From the NCBI GenBank assembly GCA_021432605.1, contig MU271149.1, forward strand, positions 186,001 through 250,000: 64,000 nt of DNA. Reading direction: 5' to 3'. The notes below the pieces were generated by a model. The model was not told the origin of the DNA. It searched no databases and was given only the letters and a program-made list of their open reading frames with translations. Shown in pieces: positions 1 through 64,000 of the stretch. Made by a program: the position numbers and the translations under genes. Position 1 is the stretch's first letter. Each line of letters starts with the position of its first letter. The stretch comes from Coniochaeta sp. PMI_546. Its lineage: Eukaryota; Ascomycota; Sordariomycetes; Coniochaetales; Coniochaetaceae.

Positions 1-2006
1 GCTGAAGAGAGGCCACCTAAACGTATTGTAAAGCGGAGGGAAGCCTTATTCGACGCAGCAGACCTGAATCATTCTATGGTACCTAGGTAGGTAGTCTTAT
101 GCTTAGCTATGCGGCATACACTTACATATAGACTAAGGGGAGCGAAAGTTTGTGACGTCAGGCTTGAATGCAGGTGCACTTTGTGCACATGGGCCAAGTG
201 CATGACAAGGAGGTACCCGTTCTGAACCGTGGTAACATATGCGCGAAAGATGGGGACTGTTTCCACGGCCATGCGTCCACGTATGCGCGCAGGGCGCGGT
301 AGCGTACACGTATAGAAAAGACACCGACACAAGGTCGGTTTCATGTCATTGTTCTTGCTTGAGGTATCACCAAATTAGTGTGGTATAATCATCTTTGGTA
401 CCCCTTCAATACAAAATATCCACTGCTGGCTTCGTGCCAGTTTGTTGTCTCTTGTCCATCCAATGTCAGCACCAAAACAACATGACGAGGTCATCAGTAG
501 GGAAAAGTGAACGATCATGGATTTGCCTGCCATGGAATACGGCTTTAGTCTACTTCAACAAGTCAACGCCGGACGAACTGGGATACTGGTAACAGCCCTT
601 GGTGCCCAGAAAGCCTGACGCCTCGATCCTACACTACAGTGCAGTATATAATCACTGCCAAACCAGAGTTCGGATACCACACAGTTCATGACAAGGCTTG
701 ATCGGTTGACACCATTGATTGGTTCCTGTCGCAGAATTTGAGTACCCAGGCACGGTAGACAGAGCTTCAACACATGGGCAAAGGCCTGATATCTTTCATG
801 GCAGGCACCTTATGTATATGTCATCCATGCCGGCTTTGTAATCGAAGTGTGTTTCTCTCGAAGCAGGGAAGAACATGACGCTGGTACTTACACTACGTCA
901 TAGCCTGGAATTTATGGGGTTCCACCGCCCCGCCATGAAACGCGCAAAAGGCACGAGTGACGGAATGCTTTCTGCAGGCGCCCCCTCGATTGCCCCTCCA
1001 TCTGGGACCCCCAAGAGGAACATAAGGTACACGAAAACCCTGAAGTCTCAACGTCTCGACTCCCCTGGAATTTTTAGTTGCTGCGTACATTCCTAATCGA
1101 CATCTCCTAACACAAACTTGAACGAACAGTCACCAACTAGATACCCTTAACCTCAGACCTTTGGCTCGATTATTCAATCCTGTCTCTCTCCCGGGCTTCC
1201 ACTAGGATTCGGGACGCTCCTGCCACCTGCAACGCTTCACCGGCTCGAACCGCTCAATACCCGGTTTTTCCAAGTTTCCTCCAATAGACTGGGTTGTTCT
1301 TTTTCATTTCTCGTTTGCCTGCGCGGATCGATCAGCTGTCATCACTTGCACTGTGCCTATGATGAAAGCGATGATGACACCAGCCGCCTGAATAAATACC
1401 AAAACGGGAAATATCTCAGAAACAAACCCGACGTCGTCTGCAAGTCATTTCACCAGAAACCCAACTGCTGGAATTCTCCCTCCTCCTCTCAATCCGTCAG
1501 TCAAGGATCACTGGATTTTCTGCAGCTCTTCCACAACCTTTTTCGACGTATAGCTGTGCCTTGGTTCTGAAACTGCAGCCACAGTGACCTAATCCCCACC
1601 GATTACATATCATCCCTGCGATCCCCAACTAAAGGTAGCCCACTGGTCCCCGCGTCAACACCACCGACTCCCATCCTCCACCTCGACCGTCTCAACGTCA
1701 CTGTTGTCTGGAAATATCCTGCACAAGCACGGCTTGATCACTTGTCTGCGCCTGAACTCGACCTAACTTGGGATACCTCAGAGCGTCACAACGACTGTAT
1801 CTGATACAAAGTCTCATAACTTCTGGACTACTAGCGACATAGGGTTTGGCATTGCAAGCCACCCACTTGTGTGTCACCACAAGACTCGATATCGCCGGTT
1901 CAGAGTCGCTGCTGTTTCAGACAATCACTGCAGCCCTTCCTATCTCCGAGTTCAAGACCTTCATGTTCATCGCGGAACTCCAATTTTCACATTAAGCTCC
2001 GTCAAA
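1..2006. other. Intergenic / 5' leader of kinase gene
   Basis: No gene is recognised here. Open frames are short (under 95 codons), overlap on both strands and show no family motif. From about 1130 to 2000 the plus strand becomes pyrimidine-rich, which is common for promoter and long 5' leader sequence of fungal regulatory genes. I infer that part of it is the leader of the Srk1-type kinase that starts at 2007. Confidence 0.4.
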
Positions 2007-4468
2007 ATGTCGACGATACAAAATCTGAAGAACTTCATCCGTCATGGTACGTGCTAAATTCCGGACACTGACTGGCATTAGCAGTCCAGATCCTCTCGGT
2101 TACACCCAGTTCTTCACCGTCAGAGTACGAAACTGACATAGCACTGGTGAACAGGAAAGCAAGCGCGGGTTGCCAACGACCCTCCTCCTCGCTCCGCAGC
2201 TCAACAACACCAACCACTCCAAAGTAACCCGGCACCAGCCATGTCTGAGCCCGCTTTCGGAGATGTCTCTGCAAAGCAGCAGTATGCCCACGATGCTTAC
2301 TCCGTGGCAGGTGGCGACGCCCACAACCGCGTCGCCCAGGCGGGCAATGTGGCCGCTCACCACGCCGAGGCCGACCAGTCGATCTCCAAAGCAAAGAGCA
2401 AGCGTATAGACGATAGCAACATCGCCAAGCTGGTTGCCGAGGAGAATGCCACTAAGAATAAGTTTCCCAGATACCCGGGCCTCGAGAGGTGGGAGCTCGT
2501 CGAAAAGATGGGCGACGGTGCCTTCAGCAACGTCTACCGTGCTCGCGACTTGGAAGGTAATGCCGGCGAGGTTGCCATCAAAGTCGTCCGCAAATACGAA
2601 ATGAACAACATGCAGGTATGTGCTATTCCGGGGAACTAATCATGGCCCGTATTCGCCAACCCCGTTTCCTTCATGGCGCCATCTCCTCCTCTCTTCGCTT
2701 GTGTCTTCCTTTTTTTCTGGTTCCTTTTACCAACCTCAGGGGACGTTTTAGGGCAATAAGCATCTACATCCGGATTTCAAGCCAAAGGTTCCAAAAGCTG
2801 CAGAGGTGCGAAATTATCTTTCTTAACTGTCTCTCTTTGCACGTTCGCACTGGCCACGGCACCGCCTTTCGGTGCACGCATGCCAGAACCAGTCAGTCTC
2901 CTGCCAGCTGTGCAAGTGCTCTGGACAGGAGAGTGAACTCAACAACTAGTGGCGGCTGAAGCTTGGTGACTAACACGGCGGGCACAGCGAGCAAACATAT
3001 TGAAGGAGGTGCAAATTATGCGGCAGCTTGACCACCCCAATATCATCAAGTTGGTTGACTTCTCCGAATCGCGTCAATACTACTACATCATCCTCGAGCT
3101 TGCCCAAGGCGGTGAGCTTTTTCACCAAATCGTGCGGTTGACTTACTTCAGCGAGGACCTCTCGCGGCACGTCATCACACAGGTGGCAGAGGCTTTGGAA
3201 TATCTGCATGAGGAGAAGGGCGTTGTTCATCGGTATGTCTTCAGCAGTCTCTCCTCATCATCCGTCAACTCAATCCCCCAGAGCATGTCGGAAGGAGCCA
3301 TGCGTCAGAACAGACTTGCACTGTTGCTGGGACATGAACTCTTTGCCTCACGTCTTCACCGCTCAAATGTCCAAACAATCTCCGTGACTAACACACTTAC
3401 AGAGATATCAAACCTGAGAATATTCTCTTCAACCCGATACCGTTCATGCCGTCAAAGACGCCAAAGCCGAAGCAGGCTGGGGACGAGGACAAGGTCGATG
3501 AGGGAGAGTTCGTTAAAGGGGTTGGCGCCGGCGGCATCGGTCAGATCAAGATTGCGGACTTCGGTCTGTCAAAGATCGTGTGGGACAACCAGACCATGAC
3601 CCCCTGCGGCACTGTCGGTTACACGGCACCCGAAATCGTCAAGGATGAGCGGTACTCGAAGTCAGTCGATATGTGGGCTCTAGGATGCGTGCTGTACACG
3701 CTCTTGTGCGGCTTCCCGCCGTTCTACGACGAGAGCATCGAGGTTCTCACGGAGAAGGTAGCGAAAGGGCAATACACCTTCCTATCGCCGTGGTGGGACG
3801 ACATCAGCAAGTCTGCGCAAGATCTCATCTCACATCTCCTGACGGTCGATCCCGAGAAGCGGTACACCATTCGAGAGTTCCTCGCCCACCCCTGGATCCG
3901 CGCCTCGGGTCCTACGCCAAGGGAGGAGAAGAAGGCTGTTGGGCCGGACGGTATGCTCCGCGCCTTTGATGCAACCAAATTTGTCGACGGCGAGAAGCGC
4001 TACGATTTCCGCTCACCGGGTGCCGTCAACCTCCGCGAGGTCTTCGACGTCGGCTATGCTGTCCACAGACAGGAGGAGGAGGGCAAGCGCCGAGCACAGG
4101 TCGGCGCCAAGGCGGCCGGCGCGCCATCACGGCTGGCAGAGCTCAACGAAGAGTCAGATGAGGAAATGACGGACGAGTACTCCCACCAGCCGGCCGCGCA
4201 GCATGGCACCCAAGGGATCGAGCAGGGTATGCGGAATGCACGTATCGCCGACCAAGGCGAGCAACGCGGCCGCGAACGGGAGAGGAGGCATCGTGAAGCC
4301 GCCGAAGCCGAACAACGTGGTTATGGCCAGCATTCTGCGACTGTGACTGCCGCGGCAAGACAGCAAGTGCGCGAGCGTAACAAGCAGAAGGGCGCATTTG
4401 AACTTAATCTGGACGGGGCTACCTTGCTGGGTCGTCGTGGCGTGAAGCCAGCTGCCCGAGTGGCATAG
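2007..4468 (+). CDS. srk1: Srk1/Rck2-type MAPK-activated CaMK-group Ser/Thr kinase
   Basis: Stress-signalling serine/threonine kinase of the fungal Srk1/Rck1/Rck2 group, which acts downstream of the Hog1/Sty1 MAP kinase. Proposed exons are 2007-2046, 2155-2615, 2988-3232 and 3403-4468 (603 aa). The first exon encodes MSTIQNLKNFIRHG, the start I recall for this family, and the splice to GKQAR keeps frame; the later ATG at 2241 is internal. Visible motifs in order are the Gly loop (GDGAFSNVY), VAIK, HRDIKPENILF, an insert of about 35 residues, DFGLSK and the APE motif (TAPEIV). The catalytic core is therefore complete. A charged Arg/Glu/Gln-rich tail follows and ends with FELNLDGATLLGRRG, recalled as conserved in the family. 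Intron 2 is unusually long (372 bp). The family is certain; the exact ortholog name is inferred. Confidence 0.93.
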
Positions 4469-4777
4469 AGTGCAACTCGGGTGCAGCATGGTGAAGACAC
4501 GACGAAGTCTGGGGCATCGCAGGGTAAGCGAGACAGCACAATGTCTGAGCAGATTGATGGACACCACTCGCCTGTGCTGACGTCGACGACGCCTCTTGAA
4601 CCGCCGCCGCCCAGTGCTATCATCAGCAGGGCCACTGCAGCCGTCGTCGATGTTGGCACTATCTTGCCTGACGCGACTACAGAAGACGAGTATGACGATG
4701 ACGTGAACAGGGCTGAGGCAGCACTCAAAACCATGAGATTGGGTGATCCTGCCGCCACGGAGAGTGAGCCCTCTTGA
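4469..4777 (+). other. In-frame open frame directly after the kinase stop
   Basis: After the TAG at 4466-4468 the same reading frame stays open for about 100 codons to a TGA at 4775-4777. The virtual peptide is acidic and serine/proline-rich, with EDEYDDDVNRAEAALKTMR, and resembles coding rather than random sequence. It may be 3' UTR, a read-through extension, or a second terminal exon joined by splicing. I cannot tell which from sequence alone. Confidence 0.3.
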
Positions 4778-5680
4778 TATCGAGGATGACGACGCAGGAA
4801 GTAGGAGATGCGCAGACTTTTCTACGAAGCGAGATGAGAGTGTGGTATTAGTACTCATGTTATGTTGCATTGCTCTTATGTCTCTACTTGATCACTTTTT
4901 TCTTTGATTCGGTACGGTAAAGGGGCGGAAATTGGGCGTGTTCCGAACCAACATTGCTCGCTGGTCGTTTTTTTTTTTGGTCATTGCACACAGCACTTCG
5001 TTTCTCACCGGGGTTTTTCGCTTGCACTGGTCTCTGGTGGAACGGGAGACGAGGGCATCAAGCGAGAAACATTCTTGAACATATACATCCATGGGCAGGG
5101 AGTTAAAGGTTCGACTATTAGGTAGACTTATTACCGCATCCCTCACTTATTCAGATCTTGGCCTCTTGTATCTCTGTGGACTGTCTAGACGGTGTTGTGA
5201 CTAGGTATTCTGGTGGTCTATCTGCTGTGAACTCGTCCCGACTTGTCTGGAATGGTTGGTGTCGCAACCCTAGTCGTCAGCCGCGGTGCTGGCGGTGTCT
5301 GCATGGTAGTCATTACAGCTCTGCATCACTCACTATTGCAACAGTAGCCCGATCATTGTTGGCGCAGAACCGCATTCGGTCGACTTCGAGGAGTTGCTTA
5401 TCTGCATCGCACTGTCTCTGCCCTCTCTCTGGGTGGCTACAAAGTGATACCAGTCTAACAAAAACCCCAAGGAAGGTCGACATTCGCTTTCGAGGGAGAA
5501 ACCTGATAATATGTCCTGCATCGGGCACCGGCATCACCTCTTCACTGCGTATGGCGTCCCTGAGGACGGGAGGAAATCCTGCATTTGCGATGTATTGGTT
5601 CCGAGTGGAATTCTAGCCCCATGTGAGACAAGTCCACGACGAGGCCTCGTAGTACATATAATCGCATCTGCGTCATGCTA
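4778..5680. other. Intergenic, no gene recognised
   Basis: This contains the probable 3' UTR of the kinase and noncoding sequence with a 10-T run near 4969. A 152-codon plus-strand frame (5158-5616) and minus-strand frames at 5313-5537 have no recognisable family or consistent composition, so I leave them unannotated. Confidence 0.4.
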
Positions 5681-5714
5681 GCCTACCAATGGATCGCTTG
5701 AGGCAGCACAGCGC

Positions 5715-5908
5715 GCTTCACATATTCCCCATCTTCCGCGGAGGAACCCTAAAAGCAAACAGGCGGTCGATCTCCTCAAACGTCTTGCCCCTGTGCTCCG
5801 GAACGTACAAGTAGCTGCCAAAACGGTGCCAGCCAGCGCCAGGGCGCCGAAGACGAAACCGACCTTGCCCAGCATCTGGCTGTGGAAGGACATCGGATAC
5901 CAGGGCAT
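5715..5908 (-). pseudogene. Relic C-terminus of an MFS sugar transporter
   Basis: The minus strand encodes the typical last ~60 residues of a fungal hexose/sugar transporter (MFS 2.A.1.1). The first block is MLGKVGFVFGALALAGT (end of the last membrane helix). In a different frame it continues as SYLYVPEHRGKTFEEIDRLF and a short basic tail ending at a TGA near 5753. The PE.RGKT.EEID box is diagnostic of the family. The two blocks are in different frames and no upstream transporter sequence is present; the DNA just beyond is open on the opposite strand instead. It is therefore a truncated, frameshifted remnant of a host transporter gene, probably left by a rearrangement. Confidence 0.7.
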
Positions 5909-5935
5909 GGTGCACCTCGACCGGGAGAGCGCCTA

Positions 5936-6316
5936 CCATGCGGCTGGTGGGGGACTTTGTCGAGAAGAAGAAGCGCCTGGGGCTCGACTTCTGGGCCGTA
6001 GCGGACGAGAGCGCGGTGGACGATGAGGTGTACGGGCCGTTCATCCGCGGGCTGCGCGGGATGGTGCCGGGACCCGGTGCGGCGGCGCAAGTACCCGAAC
6101 ACGTGGAGTTTTGACCGGCAGGTGGAACGCGTCGTGAGGGAGTGTCTTGTCCGCGAGTACCTCGGGTGGGAGATGGCGGAGCTCTTCGCCGGCAAGACGG
6201 AGGCGGAGCTCGAGGAGCTTGCTGGCAGCTTTGCGCTGGAACGGTGCGTGACTAGGGACAGGCTGAACGAGCTGTTGAGGGCGGATGCTGAGTCGACTGG
6301 GGACGAGAGACTTTGA
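5936..6316 (+). pseudogene. Possible frameshifted gene fragment, family unknown
   Basis: The plus strand shows two consecutive coding-like stretches in different frames. The first (5938 to about 6114) begins MRLVGDFVEKKKRLGLDFW. The second (about 6080-6316) contains QVERVVRECLVREYLGWEMA and an amphipathic, Glu/Leu-rich helix, then a TGA. Codon third positions are GC-rich, as in the window's real genes. No intron with good signals joins the two frames, so I favour a decayed fragment next to the transporter relic. I do not recognise the family. Confidence 0.35.
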
Positions 6317-6792
6317 GTGTGGAACGGCGTGTTAGTAAGAGGACCGTTTGCTACATGGACTGGAGGATGGTCTAGGCTACTGTGAAGAATGATTGAGGAG
6401 GATGTGGCCGAGGCGTGAGCCAGAAGTTAACTTGTACTGTAACGAAGTCCTTTCCAAACTGTCGCTGTCGTGCCCTACTTCCCGGTGAGGCTAGAGACGA
6501 AGGCAGTGCGCGACTTAGCAAAAACATCTAAAGGCATGTACTTGGTCAGAATTTTGGTGGTTTGAAGATGTTGCATTCGTCACCATAACAATGATCCGCA
6601 AGGAGCATACTCATTGTCAAGCATGCCTGCTCCAACATGGGGCTTGTCTTTACACTTGGTCTAGATACGTGTGCTCAAGGGGAATCAACACTATGCCCAT
6701 ATGCAGAAAAGGTCAACATGATTGCAGCATTCACCGGACCCGAGGCTGAATCACCTAGCACGGTAACCCAGGTAGCAGAGCGGCATATCATA
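6317..6792. other. Intergenic, no gene recognised
   Basis: This is the downstream flank of the GH32 gene on the minus strand and of the relic on the plus strand. I see no coding, repeat or RNA signal. Confidence 0.4.
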
Positions 6793-8526
6793 TCATACAT
6801 CAGGTAGCTTGAAACCAGCCTCGTACACATCCCTCTTCGCGCCCCCAGTCACATTCCCGGCGACCGTCCCATTGGCATCCTCGTACTGCACCCACGCACT
6901 CTTGAGTCCCCAAACTGCGACACTGACGTTCGTCCCCTTTGGCAGATCAGCAGCGGCCAAGCTCAACAACGTCAGCGGTTGCGTAGGGTAGAACAGAAAG
7001 GTGCCCGCATGCACTCCGCTGTCGACGAAGACCTCGTAGACGGACCGGTCTATGACCCCCTGGAACCGCCACGTGCCCGCCGTAGCGTTCCAGACATCCG
7101 CCGTGCTAAACTTGTCGGTGAAAAACACGTTGTCGAAGCCCCGTACCAATCCCCGGTCCACGAAGAAGGGCTGGTCGCCGCCAAAGTAGAAGCCAGACCT
7201 GACCGTCTCGCCGGAGACGGGGGACGAGAACGACAGGCTGAATATCGAAGAGCCAGATATCAGCGAGGCGTTAAGACCAGTGACATTGACGTCGATGTAG
7301 ACCGCGTTGGACTCGACCGTCGAATAGTCGACCGCCAAGCTACCGTTGCCATCCCACGTTCTCTCCACCAACACCGTGTCAAGCACCGGCGAGACATCCA
7401 CAAGCTCATCGACCAAAACCCACCCAATCCTCGTAGCATTGGTCAGATAACTCCTCCTCGGCAGCGTCATGGCACTCCTCCACCCCTCCGCCTGCCCAGT
7501 CGGCACGACCTGCGCATACTGCCAATTGCTCACCCACCCGATACTGACCGCATCCCTCCCCTCCAGCCCGGAGAAGAACTGCGCCGCGTAGTTATCCTTG
7601 CCGAAATCCGTCAGCCTTGTGGCCGCGTCGAACGTCTCGAAATGCGTCCCGTTGAACCGGCCGGGGAAGTACTGCGTCGCCGACCCGCCCAGCGGCGCCC
7701 CGGGCTGCACGGAGATGGCCATGACGTACGCCTCCTCGCCCGCGATGACGGCCCCGCCCACGCCGTCGCGGACGGGCACCTGCACCAGGTTCGGGCACTC
7801 GTACTGCGCACCTAACAAACCGTGGTGGGAGAAGTTGCTCGCGTGCGTCCACGCCTTGAGGTCCGGGCTGGTGTAGACGCCCACCACGAACTCCTGCGCG
7901 TAGGCGATGACAGCCACCCACCCCCCGGTCGGGGCGTGCCAGAAGACCTTTGGGTCGCGGAACTGGCTGCTCGAGCTGTCGATGACGGGATTTCCATCGT
8001 AGTACTGGAAGGAGTAGCCCCCGTCCAGGGAGTAGGCGATGGCCTGCGTCTGCGGGCCCGCGGAGCCGTCGGCGAAGTACCTCGCCAGGGTGAACATGGC
8101 CACCACCCCGTCCGTCTGGTTGGGGAGGAAGAAGCCCGAGGTGTTGTTCCGGTCCACCACGGCGCTGCCGGAGAAGACGTAGACGGTCTCCTCGGGCGGG
8201 AACAGGGCGATGGGCTGGTTGACCCAGTGGTAGAGGTCGGTGCTCGTGGCGTGGCCCCAGTGCTGGTTCCCCGCCGCGGTGCCGGTGGGGTTGTACTGGT
8301 AGTACAGGTGCCAGACGCCCGCGGCGTCGACGAACATGCCGTTGGGGTCGTTCATGAAGCCCCGGGGAGGGGAGAAGTGCACCTGCGGGCGCAGGGCGCC
8401 GGTGTACATGCCCGCCACCGGGGTGCCGGTTGGGACGGAGGGGTTGACGTAGGTGCTCACGCTCTGGGCGGCGATGAAACCGCCCATGGCGAGGCAGGAT
8501 CCGAGGAGCAGGTTGGATGTCAGCAT
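6793..8526 (-). CDS. Secreted GH32 beta-fructofuranosidase (invertase/exo-inulinase type)
   Basis: Intronless gene for a 577-residue extracellular fructosidase that releases fructose from sucrose, inulin or levan. I chose the ATG at 8526 because the protein then begins with a clean signal peptide ([20 protein letters not shown]); the frame stays open 25 codons upstream to 8601 without such a start. GH32 landmarks are in order: FMNDPNG (nucleophile Asp near 60), FRDP (transition-state Asp near 191) and YECP (acid/base Glu near 243). The C-terminal part is the usual beta-sandwich module with an [14 protein letters not shown] pair. Many N-x-S/T sites fit secretion. Motifs alone do not separate invertase from exo-inulinase. 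Confidence 0.93.
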
Positions 8527-8931
8527 GGCGCCGGTGTTGGGGTGGGTTGCTGTTGGGATGAGGACGGCCGCGGGACACGAGTGAAGGGCGCTGACGGTCA
8601 TGATATCCTTCTTCTACTTGTCGCAACCCCAGGATCTGACCCCAGATCTGACAACGACAGACGTCATCATGGTTGAAGAATGAGTACTAGGTCTAGTAAT
8701 CAATTACGCCTCACGCCGTGTCAAGGTTGTATTCCCCAACTGACATTGGCGGTACAGCGACGGTACAGCGACAGTTCAGCGACAATTATGGCGACAATTG
8801 GGGAGAGCGGCCCGCCGTAGTTGGAGAAATCTTGATGCTGGTCTGGGGTAAAGTGGTACCCCGGATCGAAGCTAGCTCTACAGGGATCGGCTTGCAGCAT
8901 CAGGATCTTGAAATGGGGACTGAAAATGTCC
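8527..8931. other. Intergenic with short tandem repeat
   Basis: This is the upstream region of the GH32 gene on the minus strand. Around 8750-8796 there is an imperfect tandem array of an 11-12 bp unit (cggtacagcga, twice nearly exact, then two diverged copies ending in cga). Nothing else is recognised. Confidence 0.4.
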
Positions 8932-9744
8932 TTATGACCCTCCCGCTTCTTCCTCCAACTCGACCCACGATTCGGGATTGGAAACCAGATCGTCCAATAG
9001 GACAAATTCAAAGCCGCTCTGCTCGGCGAACTCGGCCCAGGACTCGAACGCGTCCTCCGGGACGAAGAAGTCGCCAGTCTCCTCGTCCCATCCCGCCTCG
9101 GGCGCCGCCTTGCCCTTGCCCTTCCTCCGCGCAACCTGGCGGATGCGATAAGCCGGCTCCTCATGTACGATGTCGCCGAGTCTCAAGTCCTCCGGACTCG
9201 GCTCGAACTGGTCATACAGTAGCCCCCTCCGCCGCAGATCCTCCAGCTCCTTCTCCTCGCTGTCCGGCGACAGCACCCGGACACCGTGCTGGAGGCCGAA
9301 GACAACCTTGTCTGACGGCAGTGGCACCCGCGAGTCCGCTGCCAGGTCGCGTCCCTCTTCGATCGGATCGTTCGGGGCCCAAGAAGGCCGCGACTTCGCG
9401 CTCTTCCTCGGCGACCCCGGAGACGAGGGCCTGAACGGGACTGGCTGCTGCTTGGTGACCTGATTGAGGTCGTCTTTGATGTCTATCCGGCGATGTTCCA
9501 TCTTCTCGGAAGGTTCCGACGTCGCGACGTGATACGCACGGTAGCGATTCCAGGCGTGATGAGGGCAGTCGCAGTAGGCGCCACGGCCTGATGCCCATAC
9601 GTTGCCGATGTGCAGACAGCAAGTCCTTTCCGGACGGTATACCTTGTATCCGTTGTCCAGCTGCATGCGGACGATGTATCCGTTCTTGGTCTTGTCATGC
9701 CTCATCCAGGCCTTGGGCTTGGTGGTTCTTTTCGGATCCGACAT
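8932..9744 (-). CDS. Hypothetical protein with Cys/His cluster
   Basis: A single open frame of 270 codons from the ATG at 9744; an alternative ATG at 9789 adds 15 residues. I do not recognise the family. The N-terminal third holds a compact Cys/His-containing block (CCLHIGNVWASGRGAYCDCP followed by HHAW), which could bind zinc. The middle is Ser/Pro/Lys-rich and probably disordered. The C-terminal third is acidic, with a basic KGKGK patch and a Trp/Glu-rich end. No signal peptide or membrane segment is visible. Codon use matches neighbouring genes, so it is probably a real protein of the fungal-specific kind. Confidence 0.6.
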   Translation of the reverse strand: MSDPKRTTKPKAWMRHDKTKNGYIVRMQLDNGYKVYRPERTCCLHIGNVWASGRGAYCDCPHHAWNRYRAYHVATSEPSEKMEHRRIDIKDDLNQVTKQQPVPFRPSSPGSPRKSAKSRPSWAPNDPIEEGRDLAADSRVPLPSDKVVFGLQHGVRVLSPDSEEKELEDLRRRGLLYDQFEPSPEDLRLGDIVHEEPAYRIRQVARRKGKGKAAPEAGWDEETGDFFVPEDAFESWAEFAEQSGFEFVLLDDLVSNPESWVELEEEAGGS

Positions 9745-11085
9745 GTTGCTCTGTGGCTCTTGGTTGAAGCTGCTGCGAATGGCGGGCATCCAACGTATGA
9801 TATGATCTTTCTGCTGAGTCGAGACGTGGCTTTGAAGGTCTTGACGGTAATATGCTACGAACTGTTGCTCCGGATGTTCATTTTCACCATTCTCTGACCC
9901 TCTAAATGTACTTCGAGGCGAGTGTCAGAGCTGTTGGAGTCATCTTGAGGTGAGTCATGCCGAGCCAGCACGGCAATTCAGGATCACCTGGTTGGCCTCC
10001 AGAACTTGGCAACCCGCCGTGCCATTGCGAGGACTACGATTGGATAATCTCAGTCTGAGTCAGTACAGTGCTGAATCCCAATGCATTGCCAATCCAGTCC
10101 GAGAGCTCGATACAGAATGGCCTGCGTTGAGGAGCAAAACAAGTTGGTGGGTGTGTGAACCGTAGGTAGGGAAGACGCGGGGTTGCATGGTGACCATCCA
10201 TGGAGAGGTGAGACAGACACCCCAGTTGACTTACACCGGAGGTGAAAGTGCAGTTCTTAAACCCATACCCATACCCATATCGATGGAAGTAACCGAAGAA
10301 CGACATAATACTGACACATGAGCACGCAAACAAACGTATGGGGAACCCCACAGATAAGGAAAGCAGAAAATACAGTCATTGTTTGTCGCATTGGCCAATG
10401 GAAGAAGGTCCTGGTCCACCTATGGCTCGTCTGCTGGCATGAAGTTCTGCATGAGATGACAAGATGCAGGCCACTGGAAGCAGATTAGCCTCTTGGCCCA
10501 CTGCAGCACCGTCCAACGGTCGAGGTGAAGCCCACGAAGCCGAAGCGGTGAGCCACCCGCCTCTGACAGGAAAGAGATCGTCTAGTGTTCTCCAGAATGC
10601 CGGAAGCTCCTACCGAGAAGAGCCAGACCCCCGGTATGTCGTCTGGATTCTGTCATTCCACGTCGAAGCTGCAGGAAATGCTAGTACTGTTTCGGTGATG
10701 GCAAAGCACATCTCGAAGTCTCTGAACTCCATGCGGACCGACCCGGCAAGTCGAAGCGCTAGATTCCGGGTGGCCGAGGGCTCTAGGGACCAGACACTTT
10801 TTTTTACGGCCGGTGCCATGTGGGTGCCGCCACGCAACCCGACGTCGAATCATCTTCGCATCTCCTCGACCGATAGCATGCAATTGATTCCGAGCCCGGC
10901 GGCGGTGGACGTTGGCAAAAGTGGAGTTGAAACCCTGATGGATAGCCGCATACCCTACAGATGAACCCCCCCGCGGGCCCTCCTGCCGACTCCCCTCTCA
11001 TCACCTTGACATTGTTTCTGTCGCTTCAGCGGGATTGAGCCGGGACAGAGGTTGCTCATGCTCTCTACTCGTTTCACTGATCAGG
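9745..11085. other. Intergenic, no convincing gene
   Basis: This is the upstream flank shared by the hypothetical gene (minus) and the MFS transporter (plus). A 166-codon frame at 10464-10964 lacks any recognisable domain and competes with minus-strand frames of similar size, so it is not called. A short (cccata)n-like stretch lies near 10260-10280. Confidence 0.35.
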
Positions 11086-12954
11086 ATGGACACCACCAAA
11101 CGAGTCGGCGAGAAGTCGGCAGAAGACCTGGCCGGTGCAGATACCTCTTGCCAAGCGTCTGAATGTGATGTCTTTCCAGACCGTGACTGGACAGATGAAG
11201 AGGAGGCCCGGAGCTGCAGAAAGTAAGTCTACCAGGTGTCACGTCGAGTCCATGCTGAGAGGTCTGACCCTGACGGTCTCGCTCGGCAATGAGTGCATCT
11301 TCACCCGCCTCGATGATGCTCAGGTAGAGTAGTAGTACAGTACTGACAAGACGAACAGAGTCGACGCCACCGTCCTGCCACTACTCTGCGTCGGCTTCCT
11401 CGTCTTCCAGTTCGACCGCATGAACCTCGCTAGCGCTCTGACGGATGGCTTCGCCGATTACATCGGCATCAATCAGAGCACCATCAACCTGGGCAATAAC
11501 CTGCTTTTCCTAGGAACAGTTGCCCTCGAGATCCCCTCCAACATGCTGTTGCAGAAGATCGGTCCGCGCAAGTGGCTCTCCTTCCAAGTCCTCCTCTTTG
11601 GTTTCGTCGGCATCATGCAGATCTTCATCCGCAACCGAGCCGGCTACATCGCCTCGCGCCTGTGTCTGGGCCTGGCTGAGTCGGGCTACATCCCCGGATC
11701 CATATACACCGTCTCGACGTGGTATACCAAGAAAGAGAGGGCTCGCCGGGTAGCCATCTTCTTCTTCGGCATGTTCGGCGGCAACGCAATCAGTCCGCTC
11801 TTCGCCTCCGGCATCCTCAAGCTCGGGGGTGTCCAAGGATTGAAGGGGTGGCAGTGGCTGTTCCTGAGTGCGTTTGATGGGTTTCCTAGTTCTGCTGAGA
11901 TATAAAACTAACTGCTCACGATTGTAGTCGAGGGGATAATCACCCTCTGTATCTCCATGATGTTCTTCTTCCTCCTACCTGGCTCTCCTGAGAATGCGAG
12001 ACCTTTGGCGGGTCGCGGGATCGTCAGGTTTACTGACAGAGAGAGCTACATCCTTCAAAAGCGGCTCGAACGGGATAACGAGAGGAGACTGACGGCAAAA
12101 GGGATGCATATCCCCCTCCGAGTGGTCTGGAAGACGGTGAAGCACTGGCGCCGATGGCCGCACTTCGTCTCCACGTTTTGCGTCTTTTCGACCTGGTCAC
12201 CGTTGACCACATACACTCCCTCCATTGTCATGTGAGCGTTGCTTTTGACCCCCCCTGAAGAATCTCTCCTCTACGAGGATCCTGACATTTAGTTAGGTCT
12301 CTCGGCTTCGACAGGATCTCAGCAAACGCCCTCTCCGCTGTGGGAGGAGCCCTTGCGCTAGTGGTGGTGTTCATATTCGCCTACGTCAGCGACCGGACGA
12401 ACCAACGCGGGATCTCCGTGATGGCCGCACAGCTCTGCTACCTCGTGGTGCTGATTGTGGCGCGAAGTATCCACTCTCAGGTCGGAAAATGGCCGAATTA
12501 TGTGCTGTGGACGGTCATCAACACCTTCGCCGTGGGGTATCATCCGGTGCACAACACCTGGCTGCAGCTCAACTGCCGCGAACCGGAAGAGAGGAGCATT
12601 AGCATTGCGTGAGTGGCGTCCCGAGGTCCATGTGCTTTTTGATGCTGACTGGGGACCTCAATAGGATGTGGGTGATGAGTGCCAACACGGGAATGATGGT
12701 CGGGACGTGGTACTACCGTGCGGACGACAAGCCTTCTTTGTGAGTACCTGGCCGCAGCTAAACTTGCAGTTTCTTAGCATGCTGACAGTGCCAATAGCTA
12801 TAACAATGGCCTCCGTACTCAGATAATCATGGTCGGGGTAGGGTTTCTCGCTGCCTTGGTCCAGGAGGTTCTGTATAGGGTGCATAACAGGCGTGTCGTG
12901 GAAGGAAGACACGAGGTGTTCGAGGGGAAGGAGTCTCGTGTATATGTACCATGA
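11086..12954 (+). CDS. MFS transporter, anion:cation symporter (Dal5/Tna1-like)
   Basis: Plasma-membrane major facilitator of the Dal5/Tna1 allantoate/nicotinate permease group, which imports small organic anions with protons. Six exons are proposed: 11086-11222, 11359-11867, 11928-12231, 12297-12608, 12665-12739 and 12798-12954 (497 aa). All joins are in frame with GT-AG borders. The first conserved segment reads LPLLCVGFLVFQFDRMNLASA, followed by NQ.TINLGNNLLFLG in helix 2, the R.CLGLAESGYIPGSIY helix and the cytoplasmic loop YTKKERARR, all typical of this group. The second half carries AYVSDRTNQRG and the NTWLQLNCRE motif. About 11-12 membrane helices are expected. The substrate is not predictable from sequence. 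Confidence 0.88.
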
Positions 12955-13184
12955 GTTATGACTACAGTTTCAGCCCTCTAGTCATCGAGTGAGCACAAGC
13001 CACCTTCTGCCTTCTATCCTGGCCTCCGAGTCTGAGAGGGCCAGCTGAAGTATAAGCACGCTGCGTAATCGACGAGATACTCAGCTGCCTCTTCATTCTA
13101 TTGTGTAGCGCAAGTTGTATGGCTGTTAATAACTTTTAATATTATCACGAATATGCAGATTTGTCCACTACATGCAGCGGTTGT

Positions 13185-14831
13185 TCACCGATGACCATCC
13201 TCTTCAGGCTCGGCGAAGTACGGTGAGTCTACTTTACACAGCGTGTGCTTCTCCGGAAGCCTGCCCTCGAAGAGAAAGTCTCTGACAAACCGCTGGGCAC
13301 ACGTCGACGTGACAGCCATCGAACAGTGCCCATAGCCCTGCACCTCGACAATCCTGGACCCCTCGAACGCCTCGTTGGCTGACTGCGCCGATATCAGAGG
13401 ACAGATGGGGTCGAACGTCGTAGACAAGATGAGTAGCGGCTCCGCCGTCTTGACCCCCTTGCGCGGTTTGTAATGGTGCGTGCGGGGGTAGAGCCACTGC
13501 TGCTTAGCATAGTATATGGGAAGCTCTGCCGGGCTGAAAGAGCTTTGTTCCATGAGGGGCGCAAGTCGTTCAACCAGCGACTGTCGGTCCGGCGCCCAGT
13601 ACTTGGGCCCCGAGAGGCCATCGTTGAGCAATACGAAGCGACTCGCATCGCCTTCAAGCTTCCACCGTTTCCGCTGACCATGCGCTAAGTACGCCTCCGT
13701 AGCATTACCTTTCAGCAGCGATGCCAGGTTGTTTGCAAGGCTGTGCCAGCTGCGAGGATCATACAGACCCGGAAAGACACCATTGAGCCATATTTTCTCG
13801 TATGTGAGCAAGCCGTAGAGGGTGTTGTTGACATACACCGCAATAGGCTGCCTCTTCAGCTCTTCCAGCTGTGACTGGACCAGTTCAGACAGCCTTTTCC
13901 CCGAATCAGCCAAAGAAGCCAAAGCACAGCTGTCCGGCCCTGCCTTGATGCATTCGTCATAGAACCCTTGAAGGACTTGATCTGTGTCGGCCATCGCCTC
14001 GCGGTCGAGGAGACTCTCGTACCACTCGAACTGGTTGACAACTCCGTCGATAATAACACGCTTCGCTCGCTCTGGGAAGAGCGTCGCGTACGTCTGTCCT
14101 ATTATCGTTCCGTAGCTGAAACCCCAGTAAAACATATCCTTTTGGCCGACTGCATCTAATATGCTGTTCATATCCGCAGCAGTCTGCGGACTGTTGACGT
14201 ACAGGCCATGTTCGCCAGTGGTGTCGCGGCAAGTCTTGACAAAGTTCTGGGTCCACGCGTACAGCTCCGGGCCGTCTTCTTCCCTGGCGGATCGCACGTC
14301 GGACAGCTTTGTACGCGTCTTGCCATCGGGATAGCAGGTTGCCAGCGGTGTCGAGCGGTTGACACCTCTAGGGTCAAAAGACAGCAGGTGGAAGTCCTCG
14401 CCGACAATGGCCTTGATCTCCTCGCCGCGCCACTGAAGCATCCACATACCGCCCACGCCGGGCCCGCCAGGGTTGAGGAGCAAGTTCTGGGTCGCGTTCT
14501 TTCCTCTTAATCGGATCAGAGGGATAGTGAACGACTTGTTGCCGGAGTTTTCGGCGTTGAACTGGTCCATGGGCACATCGACGCTGCTGCACTCCAGCGG
14601 GCGGCCGTTGAGGTCACCGCAGCGCCCCCAGCTGATGTGCTCGCCGGCATACCTCACAGAACTTCGATTCGCGAGGAAGAAGAATGATGCAGCCAGCCAG
14701 TAAAGCTGGAAGATCAACAGGCACACGGCGATCAAGACGTGGCACCTTATCTTCCAGCTTTGTCTCGGCTTTGCTTGCTGTGGCCGCTCGATAAGCGGAA
14801 GCTCTTCGTCTGATGCCGGCGCGGCGTCCAT
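13185..14831 (-). CDS. Membrane-anchored alpha/beta hydrolase, S33 tripeptidyl-aminopeptidase-like
   Basis: Intronless 548-residue protein. A cytosolic N-terminus and one membrane anchor (about residues 30-55) precede an alpha/beta-hydrolase fold of the TAP-like S33 group. Visible elements are the oxyanion region LLNPGGPGVGG, SFDPRGVNRS, the nucleophile elbow GFSYGT, the acid strand TTFDPICP and the C-terminal histidine in GYGHCSMA. The last two lie in the TAP C-terminal domain. Members remove peptides or amino acids from N-termini, and some act on secondary-metabolite intermediates. A paralogue with the same layout lies at 30114-31994. The exact substrate is unknown. Confidence 0.87.
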   Translation of the reverse strand: MDAAPASDEELPLIERPQQAKPRQSWKIRCHVLIAVCLLIFQLYWLAASFFFLANRSSVRYAGEHISWGRCGDLNGRPLECSSVDVPMDQFNAENSGNKSFTIPLIRLRGKNATQNLLLNPGGPGVGGMWMLQWRGEEIKAIVGEDFHLLSFDPRGVNRSTPLATCYPDGKTRTKLSDVRSAREEDGPELYAWTQNFVKTCRDTTGEHGLYVNSPQTAADMNSILDAVGQKDMFYWGFSYGTIIGQTYATLFPERAKRVIIDGVVNQFEWYESLLDREAMADTDQVLQGFYDECIKAGPDSCALASLADSGKRLSELVQSQLEELKRQPIAVYVNNTLYGLLTYEKIWLNGVFPGLYDPRSWHSLANNLASLLKGNATEAYLAHGQRKRWKLEGDASRFVLLNDGLSGPKYWAPDRQSLVERLAPLMEQSSFSPAELPIYYAKQQWLYPRTHHYKPRKGVKTAEPLLILSTTFDPICPLISAQSANEAFEGSRIVEVQGYGHCSMAVTSTCAQRFVRDFLFEGRLPEKHTLCKVDSPYFAEPEEDGHR

Positions 14832-16667
14832 GGAGACTTTCTGTCTTTATCTAATCGCTCAAATGGACACTCTCCTCTTCGCGCCCCGCGATGAAGTCCC
14901 GCGATTCGAGCAAAGCGTTGAAAGATGAAATGAGAAGAGCAATGTCGAGTCTTGCGACCTTCGACTGAGAGGGTTGACGGCCCCACTCCTTGCCAATCCC
15001 GGTCGTCTCCCGGCCGCGTCACTCGTCGTTGTGTGCACGACATCGCAGTCTCGGCCTTATTTGCTACGAGAGACAATCATATCCTGCGAGCCCTCGTCAT
15101 CTTCACTTCAGATTGCCCATGTATCAACTAGCGTTTCCCAATCGTCGCTCGCACTTCTCCATCATGACTTCCTATCTGCAGGAGCTGGCAAGGCTCGACA
15201 GTCATCAGCCACGAGTCTAGGTCTAGCTGCAGGACAGCAGGTACGGCTCCGGCTTCCGGTTCTTGACACAGCTGCATCCGAACCTAGGGAGCAACAAACC
15301 AGTTACTTGCATGCTCTTGCAGACCTTGCCGCTGCGTCATTTCTTGCTATCTAATTTGTCCATCTGGTCTTCATGCATATCAAAGCAACCCATCAAGCGT
15401 CAAGGCAATAGCCGTGGGGTTTTCATCTCTAACGTCGCTGGTGATCGACGACGAGCAGGAGGCCAATGTATCCAGTCTGAGAACGATCTCCTCGCTCTCG
15501 AGAGTTTCAGGGTTGCACTGAAGCTTCACTTCCAACAGAAGAAATACAACCCCAACCCTCGTCACTCTAATCTCGGCGTCGGTACTGGTCTTCAGGCAAC
15601 GACTTCTAGGCGAACGTTGTCTCTCTAACCAGCTCAGTGCGTGCATTCACGTTGCGTCTACAGGAACCGCAGTGACTGGCTCACGTCACATCCGCTGAAG
15701 GTCATCGTCGCCATCCGACTGCCTCCTCTGTGTGGTCATATCTTCTGGACGGCCTGCTTAATAGCCACTAGGTCTGGGCGGAAAGGGCCCTCCACTCAAA
15801 ATAGAAACGCACCGCGCAAGGTCGAGCAATCTCTCCTTGCTGAAGAACTAGGTGTCCTTCAAAAGATGACTAGATTCGCATTGATCACAGTAGCTGTTGG
15901 CTCTACCCATCTTTGTCATCCATGAAGGCAAAGTGAGGAGTCTTGATGCGTTGAAGGGAGAAAAGGTTGTTGATGGCCCTCACTTGTCCCCAGGAGCATG
16001 CCCACCCCGTGTTTAGCCTGTGAGACTCTTGCCTGAAGGAAGAATAACGGAGTTTGACAATGATAATACTATCAGAGATGTGCCGCCCAGTCGGATATCA
16101 GATAACAGTGAAACCCTTGGAGGCTCAAGCGACGCAGTAGGAGGAGCATGCGAGTAGGTTTCAAACTCCCTTGACCACAGGTGGACTGCGCTAACAGAAG
16201 TAAGCTCTGTATTGGTTTTCATCGCTGAACCAGATACACCAGAAACAAGCTGATATGGCACAAACCTCACCATGATAATTGGCCACTGGTGAAAAAGGAT
16301 TTGACGACTCGCCGAATCACATATCGTCAAACCCTCCTGATGATACCAGCGACCGAATACGTCGAATATCTCCGATAGGCACTGATGTACGGCAGATGCG
16401 ACTGGCCCGGGGCTATCGGGCCTACGATACCAGATTTAGTGCTAGTTTCGAAGCTCTGCAGCCGCTAATGATTTATCAGCCCTATGACGACTTATAACGA
16501 CCTAGTGCTGGCGCTGTCAAGGATGGGCAGCCTGAGCTACCCCTCATCGCCAGATGAATCCGGTACATAAACACGGTCGATCGCCAGTCTCATTCATGGG
16601 CATACACTTCGCCAACACACTCGGGGCTGATTGCGAGCTGTACTTCTGAAGAAGCGTAGATTCAGGA
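14832..16667. other. Intergenic, no gene recognised
   Basis: This 1.8 kb between the divergent S33 peptidase and esterase genes contains only short, mutually overlapping frames without domains. I see nothing supportable beyond promoter sequence for both genes. Confidence 0.4.
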
Positions 16668-17886
16668 ATGGCTAGCACGCAAGGAGCCGCCCAGACGCGG
16701 GACAGGATCCCAGTCGAGCCTCTGCACAAGAAAATCGCCTTTGCCGCAGCAGCAGCGGCATTGCAGGGGCTCATCGTCACTCCCGCATCATTGGTCCGTG
16801 ATGCGAAGGCGTACATCTCGCCGCCTGCAACGGCACCGGACTTGATAAAAACATACCCAGTTCGCCCCCGTCTGCCGATCCGGTACATTGCCCCCCCCCA
16901 TTGATCCTACCATAGTAAAAGCTGAACTAACACACACGGTCAGCATCTTCTTCCCCAAAGCCTACTCCCGTACCAGCACCACCCCCCTGCCCACACTCTT
17001 CACCATCCACGGCGGCGGCTTCGTAATCGGCTCCCCGCACGACAACGACGCCTGGAACTCCGCCTTCGCCACGGAGCAGACCGCCCTAGTGATAGCCCTC
17101 AACTACGCCAAGGCACCCCTGAACCCCTACCCGGGCCAGACAGCCGACATCGAGGCCCTCCTCCTCGCCGCCCTGTCCGACGGCTCGCTGCCCATCGACC
17201 GCGACAGGGTCGCCATCGCCGGCTGGTCGGCGGGCGGCAACCTGGCCCTCTCCGCGGCGCAGCGCGACGCCGTGCGCGCCGCCGCCCGCCTCGGGGCCGT
17301 GGTGCCCATCTACCCTGTCTGCGACTTCAGCTTGCCGGCGTCGGCCAAGCCGCCTTCCCGCCGGTTCAAGCCCGCCCTCGGCGGGTTCAGGGGCAGGGAC
17401 GGCGACTACCTGCTCGCCTTGGCGCCGCTGTTCGACTGGGCTTACTGCCCCGCCGGAGGGGACGCGAGGGATCCGGGGCTGAGTGTTGGGTTTGTGGAGA
17501 AGGGGGCGCTGCCGAGGAGGGTGTTTGTGGTTGGCTGTGAGCTTGATATGCTTGCGCACGAGGACTGGAGGCTGATCAGCAGGCTTGCTGGGAGGAGGGT
17601 GGAGGGTGATGTGGTGGGACGGGAGGAGGTTGCTGGGAAGGGAGAGTTGGTGCTGGATGACGAGAGGTTCTTCTGGGAGGAGAGGACGGGGGATGGGGGT
17701 TGCTATCGGTGGCTTCTGGTGCCGGATACTGTGCACGGGTTTGATCAGGATCTTAGCGGTTTGACGAGTGATAAGGAGTTGCTGGAGGATGCTGCTATCA
17801 AGACGGAGAAGACGAGGAAGATGATTGGCGAGTGGCTCCAGGATTGTGTTTTTCGGCAAGTGATGAATGGGTCAAGTTTGGCTTGA
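16668..17886 (+). CDS. Alpha/beta hydrolase-3 (HSL-type) esterase/lipase
   Basis: Serine esterase of the hormone-sensitive-lipase family, 385 aa in two exons (16668-16882 and 16944-17886). The 61-bp intron has a GTACAT donor, a CTAAC branch site at about 16927 and a CAG acceptor; it joins LPIR to IFFPKAYS. Without splicing the frame seems broken at a run of nine C at 16891-16899, which lies inside the intron. The oxyanion motif HGGGF, the nucleophile GWSAGG, an acidic strand near ELDMLAHE and the histidine in DTVHGFDQD complete the catalytic set. The third positions of its central part are extremely GC-rich. No signal peptide is evident, so it is probably intracellular. The substrate is unknown. 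Confidence 0.85.
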
Positions 17887-18147
17887 GTTTGCATGGTAAG
17901 GTCTTGTAAATTCAGAGTAGCATTAACTTCAATACCCCCGTCCATGGATGGCTTTCTGTGTGTCACTCAAGCCCGAGCGTAAGTCTAGCGGCTGAGTGTT
18001 ATTCCGTCATTCAAGGCGACTCGGTTATAAGATAGACGTGGTCTAAAATAGTCTAGCTCATCGGTGTCGAACACGATCTGGGCCACAATGGGCCAGTAAC
18101 CGTGGTTGCTTGGAGAGGCACCGAGATGATCTGCGCTGCCTGGATCC

Positions 18148-19872
18148 TTACGGTACCCCCCCCAGATCCGCTGCAGAAAGGTCTCGCTGAGGATCATCCA
18201 TAATGACGAGACCCTCCTGTCCGTCTGCGTCTTCAAAGGAACACTCTTGTTTCCACCTTGGAGCGGCGGAGCGTATTGACTCGTTGACAGCGACTTTTGC
18301 TCGTGCTTCGAGGCTATGCTTCATCTTGTCCGCACGACGGTGGCCAAGGCTTATATCGACGCAAGTCCAGTTCACTGGTCTGCTCATCTCATCTCGCTGC
18401 GCTATGAACAGCACCGCAATACGCTCCCCCTTTCGCCAATGCCTCGGTGAGATCCAATCGAGTTCGAATTCAATAGCTCCGTACACGACACTTGGGTCAT
18501 TCTCGCTGTTGCGCAGGTAGAGTAAAAGTCCGTCTGACTTAAAAGTATCGTCTCGAGGGTCGAAGGCCACCGTGACTCTGTCCAAGACTCGATATTTCTT
18601 CAGGCCTACAGGAAAAGCAAGTAAAACAGCAGTTTTCGAGGAGTGTCGCAGGTTGGTCAAGTCGAGGTACATAGGCGAACTATCAACGAAAATCGGTAGA
18701 ACGACGTCTTTTTTCTTCAGTTTGACCGGACATGGTGGGACCATCATGGTGGTCGAAATAAGGCCTATTCGATAGTAACGGCTGCCAACCCTTCGCAGAG
18801 GCATCCAGACAGCTCGGCCTCTTCTGGAACTGGGTGATAGGACGGCAAAACTCACGGCAGGATCAAGCGTTTCGATCAGGGGTAGACGAAGTGATAGGCC
18901 ACGGTTACTGATCCGGAGGTTATTCTTTTTCCCAGAATCGGGGTCGAAGCGCGTATCCTCAGCTCCCTGGAAGAAATAGGGCTTCGAGGCGAGGGCTGTA
19001 CGGAGAGGTTTGAAAAGCGTGTCATCCGTTGATTCAGGCAACGGCCGCTCTTGCCAGGCCAAGAAGGATAGATCAGTAGTCCTCTGTATGATCTCCAGCT
19101 GTAGACGTCGAAAGGCGTTGGGTCCCTCCCCATAAAGCAAAGGCATGTTAATGTTGAACACACCCAGAAGGCAGTATGCCTCGTCCTCGATTCTAGTCGT
19201 CTTCCTATTTGATGCCCATGACATGATCTCGGCGATGGGTAGATTGTCCTCCATGGCTTGGCCCGGGTACCATTTAACAGTTCTAGCTCTAGTTCCGAGG
19301 ACTCGTTCGGGGATCTTGGTAATGTCATTTATCGTTGTGGCTATTTCGTCCCTTCGACATATGGGCATCCACTGCTTCGAGAAGAAAACCAGATCTGGTG
19401 GCGCGAGAAGCTCTTGCAAGGTCCAGCCCCTGGTGAACCAGCGACTGTTTCGAAAATCGCTGTCCACCTTGTGACAATCTTCTACGGATGTGGAAGAGAC
19501 ATCGGCAAGAAGAACATAGCATTTCAAAGCTTGCTGGTACCATCGAAACATGGAATTGATTGCCTCGCTCAGCTCTGCCGAATTCGTCTTGTCGATACAA
19601 TTGGTATCGACCCAGATCCAGTCGAGAGCGTCCTGTGTAGCCTGCCAGCAGACGGCCGTGATCTTGACATAACCCGTCATAGCCTTGATCTTCTCGATCT
19701 CTTCATCGATATAGCCCCATCCCCACCTGGCCGGATTCTGTTTCGTGACATAGAGCCAGTCCTGGAAGGTGACTTCCTCGGGTCCCCAGGTATGCGAAAG
19801 GATGCCGTAGGGTGGAATATCGCCCTCGATGAACTCGTGGAGGACAAGGGTTTTGGTATTAATGAGACGCAT
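18148..19872 (-). CDS. HET-domain protein (heterokaryon incompatibility type)
   Basis: Single-exon gene of 574 residues starting at MRLINTKTLVLHEF; the frame continues 21 codons upstream to 19935, but this start matches the family. The N-terminal HET domain shows its three blocks in order: YGILSHTWG, a central WIWVDTNCIDK with FRWYQQALKCYVLL, and FTRGWTLQELLAP. It then continues with the usual RIEDEAYCLLGVFNINMPLLYGEG segment. The C-terminal half is diverged, beta-rich and carries no NACHT, ankyrin or WD repeats. HET domains trigger cell death on self/non-self recognition in filamentous fungi; the partner of this one is unknown. Confidence 0.9.
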   Translation of the reverse strand: MRLINTKTLVLHEFIEGDIPPYGILSHTWGPEEVTFQDWLYVTKQNPARWGWGYIDEEIEKIKAMTGYVKITAVCWQATQDALDWIWVDTNCIDKTNSAELSEAINSMFRWYQQALKCYVLLADVSSTSVEDCHKVDSDFRNSRWFTRGWTLQELLAPPDLVFFSKQWMPICRRDEIATTINDITKIPERVLGTRARTVKWYPGQAMEDNLPIAEIMSWASNRKTTRIEDEAYCLLGVFNINMPLLYGEGPNAFRRLQLEIIQRTTDLSFLAWQERPLPESTDDTLFKPLRTALASKPYFFQGAEDTRFDPDSGKKNNLRISNRGLSLRLPLIETLDPAVSFAVLSPSSRRGRAVWMPLRRVGSRYYRIGLISTTMMVPPCPVKLKKKDVVLPIFVDSSPMYLDLTNLRHSSKTAVLLAFPVGLKKYRVLDRVTVAFDPRDDTFKSDGLLLYLRNSENDPSVVYGAIEFELDWISPRHWRKGERIAVLFIAQRDEMSRPVNWTCVDISLGHRRADKMKHSLEARAKVAVNESIRSAAPRWKQECSFEDADGQEGLVIMDDPQRDLSAADLGGVP

Positions 19873-20257
19873 CTTGCCAGCAGTCTTCAGTAACCAAATG
19901 ATGATTTGTAAGTACGAGAGGTAAGAAATAGGCACTTAAACGATCAGGAATGAGGTCGTCCACGAAGCGCGCCAACAACCACCAAGGAGCCTACGGCCAC
20001 ATACACAAGGGATTCTCCGCTAGATGTTGGGCAAGAAGATGGCTGCCTTGTGAGCCTGCGGAATCAGTCATGCACCTGATCAGCTGGCTGGTTTGCTGCA
20101 TCGGCGAGGACTCACTGTGATTGGAGAAGACGAGAACCTGATGGCTTTGCACTCTCTCAATGCCGGACGTGCATACCTGTGTACCATTACTTCGCGGCAG
20201 GTTGGGCACGCGTACTCTTCGTGGTACCCACCATAACCATCTACCTTAGTCCTATTC
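19873..20257. other. Intergenic, no gene recognised
   Basis: This holds the promoter of the HET gene and the 3' flank of the MFS transporter. No further coding or RNA signal is seen. Confidence 0.4.
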
Positions 20258-21715
20258 TCATATTCGCGTCTGCAGCACCCTCCCCCATTTCCACAGCAAC
20301 CCCCAACCACCAAACACAGACGACAAGCCCGTAAACAGAATAAGCGGTCCATACGCCGTCCCGTAGCCGAATCCGCCGAATCCTCCCGTCTCAGCACCAG
20401 CCCTGAGCAGCGGAACCGCCGCAAGCCCACCGCTGACGTACCCTATCCCCCTCGCACCATTCAGCAGCCCATACAGCATGCCCGAGTCGACCGGCTCGTT
20501 CCTCGCAGCAGCCTCGCGTTCCAGCTCGTTGATCACGCCGCCCCAAGTGCCGCTGTACCCGCCGGCGAAGAAGCCAAAGGTGACGGAGAACAGCACCAGC
20601 AGCGCCATGTTCCCCTGTGAGGTCAGCCCCCAGAACAAGAAAGCCGCCAGAGCGGAGCTGACTGCCGATATGGCGGTCACCGTCGTGGCCGACAGGGGAA
20701 ATCGCTTGTTGTCGCTCAGATAGCCGAAGAACGAGGACGAGGCGATGCCAGGGATGTTGAACAGCGTGAGTAACAGGGTGGCAGACGTCTGCGACACCAA
20801 GGTGACCTCGTGAGCGTACGTGTTGAGGTAAGTCTGCGGGATGCCGTAGCCGCAAGTCTGAAGAATGATGGCAACGGTGTAGATCCAGATAGTCCGGTGC
20901 CGCAGGAAATGCCAAGGGATCTTCCGCCCGCGATGGGTATTCGAGGATAGACTCGAGGGATGGGTAGGCACCATCATTATACCCAGGATGCTAGTTCCAG
21001 CAGTGATGGCCATCCATATCCTCAAGGCGACGCGGAAGCTGTAGCGGTCGAGTAGGGCGCGGATCAAGAATGGAGTGACCGAGCCCACGATGTTCTTGCA
21101 CGACAGTACGACTCCGTAGGCGAGAGCCCGGTTGCTGGTGTTGAACCACTCTCCCAGCGACAGCGTTGCCGGACTGTACATGAGGGCACAACCCAATGCG
21201 GCCATGACTCCCTGCGTGGCGATCAGGTGCCAGACATTGGTGCTGAAGGATGATAGCAGAAAGCTGATGCATGCCAAGACAGCACCACATACAGCTGCGA
21301 ATTGTCGTTGACGTGCCCACCGTTTGGTAAAAAGGGCGAAAAGAAACGGCATCGCGAGATACATGACACCATTGGAGGTGGTTCCGACGACACCAGTCGC
21401 TGCTTGGTCTCCGTCAAGCGTCCAGTTGCTGGAATAGTACTCCTGGAAGACGCCATAACTCATCGCGAAGCCTGAGCAAGTTAGCAAAGTGAATCAATAA
21501 CCAAGGTACGATGAGTGGATATTTCTACCCCATATTGGCAGCTGAAGTAAACCTGAGCCAACGAGTACCAAGGCCCTTTTCCTAGTCGATTCCCATCCTC
21601 TTGACTCGGCCTCTTCAACGCTGACTGCCTCTTCTTGAGTGCCTGGACTCACATGCTCGCCGGAAGTGGAAGGTCGACGTGATTGACGGAGTGAGATATC
21701 TTCTGATCCAGCCAT
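20258..21715 (-). CDS. MFS transporter, monocarboxylate-porter type
   Basis: A 466-residue integral membrane protein of the fungal monocarboxylate-porter-like MFS group. There are two exons, 21715-21529 and 21471-20258; the 57-bp intron splits the codon in LPIWG-FAMSYGVFQEYY. The G(F/Y)..SYGVFQ.YY motif of helix 1 and the ALYG-type EWFNTSNRALAYGV motif in helix 5 are typical. The cytosolic N-terminus is Ser/Glu-rich. An upstream ATG at 21766 would add 17 residues. Such proteins carry carboxylates or secondary metabolites. A P450 gene lies 0.7 kb upstream on the same strand. Confidence 0.86.
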
Positions 21716-22158
21716 GCTTAATCGAAGAGTGCGGTTGGGGCAAAAGTCGTAGAATTCGGTTTTCAACGAGGGAGAATGACGTCTTCAGACTTATTTATGG
21801 TCTATCCGTGAATTTGTCTTTCATACGCCCTATGAAGCTGCGGCACCGGCGATCCATGCTCTTTTCGGCAGCAAGTCGCGTGCGCATCCCGTAACGATGT
21901 CCACTCCAACAGATTGCTCCGAGCTCGGCCAAGCCCAGAGCCGAGCATATCATTCATCTAAACAAATGCGATATTCGAGGAATAAGACCCTAACAATAAC
22001 CAACACGAGGTTCTCCCTTTGACAAGGCAGGTATAAGACAAAGATGCGCCTTCCTGAATCCCTATAACACGGCATGGCTGTGACTTATTGCCGAAGTGGA
22101 GTACGCCCACGAACCTTGAAGCACAGGATACTAAAAGTGGGCAGAGCAGAGCAAAATA
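21716..22158. other. Intergenic between MFS gene and 5S rRNA
   Basis: This is the promoter region of the MFS transporter (minus strand) and the downstream flank of the 5S gene. No gene is recognised. Confidence 0.4.
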
Positions 22159-22277
22159 ATGTACAACATCAGGGATTCCCCGGTGGTCACCCACCCGAGT
22201 ACTAGTCTGACGATTACCGGCTTATCGATGGGAGAGCGGACGGGATCCCGAGTTTTCCAGTATCTATGGTCGTACAT
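22159..22277 (-). rRNA. 5S ribosomal RNA
   Basis: The minus strand carries a complete ~119-nt fungal 5S rRNA. Recognisable blocks are TACGACCATAG at the 5' end, GGAAAACTCGGGATCCCGTC, TAGTACTCGGGTGGGTGACC and GGGGAATCCCTGATGTTGTA at the 3' end. The ends pair as helix I (AUGUAC with GUACAU); compared with the Neurospora form (ACAUAC/GUAUGU) both sides have changed together, which argues for a functional gene. A T-rich run (TTATTTT) just downstream fits RNA polymerase III termination, and promoter boxes are internal. Dispersed single 5S copies are normal in Pezizomycotina. Confidence 0.92.
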
Positions 22278-22433
22278 GATGTCTCAAGGACATGTACAGT
22301 ATTAAGAAAGGCGCGCTAAGATCACTTTCTCGTTCCTAACCCTCTCCGGCCGGCCTTCTCATAAAATCCAGTAATTACACGACAGCTGGCTGCAAGCAGC
22401 AAACACTCCGCGCCCTCGCCTACCTGCATGCTC

Positions 22434-24214
22434 TTACCGAGCCTCAACCAAGCACCGCATCCCCCTCGGGTTCGATATCAAGTATGACTCGAGCTCCATG
22501 TCGTCATCACTCATACCTTCGAGCGTGGTCTGCACGGCATTAGGAAACGTCTTGAAGAACTTGGCCGTCGCCAGACGCAGCTCCATTCGAGCAAGATGCA
22601 TTCCGAGACATGCTGAACCAGCCTAGGTTAGTCTTACAAGTTCGCAACGGCAAGGGGAAAAGCACACAAAGGGGCACCCTTACCGCGAGAACCTCCACCA
22701 AATGCAGAAAATGCATCCTTCATCTCCTTCGTAGGCTTAGCCCAGCGGCTAGGGTCGAAACGTTCGGGGTCGGGATAGATGGCGGGATCTCGCTGCATGC
22801 TGTATGTTTGGCAGCTAACAGTTGCTCCGCCCGGAAACCAGTACCCGGCAAGATCGGCGCCCTCCTTTGGCACGACCCTCGGAAGGGGCCCCGGGGCGAC
22901 CGGGTAGAGACGCAGAGTTTCGTCGATGACCATGTTGAGATACGGGAGATCATAGACATCCTTGTGGGTGAAGTCGTGCGGCAAGTCCTGGAGCTCCTTG
23001 ACCAACGCATCCCTAATCCTCGGCTGCCGAGTAACAGCCCACACCAAGCACGTGAGCGTGACGCTGGTCGTGTCGCTGCCGCCGATGATGTACAAGCCCG
23101 CGTCGTCGCGGATTTCGTCGAACGTCAGCTTCTCCTCGTCGTTGGCGATGAACATCTTTGTGAACAGGCTCGGCTTCACGTTGATCGGATCCGCCTCGAC
23201 CTGGTCTCGGTAGCGCTGGAGCGACTCCACGGCGTGCTTTCGCATATTGGGAGCCACCTTTGCGAAATTGGACACCACGGGGATGTAGAAATACGCGGAG
23301 AGCTTGAAAAGGAACGGGAAATGTGGTCGCAGCGACATACTCCGCGCCACTTGTTCGATGCTCTGGAGGTACTCGTTTTTCTAGATAGGGCCACGTTAGC
23401 ATTCTCTTGCCTGTTCCTCAACTGCGCAAGTACTACTCGTCGTTGTACTAACCTTGCCGGTCTCTAGCATATGAAACGACTCGCCGTAGGATAACTCTCC
23501 GATGATATCCGTTGTCATGAAGATGAACCACTTATAGACGTCCACCACGCCTCTCTTTTCCATCTCCTCGCCCATCCGCTGCACGCAAAGTCGCACCTTG
23601 CTCAAAATAGACGGCTCGAGCGTTTTGAGAGATGTCTCCGTGAGACCGGCTGCGAGAAGGCGGCGGTGTCGACGGTGGTATTCGACGTCGCTGGTGCTGA
23701 ACATGTTCTTGTTCCCCGGAGACACCGATTTTGTATACCAAGGAGACTTGACGTACGCCTCCTTGACGTTGTAAATCTGTTTCCTGGCTGACACAGCCGT
23801 GATGTCGGCATGGTCAGGAGCAATGCGCACAACGGGACCTTCAGCAAAACATGTCAGCGGATGCGAAGCCAACATATCTTAACCCAATTCACGACGAATA
23901 TAAACTTGACCCGGGAGTGTACAGTTCCTCACTAACCGTAGATCTGGTGCAATCGATGCACATAGGGGGCTCTGCGACCTCGCAGCCAATGATAAGTGAG
24001 TACCCAGTCAGTGTATTTCGAGTACCATGGCCCAGGGACGTGCGACAGAGGGCTGTTGAAAGCTCGACTGAAGATGAACTGTTCGCCAGGTCAGCACTTC
24101 AGTACTCTTCTGTATGATGCATAAGAAGCAGCTCGGGGATACACTGACGCTCAAGAAGCACAAGAGCAGCACCCCAAGGCCTAGATACAGGCGTGGAATA
24201 TCTGCGAAAGACAT
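22434..24214 (-). CDS. Cytochrome P450 monooxygenase
   Basis: ER-anchored heme monooxygenase of 489 aa in five exons: 24214-24149, 24078-23937, 23838-23453, 23380-22684 and 22612-22434. Exon 1 encodes a hydrophobic anchor. The second exon gives HVPGPWYSKYTDW (proline-rich hinge) and QIYGPVVRIAP continues across the next intron. Key motifs are the I-helix GGSDTTS, the K-helix ETLR in IDETLRLYP, PERFDPSRW, and the heme loop FGGGSRACLG with its ligand Cys; this loop is created by splicing to the CAG at 22613-22615. The short final exon ends at TAA 22434-22436. It resembles fungal P450s of secondary metabolism or xenobiotic oxidation. The MFS gene on the same strand may be functionally linked. 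Confidence 0.92.
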
Positions 24215-25913
24215 GATTCAGAATTCTTGTTTGAGGTTTGGAAGGTATTCTTCGCAGGGGGACAGATGAATGTCGCTTTCCGTCAGGGGTGAACCTTCAA
24301 GAGAATCTGAGCCAGGGCCGACAGCTTCACTATATAAGAAACAAGGCAAGCTGATGTCTTACCAAGACCTGCCGCCAGACAATCTGTATCTCAGGGGCCC
24401 CATGTTAGTTTTCATTGTCTCCTCTATATGCTGACGGGCTTTCAGGCAAAGCCAAAATGCTGTCTACTACTCCGCACCGTCTACCTCGTTCAAGAACCAT
24501 GCTGACCTACCATCTATGATCAGACTACGATTGGCCTAACATGATCATGTCAGCATGCAGCCTACAACGCATATCTTGGCCACTGTTATCCACCCAGTAC
24601 AGGTCGTTCGGGGAGAAGGAGTCAGCTACCCGCCCGATACCTGGTCAAGCTATGTCGGGGATGAGGTTCTCTGAAGACTCTTGTCTGACCCGGTCTGAAT
24701 CCGTGCTGTCGGGAGTAGCATGTATCAGAGCTGGCACAGGATCGCAGACTCGAATTGGTTTACTGGGTTTGCTCTAGGGCTGACATGCTGTGAGGAATAG
24801 CACAGCAGCAATGTGCTATGCTAACATACCCACATATTATGCTGACACACCCACTAGACTCTAGACTGACTTCGGCACGAGAAACTTTGATTCTGGACGA
24901 CAAGCCGTAACAGTGTGCTCCCTAGTAGGTGACGCATATGTATAGGTGTTGAAAGTTCCCCCTTGACGTGGCTTTGTTCCACCATCAACAACATATTTGT
25001 GCGAACATGGCCATTTGATACGCTTTTCTATACTGCGTGGTTTCTGGATACGTCCTTGGCGCCGAGATTTGAAGTCGCGAGCAAGGTATATTTACGGTAG
25101 CTGAGCTTGGTTCCGGTCAGCTTACACGCCGCAATGGTCCACTTTCCGGCACCAGGTACCCGTCAGATGGCCTCGGCCTGTTCGTTGAAACGGTTGTTTA
25201 ATAATCAGCTTGATCCAGTCGCGCCTTCACGTTCGCATATCACTGGAGGCGTGTGCTGTTCGGGAAAGCGGCTGGCTCTGGCGCTTGAAGCCCACGAGCA
25301 CCATTGTCACGTCGACGGAAACAGTGTTGAGCTATCAACAATGTCCGATCAACATAAAACTCTTAACATGAACCTGCAGGAAACACGTTGCGCTACGAAT
25401 TACCATTGCAACCAAAAACGGGGAGTCAGGCTAAAGACAAGACCCGGTCTCTGCTCACATCGTAGCATTTACCTAACGTGGCGCTGAATGACATATATGA
25501 CGAATCCTGAATCTGTCTTTACAACGACACTCTTCTCCATCGGGTAGTAAAAGTCACGGCTCATATTAAACCCCGGAAAATCCCCCAGATTCCTCCCACA
25601 TCCCGCTGCTGCATGCACTACCGTCGACATCAGGGGAATAAATCTTGGTGCCGGCCACTATAAAATCTACCGGCTAGAAGAGAATCGCGAATTATGCTTC
25701 GCGTCGTCCACGTAATTCCACACATAGCCTAAGGTTTGATGCTGGGGATGAACAGTCTGAGGGTCTAACCGTTGGCGTGAACGTGGACCTTGCAATGACC
25801 GATGGGATTGCATCTCGGGCTCGAGAGAGAAGACTTATAATGACGAGAAGATGGTCCTAAACGAAAACTTCTGATGCAGCAGACTGTTCGCATCATTCGA
25901 TAAATTTGGAAGT
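24215..25913. other. Intergenic between divergent P450 and dioxygenase genes
   Basis: This 1.7 kb contains no recognised gene. Local AT-rich stretches occur. A TATAAAA box lies at 25659-25665, 249 bp ahead of the dioxygenase start. Confidence 0.4.
25659..25665 (+). promoter_or_regulatory. Candidate TATA box of dioxygenase gene
   Basis: TATAAAA lies about 250 bp upstream of the ATG at 25914, implying a leader of roughly 200 nt. It was recognised by sequence only. Confidence 0.3.
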
Positions 25914-27244
25914 ATGTTGAACCTCAAAGCATTGATCACTGCTGCGCTAGCAGGCTCGTCCCTGCTGGGTGTCGCGGTGGCGCATCCAGGCGAGACGCAC
26001 TCTGCCGAGAAGATCAAGAAGAGTATCGCAGCCCGCGATCTCGGCATGCTTCACTCGAAGCGGCTGGTCGAGAAATGTGCCACCTCGCCAAAGCATCAAG
26101 CACTGCGCGCCAAGGCGGCGGCACGGCGGTCCATGACAGCTCAGGTGCTCCGTGAGAAGCGGGACATCGTGCACAGTAAGAGATAATCCGCAAACCTACA
26201 CATCTCAAAAGAAGGCTTCTGACTCAACGCCATCCTGCCCCAGAACGCATGGAAGCCAAGAGAGACCAAGGCCACCTCGACCGCTGGCTCAACACCTGCC
26301 ACGACCAGGGCAGCCGCCACGACTACACCCTCTCGACGCCCGAGTCCATAATCTTCACCTCCAACGCCACCGCCGCCCTGACGCCCGAGACCATCATCGG
26401 CCCCTACTTCGTAGCGGGCGAGTACATCCGGTCGGACGTGACGGAGACCCAGGCCGGCGTGCCGATCCACCTCGACATCCAGTTCATCGACATCGCCACC
26501 TGCGAGGCCGTGCCCAACATGCTCGTGGACATCTGGCACGCCAACGCCACCGGCGTGTACTCGGGAGTCGAGGCCGCCGGCCAGGGCGGGCTGAACAGCA
26601 CCTTCCTCCGCGGCATCCAGGTGACGGACCACGACGGCGTGACGCAGTTCGACAGCATCTTCCCCGGCCACTACACGGGGCGCACCAACCACATCCACGT
26701 CGCCTCGCGGCGCGGGGGCCGGATCCTGCCCAACGGCACCTACACGGGCGGCACGGTCAACCACATCGGGCAGCTCTACTTCGACGAGGAGCTCAGCATC
26801 GCCATCGAGACCTTCGAGCCCTACGCCCGCAACCCCGCGGCCCGCACCACCAACCGCGGCGACTTCCTGACCGCCGACGAGGCGACGGCCGACTACGACC
26901 CGTTCGTGTCCTACGTCAAGCTCAGCGACGACGCCAACGACGGCCTGCTGATGTGGATCACCGTCGGGGTCAACACGACGGCCGACTACGACGACCTGGC
27001 CGTGGCGGCGGCGCACTACTACCAGGGAGGCGGCAAGAGCAACTCTCCTCCGGGGGGGTTCCTCCCGCCGTTCCCGCCGGTCAATGGCACCGCGTGGCCG
27101 TCGGGTGTGCCGTTCCCGACGGGGCTGTTCCCGCCTGGTGGGATGCCGACTGGGTTTCCGGGGTTTCCGACGGGATCGGCTGCGGCGACGCCGACTGCGA
27201 GGCCTTGGGGGCCTTGTATCAAGAGGCGAGAGGAGGAGGAGTAG
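25914..27244 (+). CDS. Secreted intradiol ring-cleavage dioxygenase
   Basis: Non-heme Fe(III) enzyme that opens catecholic rings between the hydroxyls; 420 aa in two exons (25914-26175 and 26244-27244). The signal peptide MLNLKALITAALAGSSLLG is followed by a pro-like His/Lys-rich stretch and then the dioxygenase domain. The four ligand residues are visible: Tyr in GPYFVAGEY, Tyr in FPGHYTGR, and two His in GRTNHIHV. DIWHANATGVYSG is the conserved strand before them. The C-terminal ~65 residues are Gly/Pro/Phe-rich low complexity, common in the secreted fungal subgroup. The extracellular location suggests attack on lignin-derived or plant phenolics. Confidence 0.92.
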
Positions 27245-28707
27245 AGAAGGGGATTGATTGATTTGTCTTGACAGACAGGTGAAAAGATGGGAGTCGAAAA
27301 TGGAGAAAGAGATTTGGAGTTGACTGGATGTGAGAGGCAGTGCGAAGTTTAAGTGTCTATCTTGCAGTGTACCTAGATACTGATGTTAACGCAGATGCCA
27401 TGGATACAACTTCAAGTCTCTTGGCTTCTTGTGACGATTGATGCTGAACGTGCTATGTTGCCAAGATCCGCATCGTGTTCGTCGTCGTTTACCAGTATGG
27501 CTGCAAATGGGCAGATGCAAGCAGCTCTTTTTGGGGACAACGTCGCAGAAAGCATTGCGACCCAGCTTAAAGTAGTCGGGGCTGCACTTGAGGCTCACTT
27601 GCAATGTACCATAGTATAAGATGGTAAGATGATGGTGTGTCGTGGAAAAGCGATGGTGGAATGGAATGGCATGAGAAATGGACGGGCGAATCATCGACAG
27701 CGGCCCGCAACGGCCGCAATTTCCAGAGTCGCGGTCTTCATCTTTGGTGCAGAGTTATTTTTAGCCACGGAGCCAAGCCATAACAGGGGAAGTCGCAACC
27801 AATTCCAGTCGTTGCCAGGCCGTGCCTGCCATGCCAGCTCCCCACAGGATGCCAGCCATTGCCAGCCCCGTGCCAAATCGTTCGGCTAGCATCGCAAACC
27901 TCCCCCCATAATACAACGCTGTTGCATTAGCTGCCCCCAATTTCGCAGCAGGAGGCGCAAGACTATCGAATTTTCCATGGACTTGAGAGAAGCGACCTGG
28001 CGACCCAACCACGGGACACTACGGTACCTTGTTACTCTACTGTACTGGAAGAACCAGGACAATCAAGAACCTGGAACTTCCTGGACTGAGGCTCCTCCAC
28101 CCGGCCACTGTCATCAACCACGGAAATGACAAGAGTACTGTACTACTGTGGTAATGTTGCCGAGCTGAAAACAGGTCGGCACGGCTCCGAGTCGACCATT
28201 TCTGGTGCCCCTGTGATGCCCTGCGATGCCCTGTGATGCCATGCTACATCTGGTTACGCTCTCCTCTGCGACCTGGACTTATCCAAGGTAGGATTAGTGG
28301 CTGGTCATCGTGCTGGCCGTGGCTGCCGGGGAAAAAGAAGAGAAGTGTCGAGGTCCCAAACCCTCTCCAATTACCAATTACCTACCAGCACCTCCAATGT
28401 CCACATTCCAAGCAACCAGGGGTGGAAGGGGGGCAAACCTCCCCTTCTTTTTCGTCCCAATGAAGTCAAGTGGCATCGCGAGGTGTGGCTCTCGGGGCCT
28501 CGCCGGCATCACACCCAGCAGATCTCTCATTTTCCTCAAGGCCATCTAGTTTCTGGGTCATTCAAATTTGGCCCAGAGCCCCGTCCGTCATGTTGTTTGT
28601 GCCTCCCTCTCATCGTCGCCGTCAATAGCAAGCTTGACCTTTGTCGTGAGCCTATCTGTTGTTCTATCTCCTCAACACCAGTGACAAAACCCCATCCCCT
28701 TCTCACG
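27245..28707. other. Intergenic, with short 10-bp repeat
   Basis: No gene is recognised. At about 28211-28240 a 10-bp unit (ctgtgatgcc) occurs three times in tandem with one mismatch, upstream of the protease gene. The last 100 bp are C/T-rich and are probably the protease leader. Confidence 0.4.
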
Positions 28708-29703
28708 ATGAGGCTCCTCTCTCTCGTCTTCGCGTCCGTGGCCGCCGCCGAGCTGACCTTCTCGGCTTCCGCCGTCCAAGAGGGGAAGAAGGTCGACATA
28801 TCCGGCCTGGAATTCGTGCCGATCCCCCCGCGGTCCAGGTCGCACTTCCGCTGGAGCGGCACCAACTCTACCGGCGCTCCTCACGGCGGACACAAGAGCC
28901 ACCGGAGCAGCGAGAAGGACAAGAGGAACGCGATAAGCCTCAGCTCGGACTGGTGCGGCGTGTCGCAGCACGCAACAAACACCGACCCTATCAAGAGCGT
29001 GTACGGCAGCTTCCCGGCTCCCAACCTGAGTGACCGGACGGGCACTTATCCGCAGTACGGCGCTGCATGGATCGGCATTGACGGTGCATCCTGCTCGCAG
29101 GCCCTACTGCAGGCCGGTGTAACGACAATTGTATGCCTGTCAGCCTCCTCTTTTGGAAATTTAGAGCTTTAACTAACACGACTTTGTCAGCTTAATTCCA
29201 ACGGCCAGCAGAGCGCATCAGCCTGGTGGGAATGGGTGCCCAACGCATCCTACTCCATCTCCGGCTTCCCAGTCAAAGCCGGGGAATGGTTGACTGTGAA
29301 CGTCACAGCGACATCTGCAACAAATGGTCTAATGTCAGTTCTCCCCTTCTCATATATCACATCAACAACATTGACACCGAATGTCACTAAACCCCACGAT
29401 AGATCCATAAGTAACCTCAACCGGGCATACACCCTCAACATCGTCCTCAACGGCGGCCCGGCCCTCTGCCGCGCCGACGCCGACTGGATCGTCGAGGACT
29501 TCTTCGACGCCAAGGGCAAGCAGGTGCCCTTTGCCCGCTTCGACGACATCTGGTTCGAGGAGTGCGCCGCCACCACCTCCAAGGGCAGCACCATCGGCCT
29601 CGACGGCGCCGCCATGATCTACCTGGGCACCAGCACCTCGAGCGCCACCTGTGTGGCGCAGCCGTACGACAACTCCAACTTTTACTGCTCGTCGCAGGGT
29701 TAA
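28708..29703 (+). CDS. Secreted glutamic endopeptidase (eqolisin, family G1)
   Basis: Acid protease of the aspergilloglutamic peptidase family, 288 aa in three exons (28708-29130, 29191-29333, 29403-29703). A short signal peptide (MRLLSLVFASVAAAE) and a basic propeptide ending near EKDKRN precede the mature SSDWCGV start. The catalytic pair is visible as Gln in YPQYGAAWIGIDG (family Q-x-x-x-W-x-G-I-D-G) and Glu in DWIVEDF. AWWEWVPNASY is the conserved middle strand. Intron 2 is 69 bp, a multiple of three without a stop, so its retention would add 23 residues; splicing gives NGLISISNLNRAY, which fits the family length better. It is active at acidic pH in family members. Confidence 0.9.
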
Positions 29704-30113
29704 GGCTGCCCTGTAGGTTAGAGAGCAGCTTTGGGATGAACAAAATATTTGGATAAAATCCAAGACTACCGGCTTGGAGGGATCTAGCGGACATATAAAA
29801 TTTTGGCGGTTGTGGTTAGACGGATAAAGTTGGTGTTCTCACCCGTGTCGGAAAACGGCTCACGGCGTGTATTATCTTTTCGATACCCTATTTAAGCAGC
29901 TCGTCCACCAGATGAGCTGTTTGTACAGTTAGAGATGTAGTCATCATAAAGGATGCTTGTATAAGACAACAACTATCATGTAAATTCATGAAGTTCATGA
30001 CATCAGGCCCTTCTCTCGCAATGCAAATCGCCCGCCACCCAGCTAATCAAACTCACAATCGGTGGGTATATCACTCACATCACTCCCAATGCCATATATC
30101 CCATGGCCCTGCC
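29704..30113. other. Convergent 3' flank, no gene
   Basis: This is 3' sequence between the plus-strand protease and the minus-strand peptidase. It is AT-rich, with candidate polyadenylation signals only. Confidence 0.4.
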
Positions 30114-31994
30114 CTACATGTACATCCTCGGCAACTTCATAAACCCCAACTCAGCCCGCAAACTCAGCTCCCAAACCGCCCTCCCCAGCTCATCCATCCC
30201 CTCAACCTCCACATCCCCCTCCCCAAACGGCCCAACATCCACCTCACAAACCCTCCCTTCCTCCGGCATCGTCCCCTCCTGGAAATATCCCCTCACCACC
30301 CGAGCCGTACACCGACTCGGCGCAGCCAGACTCGTATGCCCCCACCCGTCCTGCACCAGCACCACGCTCCCAGGGAAAGCAGCACTGTTATTCCTCGCGC
30401 TCACAAGCGGCGTGACATTATCCGCCCGATTAGCAACAAAAAGGATAGGAAACCCCGTTCCCCCCGGCGCCCCCACGGGCCCCTCCAGCCTCCAACCCGG
30501 CCTCACCCCCCCGCGCCCCGCGCACCCCAGGCGAGTGAGCGCGTACACCGCCCCGGCCGCGCGGCTCAGCCCCTGCAGCCGGGCGGCGTACTCCGTGAAC
30601 CGGGCCGGGTCCCCGGCGACAGGCGGCGCGTCCGAGCAGTAGATGGCCGGAAACGCGTCCGGGGTGTCCTCGTGTCCCGGTCCGGAGACGGGGACGGTGG
30701 GCGGGACGGTGTCGAGGTCGCATAGGGTCGAGGGCGGCGGGGAGCCGGCCAGGATGAGGTCGTAGAAGGGCCGGCCGTTGCGGCGCTCCAGGGCGGCCAG
30801 GACGGTGGCGAAGGTGGAGAAGAGGCGGACTGGTTGGTAGAGGGTTGTGGAGATCAGGCGTTTGAGTTTGGAGTAGGTTATTAGCTCTGGTAGGTCGGGC
30901 CCGTCGGCGGAGGAGGGCACGATGACGGGCGTGATGGATAGGTTGGACAGGAGGTTGTCGAGGCGGGACTCGATCGCGGTCGGAGAGGTGGCCCAGAAGT
31001 CGCACTTGTTCGGTCCGGCTTGGTGGCAGGTGGTGTAGAAGGCGTCCATGACCTTGTCCGTGTCCCGGAGGTGGTTGATCTGCGCGTTGTGGTACCACTC
31101 CTTGTAGTCGACATTGCCGTCGCTGACCAGCCTCTCCACCTTGTCCGGGTACATGGCGGCAAATGTCCCGCCCAGCACGGTGCCGTAGCTGAAGCCCCAG
31201 TATTTGAGCTTCTCCTCGCCCATCTGGTTCATGATCTCCAGCATGTCCCGGGCGTGGTACACCGTGCCGCTGTGGCGCAGGATGCCGGAGCCGTTCAGCC
31301 CCCGCTCGCAGACCTGCGAGAAGGCCTCGGCCCGCGCAAAGGCGTCGTACAGCACGCCCGGGTGCGAGTCGATGACGCCGACCTCCTGCAGCTCCCAGAA
31401 GCGGCGGCTCTGCACCGTGTCCCAGCACTCGATCCGCGGCACGCTGGCGCCGACGCCGCGCGGGTCGAACGAGACGAGGTCGTGGTTGTCGCCCACGACG
31501 GTCTGCAGCAGCCTGCCGTGGTCGCGGAGCGACCAGGTGCCCGACCCCCCCGGTCCGCCCGGGTTGAAGAAGATTGGGCCGCGGTAGTCGCCCAGCGCGC
31601 TGCTGCTGTTGGCGCGGAGGCGCATGATGGCTAGGACGACGCGCTGCTCGTCGCTTGGGTCCAGCCAGTCCATGGGCAGGTCTAGGCGCGCACAGTCGTA
31701 CTGCCCGTCGTAGCAGCTGTGCCATGCCAGCGTGCGGCTTGACGGGATATCCACCCAGTCATTGGCTGGGTTGTGAGGTGTGTCCGGTGCTGATGCCGTC
31801 CATTGATCGATTTTGCTTCCAACATAATCCCATCCATAGCCGGAGAGTGTGATCGAAGCAAGTACGAGAGAACCTAGTAGCACTGTTGCCTTAGTCGCTG
31901 TGCTGCGAATCTTGGACTTCCAGGAGCCGTGGTGCGCGGCTTGATAGATGAACGGATCGCCGAGCCAGGCGTCTCCTTTGTTCCGTGTCTCCAT
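30114..31994 (-). CDS. Membrane-anchored S33/TAP-like peptidase, second copy
   Basis: Intronless 626-residue paralogue of the protein at 13185-14831 with the same plan. The cytosolic N-terminus is followed by a single membrane anchor (ATVLLGSLVLASITLSGYGW) and a lumenal or extracellular alpha/beta-hydrolase domain. Motifs are FFNPGGPGGSG, SFDPRGVGAS, the nucleophile elbow GFSYGT, FVANRADNVTPLVSA near the acid residue, and DGWGHTSL with the catalytic His. The TAP-like C-terminal domain ends in a Gly/Glu-rich tail. The lid region is longer than in the first copy, and codon GC3 is markedly higher. Peptide or ester substrates are possible; the substrate is not assigned. Confidence 0.88.
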   Translation of the reverse strand: METRNKGDAWLGDPFIYQAAHHGSWKSKIRSTATKATVLLGSLVLASITLSGYGWDYVGSKIDQWTASAPDTPHNPANDWVDIPSSRTLAWHSCYDGQYDCARLDLPMDWLDPSDEQRVVLAIMRLRANSSSALGDYRGPIFFNPGGPGGSGTWSLRDHGRLLQTVVGDNHDLVSFDPRGVGASVPRIECWDTVQSRRFWELQEVGVIDSHPGVLYDAFARAEAFSQVCERGLNGSGILRHSGTVYHARDMLEIMNQMGEEKLKYWGFSYGTVLGGTFAAMYPDKVERLVSDGNVDYKEWYHNAQINHLRDTDKVMDAFYTTCHQAGPNKCDFWATSPTAIESRLDNLLSNLSITPVIVPSSADGPDLPELITYSKLKRLISTTLYQPVRLFSTFATVLAALERRNGRPFYDLILAGSPPPSTLCDLDTVPPTVPVSGPGHEDTPDAFPAIYCSDAPPVAGDPARFTEYAARLQGLSRAAGAVYALTRLGCAGRGGVRPGWRLEGPVGAPGGTGFPILFVANRADNVTPLVSARNNSAAFPGSVVLVQDGWGHTSLAAPSRCTARVVRGYFQEGTMPEEGRVCEVDVGPFGEGDVEVEGMDELGRAVWELSLRAELGFMKLPRMYM

Positions 31995-32747
31995 GGCCGC
32001 GACGGGGATATCTCGGCAGCGAGCTGCAAGCCGCCGATGTCGATACTGGTCTGTAAACCGATCTCAACTACCTTATCCGAAGCTGAAGATGAACCTTCGT
32101 TGGAAGTCACTGTCGCTCCGCACAAAGATCCGCGCATCAGATTATCGCCAACATCAGTGCTGCAGCCTGCGAGATATGCATCCCGTCGTCGGCCCTTGGC
32201 ACGATAAACACCGTCGCTTGGCTGGGTTGACCTGGTTGGTGCAGGGAGGGGCGGCAAGGGCGGAGAAGCTGCAGGAGACGGGGAGAGACAATCAGATTAT
32301 CGGAATGGAGCGCAGATAATGCTCCACCTTGATCTGATTATCGCCGATCCAGGACTTACTGTGGTGATATGTGTACTGTTGTACGACCGGACACACGCTG
32401 GTGCTGCTGCCAACCCGCCACGGCAGTCATACTTGGAAACGAAAAAGCATCGTGTTGATTTAAAAACATGTCGCTGGTAGTAAATTCAAGTAGTATGTAC
32501 AGACGGTTCAAACCACTCAATGTCAATCAGTAACACAGCCACGAGCGCCACCGTGTCACGACGCCTTTTTTTCGCCTGAGCGCCGTTATAAACCTGTCAA
32601 GTCATGTCGAGTCTCGAAAAAACACATGTCTGCCTGCCCAACGCCCGCCTACACAGGGGCACATCCCTTTGCCCCAGAGAATCTATGGTCCCGCAACCAA
32701 GGCTCCGACACCTCGACCAGCTCGCCAGCCATGTCCTCCAAGACGTC
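31995..32747. other. Intergenic, no gene recognised
   Basis: This holds the upstream region of the S33 peptidase and the 3' flank of RPD3, both on the minus strand. Plus-strand frames at 32604-33151 are shadows of the RPD3 C-terminal exon. Confidence 0.4.
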
Positions 32748-34855
32748 CTAAGCCTTGGGGGGAGACTTGGCCGTGTCTGCATCGGTGCTGTCCGCGTTCG
32801 CTGGCTTTGTCTGCGGTTCGTCTGTCTCCATTTGGTCGCCATCCACTGCCGCGGCCTCAGTCTTCGTCTTGTCTGCGTTGGCTGGCTCCGAAGCAGCTGC
32901 TGAGGCCTCCACGCCTGCACTGGCCGAAGGAGCAATTGTCTCGGCGGCTGATGCCTTGCTTTCGTCAGCTGGAAGCGATGTTTGGACATCGGTCTCCTCG
33001 TTCTTTACGGTGGCCTCTACCACTGGCTCGCTGGCATCAACCATGTCGATATCGCCGTCGCCGTTGGCCTTGGGCGGCGAATCAGGCTTTGCCGTGTCCT
33101 GAGCCTCGGCAGGAGTGTCGTCAACCATCGTGTCATCAGCCGCCTCGATAGAGTCGGCAGGTACCCCATTGCCATTCCTCACGGGCGTGGCTACACCACT
33201 GTCCATGTCAACATCTGCATGCGGGTTAGGATGGTCGAGAATCGACCGCCTAGTCTTTCCGTTCTTGTAGACGCCGTTGGCCTGCGCCATATCCTCGTCA
33301 TCACTCTCGTAGAGAGCGTCCTCCGGGCGGACGGTGCTCTTCTCCCACTGACGCTGCGTCATGCGGACGTCCTTGTTTTCATCCGCGTCAAGGTCGTCGA
33401 GCTCTGCTTCCTCTTCGTCTGACATGCCGAGTCCCTGCCGTGGAACGTCTTGCATTTGGACGGAGGGCACCGCTGCCGTCCTCTTCAGATTCTCGATGAC
33501 AGCGATCTTGATCTTTTCTAGATACTCGTAGCTGTTGGCGTTCTCCATGTTTGATGATCGGACGTCGAGCTCGTAGTCGGGACCATAATACTACACAAGG
33601 TAGTTAGTAACATGAAACTGGTTGGAGCAGATGCTGAGACGGAAACTTACATCGTAGTACTCGTTGTATGGAAGGGTCGAGTCCATCTCGACACCGACAA
33701 GACGTCCTGTTTCGTATGCCCAAGTGCGGGCCACATTCCGCATTGTGTAGCCACCACCACCGAGAACAAGAGTGGGCAAGCCAAAGCTGCGGACAAAGTT
33801 GACACAGTTGGCGTGGCCGCGCATGCTGAGGTTGAAGCAGCCCAGACGATCGCCCGACAAGCTATCGCCACCGCACTGCAGAACCACCGCCTCGGGTTGG
33901 TAGTACTTCATAACGGCCTCTATGACTGGCTCAAAGATGGTTTCGTACGAGACGTCATCGATACCGTCACGGAGAGGGAAGTTCACGGCGTAGTTCTTGC
34001 CGGAACCAATGCCAATGTCCCTGAGTTCGCCGGTGCCGGGGAAGTATTCGCCGTATTTGTGGAAGGAGACGGTCATGACGCGATCCGTCGTGTAGAACGC
34101 CTCCTCGACACCGTCACCGTGGTGAACATCGATGTCGACGTACAGGACCCGCTTGTTGAATCGTAACAGTTCGATGATCGCAAGCACAATGTCTGAAGCT
34201 GTGTTAGTGGCAGTCCAAATTTCTCGGCATTGCCGAATTCTGAGGTCGAGAGGCTGGCAAGCATACCATTCACGTAGCAGAAACCACTGGCCTCGCTCTT
34301 CTTGGCGTGATGCAGACCACCGGCCCAATTGACAGCAATGTCGCACTTCTTGCGGTTAAGCCTGGCAGCGCCCTCCATCGAGCCTCCAGCGCTGATACCG
34401 CAGAACTCAAAGAGGCCGTCAAAAACGGGACAATCGTCACCGACATTGTATCTTCCTTGCTCACGCATATATGCGTCCATATTGTCCGGAGTGACCTTCG
34501 CCAGGAAGTCGATGTACTCGTCTGTGTGGAACTGGGTCATTTCGGCGAAAACGGCCGGTTTCGCGCGCTACACGGACGGGTCAGCATTGCTGTCTAAGGT
34601 ATCCAACAGAGCCGTGACGAGAAAAGGGGCGATAGAAAGGCTGGCACTCACGTAAATCTCAAGGAACTTGTAGATGTCGTAATTCATCACCAAACTGTGG
34701 GCAAGCCGAATGCGATGAGGCTTCATGGGATGGCCTGTCACGTAGGCATAGTTTCCGATATCAGAGTCGTAAAAGTATGCGACTTTCTTCTTGTCATTGT
34801 TCACGACGTTGTAGAGCGGCCGCGAGCGCTCGACTCCGGCTGGGTCGGTCGGCAT
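32748..34855 (-). CDS. RPD3: Class I histone deacetylase (Rpd3/RpdA)
   Basis: Nuclear zinc deacetylase, catalytic subunit of Rpd3/Sin3-type corepressors; 629 aa in four exons (34855-34652, 34567-34267, 34192-33651, 33590-32748). The frame is open to a GTG at 34876, but ATG 34855 (MPTDPAGVE) is the first Met in the frame. Domain landmarks are [21 protein letters not shown] (catalytic His pair), [11 protein letters not shown] (zinc Asp and His), [28 protein letters not shown] and [13 protein letters not shown]. The last exon encodes a ~250-residue acidic, Ala/Asp/Thr-rich extension typical of filamentous-fungal RpdA and absent from yeast. It shares a 0.7 kb promoter with RPN11, divergently transcribed. 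Confidence 0.96.
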
Positions 34856-35581
34856 CGTAAAAGTTGTCGCAACCACCTCCTACGCAAGAGACGCTCAGAT
34901 GGTAAAGATTTGGGAAGTTAAAGGGGGGATGGTGGACTTCAAAGCAGATAATTCTTGTCAAGTGATAGAAACCTGTACTCTGAGAGTGTATCGCCCTCTT
35001 CGCACACGCGCAAGAGATCAAGAATATCTTGAATGATGATACCTTGGAGTGGGATGGCCTCCAAGTGTAATGGTGTGGAAAAGACCAGAAGGCCGAAGGC
35101 TGGTGGCAGCTCTATTGTTCTTGCACCCCTGCCCCTCCATCTCTACCCGGCACTATGCCCAAACTGGTCTAAGAATAATTAAGTCGTGTCTGCTCATTGG
35201 CTGAAGGGAAGAACTTGAATCTCAACCAATGAGAGTGGAGCTTACTGACGCAAGGCTGCTCTCCCGAGAATCGGCCGGGCAGGGATGCTCGACGGAGTTG
35301 TGGCTAACCAATTCTCACCGCCTTCAGGAAACCGTGTTTACGCCACAGAGGCTGAACTTGGTAAGCTTCAGGCTGCTCTGGAGCTTCGTCAACATTCGCG
35401 CCGTTTCGTCACAAAGCATCTCTCGACCCCATCCAACGAAGCAAACCAAACCAAAACTCGCCATCATCCACACAACGTCCGGACAACTTCTAATACCCTC
35501 GTTTCCTTGTCTTCTTGGCACACTATCTATCCAGACTACTTGCATCGCCATCTAATCCCAGCACCCGTCCGTCATATCACA
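34856..35581. promoter_or_regulatory. Bidirectional promoter RPD3 / RPN11
   Basis: This 726 bp separates two divergent housekeeping starts. No clear TATA box is seen on either side. The segment next to RPN11 is CA/CT-rich (about 35400-35580). Sharing is inferred from arrangement only. Confidence 0.5.
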
Positions 35582-36733
35582 ATGGAGCGCTTTAGGAACA
35601 TGCTCGCGGGTGGCATGGGTGGCATGGGTGCAGCTCCGGGTACTGTATGCAGCATCCTTATCTCGAGTTTGAGCTTGCCCTTGCTTGGCCATAACATGCT
35701 GACCAGACTTCTCTGTAGGATAACAGCAATCTGATCGACAACTCCGAGACGGTCTACATCTCGTCGCTCGCCCTATTGAAGATGCTTCGCCACGGCCGCG
35801 CCGGTGTCCCCATGGAAGTCATGGGTCTCATGCTAGGAGAGTTTGTCGACGACTTCACCGTCCGGGTAGTGGATGTATTCGCCATGCCGCAGAGCGGTAC
35901 GGGCGTCAGTGTCGAAGCTGTCGATCCCGTCTTCCAGATGAAGATGATGGACATGTTACGCCAAACAGGAAGGTATGGAGCTCAACACAATCTGCCCAAG
36001 TTGATTCCTCGCTCTCACCAAGCTAACACTCGTTTCTAACAGGCCCGAGGCCGTCGTTGGCTGGTATCATTCGCATCCTGGCTTCGGCTGCTGGCTCTCC
36101 TCTGTCGACATAAACACTCAACAGAGCTTCGAGCAGCTGACTCCACGTGCCGTCGCCGTTGTCGTAGATCCGATTCAGTCCGTGAAAGGAAAGGTTGTCA
36201 TCGACGCCTTCCGTCTTATAAACCCACAGTCCATGATGCTGGGCCAAGAGCCGCGGCAGAGCACGTCCAATCTGGGACATCTGAACAAGCCTTCCATCCA
36301 AGCACTGATTCACGGCCTCAATCGGCACTACTATTCCATCGGCATCAACTACCGCAAGACCGCGCTCGAGGAGAACATGCTCATGAACCTACACAAGCAG
36401 GTTTGGACCGAAGCCCTGCAGATGGACGACTTCCGGACCGAGGGCCAGAAGAATAAAGACCGCCTTGAGCGGCTAGTCAGCCTAGCTGAGGGCTACGAGA
36501 AGAGGGTGAAGGAGGAGACCGAGCTCACCAAGGAGCAGCTCAAGACGCGCTACGTTGGCAAGGTCGATCCCAAGAAGCATCTCGAGGTTGTGGGTCAGGA
36601 GCTCATCGAGGACAATATTGTTGCCGTCTCGAGACAGATGATCGACAAGGAAGCGACGATGCCGAAGAAGGATGCACCAGCAGACTCTAATGGTCTCACT
36701 GATGACAAGATGGAGGTTGAGGAGGAGCTATGA
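35582..36733 (+). CDS. RPN11: 26S proteasome lid deubiquitinase Rpn11
   Basis: Zinc metalloprotease of the JAMM/MPN+ family that removes ubiquitin chains from substrates entering the proteasome; 335 aa in three exons (35582-35644, 35719-35972, 36043-36733). Exon 1 holds [11 protein letters not shown] and a Gly/Met-rich stretch. The MPN domain starts at [20 protein letters not shown], and the JAMM motif [14 protein letters not shown] lies just after the second intron, with the upstream Glu in [12 protein letters not shown]. The C-terminal helical half ([31 protein letters not shown]) is full length. This is one of the most secure calls in the window. Confidence 0.97.
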
Positions 36734-37733
36734 GACCTTGGGCTGTCCACGGTGTCGGGCTTGTATGATTAGGTGGTCCTGGTAGAGGCATGCGATCTTG
36801 GTCAGGGCATCAATTAGACGGGTAGCCCGGGTACAAAATGCCTCTTTTGCGGCCTATCCTTCCTGCCTCATACCCAAACTACGACTGACTGTGCTGTCCC
36901 TCTGCGATTGCCTCGTTCTTATTCTTAACGTGAATTCGGTCCTTACCAAGTGGTTGGCGACCGGAACGTAAAATTGGGCCAAAGACTACCTCAGAGCTTT
37001 CTATCAGTTCCACCGCGGTTGTCCACACGGCTGCGCCGCTTCACTTGCTCACAGCTTCGGGATCTCTCGTCGGCCCCCACAGACAACACCTCTCAGTACT
37101 GAACATCAGAAGGCCGCTGAGTCTGAGGCCAGACCACCGTGGCACGCATCGATCATGTGGGGGCGAAGGGAAATCGCTGAGCTACATCTTCGTCTTGTAT
37201 TGGCCGGGAGTCTCTATTTAGTACTTGAATGGTCGCGCAAACTAACCTGCTGTCCAAGCAACGCTTCGTCCCTGGAGTGAAACTTACGATGGTCGACAAT
37301 AAGCCTTTGTCCGATAGACTTGTACCTTGCCACATCATACATCTGGCCAAGTCCACAGATCTAACCATGTCAGCCCTAGACTTCAACCAATCCAGTTACA
37401 CCAACGCCGGGACTTGACCATATTCCCCTTTGGGAGAGTTGAAGGATCGCTCTGCAGCATTGGGATCAAAGCGGACTGCGAATCATCAAATGCCAGGAAA
37501 GAAACATCTACAATGTGGGTGGTAAGCGAAGAATTCTGGCGCGTCCTTCTTGAGGGCTGCATGATGCTCAACACACATATATCGTAGAGCTCCCTCGCCT
37601 ATCTTCGAACACCCCCCCCGGATTGAGTAGCAAAACCAGTCATCACTACATGATATCAGGCAGTCCCTCACGTCGTTCTCACCCTCAAACTCAAGGCCAA
37701 TATCAAGCTAGCTCAGTTTCCGATATCTGCATC
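36734..37733. other. Intergenic, no gene recognised
   Basis: This is the 3' flank of RPN11 and upstream sequence of the NTF2-like gene. An 8-C run is at 37611-37618. No supportable gene is seen. Confidence 0.4.
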
Positions 37734-38189
37734 ATGTCCTCATTGCGCGAAACACTCCTCGAATCCGCCCGCGGCTTCATCGAAGCCCACAACGACCACG
37801 ACATCCCCCTCATGCGCTCCTACCTCGCCGGCGAGGGCCGCCACAGCACGCACCCGGAGCCCGTCCGCGGGCCCGTCCGCAACCACGACGAGTACATCGA
37901 GTTCGAGACCTGGGCCAAGTCCATGCTCAAGAAGCACGTCCTCACCGTGCACGACACGGTGGTCGACGAGGTCCAGCGCAGGGTCGTCGTCTTCCTGACC
38001 TCCTACGGAGAGGCGGACGTGGGCGTGCTCGACCTCGAGATGGTCGTCACCCTGACCTTCGCCGAGGACGGGAGGAAGGTGGTCGAGCAGCGCCACTTCT
38101 ACGACAGCAAGAAGATGCTGGACTTCATGGCGCTGAGCAGGCCGATTGGCGAGAACTGGCAGGATCCGGAGGGGAGGGCTGCAGAGTAA
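37734..38189 (+). CDS. Small NTF2/SnoaL-like hypothetical protein
   Basis: An intronless 151-residue protein from the ATG at 37734. The frame runs upstream to 37623, but that extension has a different composition. The layout is an N-terminal helix with a hydrophobic and charged pattern (ETLLESARGFIEAHNDHD), an 'RHSTHPEP' turn and then four beta strands, ending near RHFYDSKKMLDF. This resembles the cone-shaped NTF2/SnoaL-like fold found in many small fungal proteins. Function is unknown; it may bind a small ligand. There is no signal peptide. GC3 is very high, as in other real genes here. Confidence 0.65.
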   Translation: MSSLRETLLESARGFIEAHNDHDIPLMRSYLAGEGRHSTHPEPVRGPVRNHDEYIEFETWAKSMLKKHVLTVHDTVVDEVQRRVVVFLTSYGEADVGVLDLEMVVTLTFAEDGRKVVEQRHFYDSKKMLDFMALSRPIGENWQDPEGRAAE

Positions 38190-38402
38190 GAATTCGGATC
38201 CTGGGGATGGACACTGTGACGACGAGGTTTGAGTTCAAACTGTGGGGTATCATATGCATTTATATCCGAACCCTATTGAACATACAAGTAGCAATTTGCG
38301 CCCTGTCTCTGCTGCACCTAGCCATGTGGCAATTTTGAAGCTGTCAACCCGATAAACAAGGTGTCAAGCGCATTCCCCCCTCCACCAAGAGAAAGCCCTT
38401 CT

Positions 38403-39116
38403 CTAGCATCCGAGGAACCCAGCAACACCAATCGCACCGATCAGACTCCAGACAGCCACGGCCTTGGTGCTGAGGCCAGCGGCGCCCGACTTGGCCGCGC
38501 AGGCGGTCGGGTTCGCCGTCTTCTCCGCGCCGCCGGTGATGGCGACGTCGAATCGGTAGTAGTCCGTGCCCGAGATGGTGGTTGTCGTCGAGGTGCTGGT
38601 CGAGGTCTTGTCTACGGAGCCGCCGACCGTCGCGGAGCAGACGGCGGCGGTGGTGCCCTGCAGACTGCAGGCCTCCTGCAGCGTGGCCTGGACATCGTAG
38701 CCGGCTGTCTTGGTCGAGACAGAGCTGGAGAAGGCATATGTGCTAGGGCCCTCGGTCAGGGTTGCGATCTGGAGTGGACTGTAAGCTGGTGTTTCTACAA
38801 GATAACGAAGGCCGAAGAGCGCAAGGAACAGTGCACTTACCGGAGCGTTGGGACCGCACATCGCGCCGCCGACGGTCGAGGGACCCTTCGTGCAGTGAAT
38901 CGCGTAGACAGTCCGCTCAGAACATGCTTCGACGATGGAGGCGGCGTACTGCATCTTCGGCGACTCGCCGTCTATGAACAGGTTGACGGTACTGCCCGAG
39001 TCATTCCTTGCGACGACCGTCCGGACATCGCTACGTCCCGCCACGGGCGCGCCCAGCTGGAAGGCCTGGAACAGGTCGTGCCCGGCACCGACTGCGGCAA
39101 CTGCGTTGAAACTCAT
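38403..39116 (-). CDS. Secreted, probably GPI-anchored Ser/Thr-rich surface protein
   Basis: A 213-residue protein in two exons (39116-38841 and 38768-38403). The intron (72 bp) has a perfect GTAAGT donor and leaves GPNAP joined to IATLTEGPS. The N-terminus is weakly hydrophobic (MSFNAVAAVGAGHDLFQAF). Paired cysteines occur in EACSERTVYAIHC and at AMC, EAC and AVC. A Ser/Thr tract (TSTSTSTTTTISG) precedes a C-terminal hydrophobic tail (AVAVWSLIGAIGVAGFL), as in GPI-anchored wall proteins. I recall similar unnamed fungal proteins but no assigned function. The intron length is a multiple of three, so its presence is inferred from the splice sites. Confidence 0.7.
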   Translation of the reverse strand: MSFNAVAAVGAGHDLFQAFQLGAPVAGRSDVRTVVARNDSGSTVNLFIDGESPKMQYAASIVEACSERTVYAIHCTKGPSTVGGAMCGPNAPVSALFLALFGLRYLVETPAYSPLQIATLTEGPSTYAFSSSVSTKTAGYDVQATLQEACSLQGTTAAVCSATVGGSVDKTSTSTSTTTTISGTDYYRFDVAITGGAEKTANPTACAAKSGAAGLSTKAVAVWSLIGAIGVAGFLGC

Positions 39117-41277
39117 AGTGACTGAAGGCGTTTGAGGCAGTGAGACGTCCAGCTGTGAGGGTGATCGCGACTCGAGAGCTTGGGAAGATTCTTTGTCACC
39201 ATGTCAGACTCGGCTGTCGCGCTCCTTTAAGTACCTCGACCATCGCGCCGACCATCAAATCTCAATTTGTCTTGGCATGATCCTGCGGAGCGGCTTTGCT
39301 GGTTGCTGCGCCGTACGGTGGACAGTCATCCAGGCATGGCGGCTAAGTGATACGCTGCAAAAAATCGCCTCAACCGAGATGAACACGAGCAGCCTCGGTC
39401 AATGGGGGTTGAGTCAAAGGCCTAGGGTAACCATAAAGCTACACGGCTGCCTAACTTGTCCTAAACATGGTCAGCACGGATCGCCAGCTGAAGAAGCCGG
39501 GGGGGAGGAAGCGAAAAACGACGTCAGAAGTTACCATAGTCGGGGCAGTGTGGACGATCGGTCAATGGTCTGTGTAACCGCAGCCCTACGGCATAGTAGA
39601 GTGATCACAGTTGCCTGCGCTGGACCGTTGGTTCGTCAGGTCTGCCAATTCCGCCCCCAAAAAAAGCCAGGTTCCCGGCGGGTCTACCTTGGCCATTTCA
39701 GGAAGCTCGGTGATCCAGGACAGCAATTCGGAGATTGGCTGCCATGAAAAACGTTCCTTGGGGCCTTGGCGACTGCTATTTTGAACGTCTATGCGACCAA
39801 CAAGGGCAATGAGACGACAGGATTGGTCAGAATCAAAATAAGGATACAGAAACGAGTTGAAGCAGCTGAACGTGCATGGCCGAGCACAAGACATCCCACA
39901 GCTGCAATATTGACACAATTATACCTCCTCGAGTTTATGCTGCTCAGAAGAGTCCTTTTTGGTACAACGCTCAGCGGTGTTGCGTTACAAGCACCTCTCC
40001 CCGCAAGCCGGCGATGGTCTTGGCAACGGTGTTGCTGCTCATGCACTTGTTGGATGCGTCGATGAGCGGCATACAACAGGCAAAAACACGCGATGCGTCA
40101 CGCGTGAGTTGCTTGAGCCAGTCTATCCAGGTAGATCTCTTCATTTGCGAGGAAGATATCGACCAAGTGCCGTTCTCGCGTGATTTGTCCAGCGCGTGTC
40201 ACAGTGGAACGCTGCGAACTAACTGTCGTGGCGCTACGCACGAAACTACCTGATGCGCATGCCATATTGCCGTCGTCCTACTTTTGGCTCCATGTATCTG
40301 AGATCTACTCCAAGGCAAGCAAATGCATTCGACCACCCGCCGCCTACCGGTACGCCCGGTGACTGTCGATTGCCCTACGGAGCGATAGCAGCATTGTGAA
40401 TCATGAGAGAGGCAAGGCTCCGACCCGCCCTGGGTACGATAGAGCGAGATCGACCACAATAAAGTGGATCTGTAGATTGGAAACGGTTACTTACATGAAT
40501 GCCAAGAATGCCCATTGCCCGACCCTGCTATCTGGGCTGTACCACCGCTGTAGCGTGTAGTATAGAGCGGACTTCGCAGATCCTGTGGAGGCTCCTCTTA
40601 CCTTTCACAACAAGCAGCTTAGATGATGCTGTGCTAATGCTTACAACAGGTGCTTTTCGCTGCTGAAGCTGCCGCAGTTTAGTCGAGAAGAGACGGTCTT
40701 CTAAGGTGATGTTAGTATTCAGTTTGACGGCTCCGCTTCCTTCCATGTTGAGCGCCTAGATGCCCATGCATTGTCATGTGTAGGCGGTGCTCGTTCAGGA
40801 ACATCTACACCGCGGCTTAACTGATAATCAGGCACCAAATGTCTCAGACGGTGTCGCTTGGAACCACAGAGGTCGTCGATAGACGTTGGCCGCATGGTGT
40901 AACAACTATTGCAGAGCCGGGGGTTACGGTGGCATATTGGCCAATAGCCTGGGGGCGGCCTCTAACTATGTGTGTGCAAAGTGTTCGCATTGGCCTGTGA
41001 CTATCTGGGGCGGTGACCGCTGAATGATCAGTGGTCGGGATGAGGTCTTGTACGATGCAACGCATCGTGAAGCCACCCGCTCAGGGGCAAGGCTCGCTAT
41101 TCCGGTAGCGGAAGATGGTGTCGTTCTTCACACTCGCACAAGTACTTGACAACGGCAATTTCAAGAACATGACCTTCGACACAATGTCTAGTCCTTGCTA
41201 AATCCACGCGGCAACGCACACTCTGTCAATTTCAAAGTACGCTCGACCTTTTGTCTCATTCTCCCCATTGTCCCAGT
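39117..41277. other. 2.2 kb gene-poor stretch
   Basis: I find no domain, intron-exon pattern or RNA gene here. Frames are short and disordered on both strands, with mixed base composition. The last 50 bp before 41278 look like a leader (C/T-rich). It separates the conserved left part from the kinase/HET region and may contain decayed sequence I cannot identify. Confidence 0.35.
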
Positions 41278-44200
41278 ATGCCGATGCTGGAGAATATTGC
41301 ACACAACTACGCAAAGGGTGTCTTTGATGCCACAGCCCAGTACTTCCTCCCCGAAGGTAAAATCGAGAGCCTCGTCACTGCACTTGCTATCAAAAAAGAG
41401 GCTCCTAAGCTTTCGGACGACATCATCCGATGGATCCTAAAGGATGCGAAGAGGCTCTTTGTAATTGGTCTGAAAAGCCTACATAGTAATCCGGATCTCC
41501 TAAAGCCTGCTTTGGAACGATTCAAGGAGATCAAATTTGATGATTCATCCATTCCAATCACCAGTGAGCCGCCTGAAGATAACGAGGACGACGAGACGGA
41601 CACGTCTGATAAGCAGATTTGGGAATCCTTTGGTTGCAAGGGGGTTTGGGGACGTCAACACCTCATTGCATTCCACCAGGAGCAATGGAAATATTTTGCA
41701 CCAGTATTTGAAGATGGGATTTTCCACTACGAACTTTCCGCACATCACATCCTCCCAGTGACTTGGAAACACAAACTAGCCCACGAAGGTGGTTTTGCCA
41801 CAGTCCACAAGGTTGAGATGCACGAGGCGCACCAGAGAATTGGCCCGAAGGGTGGCAAGGGGCCATACAAGACCGTCAGTAGAGAGACAATTTGGCCGCC
41901 CTGATTCTGAGCGTTCCAGATACTTACGCCTTATCACAGCTCGCCATCAAGGCAATCCTACTCGGCCACTCGTCGAGCACGACTGATGAGATATGGGAGA
42001 GAGAGGCAAAAGCCCTCTCTGACACAAACACTATTGACGACAAACACATCATTAAATGTCTGGCTGCGATACGAAGGGGCGAGGATCGCTACTTTGTGTT
42101 TCCGTGGGCCGATGGAGGGACTCTTCGAGATTACTGGAACGAGTCCCCGCAGCATTCCAGAAGGCCCAACGTGATCAAAGAAGCCGTCGAACAGCTCCAT
42201 GGTCTTGCCAATGCCCTGGTAAAATTGCACAACTTCAAGGAGGAGTTAACACCGAGCTCCCAGAAATCTATGCCACATCCAGTCACAGTTTCCGAACCTG
42301 ACAGCGATGGAGGCGCAGTCAGCGTCCAGAGCCCGGACCATGAAGTCGGAGGTGGGCTTCGACATGGGGATTTGAAGCCGGAGAACATTCTTAGGTTCAT
42401 TGAGGACGAGACCGACCAGGACTCTGAGCTGTGTACTCTCAAGATTGCCGATATGGGTCTTGCAAAGCGGCATATATTGGCCACACGGGACCGCCACGGC
42501 GCTACAACTACGATCTACGCGAGCCGACAGTACGAATCACCGGAGCGCGACAGGACCGAGCCATTATCACGGCTGTACGATGTTTGGTCGATGGGTTGCA
42601 TTTCTCTGGATTACATCATCTGGATTCTCTACGGAAACGACGAGCTCACGAGGTTCAACGACGAGATTAAGAGCCGCAGCCAGATCCCTCGCTACTTCCA
42701 CATCCCGGATGGGGAAGGTGCGGCCATCATCAGCCCGGGCGTCCAACGTTGGATGGAGTTCATTCGAACCCACGACCCAGAGTGCCAAAGAGGGAAGGAG
42801 TCGGCAATCAAGGACCTCCTCCACATTATCCAGACACAACTCCTCGTCCCTTCCAAATCCAAGGGGCCGACGCGAGCAAAGGCCTCGCAATTCCGCGAAG
42901 AGCTTGGTAAAATCATGGCCAAGATGAAGAAGGCCGAGCAAGATGGTCATGCTTACGCTCTAATTGCCCCGAATCTAGACATCATCGAGAAAGTTCCGCC
43001 CTCGGAGAAGCTTCTGACTCCAGGTGCAGCCATTCATCACGATAGGTCCTTTCAGGATGTAAGTTGATATCACACCGTGGTTTGACTTCCCCGCAGTCCC
43101 AGAGCATCGCTAATCTTGCCTTTGGCAGTATGTGAGTCGAACCAAGTCGGACCATACAAATACAGCGAGTGGCTGACAAGATCATAGGCTGTACGTATAT
43201 GTTTGATGCTTCAATTAGGTCTGGTTGTGTGAACAGCGTTAACCCAGGGCGTAATTTCATACATGACAGGTTGTAAGTTCAACCAGCCTTTGACTTTAAG
43301 CAGCCGGATCGGTCGAGGGTTAAGCTCAGCTAACTTGGGTATAATTAATCAGCCTGTGCGCGAAACCTTTCGTTGCTAACAAATTCATAACATGCACTTT
43401 ACTCTAATCTGTTGTTGCTTTGATAATAGGATGATCAATGGTACTTCCCAATCGACAACGACTTTACTCGACAGTCTGAAGCTACGAACCTCATTAAAAT
43501 CCTCACGCCGAAGGTGGATTTGGCTCATCTTTGTGATCGATGCCGCCATCTCAGTTTCTGGACAGCGAACTTCAGCTTTGTCCAAGACAAGGCCTCGGAT
43601 TTGGAATCGAAGACGAAATGCGAGTTTTGTCAGATGCTATGGGGCATTTGCAAAGCCAACACGGTCGACAAGAATGCCAGACTCGTGTTCAGCCGCGACA
43701 AGTCTGTTGTGAAGATGGAAGTGGATCTTAATTCTAAGTCTTGGTCGAGAATGGGGAATCACCCTTCATCTATCGCCGCGACTCAACGTTTGAGCGGCAT
43801 CCTTCAGGGTAGAGATCCCGTTATATCACTTTTGCGAGACCGAGGTGAATACATTCTCACTGCGTGGCTCAAAGCTGATGGCTGATGGACTCCCCAGCCT
43901 TGAAACTAGACTCGATCCAGATAGGACTTCCCCGGCTCCCATTGCTTCAAAACGGTCCTGATGGCAGACCGAAGGAGTTCTTCGAGCTTATTCGGCTGTG
44001 GCTTCAAGACTGTGACGAAAAGCACTTTGCCTGTCGGGGCACATCAACAACTCGGTTGCCCACTCGACTTATCCATGTCGGGAAATCTAAAAACGACAAA
44101 ATCACCCTGTATGAGACGACAGAGGACGATCAAATACAGCATAAGCGATTTGGACCCAACAAGTACAGCTATGTCGCTCTGTCTCATCGTTGGGGAGATA

Positions 44201-45567
44201 TCGAGGAGTGCAGGCCTTTTGTTACCTTACCAGAGACACTGGCTATGTTCAAGAAAGACATACCCTCGTCTGGCGATTCTGGCCTCCCGCCTACGTTTCA
44301 ACACGCCGTAGAGGTGACAAGAGGCCTTGGTAAAGAGTACTTGTGGATAGACTCCATTTGCATCCTCCAGGGTCCGAAAGGTGACTTCAAGACTGAGGCA
44401 GAACGTATGGGAGACGTGTTTAGCTCGGCATACTGCGTCATTGCCGCGAGTCGCGCTGTCAACCAAAGGGACGGCTTTCTAAAAGCCCGAGAGGAGAGGA
44501 AATTTCTCAAGTTTCAAACCGGCGGCGGGAAGCCGTTCTACGTGTGTGAGTCAATCGACGACTTCAAGCGAGACGTTCTGGATGGCCCGCTCAACAAGCG
44601 AGGGTGGGTCCTGCAAGAACGAGCGTTGGCTCGCAGGACGATATACTTTACCGAAGTACAAACGTACTTTGAGTGTGGTGAAGGCGTTCGGTGTGAAACC
44701 CTGTCAAAAATCAGGCAGTAAGTCTACCTCTGCACACTGGCCAGCACGCGCGGAGGTTTGGTTGTTCGATCTGCAATGGAATTTGCTAATGGCCATGCCC
44801 GTAGGACTGAGGCCGAGTTTCTGGGCGATCCTAACTTTCCCCAGAAGATCAAGCACAAGACTCGAGGCGTCAAAATTCGAGACTTCACAGGACTATACCA
44901 ACAATATTCTAGGCTTGAAATGACTCGGCCTGATGACCGACCCCGGGCCATTCAAGGACTCGAAAGCAGGCTAGGATCCGCGTACGGAGCTCAGGTTCGG
45001 TTCGGGATCTTTGACGACGGCCCGGACAAAGGATACCTCCACAGGAGCCTCCTGTGGAAACGGGCCGATGACAAGCTGATGGAACCTATTAATTGGGGGA
45101 AGGATCGCCATATCCATGTGCCGACGTGGTCGTGGATGGGCTTCATTGGGGCCATTGAATACCTCTCCTTGGACGGCAACCAGTTTGACTGGGAGAAGAA
45201 CGACATCCACCCCCCGTGGACAGTTGCTGGACGAGACGAACAGTCGCAGGCTGTGCATCTGAAGGCCACGGTCAGACGCTTCGATCTCATGTCATACCAG
45301 CGTCTACAGGAGCAGCAGGACAGTATAACCTACGACATGCAGGTCAACGACGGTCCAACCAAGGGAGAGTGTGTCATTGTCGCCAGGACGAAGGATGGAG
45401 GATTGCGCGTTGCGACAACGCATAAGAAGTACTACATCCTTGTGGTGTCGCCAACGAGCGATACGGCCGCATCCGGGGAAGCAATCTTCAGACGGGTCGG
45501 GGTGGGATGTGTTCTTGATACTGATATCTTGTGGAGCAGACAGGCAATTGCGGCAAGGATATGCTAG
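41278..45567 (+). CDS. Protein kinase-HET domain fusion with one-codon exons
   Basis: Predicted 1241-residue fusion. Exons are 41278-41874, 41940-43058, four single codons (43129-43131, 43188-43190, 43270-43272, 43353-43355), 43430-43844, 43898-44717 and 44805-45567. Residues 1-195 are a helical N-domain ending in WGRQHLIAFHQEQWKYF. The kinase core follows, with LAIK (Lys near 203), HGDLKPENIL (near 341-350), ADMGLAK (DMG replaces DFG), ESPERDR and DVWSMGCISLDYI; catalytic residues are present. After the micro-exon linker comes a Cys-pair motif (CDRC ... CEFC) and a HET domain: YVALSHRWGD, LWIDSICILQ and NKRGWVLQERALA. The HET half has no suitable start of its own, since its first in-frame Met lies after the Cys pairs. 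I infer a death-signalling sensor. It converges on a damaged kinase relative. Confidence 0.78.
43059..43429 (+). other. Five tandem introns separated by four 3-nt exons
   Basis: Between two long coding exons lie introns 43059-43128, 43132-43187, 43191-43269, 43273-43352 and 43356-43429 (70, 56, 79, 80 and 74 bp). They flank single-codon exons TAT, GCT, GTT and CCT. Donors are gtaagt, gtgagt, gtacgt, gtaagt and gtgcgc; each has a branch-like CTAAT/CTGAC/TTAAC/CTAAC and an AG. All junctions are phase 0, so any combination of inclusion and skipping keeps frame. The fourth codon (CCT) has the weakest donor. Treating the whole 371 bp as one intron is the alternative. Confidence 0.6.
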
Positions 45568-45785
45568 ACGGCGTCTAGTGATCTGCGTGGTGCGTTGTGA
45601 GTTCTGTCATCGGGGCCAGAATGGGGATTGAGTTTATATTTCGATGGAAGTTAACCTATGCCTGGCAAAGGTTCGTATTTATGACTATTTAAACCTTCCG
45701 CTAAATTAGGTAGCTATGAAAATTGACTTTCTCGTGTTGATATTCAAGCTGATTCCACAGTCCAGTTCCGGTTGCATGCGTTGGT
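45568..45785. other. Convergent 3' spacer
   Basis: This short AT-rich spacer lies between the stop codons of the kinase-HET gene and the opposing kinase pseudogene. Confidence 0.4.
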
Positions 45786-48458
45786 CTAGCTCCGTTTCGT
45801 AGCATAGGTCTCTCCCTCTTCGCCTTTGCATCTGTGTAGCAATGTTAACAACTTGTCTTGCACTTTCTTACATGAGCTGCGCTTTCGAGGATCCACGACC
45901 AACATCTCACTCTCGATGAGAGAGAGAAAGTCGTGCAGGTAATCGGTACAATTCTGGTGTTTTCGGAGTTCTGTGATAAACTAGTAGAAGTCAATATAAC
46001 GAGCTCCTTCGTACTAGGCTTTCGCCGTCTTGGGGATACGGGCGACGTAGGACTCGCCTCCTTAACTTGCGGCTTCAACTCGGCTTCTTCCTCACCTGGA
46101 CGTTCAATGACCTCGAAGAACACGTCTGTAACCTCCGCCATTAACTTGTCGTCGCTCTTGCGACTCTGGGCGAATGAGTCAACAGAGTCGGGTCCTCCGA
46201 TCGCCCAAGCGACAAATTCTGAATACATGCAACCGAGAGACCATAAGTCGTACGAGGCACGGGTGATGTATGGTTTGATATCGAACTCGGGGGCTCGGTA
46301 CGTGATTGGGTGGGCCAAGTCCTTTCGATGCTTGGACCTGCTCCATTCGGAATTGAGTTCGGCCTGACCGAAATCGGCCAGTTTGAGGGTGCCCAAGCCG
46401 CCGGTACCTTTCCCGTCTTTGTACCTTACCACAGTACGTTTTGCGGCTTGATGTCGCCGTGGCGGCCCCATACTTTCTTCGCCGAGGATAGGTCGCCGGG
46501 ATTCGGGCCACCGGCAGAACGGCTCCCACCCGGCTGTTCAATGTAACATCCACATCTCTGGGTACGTCTAGGGTACGGGAGGAAGCTGGTCGATACACGA
46601 CGTGTAAGCCGAGGTGCAGAGACCAAGCGGCCGGCATCTAATACCAAACTCGCACGGTCCGATCCCTTGTCCTCTGCTCGCGGAGGTAGCATGTGCTCGC
46701 TACCGCATGTACGGTGCCTCCCAAGACTAGGCGGGTTCTTGAACATGTCGCCGGCCGGAAACGGGCTCGATTTCTCTAGGAATGTTGCGTGATGCAAGCG
46801 CACCAGCGCATCAGCAATGCCTTGGCACTGCTCCGCCAGCCAGATCATACGATTGTGACTGCCATCGGCCCTTTCCTTCTTCCAGAATCCAATGAGATCT
46901 GCAGTCGCGCGGCCAAAAACCAGGTAGTACGTATCGAACTGCTCGTACGTTGCTAGCAGTCTCACGACGTGCTTATGGCTGAATCTGCGTAATGCCCGGG
47001 CCTCTATGTGGAAGACCTTCTTGTCCTCATATTCATCCTGCCTTATTTCCTTGACGGCAAACCCGACTTCGCCGTCAGGTCCACTGATCTCTTGGTGGAA
47101 GTTGTGATGTTTGGGGTGCATGTCGATAAAGTGTACGCGGCTGGTGCCCCCGTCTGAGAATCTTTGAGCAATCTTTTTCCTCTCTTCCTTGTTGTTGACG
47201 AATGGCAACGTCTGCCTCTCGAGCAGTGAGTAGTGTTTGACAACATTGAACTCGTCTCGCGAAAAGTACGGCACGGTCACACGCCATTGCATGTCCCCAA
47301 AGCGCTCCAAATCAATCAATGACCATCCACTGAAGCAAGCCAGGATTGCTTCCCTGTTGTTTCTGCGCCTGAGTTGGATGCTTTCGAAGAAGGAAGAGTC
47401 GCCAGCCGCTGCTAGAGGGAGATCCAGATCGCTGACATTGTCGTCGATGAATTGTGTGATCGCCAACGGTTTTTGTGTCATCACCAACGTTGCAAAGGTC
47501 CGTCGGAAAGATCGATACCTCTGTGGGTGCTCTCTAAGCGGCTCGGAGCGACATATCAGATCTGCGAGCTTTTCAATGTCTGCATTCTCCATCTGGCCGA
47601 AGAGCTCCTTGTCCTTCTTGCCGGCGTTGTCAAGCTGATCACATAATTCACGATATACAGCTTCCTTCGTGATTAGACGGTCTATCTCCCCTATGGGACA
47701 AAAAATAGGCGGGCCTATAATCCAGCGACCACGCCCTCACAAGCGCATTAGGAAGCAAGACTTCAAGACCTTCCAGCGGTACGGGTGCCGGCGATAAGCT
47801 GTCTGCTTGAGTTCTCACAGCTGACCGCTTGGATACCGCCCTATCATGTTGATGTATATAATCCTGATGGCCACCATCGCTTACTTGGGAACTCGCTCGT
47901 CCGCTCAAGGCGTCGGGATTATATTCCACAATTCCGAGGAGGCCGCCCCTTATGGATGCTGAATGTTCTTGTACGGTCAGGTATTGCGCCGAGTGACTTA
48001 CACTAGCTTGCTTGCGCTGAAAGTCAGCAGATATCTTAAGATAGGAGAGACTGTCTTGAGCTTACGGCGAGATCTGAGTAGAACTTCTCGATCTTGAGCT
48101 GTGGATCTATGGTGCGTCCAAGTTCCTTCAGATGTGACTCTAGCCTGAGCAACGGATTGCCGCTGACCAGGAGAGTAGGTGCCTCTGTACTCCCTCCAGC
48201 TTTGCACTCTGTGTCCTGTGTGGAAACTAGACCTTCAGCACTCTCTCCTGGTGTCTGGGGCATTATCAGCAGGTCCCTGTGCTGAGGGGAGGATTGACTA
48301 TCAAAGTTGCCAGTGCCTCCATCGTTATGGACCTCCGGCTCCGCAACAAGAGAGGTTAGAGGCCCTGAGTAGCACCCTGTCTCGTGGTCCGATATGCCTG
48401 GTTCGTGAATAGCATGCTGAAGCCGGAGGCTGATCGCTTCTTCCATCTGATTTTGCAT
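45786..48458 (-). pseudogene. Frameshifted protein kinase related to the kinase-HET gene
   Basis: Proposed exons are 48458-48066, 48016-47741, 47685 to about 46428, about 46423-46040 and 45980-45786. The joins at 48017-48065, 47686-47740 and 45981-46039 have acceptable splice sites. The middle encodes the same N-domain pattern as the plus-strand fusion (FGDMQWRVTVPYF). Kinase blocks follow: VGFAVKEIRQ, ALRRFSHKHVVRL, GRHGDIKPQNVLW, then LADFGQAEL, YRAPEFD and YDLWSLGCMYSEF. The last two groups are in different frames: just after the catalytic loop the first frame meets a stop, and the activation-loop half continues in another frame, consistent with a 5-bp insertion (a near-repeat of ggta/aggta). 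No HET domain follows. A sequence error is an alternative. Confidence 0.6.
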
Positions 48459-49490
48459 TTGTGCAAGAGGATTGGCAGTAGACGATGCGTACCGGGAAGC
48501 TATTGCATGAAAGTTCAGTGGGAGTCGTCAGAACATGATCTTTCGAAAGAAGAGCAAAGGGGTCCTTGGAGCGGAGTATAACAAAACTATGTTGGGAAAT
48601 CGATACATAGATGATAAGGCAGGCTGTCGCCAACAACACCATTACCGTGTGCCGCAATGCTGAATCTGCTTTCGTTTCACACTGGGCTAATAAAGGCTAC
48701 ACCTCCACCTGCAGTACGTCTGTTTGCCTGTGGCTTTCCATGTGAAACCTGGCAGAGTACATTTTCGCATACTTCGCATCTCATAATCGACCAGAGTTGT
48801 GCAGTTCTAGTGTATCGGCTGACCAGGCAGAGCTCAGGCGTTTTGGACCATTGATTAGTCCGTTCTTGTCGGGGGAGTAGAAAACCCAACGTGACGAGTA
48901 GCACTGTGACATTTTGGACGGGTCGTACAGAAACCCGACGACATGAGGAAAGACCAATGACATGAGGCTATCTAGGTGAAAATAGAGAACGATGTAGCAC
49001 CGGGAGGCCTGAGGAATAGGTCATAGCTACGTTTATCAAGGCACAGCGGAGGAGTACAAGAAGTAAGGTGAGTCTGATCTGCCATCGCCCAAAATAACTT
49101 TGCCCTCGCGTTGTGATGTGTCGCTACGACTCAGCCCCATCCCACTGGACGAGGCTCTGGGCACCCTCGGCCTGCGAGCTGAGTCGTCTACATCCGATGA
49201 ATGGTTTCACCCCGTCCGAGAAATGCCCTATGGAGACGCAAAATGTACACACAGGTGCGAACACTGAATACAGGCAGACTCTCGGTGATTCCCGGCTAAT
49301 CCAATCCTCATCAGGAACCCGGCGTCTGATCGTTGACGTAGTCAGAGTGAAAGAATGCAGGCGACTTTGGCCACGAGTGAATTTCTAGAGACATCACATC
49401 ATGATATAAATACGGTTCAGTTCTAGGACTGAGTCTTTCCCGCCTGGAACCCGAAACCGCATCCCAACCCTTCCGTCGCTGTCGATACTA
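48459..49490. other. Intergenic, no gene recognised
   Basis: This is upstream sequence of the kinase pseudogene and of the small decayed gene on the plus strand. A TATAAAT-like box is near 49405. No other feature is supported. Confidence 0.35.
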
Positions 49491-50024
49491 ATGTCAACGG
49501 GCATCAATCAAGTTCATCCAGCACGAGTATCGGCCACTCACGCCACCCCGAATTCCGTCATGGACATCGACGATGGGTCATTGGTGACCCAAGAGATCCC
49601 CGGCAGAAACATCAACTCGGCAAGGTTGAGATCTATGCTTACGATCAAGTTCGGCGTTGACAATCTTGACATGCATGTGAGTGGAGTTTGCGAGGCTCTG
49701 CACAAGCTTCTATTTCTTTCCCTTGCTCGCACCTCCTTGCCCGTGAGCGAGAACGCAGCAACTGCTCATCAACTGCACTTCTGACTAACACCTGGATAAA
49801 CAGATAATCCACGACTCGTATCGTATACGAGTACCGAGAAAGCTTTCCGGCAACGAGATTAACCAGTGCAGAACAAACTGGAAATCCTGGAAGATATGGT
49901 CGGCAAGAATCTGGACATTGGGAAGTAATTGGATGAAGATGAAGAGATGTTTTGGTCTGACTGGGAATTCGAAGGCAGAAGAATGTCGAACGAAGAGTAA
50001 GCATTTTATCAGTGAAAACGGATA
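49491..50024 (+). pseudogene. Small decayed two-exon gene, family unknown
   Basis: A TATAAAT element near 49405 and an ATG at 49491 precede an open exon to 49676, ending at a GTGAGT donor. The acceptor is at 49801-49803, with a CTAAC branch site upstream. Across the join the peptide runs LDMHIIHDSYRIRVPRKLSG, which looks coding. Beyond that the same frame gives an implausible Trp/Lys-rich tail. The neighbouring frame instead reads KLEILEDMVGKNLDIGK, a stop, then LDEDEEMFWSDWEFEG and a final stop at about 50002. I infer a small host gene broken by one frame change and one stop. The family is not recognised. Confidence 0.45.
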
Positions 50025-50025
50025 G

Positions 50026-50833
50026 ACACATCTGCGTCAGGTTCACTTAAACAGCTGCTCGTTTCTAAACGTGCCACGTACAATAGACTTCTTCCATGCC
50101 CAGTTGATGACATGATCGCAAGTCAGACAGACACCAGATCATCGGCACCCCAAACACAAACAGCAATTGTTTAAGAAAATTGAACGGAGAAGAAGAAATA
50201 AAAGAAATTGGCTTGCTAGAATTCAGCATAGTAAATTGGTTAATCTTCATCTTCCCTCTGCAAATCCCTGCCTCCAGGCAGGCTCTGGCCTCACGGAGTC
50301 ATTCAGATGACAAACGTGGACAAGCCCATGCACATCAGTAGGCAACCTCGTCTTACAGCTGGCTGAAGCCGGGCCATTTAGAAACATCATCTCGAGGAAG
50401 GCAAGCGGGACAGAGAAATATGTACAGAAAGTAGGGTGCGGGAGTAGACTTGGAGTAAATAAGATATTTAAACCGAGAGAAGACTGGCAGGAAGGCGTAC
50501 TATGACCGTTTCCCTGGAGCGAACTATGCCACTCCGGGACGCACATTTGCGTAAGACCCCGAGGCTTGGCGTTAATGTTATCCAAGACTATAGAGGTCTA
50601 CCTCACACACGAGCTCACACGTTTACAGGTTAGTGTGACGAAGGGCACTTTACCAACATTGCTCCCTGGACAAGATGTTCTACATGCATACATTCACAAA
50701 AAGTGGCGTATCACTCTTTATTCAGGTGCGATTGCCTCCCCCAGCGTTGCTCCTTTCAAGCTAGTAAAACGATGCCTGGGGTGAAATTAAATAAAGCAGT
50801 TAGCGCAGGGTGCGAGGGAGCCAAATCTTAGTA
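50026..50833. other. 3' flank of ADE13, no gene recognised
   Basis: This contains AT-rich noncoding sequence downstream of ADE13 (minus strand). A 112-codon minus frame at 50247-50585 has no family features. Confidence 0.4.
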
Positions 50834-52601
50834 TCAGACATTAAGCTCCGTCGTTCCTGACTTCTCGAAGATGGCCCTGTATCGCTGGATCTTCTTCTCT
50901 GCTACGCCTTCCAACCCACAGTAACGTTCCACAATCTCAACACTACGGCCGATGTACAGCTCGGCTCTCAGCATGTCGTCAAGATCAGCCCAGATAGGCT
51001 GGAAGAACTCAGTAGCCTTGATCCTGTCTATCAGATCATTTGGCTTACCCTCGTACTTCACGACGTGGGCAGCTTGGTGTGATAAGACGCGGATCTGCTC
51101 GTGGGCTTCCTGCCTGGATATGCCCTTGGCACAGAGCTTCATGATGATATTCTCCGCGCACATGAAAGGCAGTTGTTCCTGGACACGCGTGGAAATTACC
51201 TTGGGGTAAATGACCATGCCGTCGGTGACATTGTCCAGGCTGCCAATGATAGCATCAGCCAAGAGGAACATCTCGGGCAAGTCCATCCGGCGGACGGCGC
51301 TGTCGTCCAGTGAACGCTCCATCCATTGCGCCGCGAAGGTGTTTGCAGTGGTCGCCTGCTTGGACAGGAGCTCCCGGGCGAGACTGGAGACCCTCTCTGA
51401 ACGCATCGGGTTTCTTTTGAAGGGCATCGCACTTGACCCCACCTGTTTGGTCTCGAAAGGCTCCTCTGCTTCCTGCCACGAGGCGAGATGGCGGATGTCT
51501 CCGGCAATCTTTTGCGCCGTAGCACCAAGGCCGCAGATGGCGTTGGCTACGAGCAGGTCAACCTTGCGGGTGTAAGTCTGCGTTGACACATCGTAGCATG
51601 CAGGAAAGCCGATCTTCTTGCACAGTAGTTCGTTCAGCTGGTCACACTTGGAGCCGTCGCCGCCGAAAATCTCGAGGAACGAAGCTTGAGTACCTGTTGT
51701 TCCTTGTGCACCTGGCATGGCATGTTATTCGGTCTCGCGCTGTCAGATGCATCATGTGTCTTGCGACTCACCTCGAAGCAGCAACCCGTTGCGAACGTGT
51801 TCGATACTCTCAAGGTCGAAAACGAGATCTTGGGCCCATTGAGCTGCCCGCTTGCCAACTAGACGCAAATTAGTACTTTGTCAAGGATTTGGACTATATT
51901 CGAAAAGGGGCACTGCTTTCGGTATACCTGTAATCAGTTGAGCTGGCAAGTGAATGTCAATGGTTAGCGAAGCTGCTACCGATCTTGCGGTAGCAAGTGA
52001 AAATACCTGGCTGTAAATGCGTGTATGCAAGAGTAGGCGTTGCCTTCCATTCCCTAGCAAGCTTGCACAGGTTTGAGACAACCTTGGCCAGTCTCGGAAG
52101 GAGGAGGTCCATGGCATCACGCATGAGAATCAGTTCCGCATTGTCGGTTACAAAGCAGCTGGTCGCCTTATTTCAAGCCATTAGACTCAGTTGAGAGATA
52201 TTTGTAAAACTATCAGAAGCATCAAAGGAGACCGAAGAATTGGCACTCCAACTTACACCGTAATGGATAATACCAGCGGCTGCAGGCGCAACAGCTCCGA
52301 AGGCGTGTACATGAGCCATGACGTCGTGGCGGCGGATCTTCTCCTCGACTTTGGCAACCTCAAAGTCTTGGTCGGTTACTTCCAGATGCTGCTTCATCTG
52401 CTCGAGAGCTTCCGTCGTGATGGTCTGAATACCAAGCTCTCTCTCAGACTCTGCGAGCAGGAACCAAAGCCTGCGCCATTGCGAGTGGCGAGACCGTTGG
52501 CCAAAGAGCCGTGCCATCTCCGGGCTGCAGTATCTCGCCGTCAACGACGTCTGATACGTATCGTAGGGCGACGGCCCAGCATTTTTCCCATTAGTTGCCA
52601 T
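50834..52601 (-). CDS. ADE13: Adenylosuccinate lyase
   Basis: Purine-biosynthesis enzyme that splits fumarate from SAICAR and from adenylosuccinate; 494 aa in five exons: 52601-52257, 52166-52007, 51942-51928, 51858-51772 and 51711-50834. The third exon is only 15 nt (encoding the middle of PAQLITVGKR). Landmarks are RYCSPEMARLFG at the start, HDVMAHVHAFG, the THLQP motif around the exon 2/3 join, the signature loop GSSAMPFKRNPMRSE, and QAAHVVKYEGKPNDL. All catalytic-loop residues are intact. It is a cytosolic homotetramer in the family. Length and motifs match fungal Ade13 closely. Confidence 0.95.
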
Positions 52602-53348
52602 TTTGAGTTTGGTTTCAAGACTGGTCGTTGAGGGATTTGAACTGGTAAAAACAGAATTTTATTCGCCGATCCATCAGTGGTATGACCTGAACTAGGTATG
52701 CGAAGACGGCTCCGGAATAATAAGATCCCGTCGAGCTATAGTGGGTCCCGGACTCCGATGTCCAGTCAATTTGTCCCTTGTGGGTAATATATATTTTCCA
52801 TCTCGCCTTGAAGTCTACCTACACGCATACAGAAAAAGATATTGTGGAAAGTGTGGGTTAAAAAAAAGGCCGGTAACTTCAGAGTTGCAAGCGAAGAAAA
52901 GGAGATGAGGAACCCTACATGAAGATGTCGGGGACTCAGGGTGACCCAGTCACGAGCCAATTCATTCCATTGCTGTTGGTCCTCAAACAGATCTCGGAGG
53001 TAGTAATATTTCAAGGGAATACAGGGGTTCCTAATGCCACGTTAAAGCCGCCATCATGTAAATAGACACATGTTGCAATCGCAATCTCACTGGGAAAACG
53101 GTCTCGCCGAAAGGGAGAGCGAGCGGGTGAGCAGCCTGAGCAAGACCTGAGCCAGACCTGAGCCAAGCGGCGACTTTGACTGACTGCGTTAGGTCTTCTA
53201 TGCGGTCCTATTTTGTCTGAGACTACCACCACATACGCATTACGTGTTTCGTTCAGTTGAATGGAAGAAAGGAAAAGAAGAGCTTAAACATGAACAACAC
53301 AGGAACCCAACATTACGTGCAGTGCTTCCCACAGTATATCCTCCTCAA
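52602..53348. other. Intergenic, no gene recognised
   Basis: This is the promoter of ADE13 and the 3' flank of the GH31 gene, both on the minus strand. An A/T run is near 52860-52867. Nothing else is supported. Confidence 0.4.
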
Positions 53349-56300
53349 TTAAAGACTAGCCTCATGAGCAACATGAACCGTAACGCCATTCTTCGAATTC
53401 GCAATCGAAATGGGAACCGTCACTACCGTTGCTTTCAAGTTAGAGTCCGTCTGGTACGGCAGGTCCTTGTCCGACGTGACAGTGACCGACGCGAGAGGCG
53501 TCAACGGCTCATGCCAGAAGACAACCCGATAAGTTTGCCCAATGAGATCTTCGAGCGAGCCCTTGTACGCGTTCCAGGGGGAGCGGATGAGGAGACGGCG
53601 GTTCACGCGGACATTCACGTTTTCGTCTTCAGCTGCGATGCGGGTTGTTTTCTGTATAATGTGAGTGGAAATGTTCTGTACAAGAATGGTGGGATAGTGG
53701 TTGTGGTGGTTACCTGAGATATCTTAACGTGAGTAAAGCAGCTATGAGCTTTGGGGTCAACTAGACCGTCAACTAGATCGTGAGCCGTACCGTATCCAGA
53801 CTCAACCGCAGTTTCGGGAACGTAATCGTGGCTTGGGGCGCTGTCCCTGGAGATACCGTCGTCTAGGTACATGTCGTACTCCTGAATTGAGTTAATTAAC
53901 TAACTGTATTCACGACCGAGACATAATATGGACGAACATTATCTTTGCCAGGATAGACATGGATTGTGACCGGATTCACCGGTTGCTTAGCCAAGGATGG
54001 GTCAGGAACATAGTCCCTAACCTCGATCTTGGGAATGATAGCTCCTAAGAAAAAAGATTATCGGCGTTAGTAGTGACTTCGACAGCCACGGACCCGATGT
54101 CAGGTCGTACCTTCGCGGATGTACATAGGACAAGTATACGGTATCTGGCCATCTTGATCACTGATTTGACAGTTATACTGAAGACGACTGCCACCGTCGA
54201 CTTTGTTGAGGAGAGGTATGCCAAGTGGTTCATCCGGCCTAAGGTTCATGGGGAACCATTCGTCAGGATAAGGGAGGTAGATCTTGTGCTGGTCATTTCC
54301 GTTTTTCTCCAGCGCCGGTGCAACAAGAAGGTCGTTGCGGACCATGTACTGGCTACGTGTGTATCGTTGATTCTAGAAAGTGTAAGTAGGACGCCCTTGA
54401 TAAAATATCGATTACTTACGTCATGGGAGAACAGTGACCGGTCAAGCTCGTCTGATATGACCTATGAACCAGTCAGCAGCGGCATAAAACGAAGCAAAAC
54501 AAGATCTTACCATCGCTCGCGCAATCGGCAGCCCTGTCAACATGTTCTCGAACATGGCATCGTACAAGAGCTGCATCAAGCTGTATCGGAGTCGGATGAA
54601 GTAGCGGCAAGTCTTCAAAACACCTCGGTATATCTCGCCGTCACGGCCTTGGAATTGGCCCTGGTTCTGTTCGTAGTGCTGCTGGTAGGCATAAGGCTCT
54701 TGGAAGAGCTTCCCGTCCTTCCGCATCTGCCCTTTCAGTGGTCCGTCCATCCAGTCTCGGTACTTTGTATAGTGATTGCTTTGCCGCAGCGGTCAGCATT
54801 TGTTAGACAAGACCAGAGGCTAGCGTCATTTAAACCACTTACCGGAACCAAGGAAGTAGGGAGTAAGCACAGTACCAGCGGATGATTAGCTCGGGGTCAG
54901 GGTAATCGTGCTCTTGGGGGATGAACTCGAAGCCGCCGACATCAGCACCAGAGATGGTGACACCCGACAACCCAAGAGCCAAGACCTGAGCAACCGAGAT
55001 CTTAAGGAACTCCCAGGTCGACGCGTTGTCTCCTGTCCAGAGGCCGGCATACCTGTGGCTTCCAACGAAGCTGCCGCGTCCGATGATAAAGTTGCGTCGG
55101 TTCTCGCGCCATTTGAGATCGGGGCTGATCTGATCGATTCGGTTAAGGCCGTGGTAGGTTGCCTTGTGCAAGTTGTAGCTGTAAAGAGACCAGATTTCGA
55201 TGGCCTTCTTCTTCTCCGCCGCGTTAGGGTCACCGGACCATCCATCCGAATCCAGGAGCAGGCGGAAGGGAAGGCTTTTTTGACTTAGTTAACAGGAACC
55301 GGATCGAGTGATCCGCCTCACTCCCTAGAACTTGGGATGCACTCACGATTTCATGTCGCCAAACTGCTCAGCAATGCAAGGCGATGTCATGTCCTGCCAT
55401 ACAAAGTCGAGACCACACTCATATAGGTACTGGTATTGCTTACCCCACCACTTGCGCACCTCAATGTTGTTGAGGTTCGGGTAGTGTCCCGGATGGCCGT
55501 TGCCCCAGCCATAGTAGACGCCGCCGTGGAAGGGCTTGCCGCTGTCGAAGACCGCGGCAAAGTCGTAGTTGTCCGGCTCAAAGTAAGGCGGTTTGTCGGT
55601 GATAGGAGCAGTGAAGTAAGTGCTCCCAGTACCGTACTGGAGGTACTTTTGGTCCTGCGCATTTGGAGCTGAGGGATCCCGGTCTCGTTTGTCGACGATG
55701 AAATAATTGTTCGACAGGCCTTCGTTGAGCGTCTTGTACGTTGTTGACGGCATGGAGCTGATGTAGGGCGTGATGTTCGTGCTGCATTTGATGCCTAGCT
55801 GCCGCAGCTTGTCAAACATCTCTTTCGGATTGGGAAAATGGCCAGGCCGAGTGTCAATCGTAAATGTACGGTAATCATCCTGCATGTCGACGTCGATATG
55901 CATCCCGTCAATGGGAAAGCCGCAGGCCCGGTACTGATTAATACAATCAAGAACCATACCCTCATTGTCATAACCGTAGCAGCCCTGATGATATCCAAGG
56001 ACGTATCGTGGCTTAAGTTTAGGTTTCCCAACGATCGAAGTGTAGAGTTGGATGACTTCCTGGATGCTGTCACCGGCCACGAAGATGCCGTGAAAGGCAT
56101 TGAAGCGGGTCGCGATGCGGATACCTGTTTGGTCCGTCATGCCCAAATCGACACAGATGTGAGAGTAATTGTCGATGAAGGTCGCCACCTGAGACCTGTA
56201 CCCCGGTTGAGAATCGACCTCGAGGAAGTAGGGCTCCGAATGGTACAACGGCTCTCTATCGTCCAGGGGTCCGTTTCCGTAGATGTTTTGGTATCTCATA

Positions 56301-57182
56301 TTGTCAAAGTCTACAGTCACGCAGATTCAGCAGAGATGTAGAAAGGATATCGATAGCATATATAAACTTACTGAAATAGTTCATGAACGTCTTCTTCTTG
56401 AAGAGGTTCTTCCCGCCTTGCTCACCGAACCCGATGAAGTCGGCAGTGACAGACTTCTCAACCACGAGAACAGTTGCATTGTCACGATACTGGAGACCTC
56501 GTGACTTCGTCTTCCAGACAATTGCACTTGCTGCGCCGCTGGCTGTCTGGAGTTCGAGTTGCTTGATGCTGTCGCTGTCTAGTAGCTGTAGCTCGGGTAT
56601 CTTCTCCGCCGGCTGTAGGCTCGAAAGGACACGCACGGCAGTGATCTGGAACGGGTCTCTGCGAATCCATAATTGAACCTCAACCTTACGGGTAGGCCCC
56701 GTGGGGTCGCGGACGGACTGGAGGATGTAGTGCTGGGGATCTTTGATGAGCTCGACAGCCCACGTGATACCTTCCACTGCGTCAAGAGTTGCAATGAGCT
56801 TGCTCAAGGTGTCCTCAATGATGGTTCGCCTAGCAGTATTAATACTCGCTTGAAGGGGTCAGCGGAGAATAACGAAACCTTACGAGTTGAAATCGGAGTA
56901 CTGATCCCCTGATTTGACCTTTGGGTCGAATCGAATCCTCCAGACGCGAGGCCTTATGAACTGGATCAAGATAAGAGATCCATCGTTGAAGCGGAGGACG
57001 CGTCCATGGCTGGTTGCTGGATTTGTCTTCTTGTCTGGCAGGAGTTGATCATCGTCTTTATATGATAGCTTGCCCGGCTGTCTCAAGCCGGAGCCCGGAT
57101 TGTCGATATCATGGAAGAAGTCCTCGGCTTTCTTGAATATGTACGGGTCGCGAAACTTCACCTGTTCTCTGTAATCACCCAT
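53349..57182 (-). CDS. GH31 alpha-1,4-glucan lyase-type protein
   Basis: Predicted 1100-residue enzyme in ten exons: 57182-56884, 56829-56372, 56310-55347, 55274-54843, 54778-54511, 54461-54420, 54372-54111, 54044-53938, 53881-53714 and 53651-53349. All joins keep frame. By recalled family sequence it follows fungal and red-algal alpha-1,4-glucan lyases, which release 1,5-anhydro-D-fructose from starch or glycogen by elimination. Matching blocks are LKPRYVLGYHQGCYGYDNEG, DGMHIDVDMQDDYRTF, IKCSTNITPYIS, the nucleophile strand FVWQDMTSP (Asp near 559), GLWTGDNAS (second Asp near 656) and MYLDDGISRDSAP. There is no signal peptide, so it is intracellular, as for those lyases. It is divergent to the dehydratase-like gene. 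Hydrolase activity cannot be excluded from sequence. Confidence 0.88.
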
Positions 57183-58713
57183 GGTGTGTTTGGCGCCTGA
57201 TGAAAATTCTGGATAGATTCTGTCAAGGTTAAGTGAGGATCTGAGATCAAGATCGACTGTCTATTCCATGCGAGTCCGGAAGTCCTTGACTGATATACCT
57301 GGTCCTCTGGATGATGGGTGCTTGAATTTAAGAATCAATGGGACCACGAGTTCATGATAGATATCTAGGAAGAGGAACCAGCCACGGAAGCACGATCAAA
57401 TTCAGCTCTTCGTGATATGCAAATCTGCCGGGTGGGAGACCAGTCGGAAGACTATCCAGCTTCCCACCAACCCTGGATCCCGAGTTTTGCAGCTTTGCGC
57501 ACCATCAGTCGTGGGTCGTGCTTCTCGTCGGTCGTGCTTGCTGTCGGCTGTGTGTTCTCGTGAAGCTGGCTTGCATGCACCCGGGATTGTGGATGCTACC
57601 GCGGCGTTTCAGGGGCTTCAATTGAAGAGTTATCTTGACCAAGACTGTGTTGCCGATCTGATTATAGGGTCGTGAATGTAAGACCCATTACCGCTTACGA
57701 ACGGTCGCAGCGGCAGTGTACGTCTAGCACGGGACTGATCAGCCCATTTCCACAAGCTTTGGACTTGGCTGAATATCACAACAGCTCACCGGTCTCAACT
57801 GGCTCAAGGGATCGTTGTCTGCTGTCCCGATGCATCGCTTACCCCACGCTTGGGCTACCATATCCTATGCTGTGCGACGTCAACCCCGCCCGGAAGCTGT
57901 CCTGTGCACCCTTCTGTCTTCATTGTTGGAAATGAAAGGGGGCACTGGGGATCTCTGGAACCTGCCACGGCGGATTGAATCACAGCAGATCTCAGATGCA
58001 ATGTCGTAAGTCGTGACACCCGCTTCGGATGCATCCTCATGAGCGGGGAAATGGGCCACAGTCAGCATAGCGTGCCTTCCTATGGGGGGACTCATTCTCG
58101 TGGTCTTGCTATTGTATCATTGAGATGGGACTGGATGTTGTTCTTCTTGACGTTCGGAAGCTTCAGCTGGAGACCGAGGAAAGCATCGGGGTCGAGAAAC
58201 ACATAGATGCCATACATCTTGCTGAGTGTTCATGCTCCATTAAGACTCACCATGTGTCCGTTGATCGCTCGCCAAAAGTACAGATTCAGCATCCATCTAC
58301 TTCTGATTCTCGCGTTGGCAACCGAATTTAAGCGAGAGAATGGCCATGGCCTTACCGACCAGCTCTTCGGTAGAGAGTGTTGTAGCACGTAGCGCCTGGC
58401 CACCAAGGTGTGTCGACGACACGGACTTTCTGTGATGATGTATGACGGTCGCAGGTCGAGACGATCAGCGCAACACAAGGAGCGAAGGGCAGTTGGTAGA
58501 TAGTCGTATTCGATCCTGAATCGGTCCGTGAGACGTTCAACACGCGAAAAGGGCGGTCTCTGATTGCCAGGCATGGCGCGTCGGTTCGAGGAAATACGGA
58601 AGGAGTCAGCAATATAAGCGTATTCCGTCGACAACCGGTATTGTCATGTTGTCCCCGAGTGCTACTCAAAGAGTGTAGTGAAGTCAGCCAGACGAACCAC
58701 GGACCATACGAAC
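57183..58713. promoter_or_regulatory. Shared divergent promoter of the anhydrofructose gene pair
   Basis: This 1.5 kb lies between the two starts and contains no convincing gene. Two matches to the CreA carbon-repressor core SYGGRG are visible: CTGGGG at 57946-57951 and its reverse CCCCAC at 57842-57847. The motif is short and will occur by chance. An imperfect repeat of tcgtgctt lies near 57515-57545. Glucose repression of the pair is inference only. Confidence 0.4.
58613..58618 (+). promoter_or_regulatory. Candidate TATA box of the dehydratase-like gene
   Basis: TATAAG lies 96 bp upstream of the ATG at 58714, a typical distance for a fungal promoter with a short leader. Confidence 0.35.
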
Positions 58714-61672
58714 ATGGCTGAGAGACGCAAGGCAGTCCCCGTTCCGGTCTTCGAGAGCACTGTGATTGACGGTGACAGGCAAGATGGCTACTGGGTGGAA
58801 ACCTTCCACTTCAGTACTGCCGACAAGATTCCAGGGGTTATCACGTACGCCATTCGTCCTGCATGAAGTAAGTGAACGTGCTAACTGGAAGATAGATCCG
58901 GGCTGGTTTCTGGCAAGGTGGAATTCCTCGACAATCCCATGGCAGATGCTCATCATTCCGGCACAACTGCTCTAGAGGATCCTTCTGGATGTGAGCAAGC
59001 CCATCGTCTTGGCAAAGCATCGAGAGTGCTGATATGTCTTAGCGTGGACCAAATATGAGATTGCAAAATTCGACTCTCCTGTCGCTGTGGTCGCTGTTGA
59101 TGTCAGTGGCAATGGACTAACCGATGTGCTTGTCTGCCATGACTACGGCCCCTTCATGCTTGAGTGCAATCCCAAGGGAGGTTGGATCACCTGGCTCGAG
59201 AATCCGGGCCGGGATAACTTGAAGCAAAATCCAGAAAATCCAGGAGACAATCATTGGAAACAACGCGATATCGGGCGATGGCCTGCCATGCATAGGATGC
59301 GAGCGGGATATTTCACGCAAAAGTACCCAGACCACGTACCCTTTCCGCTCAAGTCCTCCTCACTGACAATGTGATCCGCACAGGTCATATCTTGAGGTTA
59401 TTGCTGCTTCGGTGGTATATGGCCCGCATGATAAGGTATGGCCTCGTGGTTCTTGGCAAGATCAACATATGATGGATATAGAAGCTAATGATGCTGCAGA
59501 TCACACCCATTCCAATCATCTTGTTTCAAGCACCCGAGAAAGTGCTTGAGGCGTGAGTTAACCTTGCTCCGTAACATGCCTCACGATGCCTAACTTGTGC
59601 CAAGTACCGAGTGGTCCAGAACTGTCGTCGACGATGAACATTTCACAGTCATCCATGAGGTGACGCAGAAGAAGTCTTTACACCCCCTTCAAGCCGAAGA
59701 AGTTCATGATTGACGCCTTTTTAGGTATGATGGACCGAATGGCTTAGAGTCCTTAATGGTATCCTCCCGCGAGGGTACCACCTGGCTGCACTTCGAGGAT
59801 GGCGCCTGGCACAGAACGTTGATTGGCATCGGTCAACCAAAAGAACCTCGTCAATCGCCAACGACCGAGTCACCCGGCTCCGGGGATCACTGGGGTGCCG
59901 GTTGTGCAGACGGGGGTGCTATCGGAAACGACCCTTTTGCGTATATCGCTACCCTCGACCCATTCCACGGCATAGCTGCCTGTGTGTATACCAAGGTGGA
60001 ACGTGGCATTAAGGATGCGAAATGGCAGAGGCAGGTTCTGGATGTTTATGGTACCCCAAACCAGCTGCAGAAAACTGGAGATGGACCGGGCCACTATATC
60101 GTCTGCGCTGACTTTGATGGTAAGTAAGGCTCCGTGCCATTTGGCAGCCGGTTAAGGATGCGGTCAAGCTGAAACTGCCCAGGAGACGGAGACGACGAGT
60201 TCCTGCTGTCACTCTTTGGTCCGTTGGACAGAGACGAAAGTGGGGAGTCGATACCTGTAAGCTTTCCCCATCTCAAGGAAATCTTCTGAGGACCTGCGAG
60301 CCCTAGGGAAGCTAATGAATGTTGTGATAGCCGCCACAGGGTCCACACCCGGAGAAAGGCATCATGTACTACAAGGCCATTGATCTCAAGAAAGGCCTTT
60401 TTGCAAAATGGAGGATTGCCGAAGAATCATCTGCCCGCATCGCAATTGGGTTTGTGTTCTTCCTCCGTGTGAAATATCGCCGGATCTCCCAACTGATGTT
60501 TTTCTTTAGTAACTTTGGTGGAAACGGAAATCTTGACCTTGTTTCCATCGGGTATAACGTCGCGAGATATTATGAAGAGCCTAACCCTGTCGTGACTCTA
60601 CATCTGAACAAGACCACAAAGCCGCAAGCACAGATTACGCAGAGTCCAATCGTCCCAACTGTGTGGGACGACGAGGGGCTCGTGTATCTTGCCCTTCCAG
60701 GAACGGTGTCAAGCGCCCAGTCTCTGTCGCTCATCGAGATAGCCAACTATGCCTTAACTGTGGAGATACATCCACCAGGTAGCAAGATTCTCATAGACAC
60801 GGGCGAGGGAGTCAAAGTGTTGTACGGCTCCATTGCAGACATCAACGGCCCACGCAAGCCTCTAGGTGTACCTGCTTTTCCCACCCTCGCGTCCACCAAC
60901 AGTGACGACTCGAGTCTTAGCGCTGATGGCGACAACGGAGCCATTCTACTTCGATTAACTCCAATCAATGACATGGAGCCGGGAGAGTGGTCTACTGCCG
61001 ATGAGGTGCCGGTGCGTACGACATTCGATACTAGTGGACTTGGCTTCGAGCTCAAGCCACTCGCTTTCACAAAGGTCGAGGATCTTTGGTGGGGAGAGCC
61101 GTTCAAAGGGCTGGACTTCTATAACATGAGTGGCTTCCATTTCCGGTTTCTGCATGATAAGAGTCAGATCGCGCACTTGCAGTTCTGGACAGCCGGTAGG
61201 TTCTCAACTTCTCCCTTCCGTCTGATCGCAAATATGTCAGGAAACTGGTACTAACATGACGAACGAAGGCACGGGAGTGAACTGCGGAGTGCATAACCAC
61301 ACCGACTCCATCTTCCAGGAGATTCACATCTGCCTCTCAGCTGGAACAGGAGATGGTGGCCTGTCTCGCCTCAAAGATGACTATGAGGATACTCCACCTT
61401 CCAAGGTCCCCGACCTGGACGACAGCACCTTTGACCACGTGCCGCTTCCTGTGCTCTACGAGCACGGTGGCCTCTGGTATCGTGACTCATATGACGAGCC
61501 GATTCGTGGGAAGAACAACATTGTGGCATATCCATGGCACAAATGGCAAGCGGGTAGCGGGGTCAATGTTGATGTGTGGTTGGCACTGGAGTTCAATCCT
61601 GATCTCGACGTAGGTGAGGCGTCCGAGACACAAGTCGGCCAGCGTCTGCCCACGAGATTCCAACCTCGTTGA
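58714..61672 (+). CDS. Aldos-2-ulose / 1,5-anhydro-D-fructose dehydratase-like protein
   Basis: Predicted 785-residue protein in eleven exons: 58714-58844, 58896-58990, 59043-59322, 59384-59435, 59500-59552, 59605-59673, 59725-60119, 60183-60256, 60331-60449, 60510-61195 and 61269-61672. The pattern matches, from memory, Phanerochaete aldos-2-ulose dehydratase: an FG-GAP-like beta-propeller (AVDVSGNGLTDVLVCHDYG; CADFDGDGDDEFLLSLFG; IGNFGGNGNLDLVSIG) followed by a cupin-like part with GVHNHTDSIFQEIH (metal-binding His/Glu) and AYPWHKWQAGSG. PAMHRMRAGYF is another shared block. The enzyme dehydrates 1,5-anhydro-D-fructose or glucosone to pyrones (ascopyrone M/microthecin, cortalcerone). There is no signal peptide. 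It is shorter than the basidiomycete enzyme at the C-terminus. Exon 6's donor (gtcttt) is weak. Confidence 0.82.
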
Positions 61673-63112
61673 CGAGGTGAAATTGGGCACTTGTGCTTGT
61701 AAATCATGTAGTCTCAGTATCCGGAATGAATGTTTTCCTTGGGGGTCAATTTTCTGCGTGATATCGATCGAGACTTGTCGTAGGCGCGAGGATAGCACTT
61801 CTGATAGCCTACTCTAGCTGACTATCAGGTAGAAAGTGCAGTTCAAGAGAGGCCCTGAGTTGCAACTATTGTGCTGTCTTGGTTTTGTCTACTCTTGGTC
61901 CACGCTACAGCCGTATCGATAATATTATCGAAGAATGGGGCGGAAAGGAGTCGAGGGTGGCAATTACCGAGCCATTGTCGAAGATGGCGACATCAGAGAA
62001 GCTCTCGATGATCTGCTGGTAATGTTTGTGAAGCAGTGGTCCTATTCCCTCGTATCGCGAGGTCACCGGCATGATAATGGCGCGGCCACCATGGAAGAAA
62101 ATGTGTAGAAAGATACCAGGAGTCGTGCGAGTAGTAGATGGATCTCGTCTTCCTGCGTCTCGGGAGAATCTGTCTGCTGGAGAATCTGTCTTTCGGAGAA
62201 TCTTTATGGATGCTTGCTGGCTCCTCGCAAGTAGGTGTGGAAACTTGTGAAGGGCTTGAAGAGATAGCCCAGACCACGGCCCGGTTTCGGAAGGGTCGAT
62301 TCGAGACTTGTATATTGTTTTTCGATGCTTGGTTAGGCGTGATGTTTTCGACCGCCAATCATGTGCATTAAATAATGACACAGATTCTTAAAGGGAACGC
62401 CCTGGCACTGTCAACACTACTAGATGTTGGCTCTGTCATGCCTCGTTCAATATATCCACCGGCGAACTTTAGCTCGAACAGAGAGATTGCTTCCCATGTG
62501 CAAGGGTCTTTTGGCAACGTTACCACTGCGTGATAATTTCTGTACGGTCGAGGTCTTCACGCTTTATCAGTCCGCTTGTTGTTGACGGGGACTGTTGGGG
62601 TAACACAGGTCGATTTTGTTGAATCATGCAAGACCTTTAAACTGGTTACCTTACATAAACCGGGTGAGCATGATTAGCCGGGTTGTGAAACAGATAGGAC
62701 ATCGAAGAGTCACGGCAACATCTCGGTTCGCCTTGGTCACCTAGACTTACGAGGGTGAGCTGTATAGACTCAGAGATGATGATAAGATCATTTGGTGTCA
62801 TACTAATTTTCTGTGCTCATGATACATCGATATAAAATACGATGGCTACTTATCGTCTTTCGTATCACATGGATCATCATCCATTCACTTTCGACTTTCG
62901 TATCTCCATCAAATCAAGCATTGATGCTGGGCATCGAGAACCTATAGGTTGGTAACCCTACTCCTCAGCCCTCTACTTAAGGAGCCCGGATTATATAGGC
63001 TCACTGCGCACTTTCAAAAACTGCGCTCTTACACCATATATCTCAACCCTGCTCTTTATGTCTTGATAGCCTTGACTCATCCGACAACAAACTTTGCTCT
63101 ACAGTCTTCAGT
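61673..63112. other. Intergenic, with a 14-16 bp triple repeat
   Basis: No gene is recognised; a 158-codon minus frame at 61905-62381 has no domain I know. At about 62160-62205 the unit ggagaatctgtct occurs twice exactly and a third time shortened (ggagaatct). The last 120 bp hold a TATATA box and C/T-rich leader for the next gene. Confidence 0.4.
62992..62997 (+). promoter_or_regulatory. Candidate TATA box of the LPMO-like gene
   Basis: TATATA lies 116 bp upstream of the ATG at 63113, with a pyrimidine-rich stretch between them. Confidence 0.35.
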
Positions 63113-64000
63113 ATGAGCACCTCCCTTTCCTTAATCCAGTATGTCTTGTGCATACTAGGTGGAACCTTCACGGTCCACTCACACGGCATTATGAATGCGC
63201 CACACCCTTATAATCTTCATACAAAACCTCTGCTTCAGACTGATCCTCTCGGCAAAGAACCCCAATACCTCCCATTTCCTTGTCAAGGGCGCTTCGACGT
63301 CGAGCAGAGAACATCGATTACCGCTGGAGAACATGTTTTTGGGAATTTCACCATCGGCGCTGACCACCATGGTGGATCATGCCAGTTCAGCGTCACCTAC
63401 GAGGACCCTCCACCGAAAGACAAGTCGAAGTGGAAGGTAATCTACACAATAATTGGCGGCTGTCCTGCATCATCAACTGCGCCTATTGAACAACTGCTTC
63501 CTGTAAGTGGCCAGGACTCCGAGTCCCGGCAGGCTATACAGAACTGCGGTGACGATTCAGATGACAATGAAGACTGCGTCCGGCATTTCAACATCCCTTT
63601 CCCCCGAGATATGCCAAACGGCAATGCAACCTTTGCTTGGACGTGGTTCAACTCAGTTGGCCATCGGGAGATGTATATGTAAGGCTTGCTGGGCGAGTAT
63701 CGTGACAGTCCTGACTTTGGCTATAGGAACTGTGCTCCGATCTTGGTACAGGGCGGGTCAAACAATAGATCCTTTTTCGACAGCGACAGCCTTCCTCAGA
63801 TGTTTGTCGCCAACATCGAGGGCGAATGCAGCACTACAGAAGGAATACTATATTTTCCGAACCCGGGCAAGTACGGCAAAGTTCTTCAGGAAAGCGAAGA
63901 CAAATTGGGGGACCCAAATGGGCAGGGAAGCTGTGGAGTTGCAACTCTCCCGACATTCGAGAATATCGACCACAACGGCTCTTCGGTTCACCCTAGCAGC
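63113..64000 (+). CDS. Secreted LPMO-like copper protein (partial, AA11-like)
   Basis: The 5' part of a secreted protein; the window ends inside exon 2. Exons are 63113-63678 and 63727 onward; the splice joins REMY-M-NCAPI. The signal peptide (MSTSLSLIQYVLCILGG...) ends at HS, leaving mature HGIMNAPHPYN with His1, the first ligand of an LPMO copper brace. Further features are FPCQGR, DHHGGSCQFSVTYEDPPP, IIGGCP, FAWTWFNSVGHREMYMNCAP and paired cysteines. This pattern is known from fungal LPMO-like proteins near AA11 (chitin-active); the exact AA family is uncertain. It would act outside the cell on chitin or another polysaccharide. It lies downstream of the dehydratase-like gene on the same strand. 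Confidence 0.8.

Follow-up and report, generated by a model that had tools for sequence, protein, structure and literature searches.

The 64,000-nucleotide stretch of Coniochaeta sp. PMI_546 DNA analysed here (contig MU271149.1; hereafter the window) carries a head-to-head pair of genes, one encoding a lyase-type GH31 protein on the minus strand and the other an aldos-2-ulose dehydratase (AUDH) on the plus strand (Table 1). The initial annotation had placed such a divergent pair at 53349-61672 with 1.5 kb between the genes. Both genes are indeed open and intron-rich at this place, and the intergenic region measures 1,531 bp; it may serve as a shared promoter.

Table 1 Genes and sequence features of the divergent pair, in window positions
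Feature	Position	Strand	Description and basis
Lyase-type GH31 gene	53349..57182	-	1,100 aa, 10 exons; spliced model, Pfam, PDB sequence match, tree
GH31 exons	57182-56884, 56829-56372, 56310-55347, 55274-54843, 54778-54511, 54461-54420, 54372-54111, 54044-53938, 53881-53714, 53651-53349	-	
Codon of N431 (= N459 of the G. lemaneiformis lyase)	55775..55777	-	Alignment; position worked out by hand from exons
Codon of D559, predicted catalytic nucleophile (VWQDMT; = D553 of the algal lyase)	55391..55393	-	Alignment
Codon of D656, predicted general acid/base (WTGDN)	55028..55030	-	Conserved position; alignment, codon position by hand
Intergenic region, candidate shared promoter	57183..58713	.	Between the facing start codons
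AUDH gene	58714..61672	+	785 aa, 11 exons, propeller then cupin; spliced model, 4a7k, Pfam
AUDH exons	58714-58844, 58896-58990, 59043-59322, 59384-59435, 59500-59552, 59605-59673, 59725-60119, 60183-60256, 60331-60449, 60510-61195, 61269-61672	+	
Cupin motif HNHTDSIFQEIH (H-x-H ... E-x-H), likely metal site	61292..61327	+	Alignment

Both gene models were built manually, with open frames and splice sites as the only guide. The GH31 model runs from an ATG at 57182 to a stop at 53349 with nine GT..AG introns of 47-72 bp, and the AUDH model from an ATG at 58714 to a stop at 61672 with ten GT..AG introns of 51-74 bp; neither contains internal stops. Intron 6 of the AUDH gene (junction 59673/59725) has a poor donor, GTCTTT at 59674, compared with the usual GTRNGT-like consensus. 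The one in-frame alternative that we built (59660-59749) loses 13 residues and scores lower against all 44 AUDH propellers compared. Judged by a simple hydropathy test alone, neither protein has an N-terminal hydrophobic stretch (the highest 15-residue Kyte-Doolittle means among residues 1-50 are -0.55 and 0.70), which agrees with the earlier claim that signal peptides are absent; the shared cytosolic location also proposed would follow from hydropathy only.

Family and active-site residues of the two proteins

The minus-strand protein contains a GH31 catalytic domain (PF01055, E 1.5e-66), and the plus-strand protein carries an AUDH propeller (PF22301, E 2e-71) and an AUDH cupin (PF18637, E 1.4e-109) in one chain; given these Pfam E-values, it is confirmed that the two genes are not chance reading frames. 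Among PDB sequences, the closest solved relative of the window GH31 is the alpha-1,4-glucan lyase 2x2h (E 2.9e-45), which leads maltase-glucoamylase (9.1e-42) and alpha-glucosidase II (1.8e-39) by a modest margin. The window protein has the WQDMT nucleophile motif and the TNIT Asn of 2x2h, whereas 11 of 13 hydrolase-type rows in our alignment read WxDMNE. At the N431 column, Asn occupies all six lyase-type rows, compared with Ile (12) or Val (1) in the 13 hydrolase-type rows. D656 lies at a conserved position, and we take it to be the general acid/base. According to a 2025 review (PMC12441222, section 3.1), which describes the lyase reaction of GH31 glucan lyases, the lyase determinant is N459 where glycosidases carry Ile, with the nucleophile D553 kept. 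Both residues are present in the window GH31 as N431 and D559, the 2x2h residue numbers having been matched to the alignment by hand count.

In a tree of 19 GH31 rows (odd letter make-up flagged in 11, and three PDB rows being fragments), the window protein, three bacterial AUDH-linked proteins, 2x2h and a Rhizobium protein were split from the 13 hydrolase-type rows by a branch with 100/100 support. Within this group, 2x2h and the Rhizobium protein form a sister subclade, and the window protein sits with the three AUDH-linked bacterial GH31 proteins. A five-row 'lyase' clade excluding Rhizobium, named before the tree was made, was rejected (p-AU 1.08e-5) because the Rhizobium row falls within it, next to 2x2h. 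For a Gastranaerophilales GH31, a maltase-glucoamylase chain counted over its two catalytic domains scored slightly better (3.6e-65) than 2x2h (6.2e-62). Taken together, the closest solved relative, the retained Asn and Asp and the tree uphold the initial annotation's assignment of a glucan-lyase-type GH31. Grouping with ordinary alpha-glucosidases had been named as the outcome that speaks against it, and the 100/100 branch sets the window GH31 and the algal lyase apart from these.

The plus-strand protein matches the AUDH 4a7k at full length (residues 6-760, E 3.8e-114). With this match and both Pfam domains, it is an AUDH and not an FG-GAP protein unrelated to the dehydratase, as had been considered possible. 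The H, H, E and H of the cupin motif are invariant in six of six aligned AUDH-type cupins (two fungal, four bacterial), and these residues probably bind metal. In the AUDH tree, the lyase-linked bacterial AUDHs of loci L003 and L004 are nearest to the window AUDH by path, with support for its place of 51/91; because this support is lacking, we do not claim descent shared with them. No AUDH relatives were found in an IMG/VR scan, and the propeller part had no match in phage records.

GH31 genes beside AUDH genes in bacteria

Among 44 bacterial loci with a clear AUDH propeller, three have a GH31 gene, its product 42-45% identical to that of the window (40-42% by tblastn), adjoining AUDH propeller and cupin genes. 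In these clusters AUDH is split into separate propeller and cupin genes, the three gene orders differ, and the GH31 gene lies 30-88 bp from the AUDH genes (gene gaps overall, 6-88 bp); the adjacency is partly ascertained because the clusters were found through AUDH. A scan of L003 gave 10 promoter and 7 terminator sites, no more than expected by chance (means of 8.6 and 5.8 in shuffled sequence). In the other 41 loci, the examined stretch lacks any match to GH31 at E up to 1e-4, which indicates that AUDH has further partners. Eight of the 44 loci, among them the query's own source, encode a Persicobacter-type GMC oxidase.

Independently of AUDH, a GH31 query found a Rhizobium protein (2x2h, E 3e-127) whose gene starts 33 bp after a gene with an AUDH-type cupin as its second half. 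The same two genes adjoin each other in R. anhuiense. An AUDH-type cupin gene is thus paired with a gene for a close relative of the algal lyase on two Rhizobium plasmids. No AUDH propeller was found beside the Rhizobium GH31, the AUDH-type cupin being directly upstream. The initial annotation had placed these enzymes in a few fungi and algae; with three of 44 AUDH loci and the Rhizobium plasmids, the pairing is not only fungal. This recurrence of similar partnerships suggests a genuine two-step pathway unit.

We searched for further lyase-type GH31 proteins with strict E cut-offs (0.001 for the AUDH genomes, then 1e-100, 1e-60 and 1e-50), scoring the best few candidates per genome. In the 24 AUDH genomes searched, of 42 in all, the only strong matches were the three clusters (1,832-1,907 bits, with no other match above 162). 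Across a wider set of 1,901 genome searches, not all of distinct genomes, scores above 1,800 bits came only from the three seed genomes and the best further match listed reached 213.5 bits; some empty answers of the 1e-60 and 1e-50 sets had no positive control, and lyases of the Rhizobium type could be missed. All 16 runners-up examined (L072-L087, of 17 listed) carry WNDMNEP and none carries TNIT.

A candidate anhydrofructose pathway and its alternatives

The initial annotation's interpretation of the gene pair is supported by these data. We consider it highly probable that the window carries a two-gene anhydrofructose unit leading from glycogen or starch through 1,5-anhydrofructose to microthecin, and the earlier description of the pathway as complete fits this route. 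From the genes we infer which reaction the pair carries out, on what substrate and with what product, as well as its location in the cytosol, its co-regulation and its biological role. GH31 would release glucose units from glycogen or starch through elimination and not through hydrolysis: a glucosyl-Asp559 intermediate would form and then, assisted by Asn431, collapse to give 1,5-anhydro-D-fructose in its enol form. AUDH would dehydrate and isomerise this product to the pyrone microthecin, with ascopyrone M as an intermediate. As no obvious signal peptide is present on either protein, the pair probably draws on glycogen of its own cell and probably serves to turn this stored sugar into an antimicrobial or antioxidant.

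It is very unlikely that the lyase is real but AUDH serves glucosone from a pyranose oxidase encoded elsewhere in the genome (the cortalcerone route), which would make the adjacency incidental. The title of Koths 1992, as cited in PMC11650716, joins AUDH with pyranose 2-oxidase in a glucose-to-cortalcerone route, and the GMC oxidases of eight bacterial AUDH loci would suit such a supply. However, a Pfam scan of 11 window ORFs outside the pair, with many shorter exons left out, contained no GMC oxidase, and the lyase-AUDH linkage recurs in distant bacteria. We regard as very unlikely an ordinary alpha-glucosidase or alpha-xylosidase that merely adjoins AUDH, even though GH31 hydrolases and lyases have their fold and Asp residues in common, hydrolases score little below the lyase, and GH31 hydrolases also form traces of 1,5-anhydrofructose (PMC12441222). 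The Asn431 and WQDMT pattern, the separate branch and the repeated GH31-AUDH linkage in bacteria all argue against it. That the pair no longer works, for example through an unspliceable AUDH intron 6, is hardly credible despite its unusual donor, as the remaining exons are open, the match to 4a7k spans the protein and an in-frame alternative exists.

Beyond the window, our confidence is evenly balanced on whether lyase and dehydratase form an old, mobile cassette common to bacteria and fungi. Bacteria would split AUDH into two proteins, fungi would fuse the halves, and AUDH would be an exchangeable module fed by the lyase, a GMC oxidase or a UDP-GlcNAc epimerase/BBE oxidase set. Glycogen would in that case be a source of microthecin-type pyrones in bacteria too, of which we found no description in the literature searched.

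Comparison with known systems

In our reading of the sources, work on the anhydrofructose pathway has dealt mostly with enzyme activities, and there is little mapping of the genes involved, of their spread or of the pathway's purpose. Physical linkage of the two genes offers a genetic handle, so that knock-outs, co-expression and metabolite tests become simple. With the pairing recurring in bacteria, these become a possible source of microthecin-like antimicrobials, and the bacterial pairs add new candidate lyases and split dehydratases that could be used to make 1,5-anhydrofructose and ascopyrones. Both enzymes are already known; the recurrence of the pairing in bacteria is new here, and no published report of a lyase-AUDH gene pair was found in the open literature searched.

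Characterised fungal glucan lyases include those of Morchella, Peziza and Anthracobia. Section 3.1 of PMC12441222 describes ascopyrone and microthecin as antibacterial compounds that fungi derive from 1,5-anhydrofructose, and microthecin is listed among morel compounds in PMC9016275. In PMC8185036, three morel GH31 proteins are named glucan lyase and two are marked Y in a column taken for signal peptide, suggesting that fungal lyases need not be cytosolic. The initial annotation held that the two enzyme types were known separately; this is not quite right, as a 2004 paper cited in PMC12441222 has, by its title, three enzymes from the single fungus Anthracobia melaloma: glucan lyase, anhydrofructose dehydratase and ascopyrone tautomerase.

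According to the text and references of PMC12441222, the ascomycete pathway (A. melaloma, morels) likewise uses a glucan lyase and then a dehydratase; it was described by enzyme purification or metabolites, whereas the window unit is known here from genes alone. The Phanerochaete chrysosporium aldos-2-ulose dehydratase/isomerase 4a7k resembles the window AUDH in having propeller, cupin and HxH...ExH in one protein, at 36% identity. Compared with the Gracilariopsis (G. lemaneiformis) lyase 2x2h (GH31, EC 4.2.2.13), the window GH31 has LPWFRNHY in common in addition to WQDMT and the TNIT Asn, although the two share 29% identity over the aligned part and belong to different subclades.

GH31 and AUDH genes of the fungal window

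The window looks like DNA of a filamentous fungus, its introns being short and of the GT..AG type. The gene models of the GH31 and the aldos-2-ulose dehydratase (AUDH), assembled by eye, have the same ends as the coordinates given for the pair in the initial annotation, and their start codons are 1,531 bp apart. One intron of the AUDH model has a poor donor (GTCTTT); an in-frame alternative splice removes 13 residues from the protein and lowers its score with each of the 44 AUDH propellers compared.

In the PDB, the plus-strand protein matched 4a7k, the Phanerochaete chrysosporium AUDH structure, as the sole distinct sequence at E ≤0.001 (3.8e-114, residues 6-760). Both AUDH-specific Pfam domains are present, which together with the 4a7k match bears out the dehydratase-like identity first proposed for this protein, and the cupin pattern HxH...ExH is retained. 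By the sequence tests made, it is an AUDH. Hydropathy analysis revealed no hydrophobic N-terminal stretch in the window GH31 or AUDH, in accordance with the earlier statement that neither has a signal peptide.

The nearest identified gene left of the pair encodes an adenylosuccinate lyase (Pfam ADSL_C and Lyase_1), and the next long ORF on the right has no Pfam match. No third pathway gene was found by Pfam scan among 11 window ORFs outside the pair. An ORF at 63113-63682, without Pfam match, has HGIMNAPHPY after a hydrophobic N-terminus and recalls a secreted lytic polysaccharide monooxygenase. At 41892-47592, two kinase-like ORFs (one under the Pfam cut-off) lie near a HET-domain ORF (PF06985), a grouping reminiscent of fungal non-self recognition loci.

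Coordinates of the lyase-type GH31 and AUDH-related genes
Feature	Location	Strand	Description
GH31 gene	ATG 57182 to stop 53349	minus	10 exons, 1,100 aa
AUDH gene	ATG 58714 to stop 61672	plus	11 exons, 785 aa
Lyase relative and directly upstream AUDH-type cupin gene	L071:10534-15201		Rhizobium sp. NLR16a plasmid p4
Lyase relative and directly upstream AUDH-type cupin gene	NZ_CP098802.1:290807-295473		R. anhuiense plasmid

Lyase-type features of the GH31 protein

The closest solved protein to the window GH31 is 2x2h, the alpha-1,4-glucan lyase of the red alga Gracilariopsis lemaneiformis (E 2.9e-45); maltase-glucoamylase comes next (9.1e-42), then alpha-glucosidase II (1.8e-39). This score margin would not by itself settle the assignment as a lyase, and one bacterial relative scores slightly higher with maltase-glucoamylase than with 2x2h. 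In GH31 lyases, N459 (numbering of the algal lyase) assists the nucleophile D553, and glycosidases have isoleucine there, as described in PMC12441222. Hand counting on the window-2x2h alignment, with both residues offset by 11, placed N459 in TNIT of the PDB sequence; its equivalent in the window GH31 is Asn (N431). This alignment column holds Asn in all six lyase-type rows (the window GH31, three bacterial relatives, 2x2h and a Rhizobium protein), versus Ile in 12 and Val in one of the 13 hydrolase-type rows. At the nucleophile, the window GH31 shares the motif WQDMT with 2x2h and the three bacterial relatives; the Rhizobium protein has WQDMA, and 11 of the 13 hydrolase-type rows read WxDMNE.

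A maximum-likelihood tree of these 19 rows, 11 of them flagged for odd letter make-up and the PDB rows being fragments, separated the six lyase-type rows from the 13 others by a 100/100 branch. The proposal that the GH31 is of the glucan-lyase type is supported, as the protein does not group with ordinary alpha-glucosidases. Within the lyase-type group, 2x2h paired with the Rhizobium protein and the window GH31 fell together with the three bacterial proteins (100/100 each). An a priori lyase group of five rows was rejected as a clade (p-AU 1.08e-5), since the Rhizobium row belongs inside it.

Recurrence of the pairing in bacteria

An AUDH alignment scan of prokaryotes, run on a single genome per species across 84,980 species, yielded at least 53 loci. 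Among the 55 listed, including two of three added plasmid matches, 44 scored at least 137 bits and were kept as having a clear propeller, partial in one case; the other 11, with at most 78 bits, were discarded. A GH31 gene lies by AUDH in three of the 44, assigned to Paenibacillus filicis (L003), the cyanobacterium Vasconcelosia minhoensis (L004) and a Gastranaerophilales MAG (L038); since these contigs span only 7.8-22.6 kb, the assignment to named organisms could be wrong. The genes in them lack introns. Their GH31s (1,009-1,030 aa) share 42-45% identity with the window GH31 in the alignment, and beside each lie the two AUDH parts as distinct genes, one for the propeller and one for the cupin. 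Six bacterial cupins of this type, with these three among them, were combined into a profile that matched the fungal AUDH cupin half (hhalign probability 95.5, E 1.3e-8), and the Pfam AUDH_Cupin model gave sub-cut-off matches on single bacterial cupins; by profile comparison, cupins of this kind are homologous to the fungal half.

The gene order is different in each of the three clusters, with gaps of 6-88 bp, and this shuffling with proximity kept argues for selection and against one frozen arrangement. Across the 24 of 42 AUDH genomes searched, strong GH31 matches were confined to the three (1,832-1,907 bits versus at most 162). Under strict E cut-offs (1e-50 to 1e-100), with the best few candidates per genome scored, no more were found beyond the seed genomes in Cyanobacteriota (292 genomes), the Paenibacillus filicis family (104), the Gastranaerophilales MAG class (240), Bacteroidota (296), Pseudomonadota (299), Bacillota (249), Planctomycetota (199) or Actinomycetota (198). 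Lyase-type GH31s of the window subclade are rare within the genomes searched, so triple adjacency by chance is unlikely. A single transfer of a linked cassette, rearranged later, is a possible origin of the linkage.

A case found independently of AUDH matters, because the three loci were found through it. With a bacterial GH31 as query, a search of plasmids returned a Rhizobium protein that matches the algal lyase at 3e-127 (next PDB chain, 8.1e-22), a sequence likeness that marks it as clear kin of that enzyme. The gene ahead of it, across a 33-bp gap, encodes a protein of 406 aa with an AUDH-type cupin as its second half, as indicated by tblastn (E 2e-24) and the motif, with a sub-threshold Pfam match (E 0.042). 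R. anhuiense has matches to both proteins, 40 bp apart. No propeller match was found within the 27 kb examined near the Rhizobium lyase. Taken together with the three clusters, both lyase subclades have members beside AUDH-related genes.

Other AUDH contexts were also observed. Propeller and cupin genes accompany UDP-GlcNAc 2-epimerase relatives (PF02350) in 16 of the 44 listed loci, with relatives of a berberine-bridge-type FAD oxidase in 14 and of an acyltransferase in 9 (families Pfam-checked on L030 only). These loci (L030:6766-14108 and similar; Streptomyces, Arthrobacter, Brevibacterium, Paraburkholderia, Celeribacter and others) look like an unfamiliar biosynthetic cluster acting on an amino sugar. 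A second recurring context, possibly fed by a pyranose-oxidase-like enzyme, is that of L002, L011, L015, L019, L023, L031 and L033, where a GMC oxidase, a GH63-like protein and a ferritin-like protein (PF12902) are encoded close to the propeller (families Pfam-checked on L023 only).

Proposed pathway and relation to known systems

The end product of AUDH itself is microthecin. Claesson in 2012 reportedly placed ascopyrone M in the conversion of 1,5-anhydrofructose by this enzyme. In the proposed pathway, the GH31 would form a glucosyl-Asp559 and, by Asn431-assisted elimination, the enol of 1,5-anhydrofructose, which AUDH would convert through ascopyrone M to microthecin. Both lyase residues were mapped onto the window GH31 protein; the GH31 lyase elimination mechanism and the fungal conversion of 1,5-anhydrofructose to ascopyrone and microthecin are described in PMC12441222. 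Because a signal peptide is absent, the feedstock would likely be intracellular glycogen. In the three bacterial clusters, none of the nine proteins has a strongly hydrophobic N-terminus, which fits an intracellular feedstock; the Y marks of two of three morel GH31 proteins named glucan lyase, in an apparent signal-peptide column in PMC8185036, do not. The pathway may provide a pyrone with antibacterial or antioxidant action, or lock carbon in a form unusable to others, the latter being a suggestion of PMC12441222.

No description of a lyase-AUDH gene pair was found in the open-licence literature searched, a scope outside which key GH31 papers fall, and this silence is a weak argument for novelty. 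The enzymes and the pathway are already known, one ascomycete included, in which the anhydrofructose pathway enzymes are said to have been described by Yu in 2004. What is apparently new here is the presence of these known enzymes in a linked unit, together with its split bacterial form.
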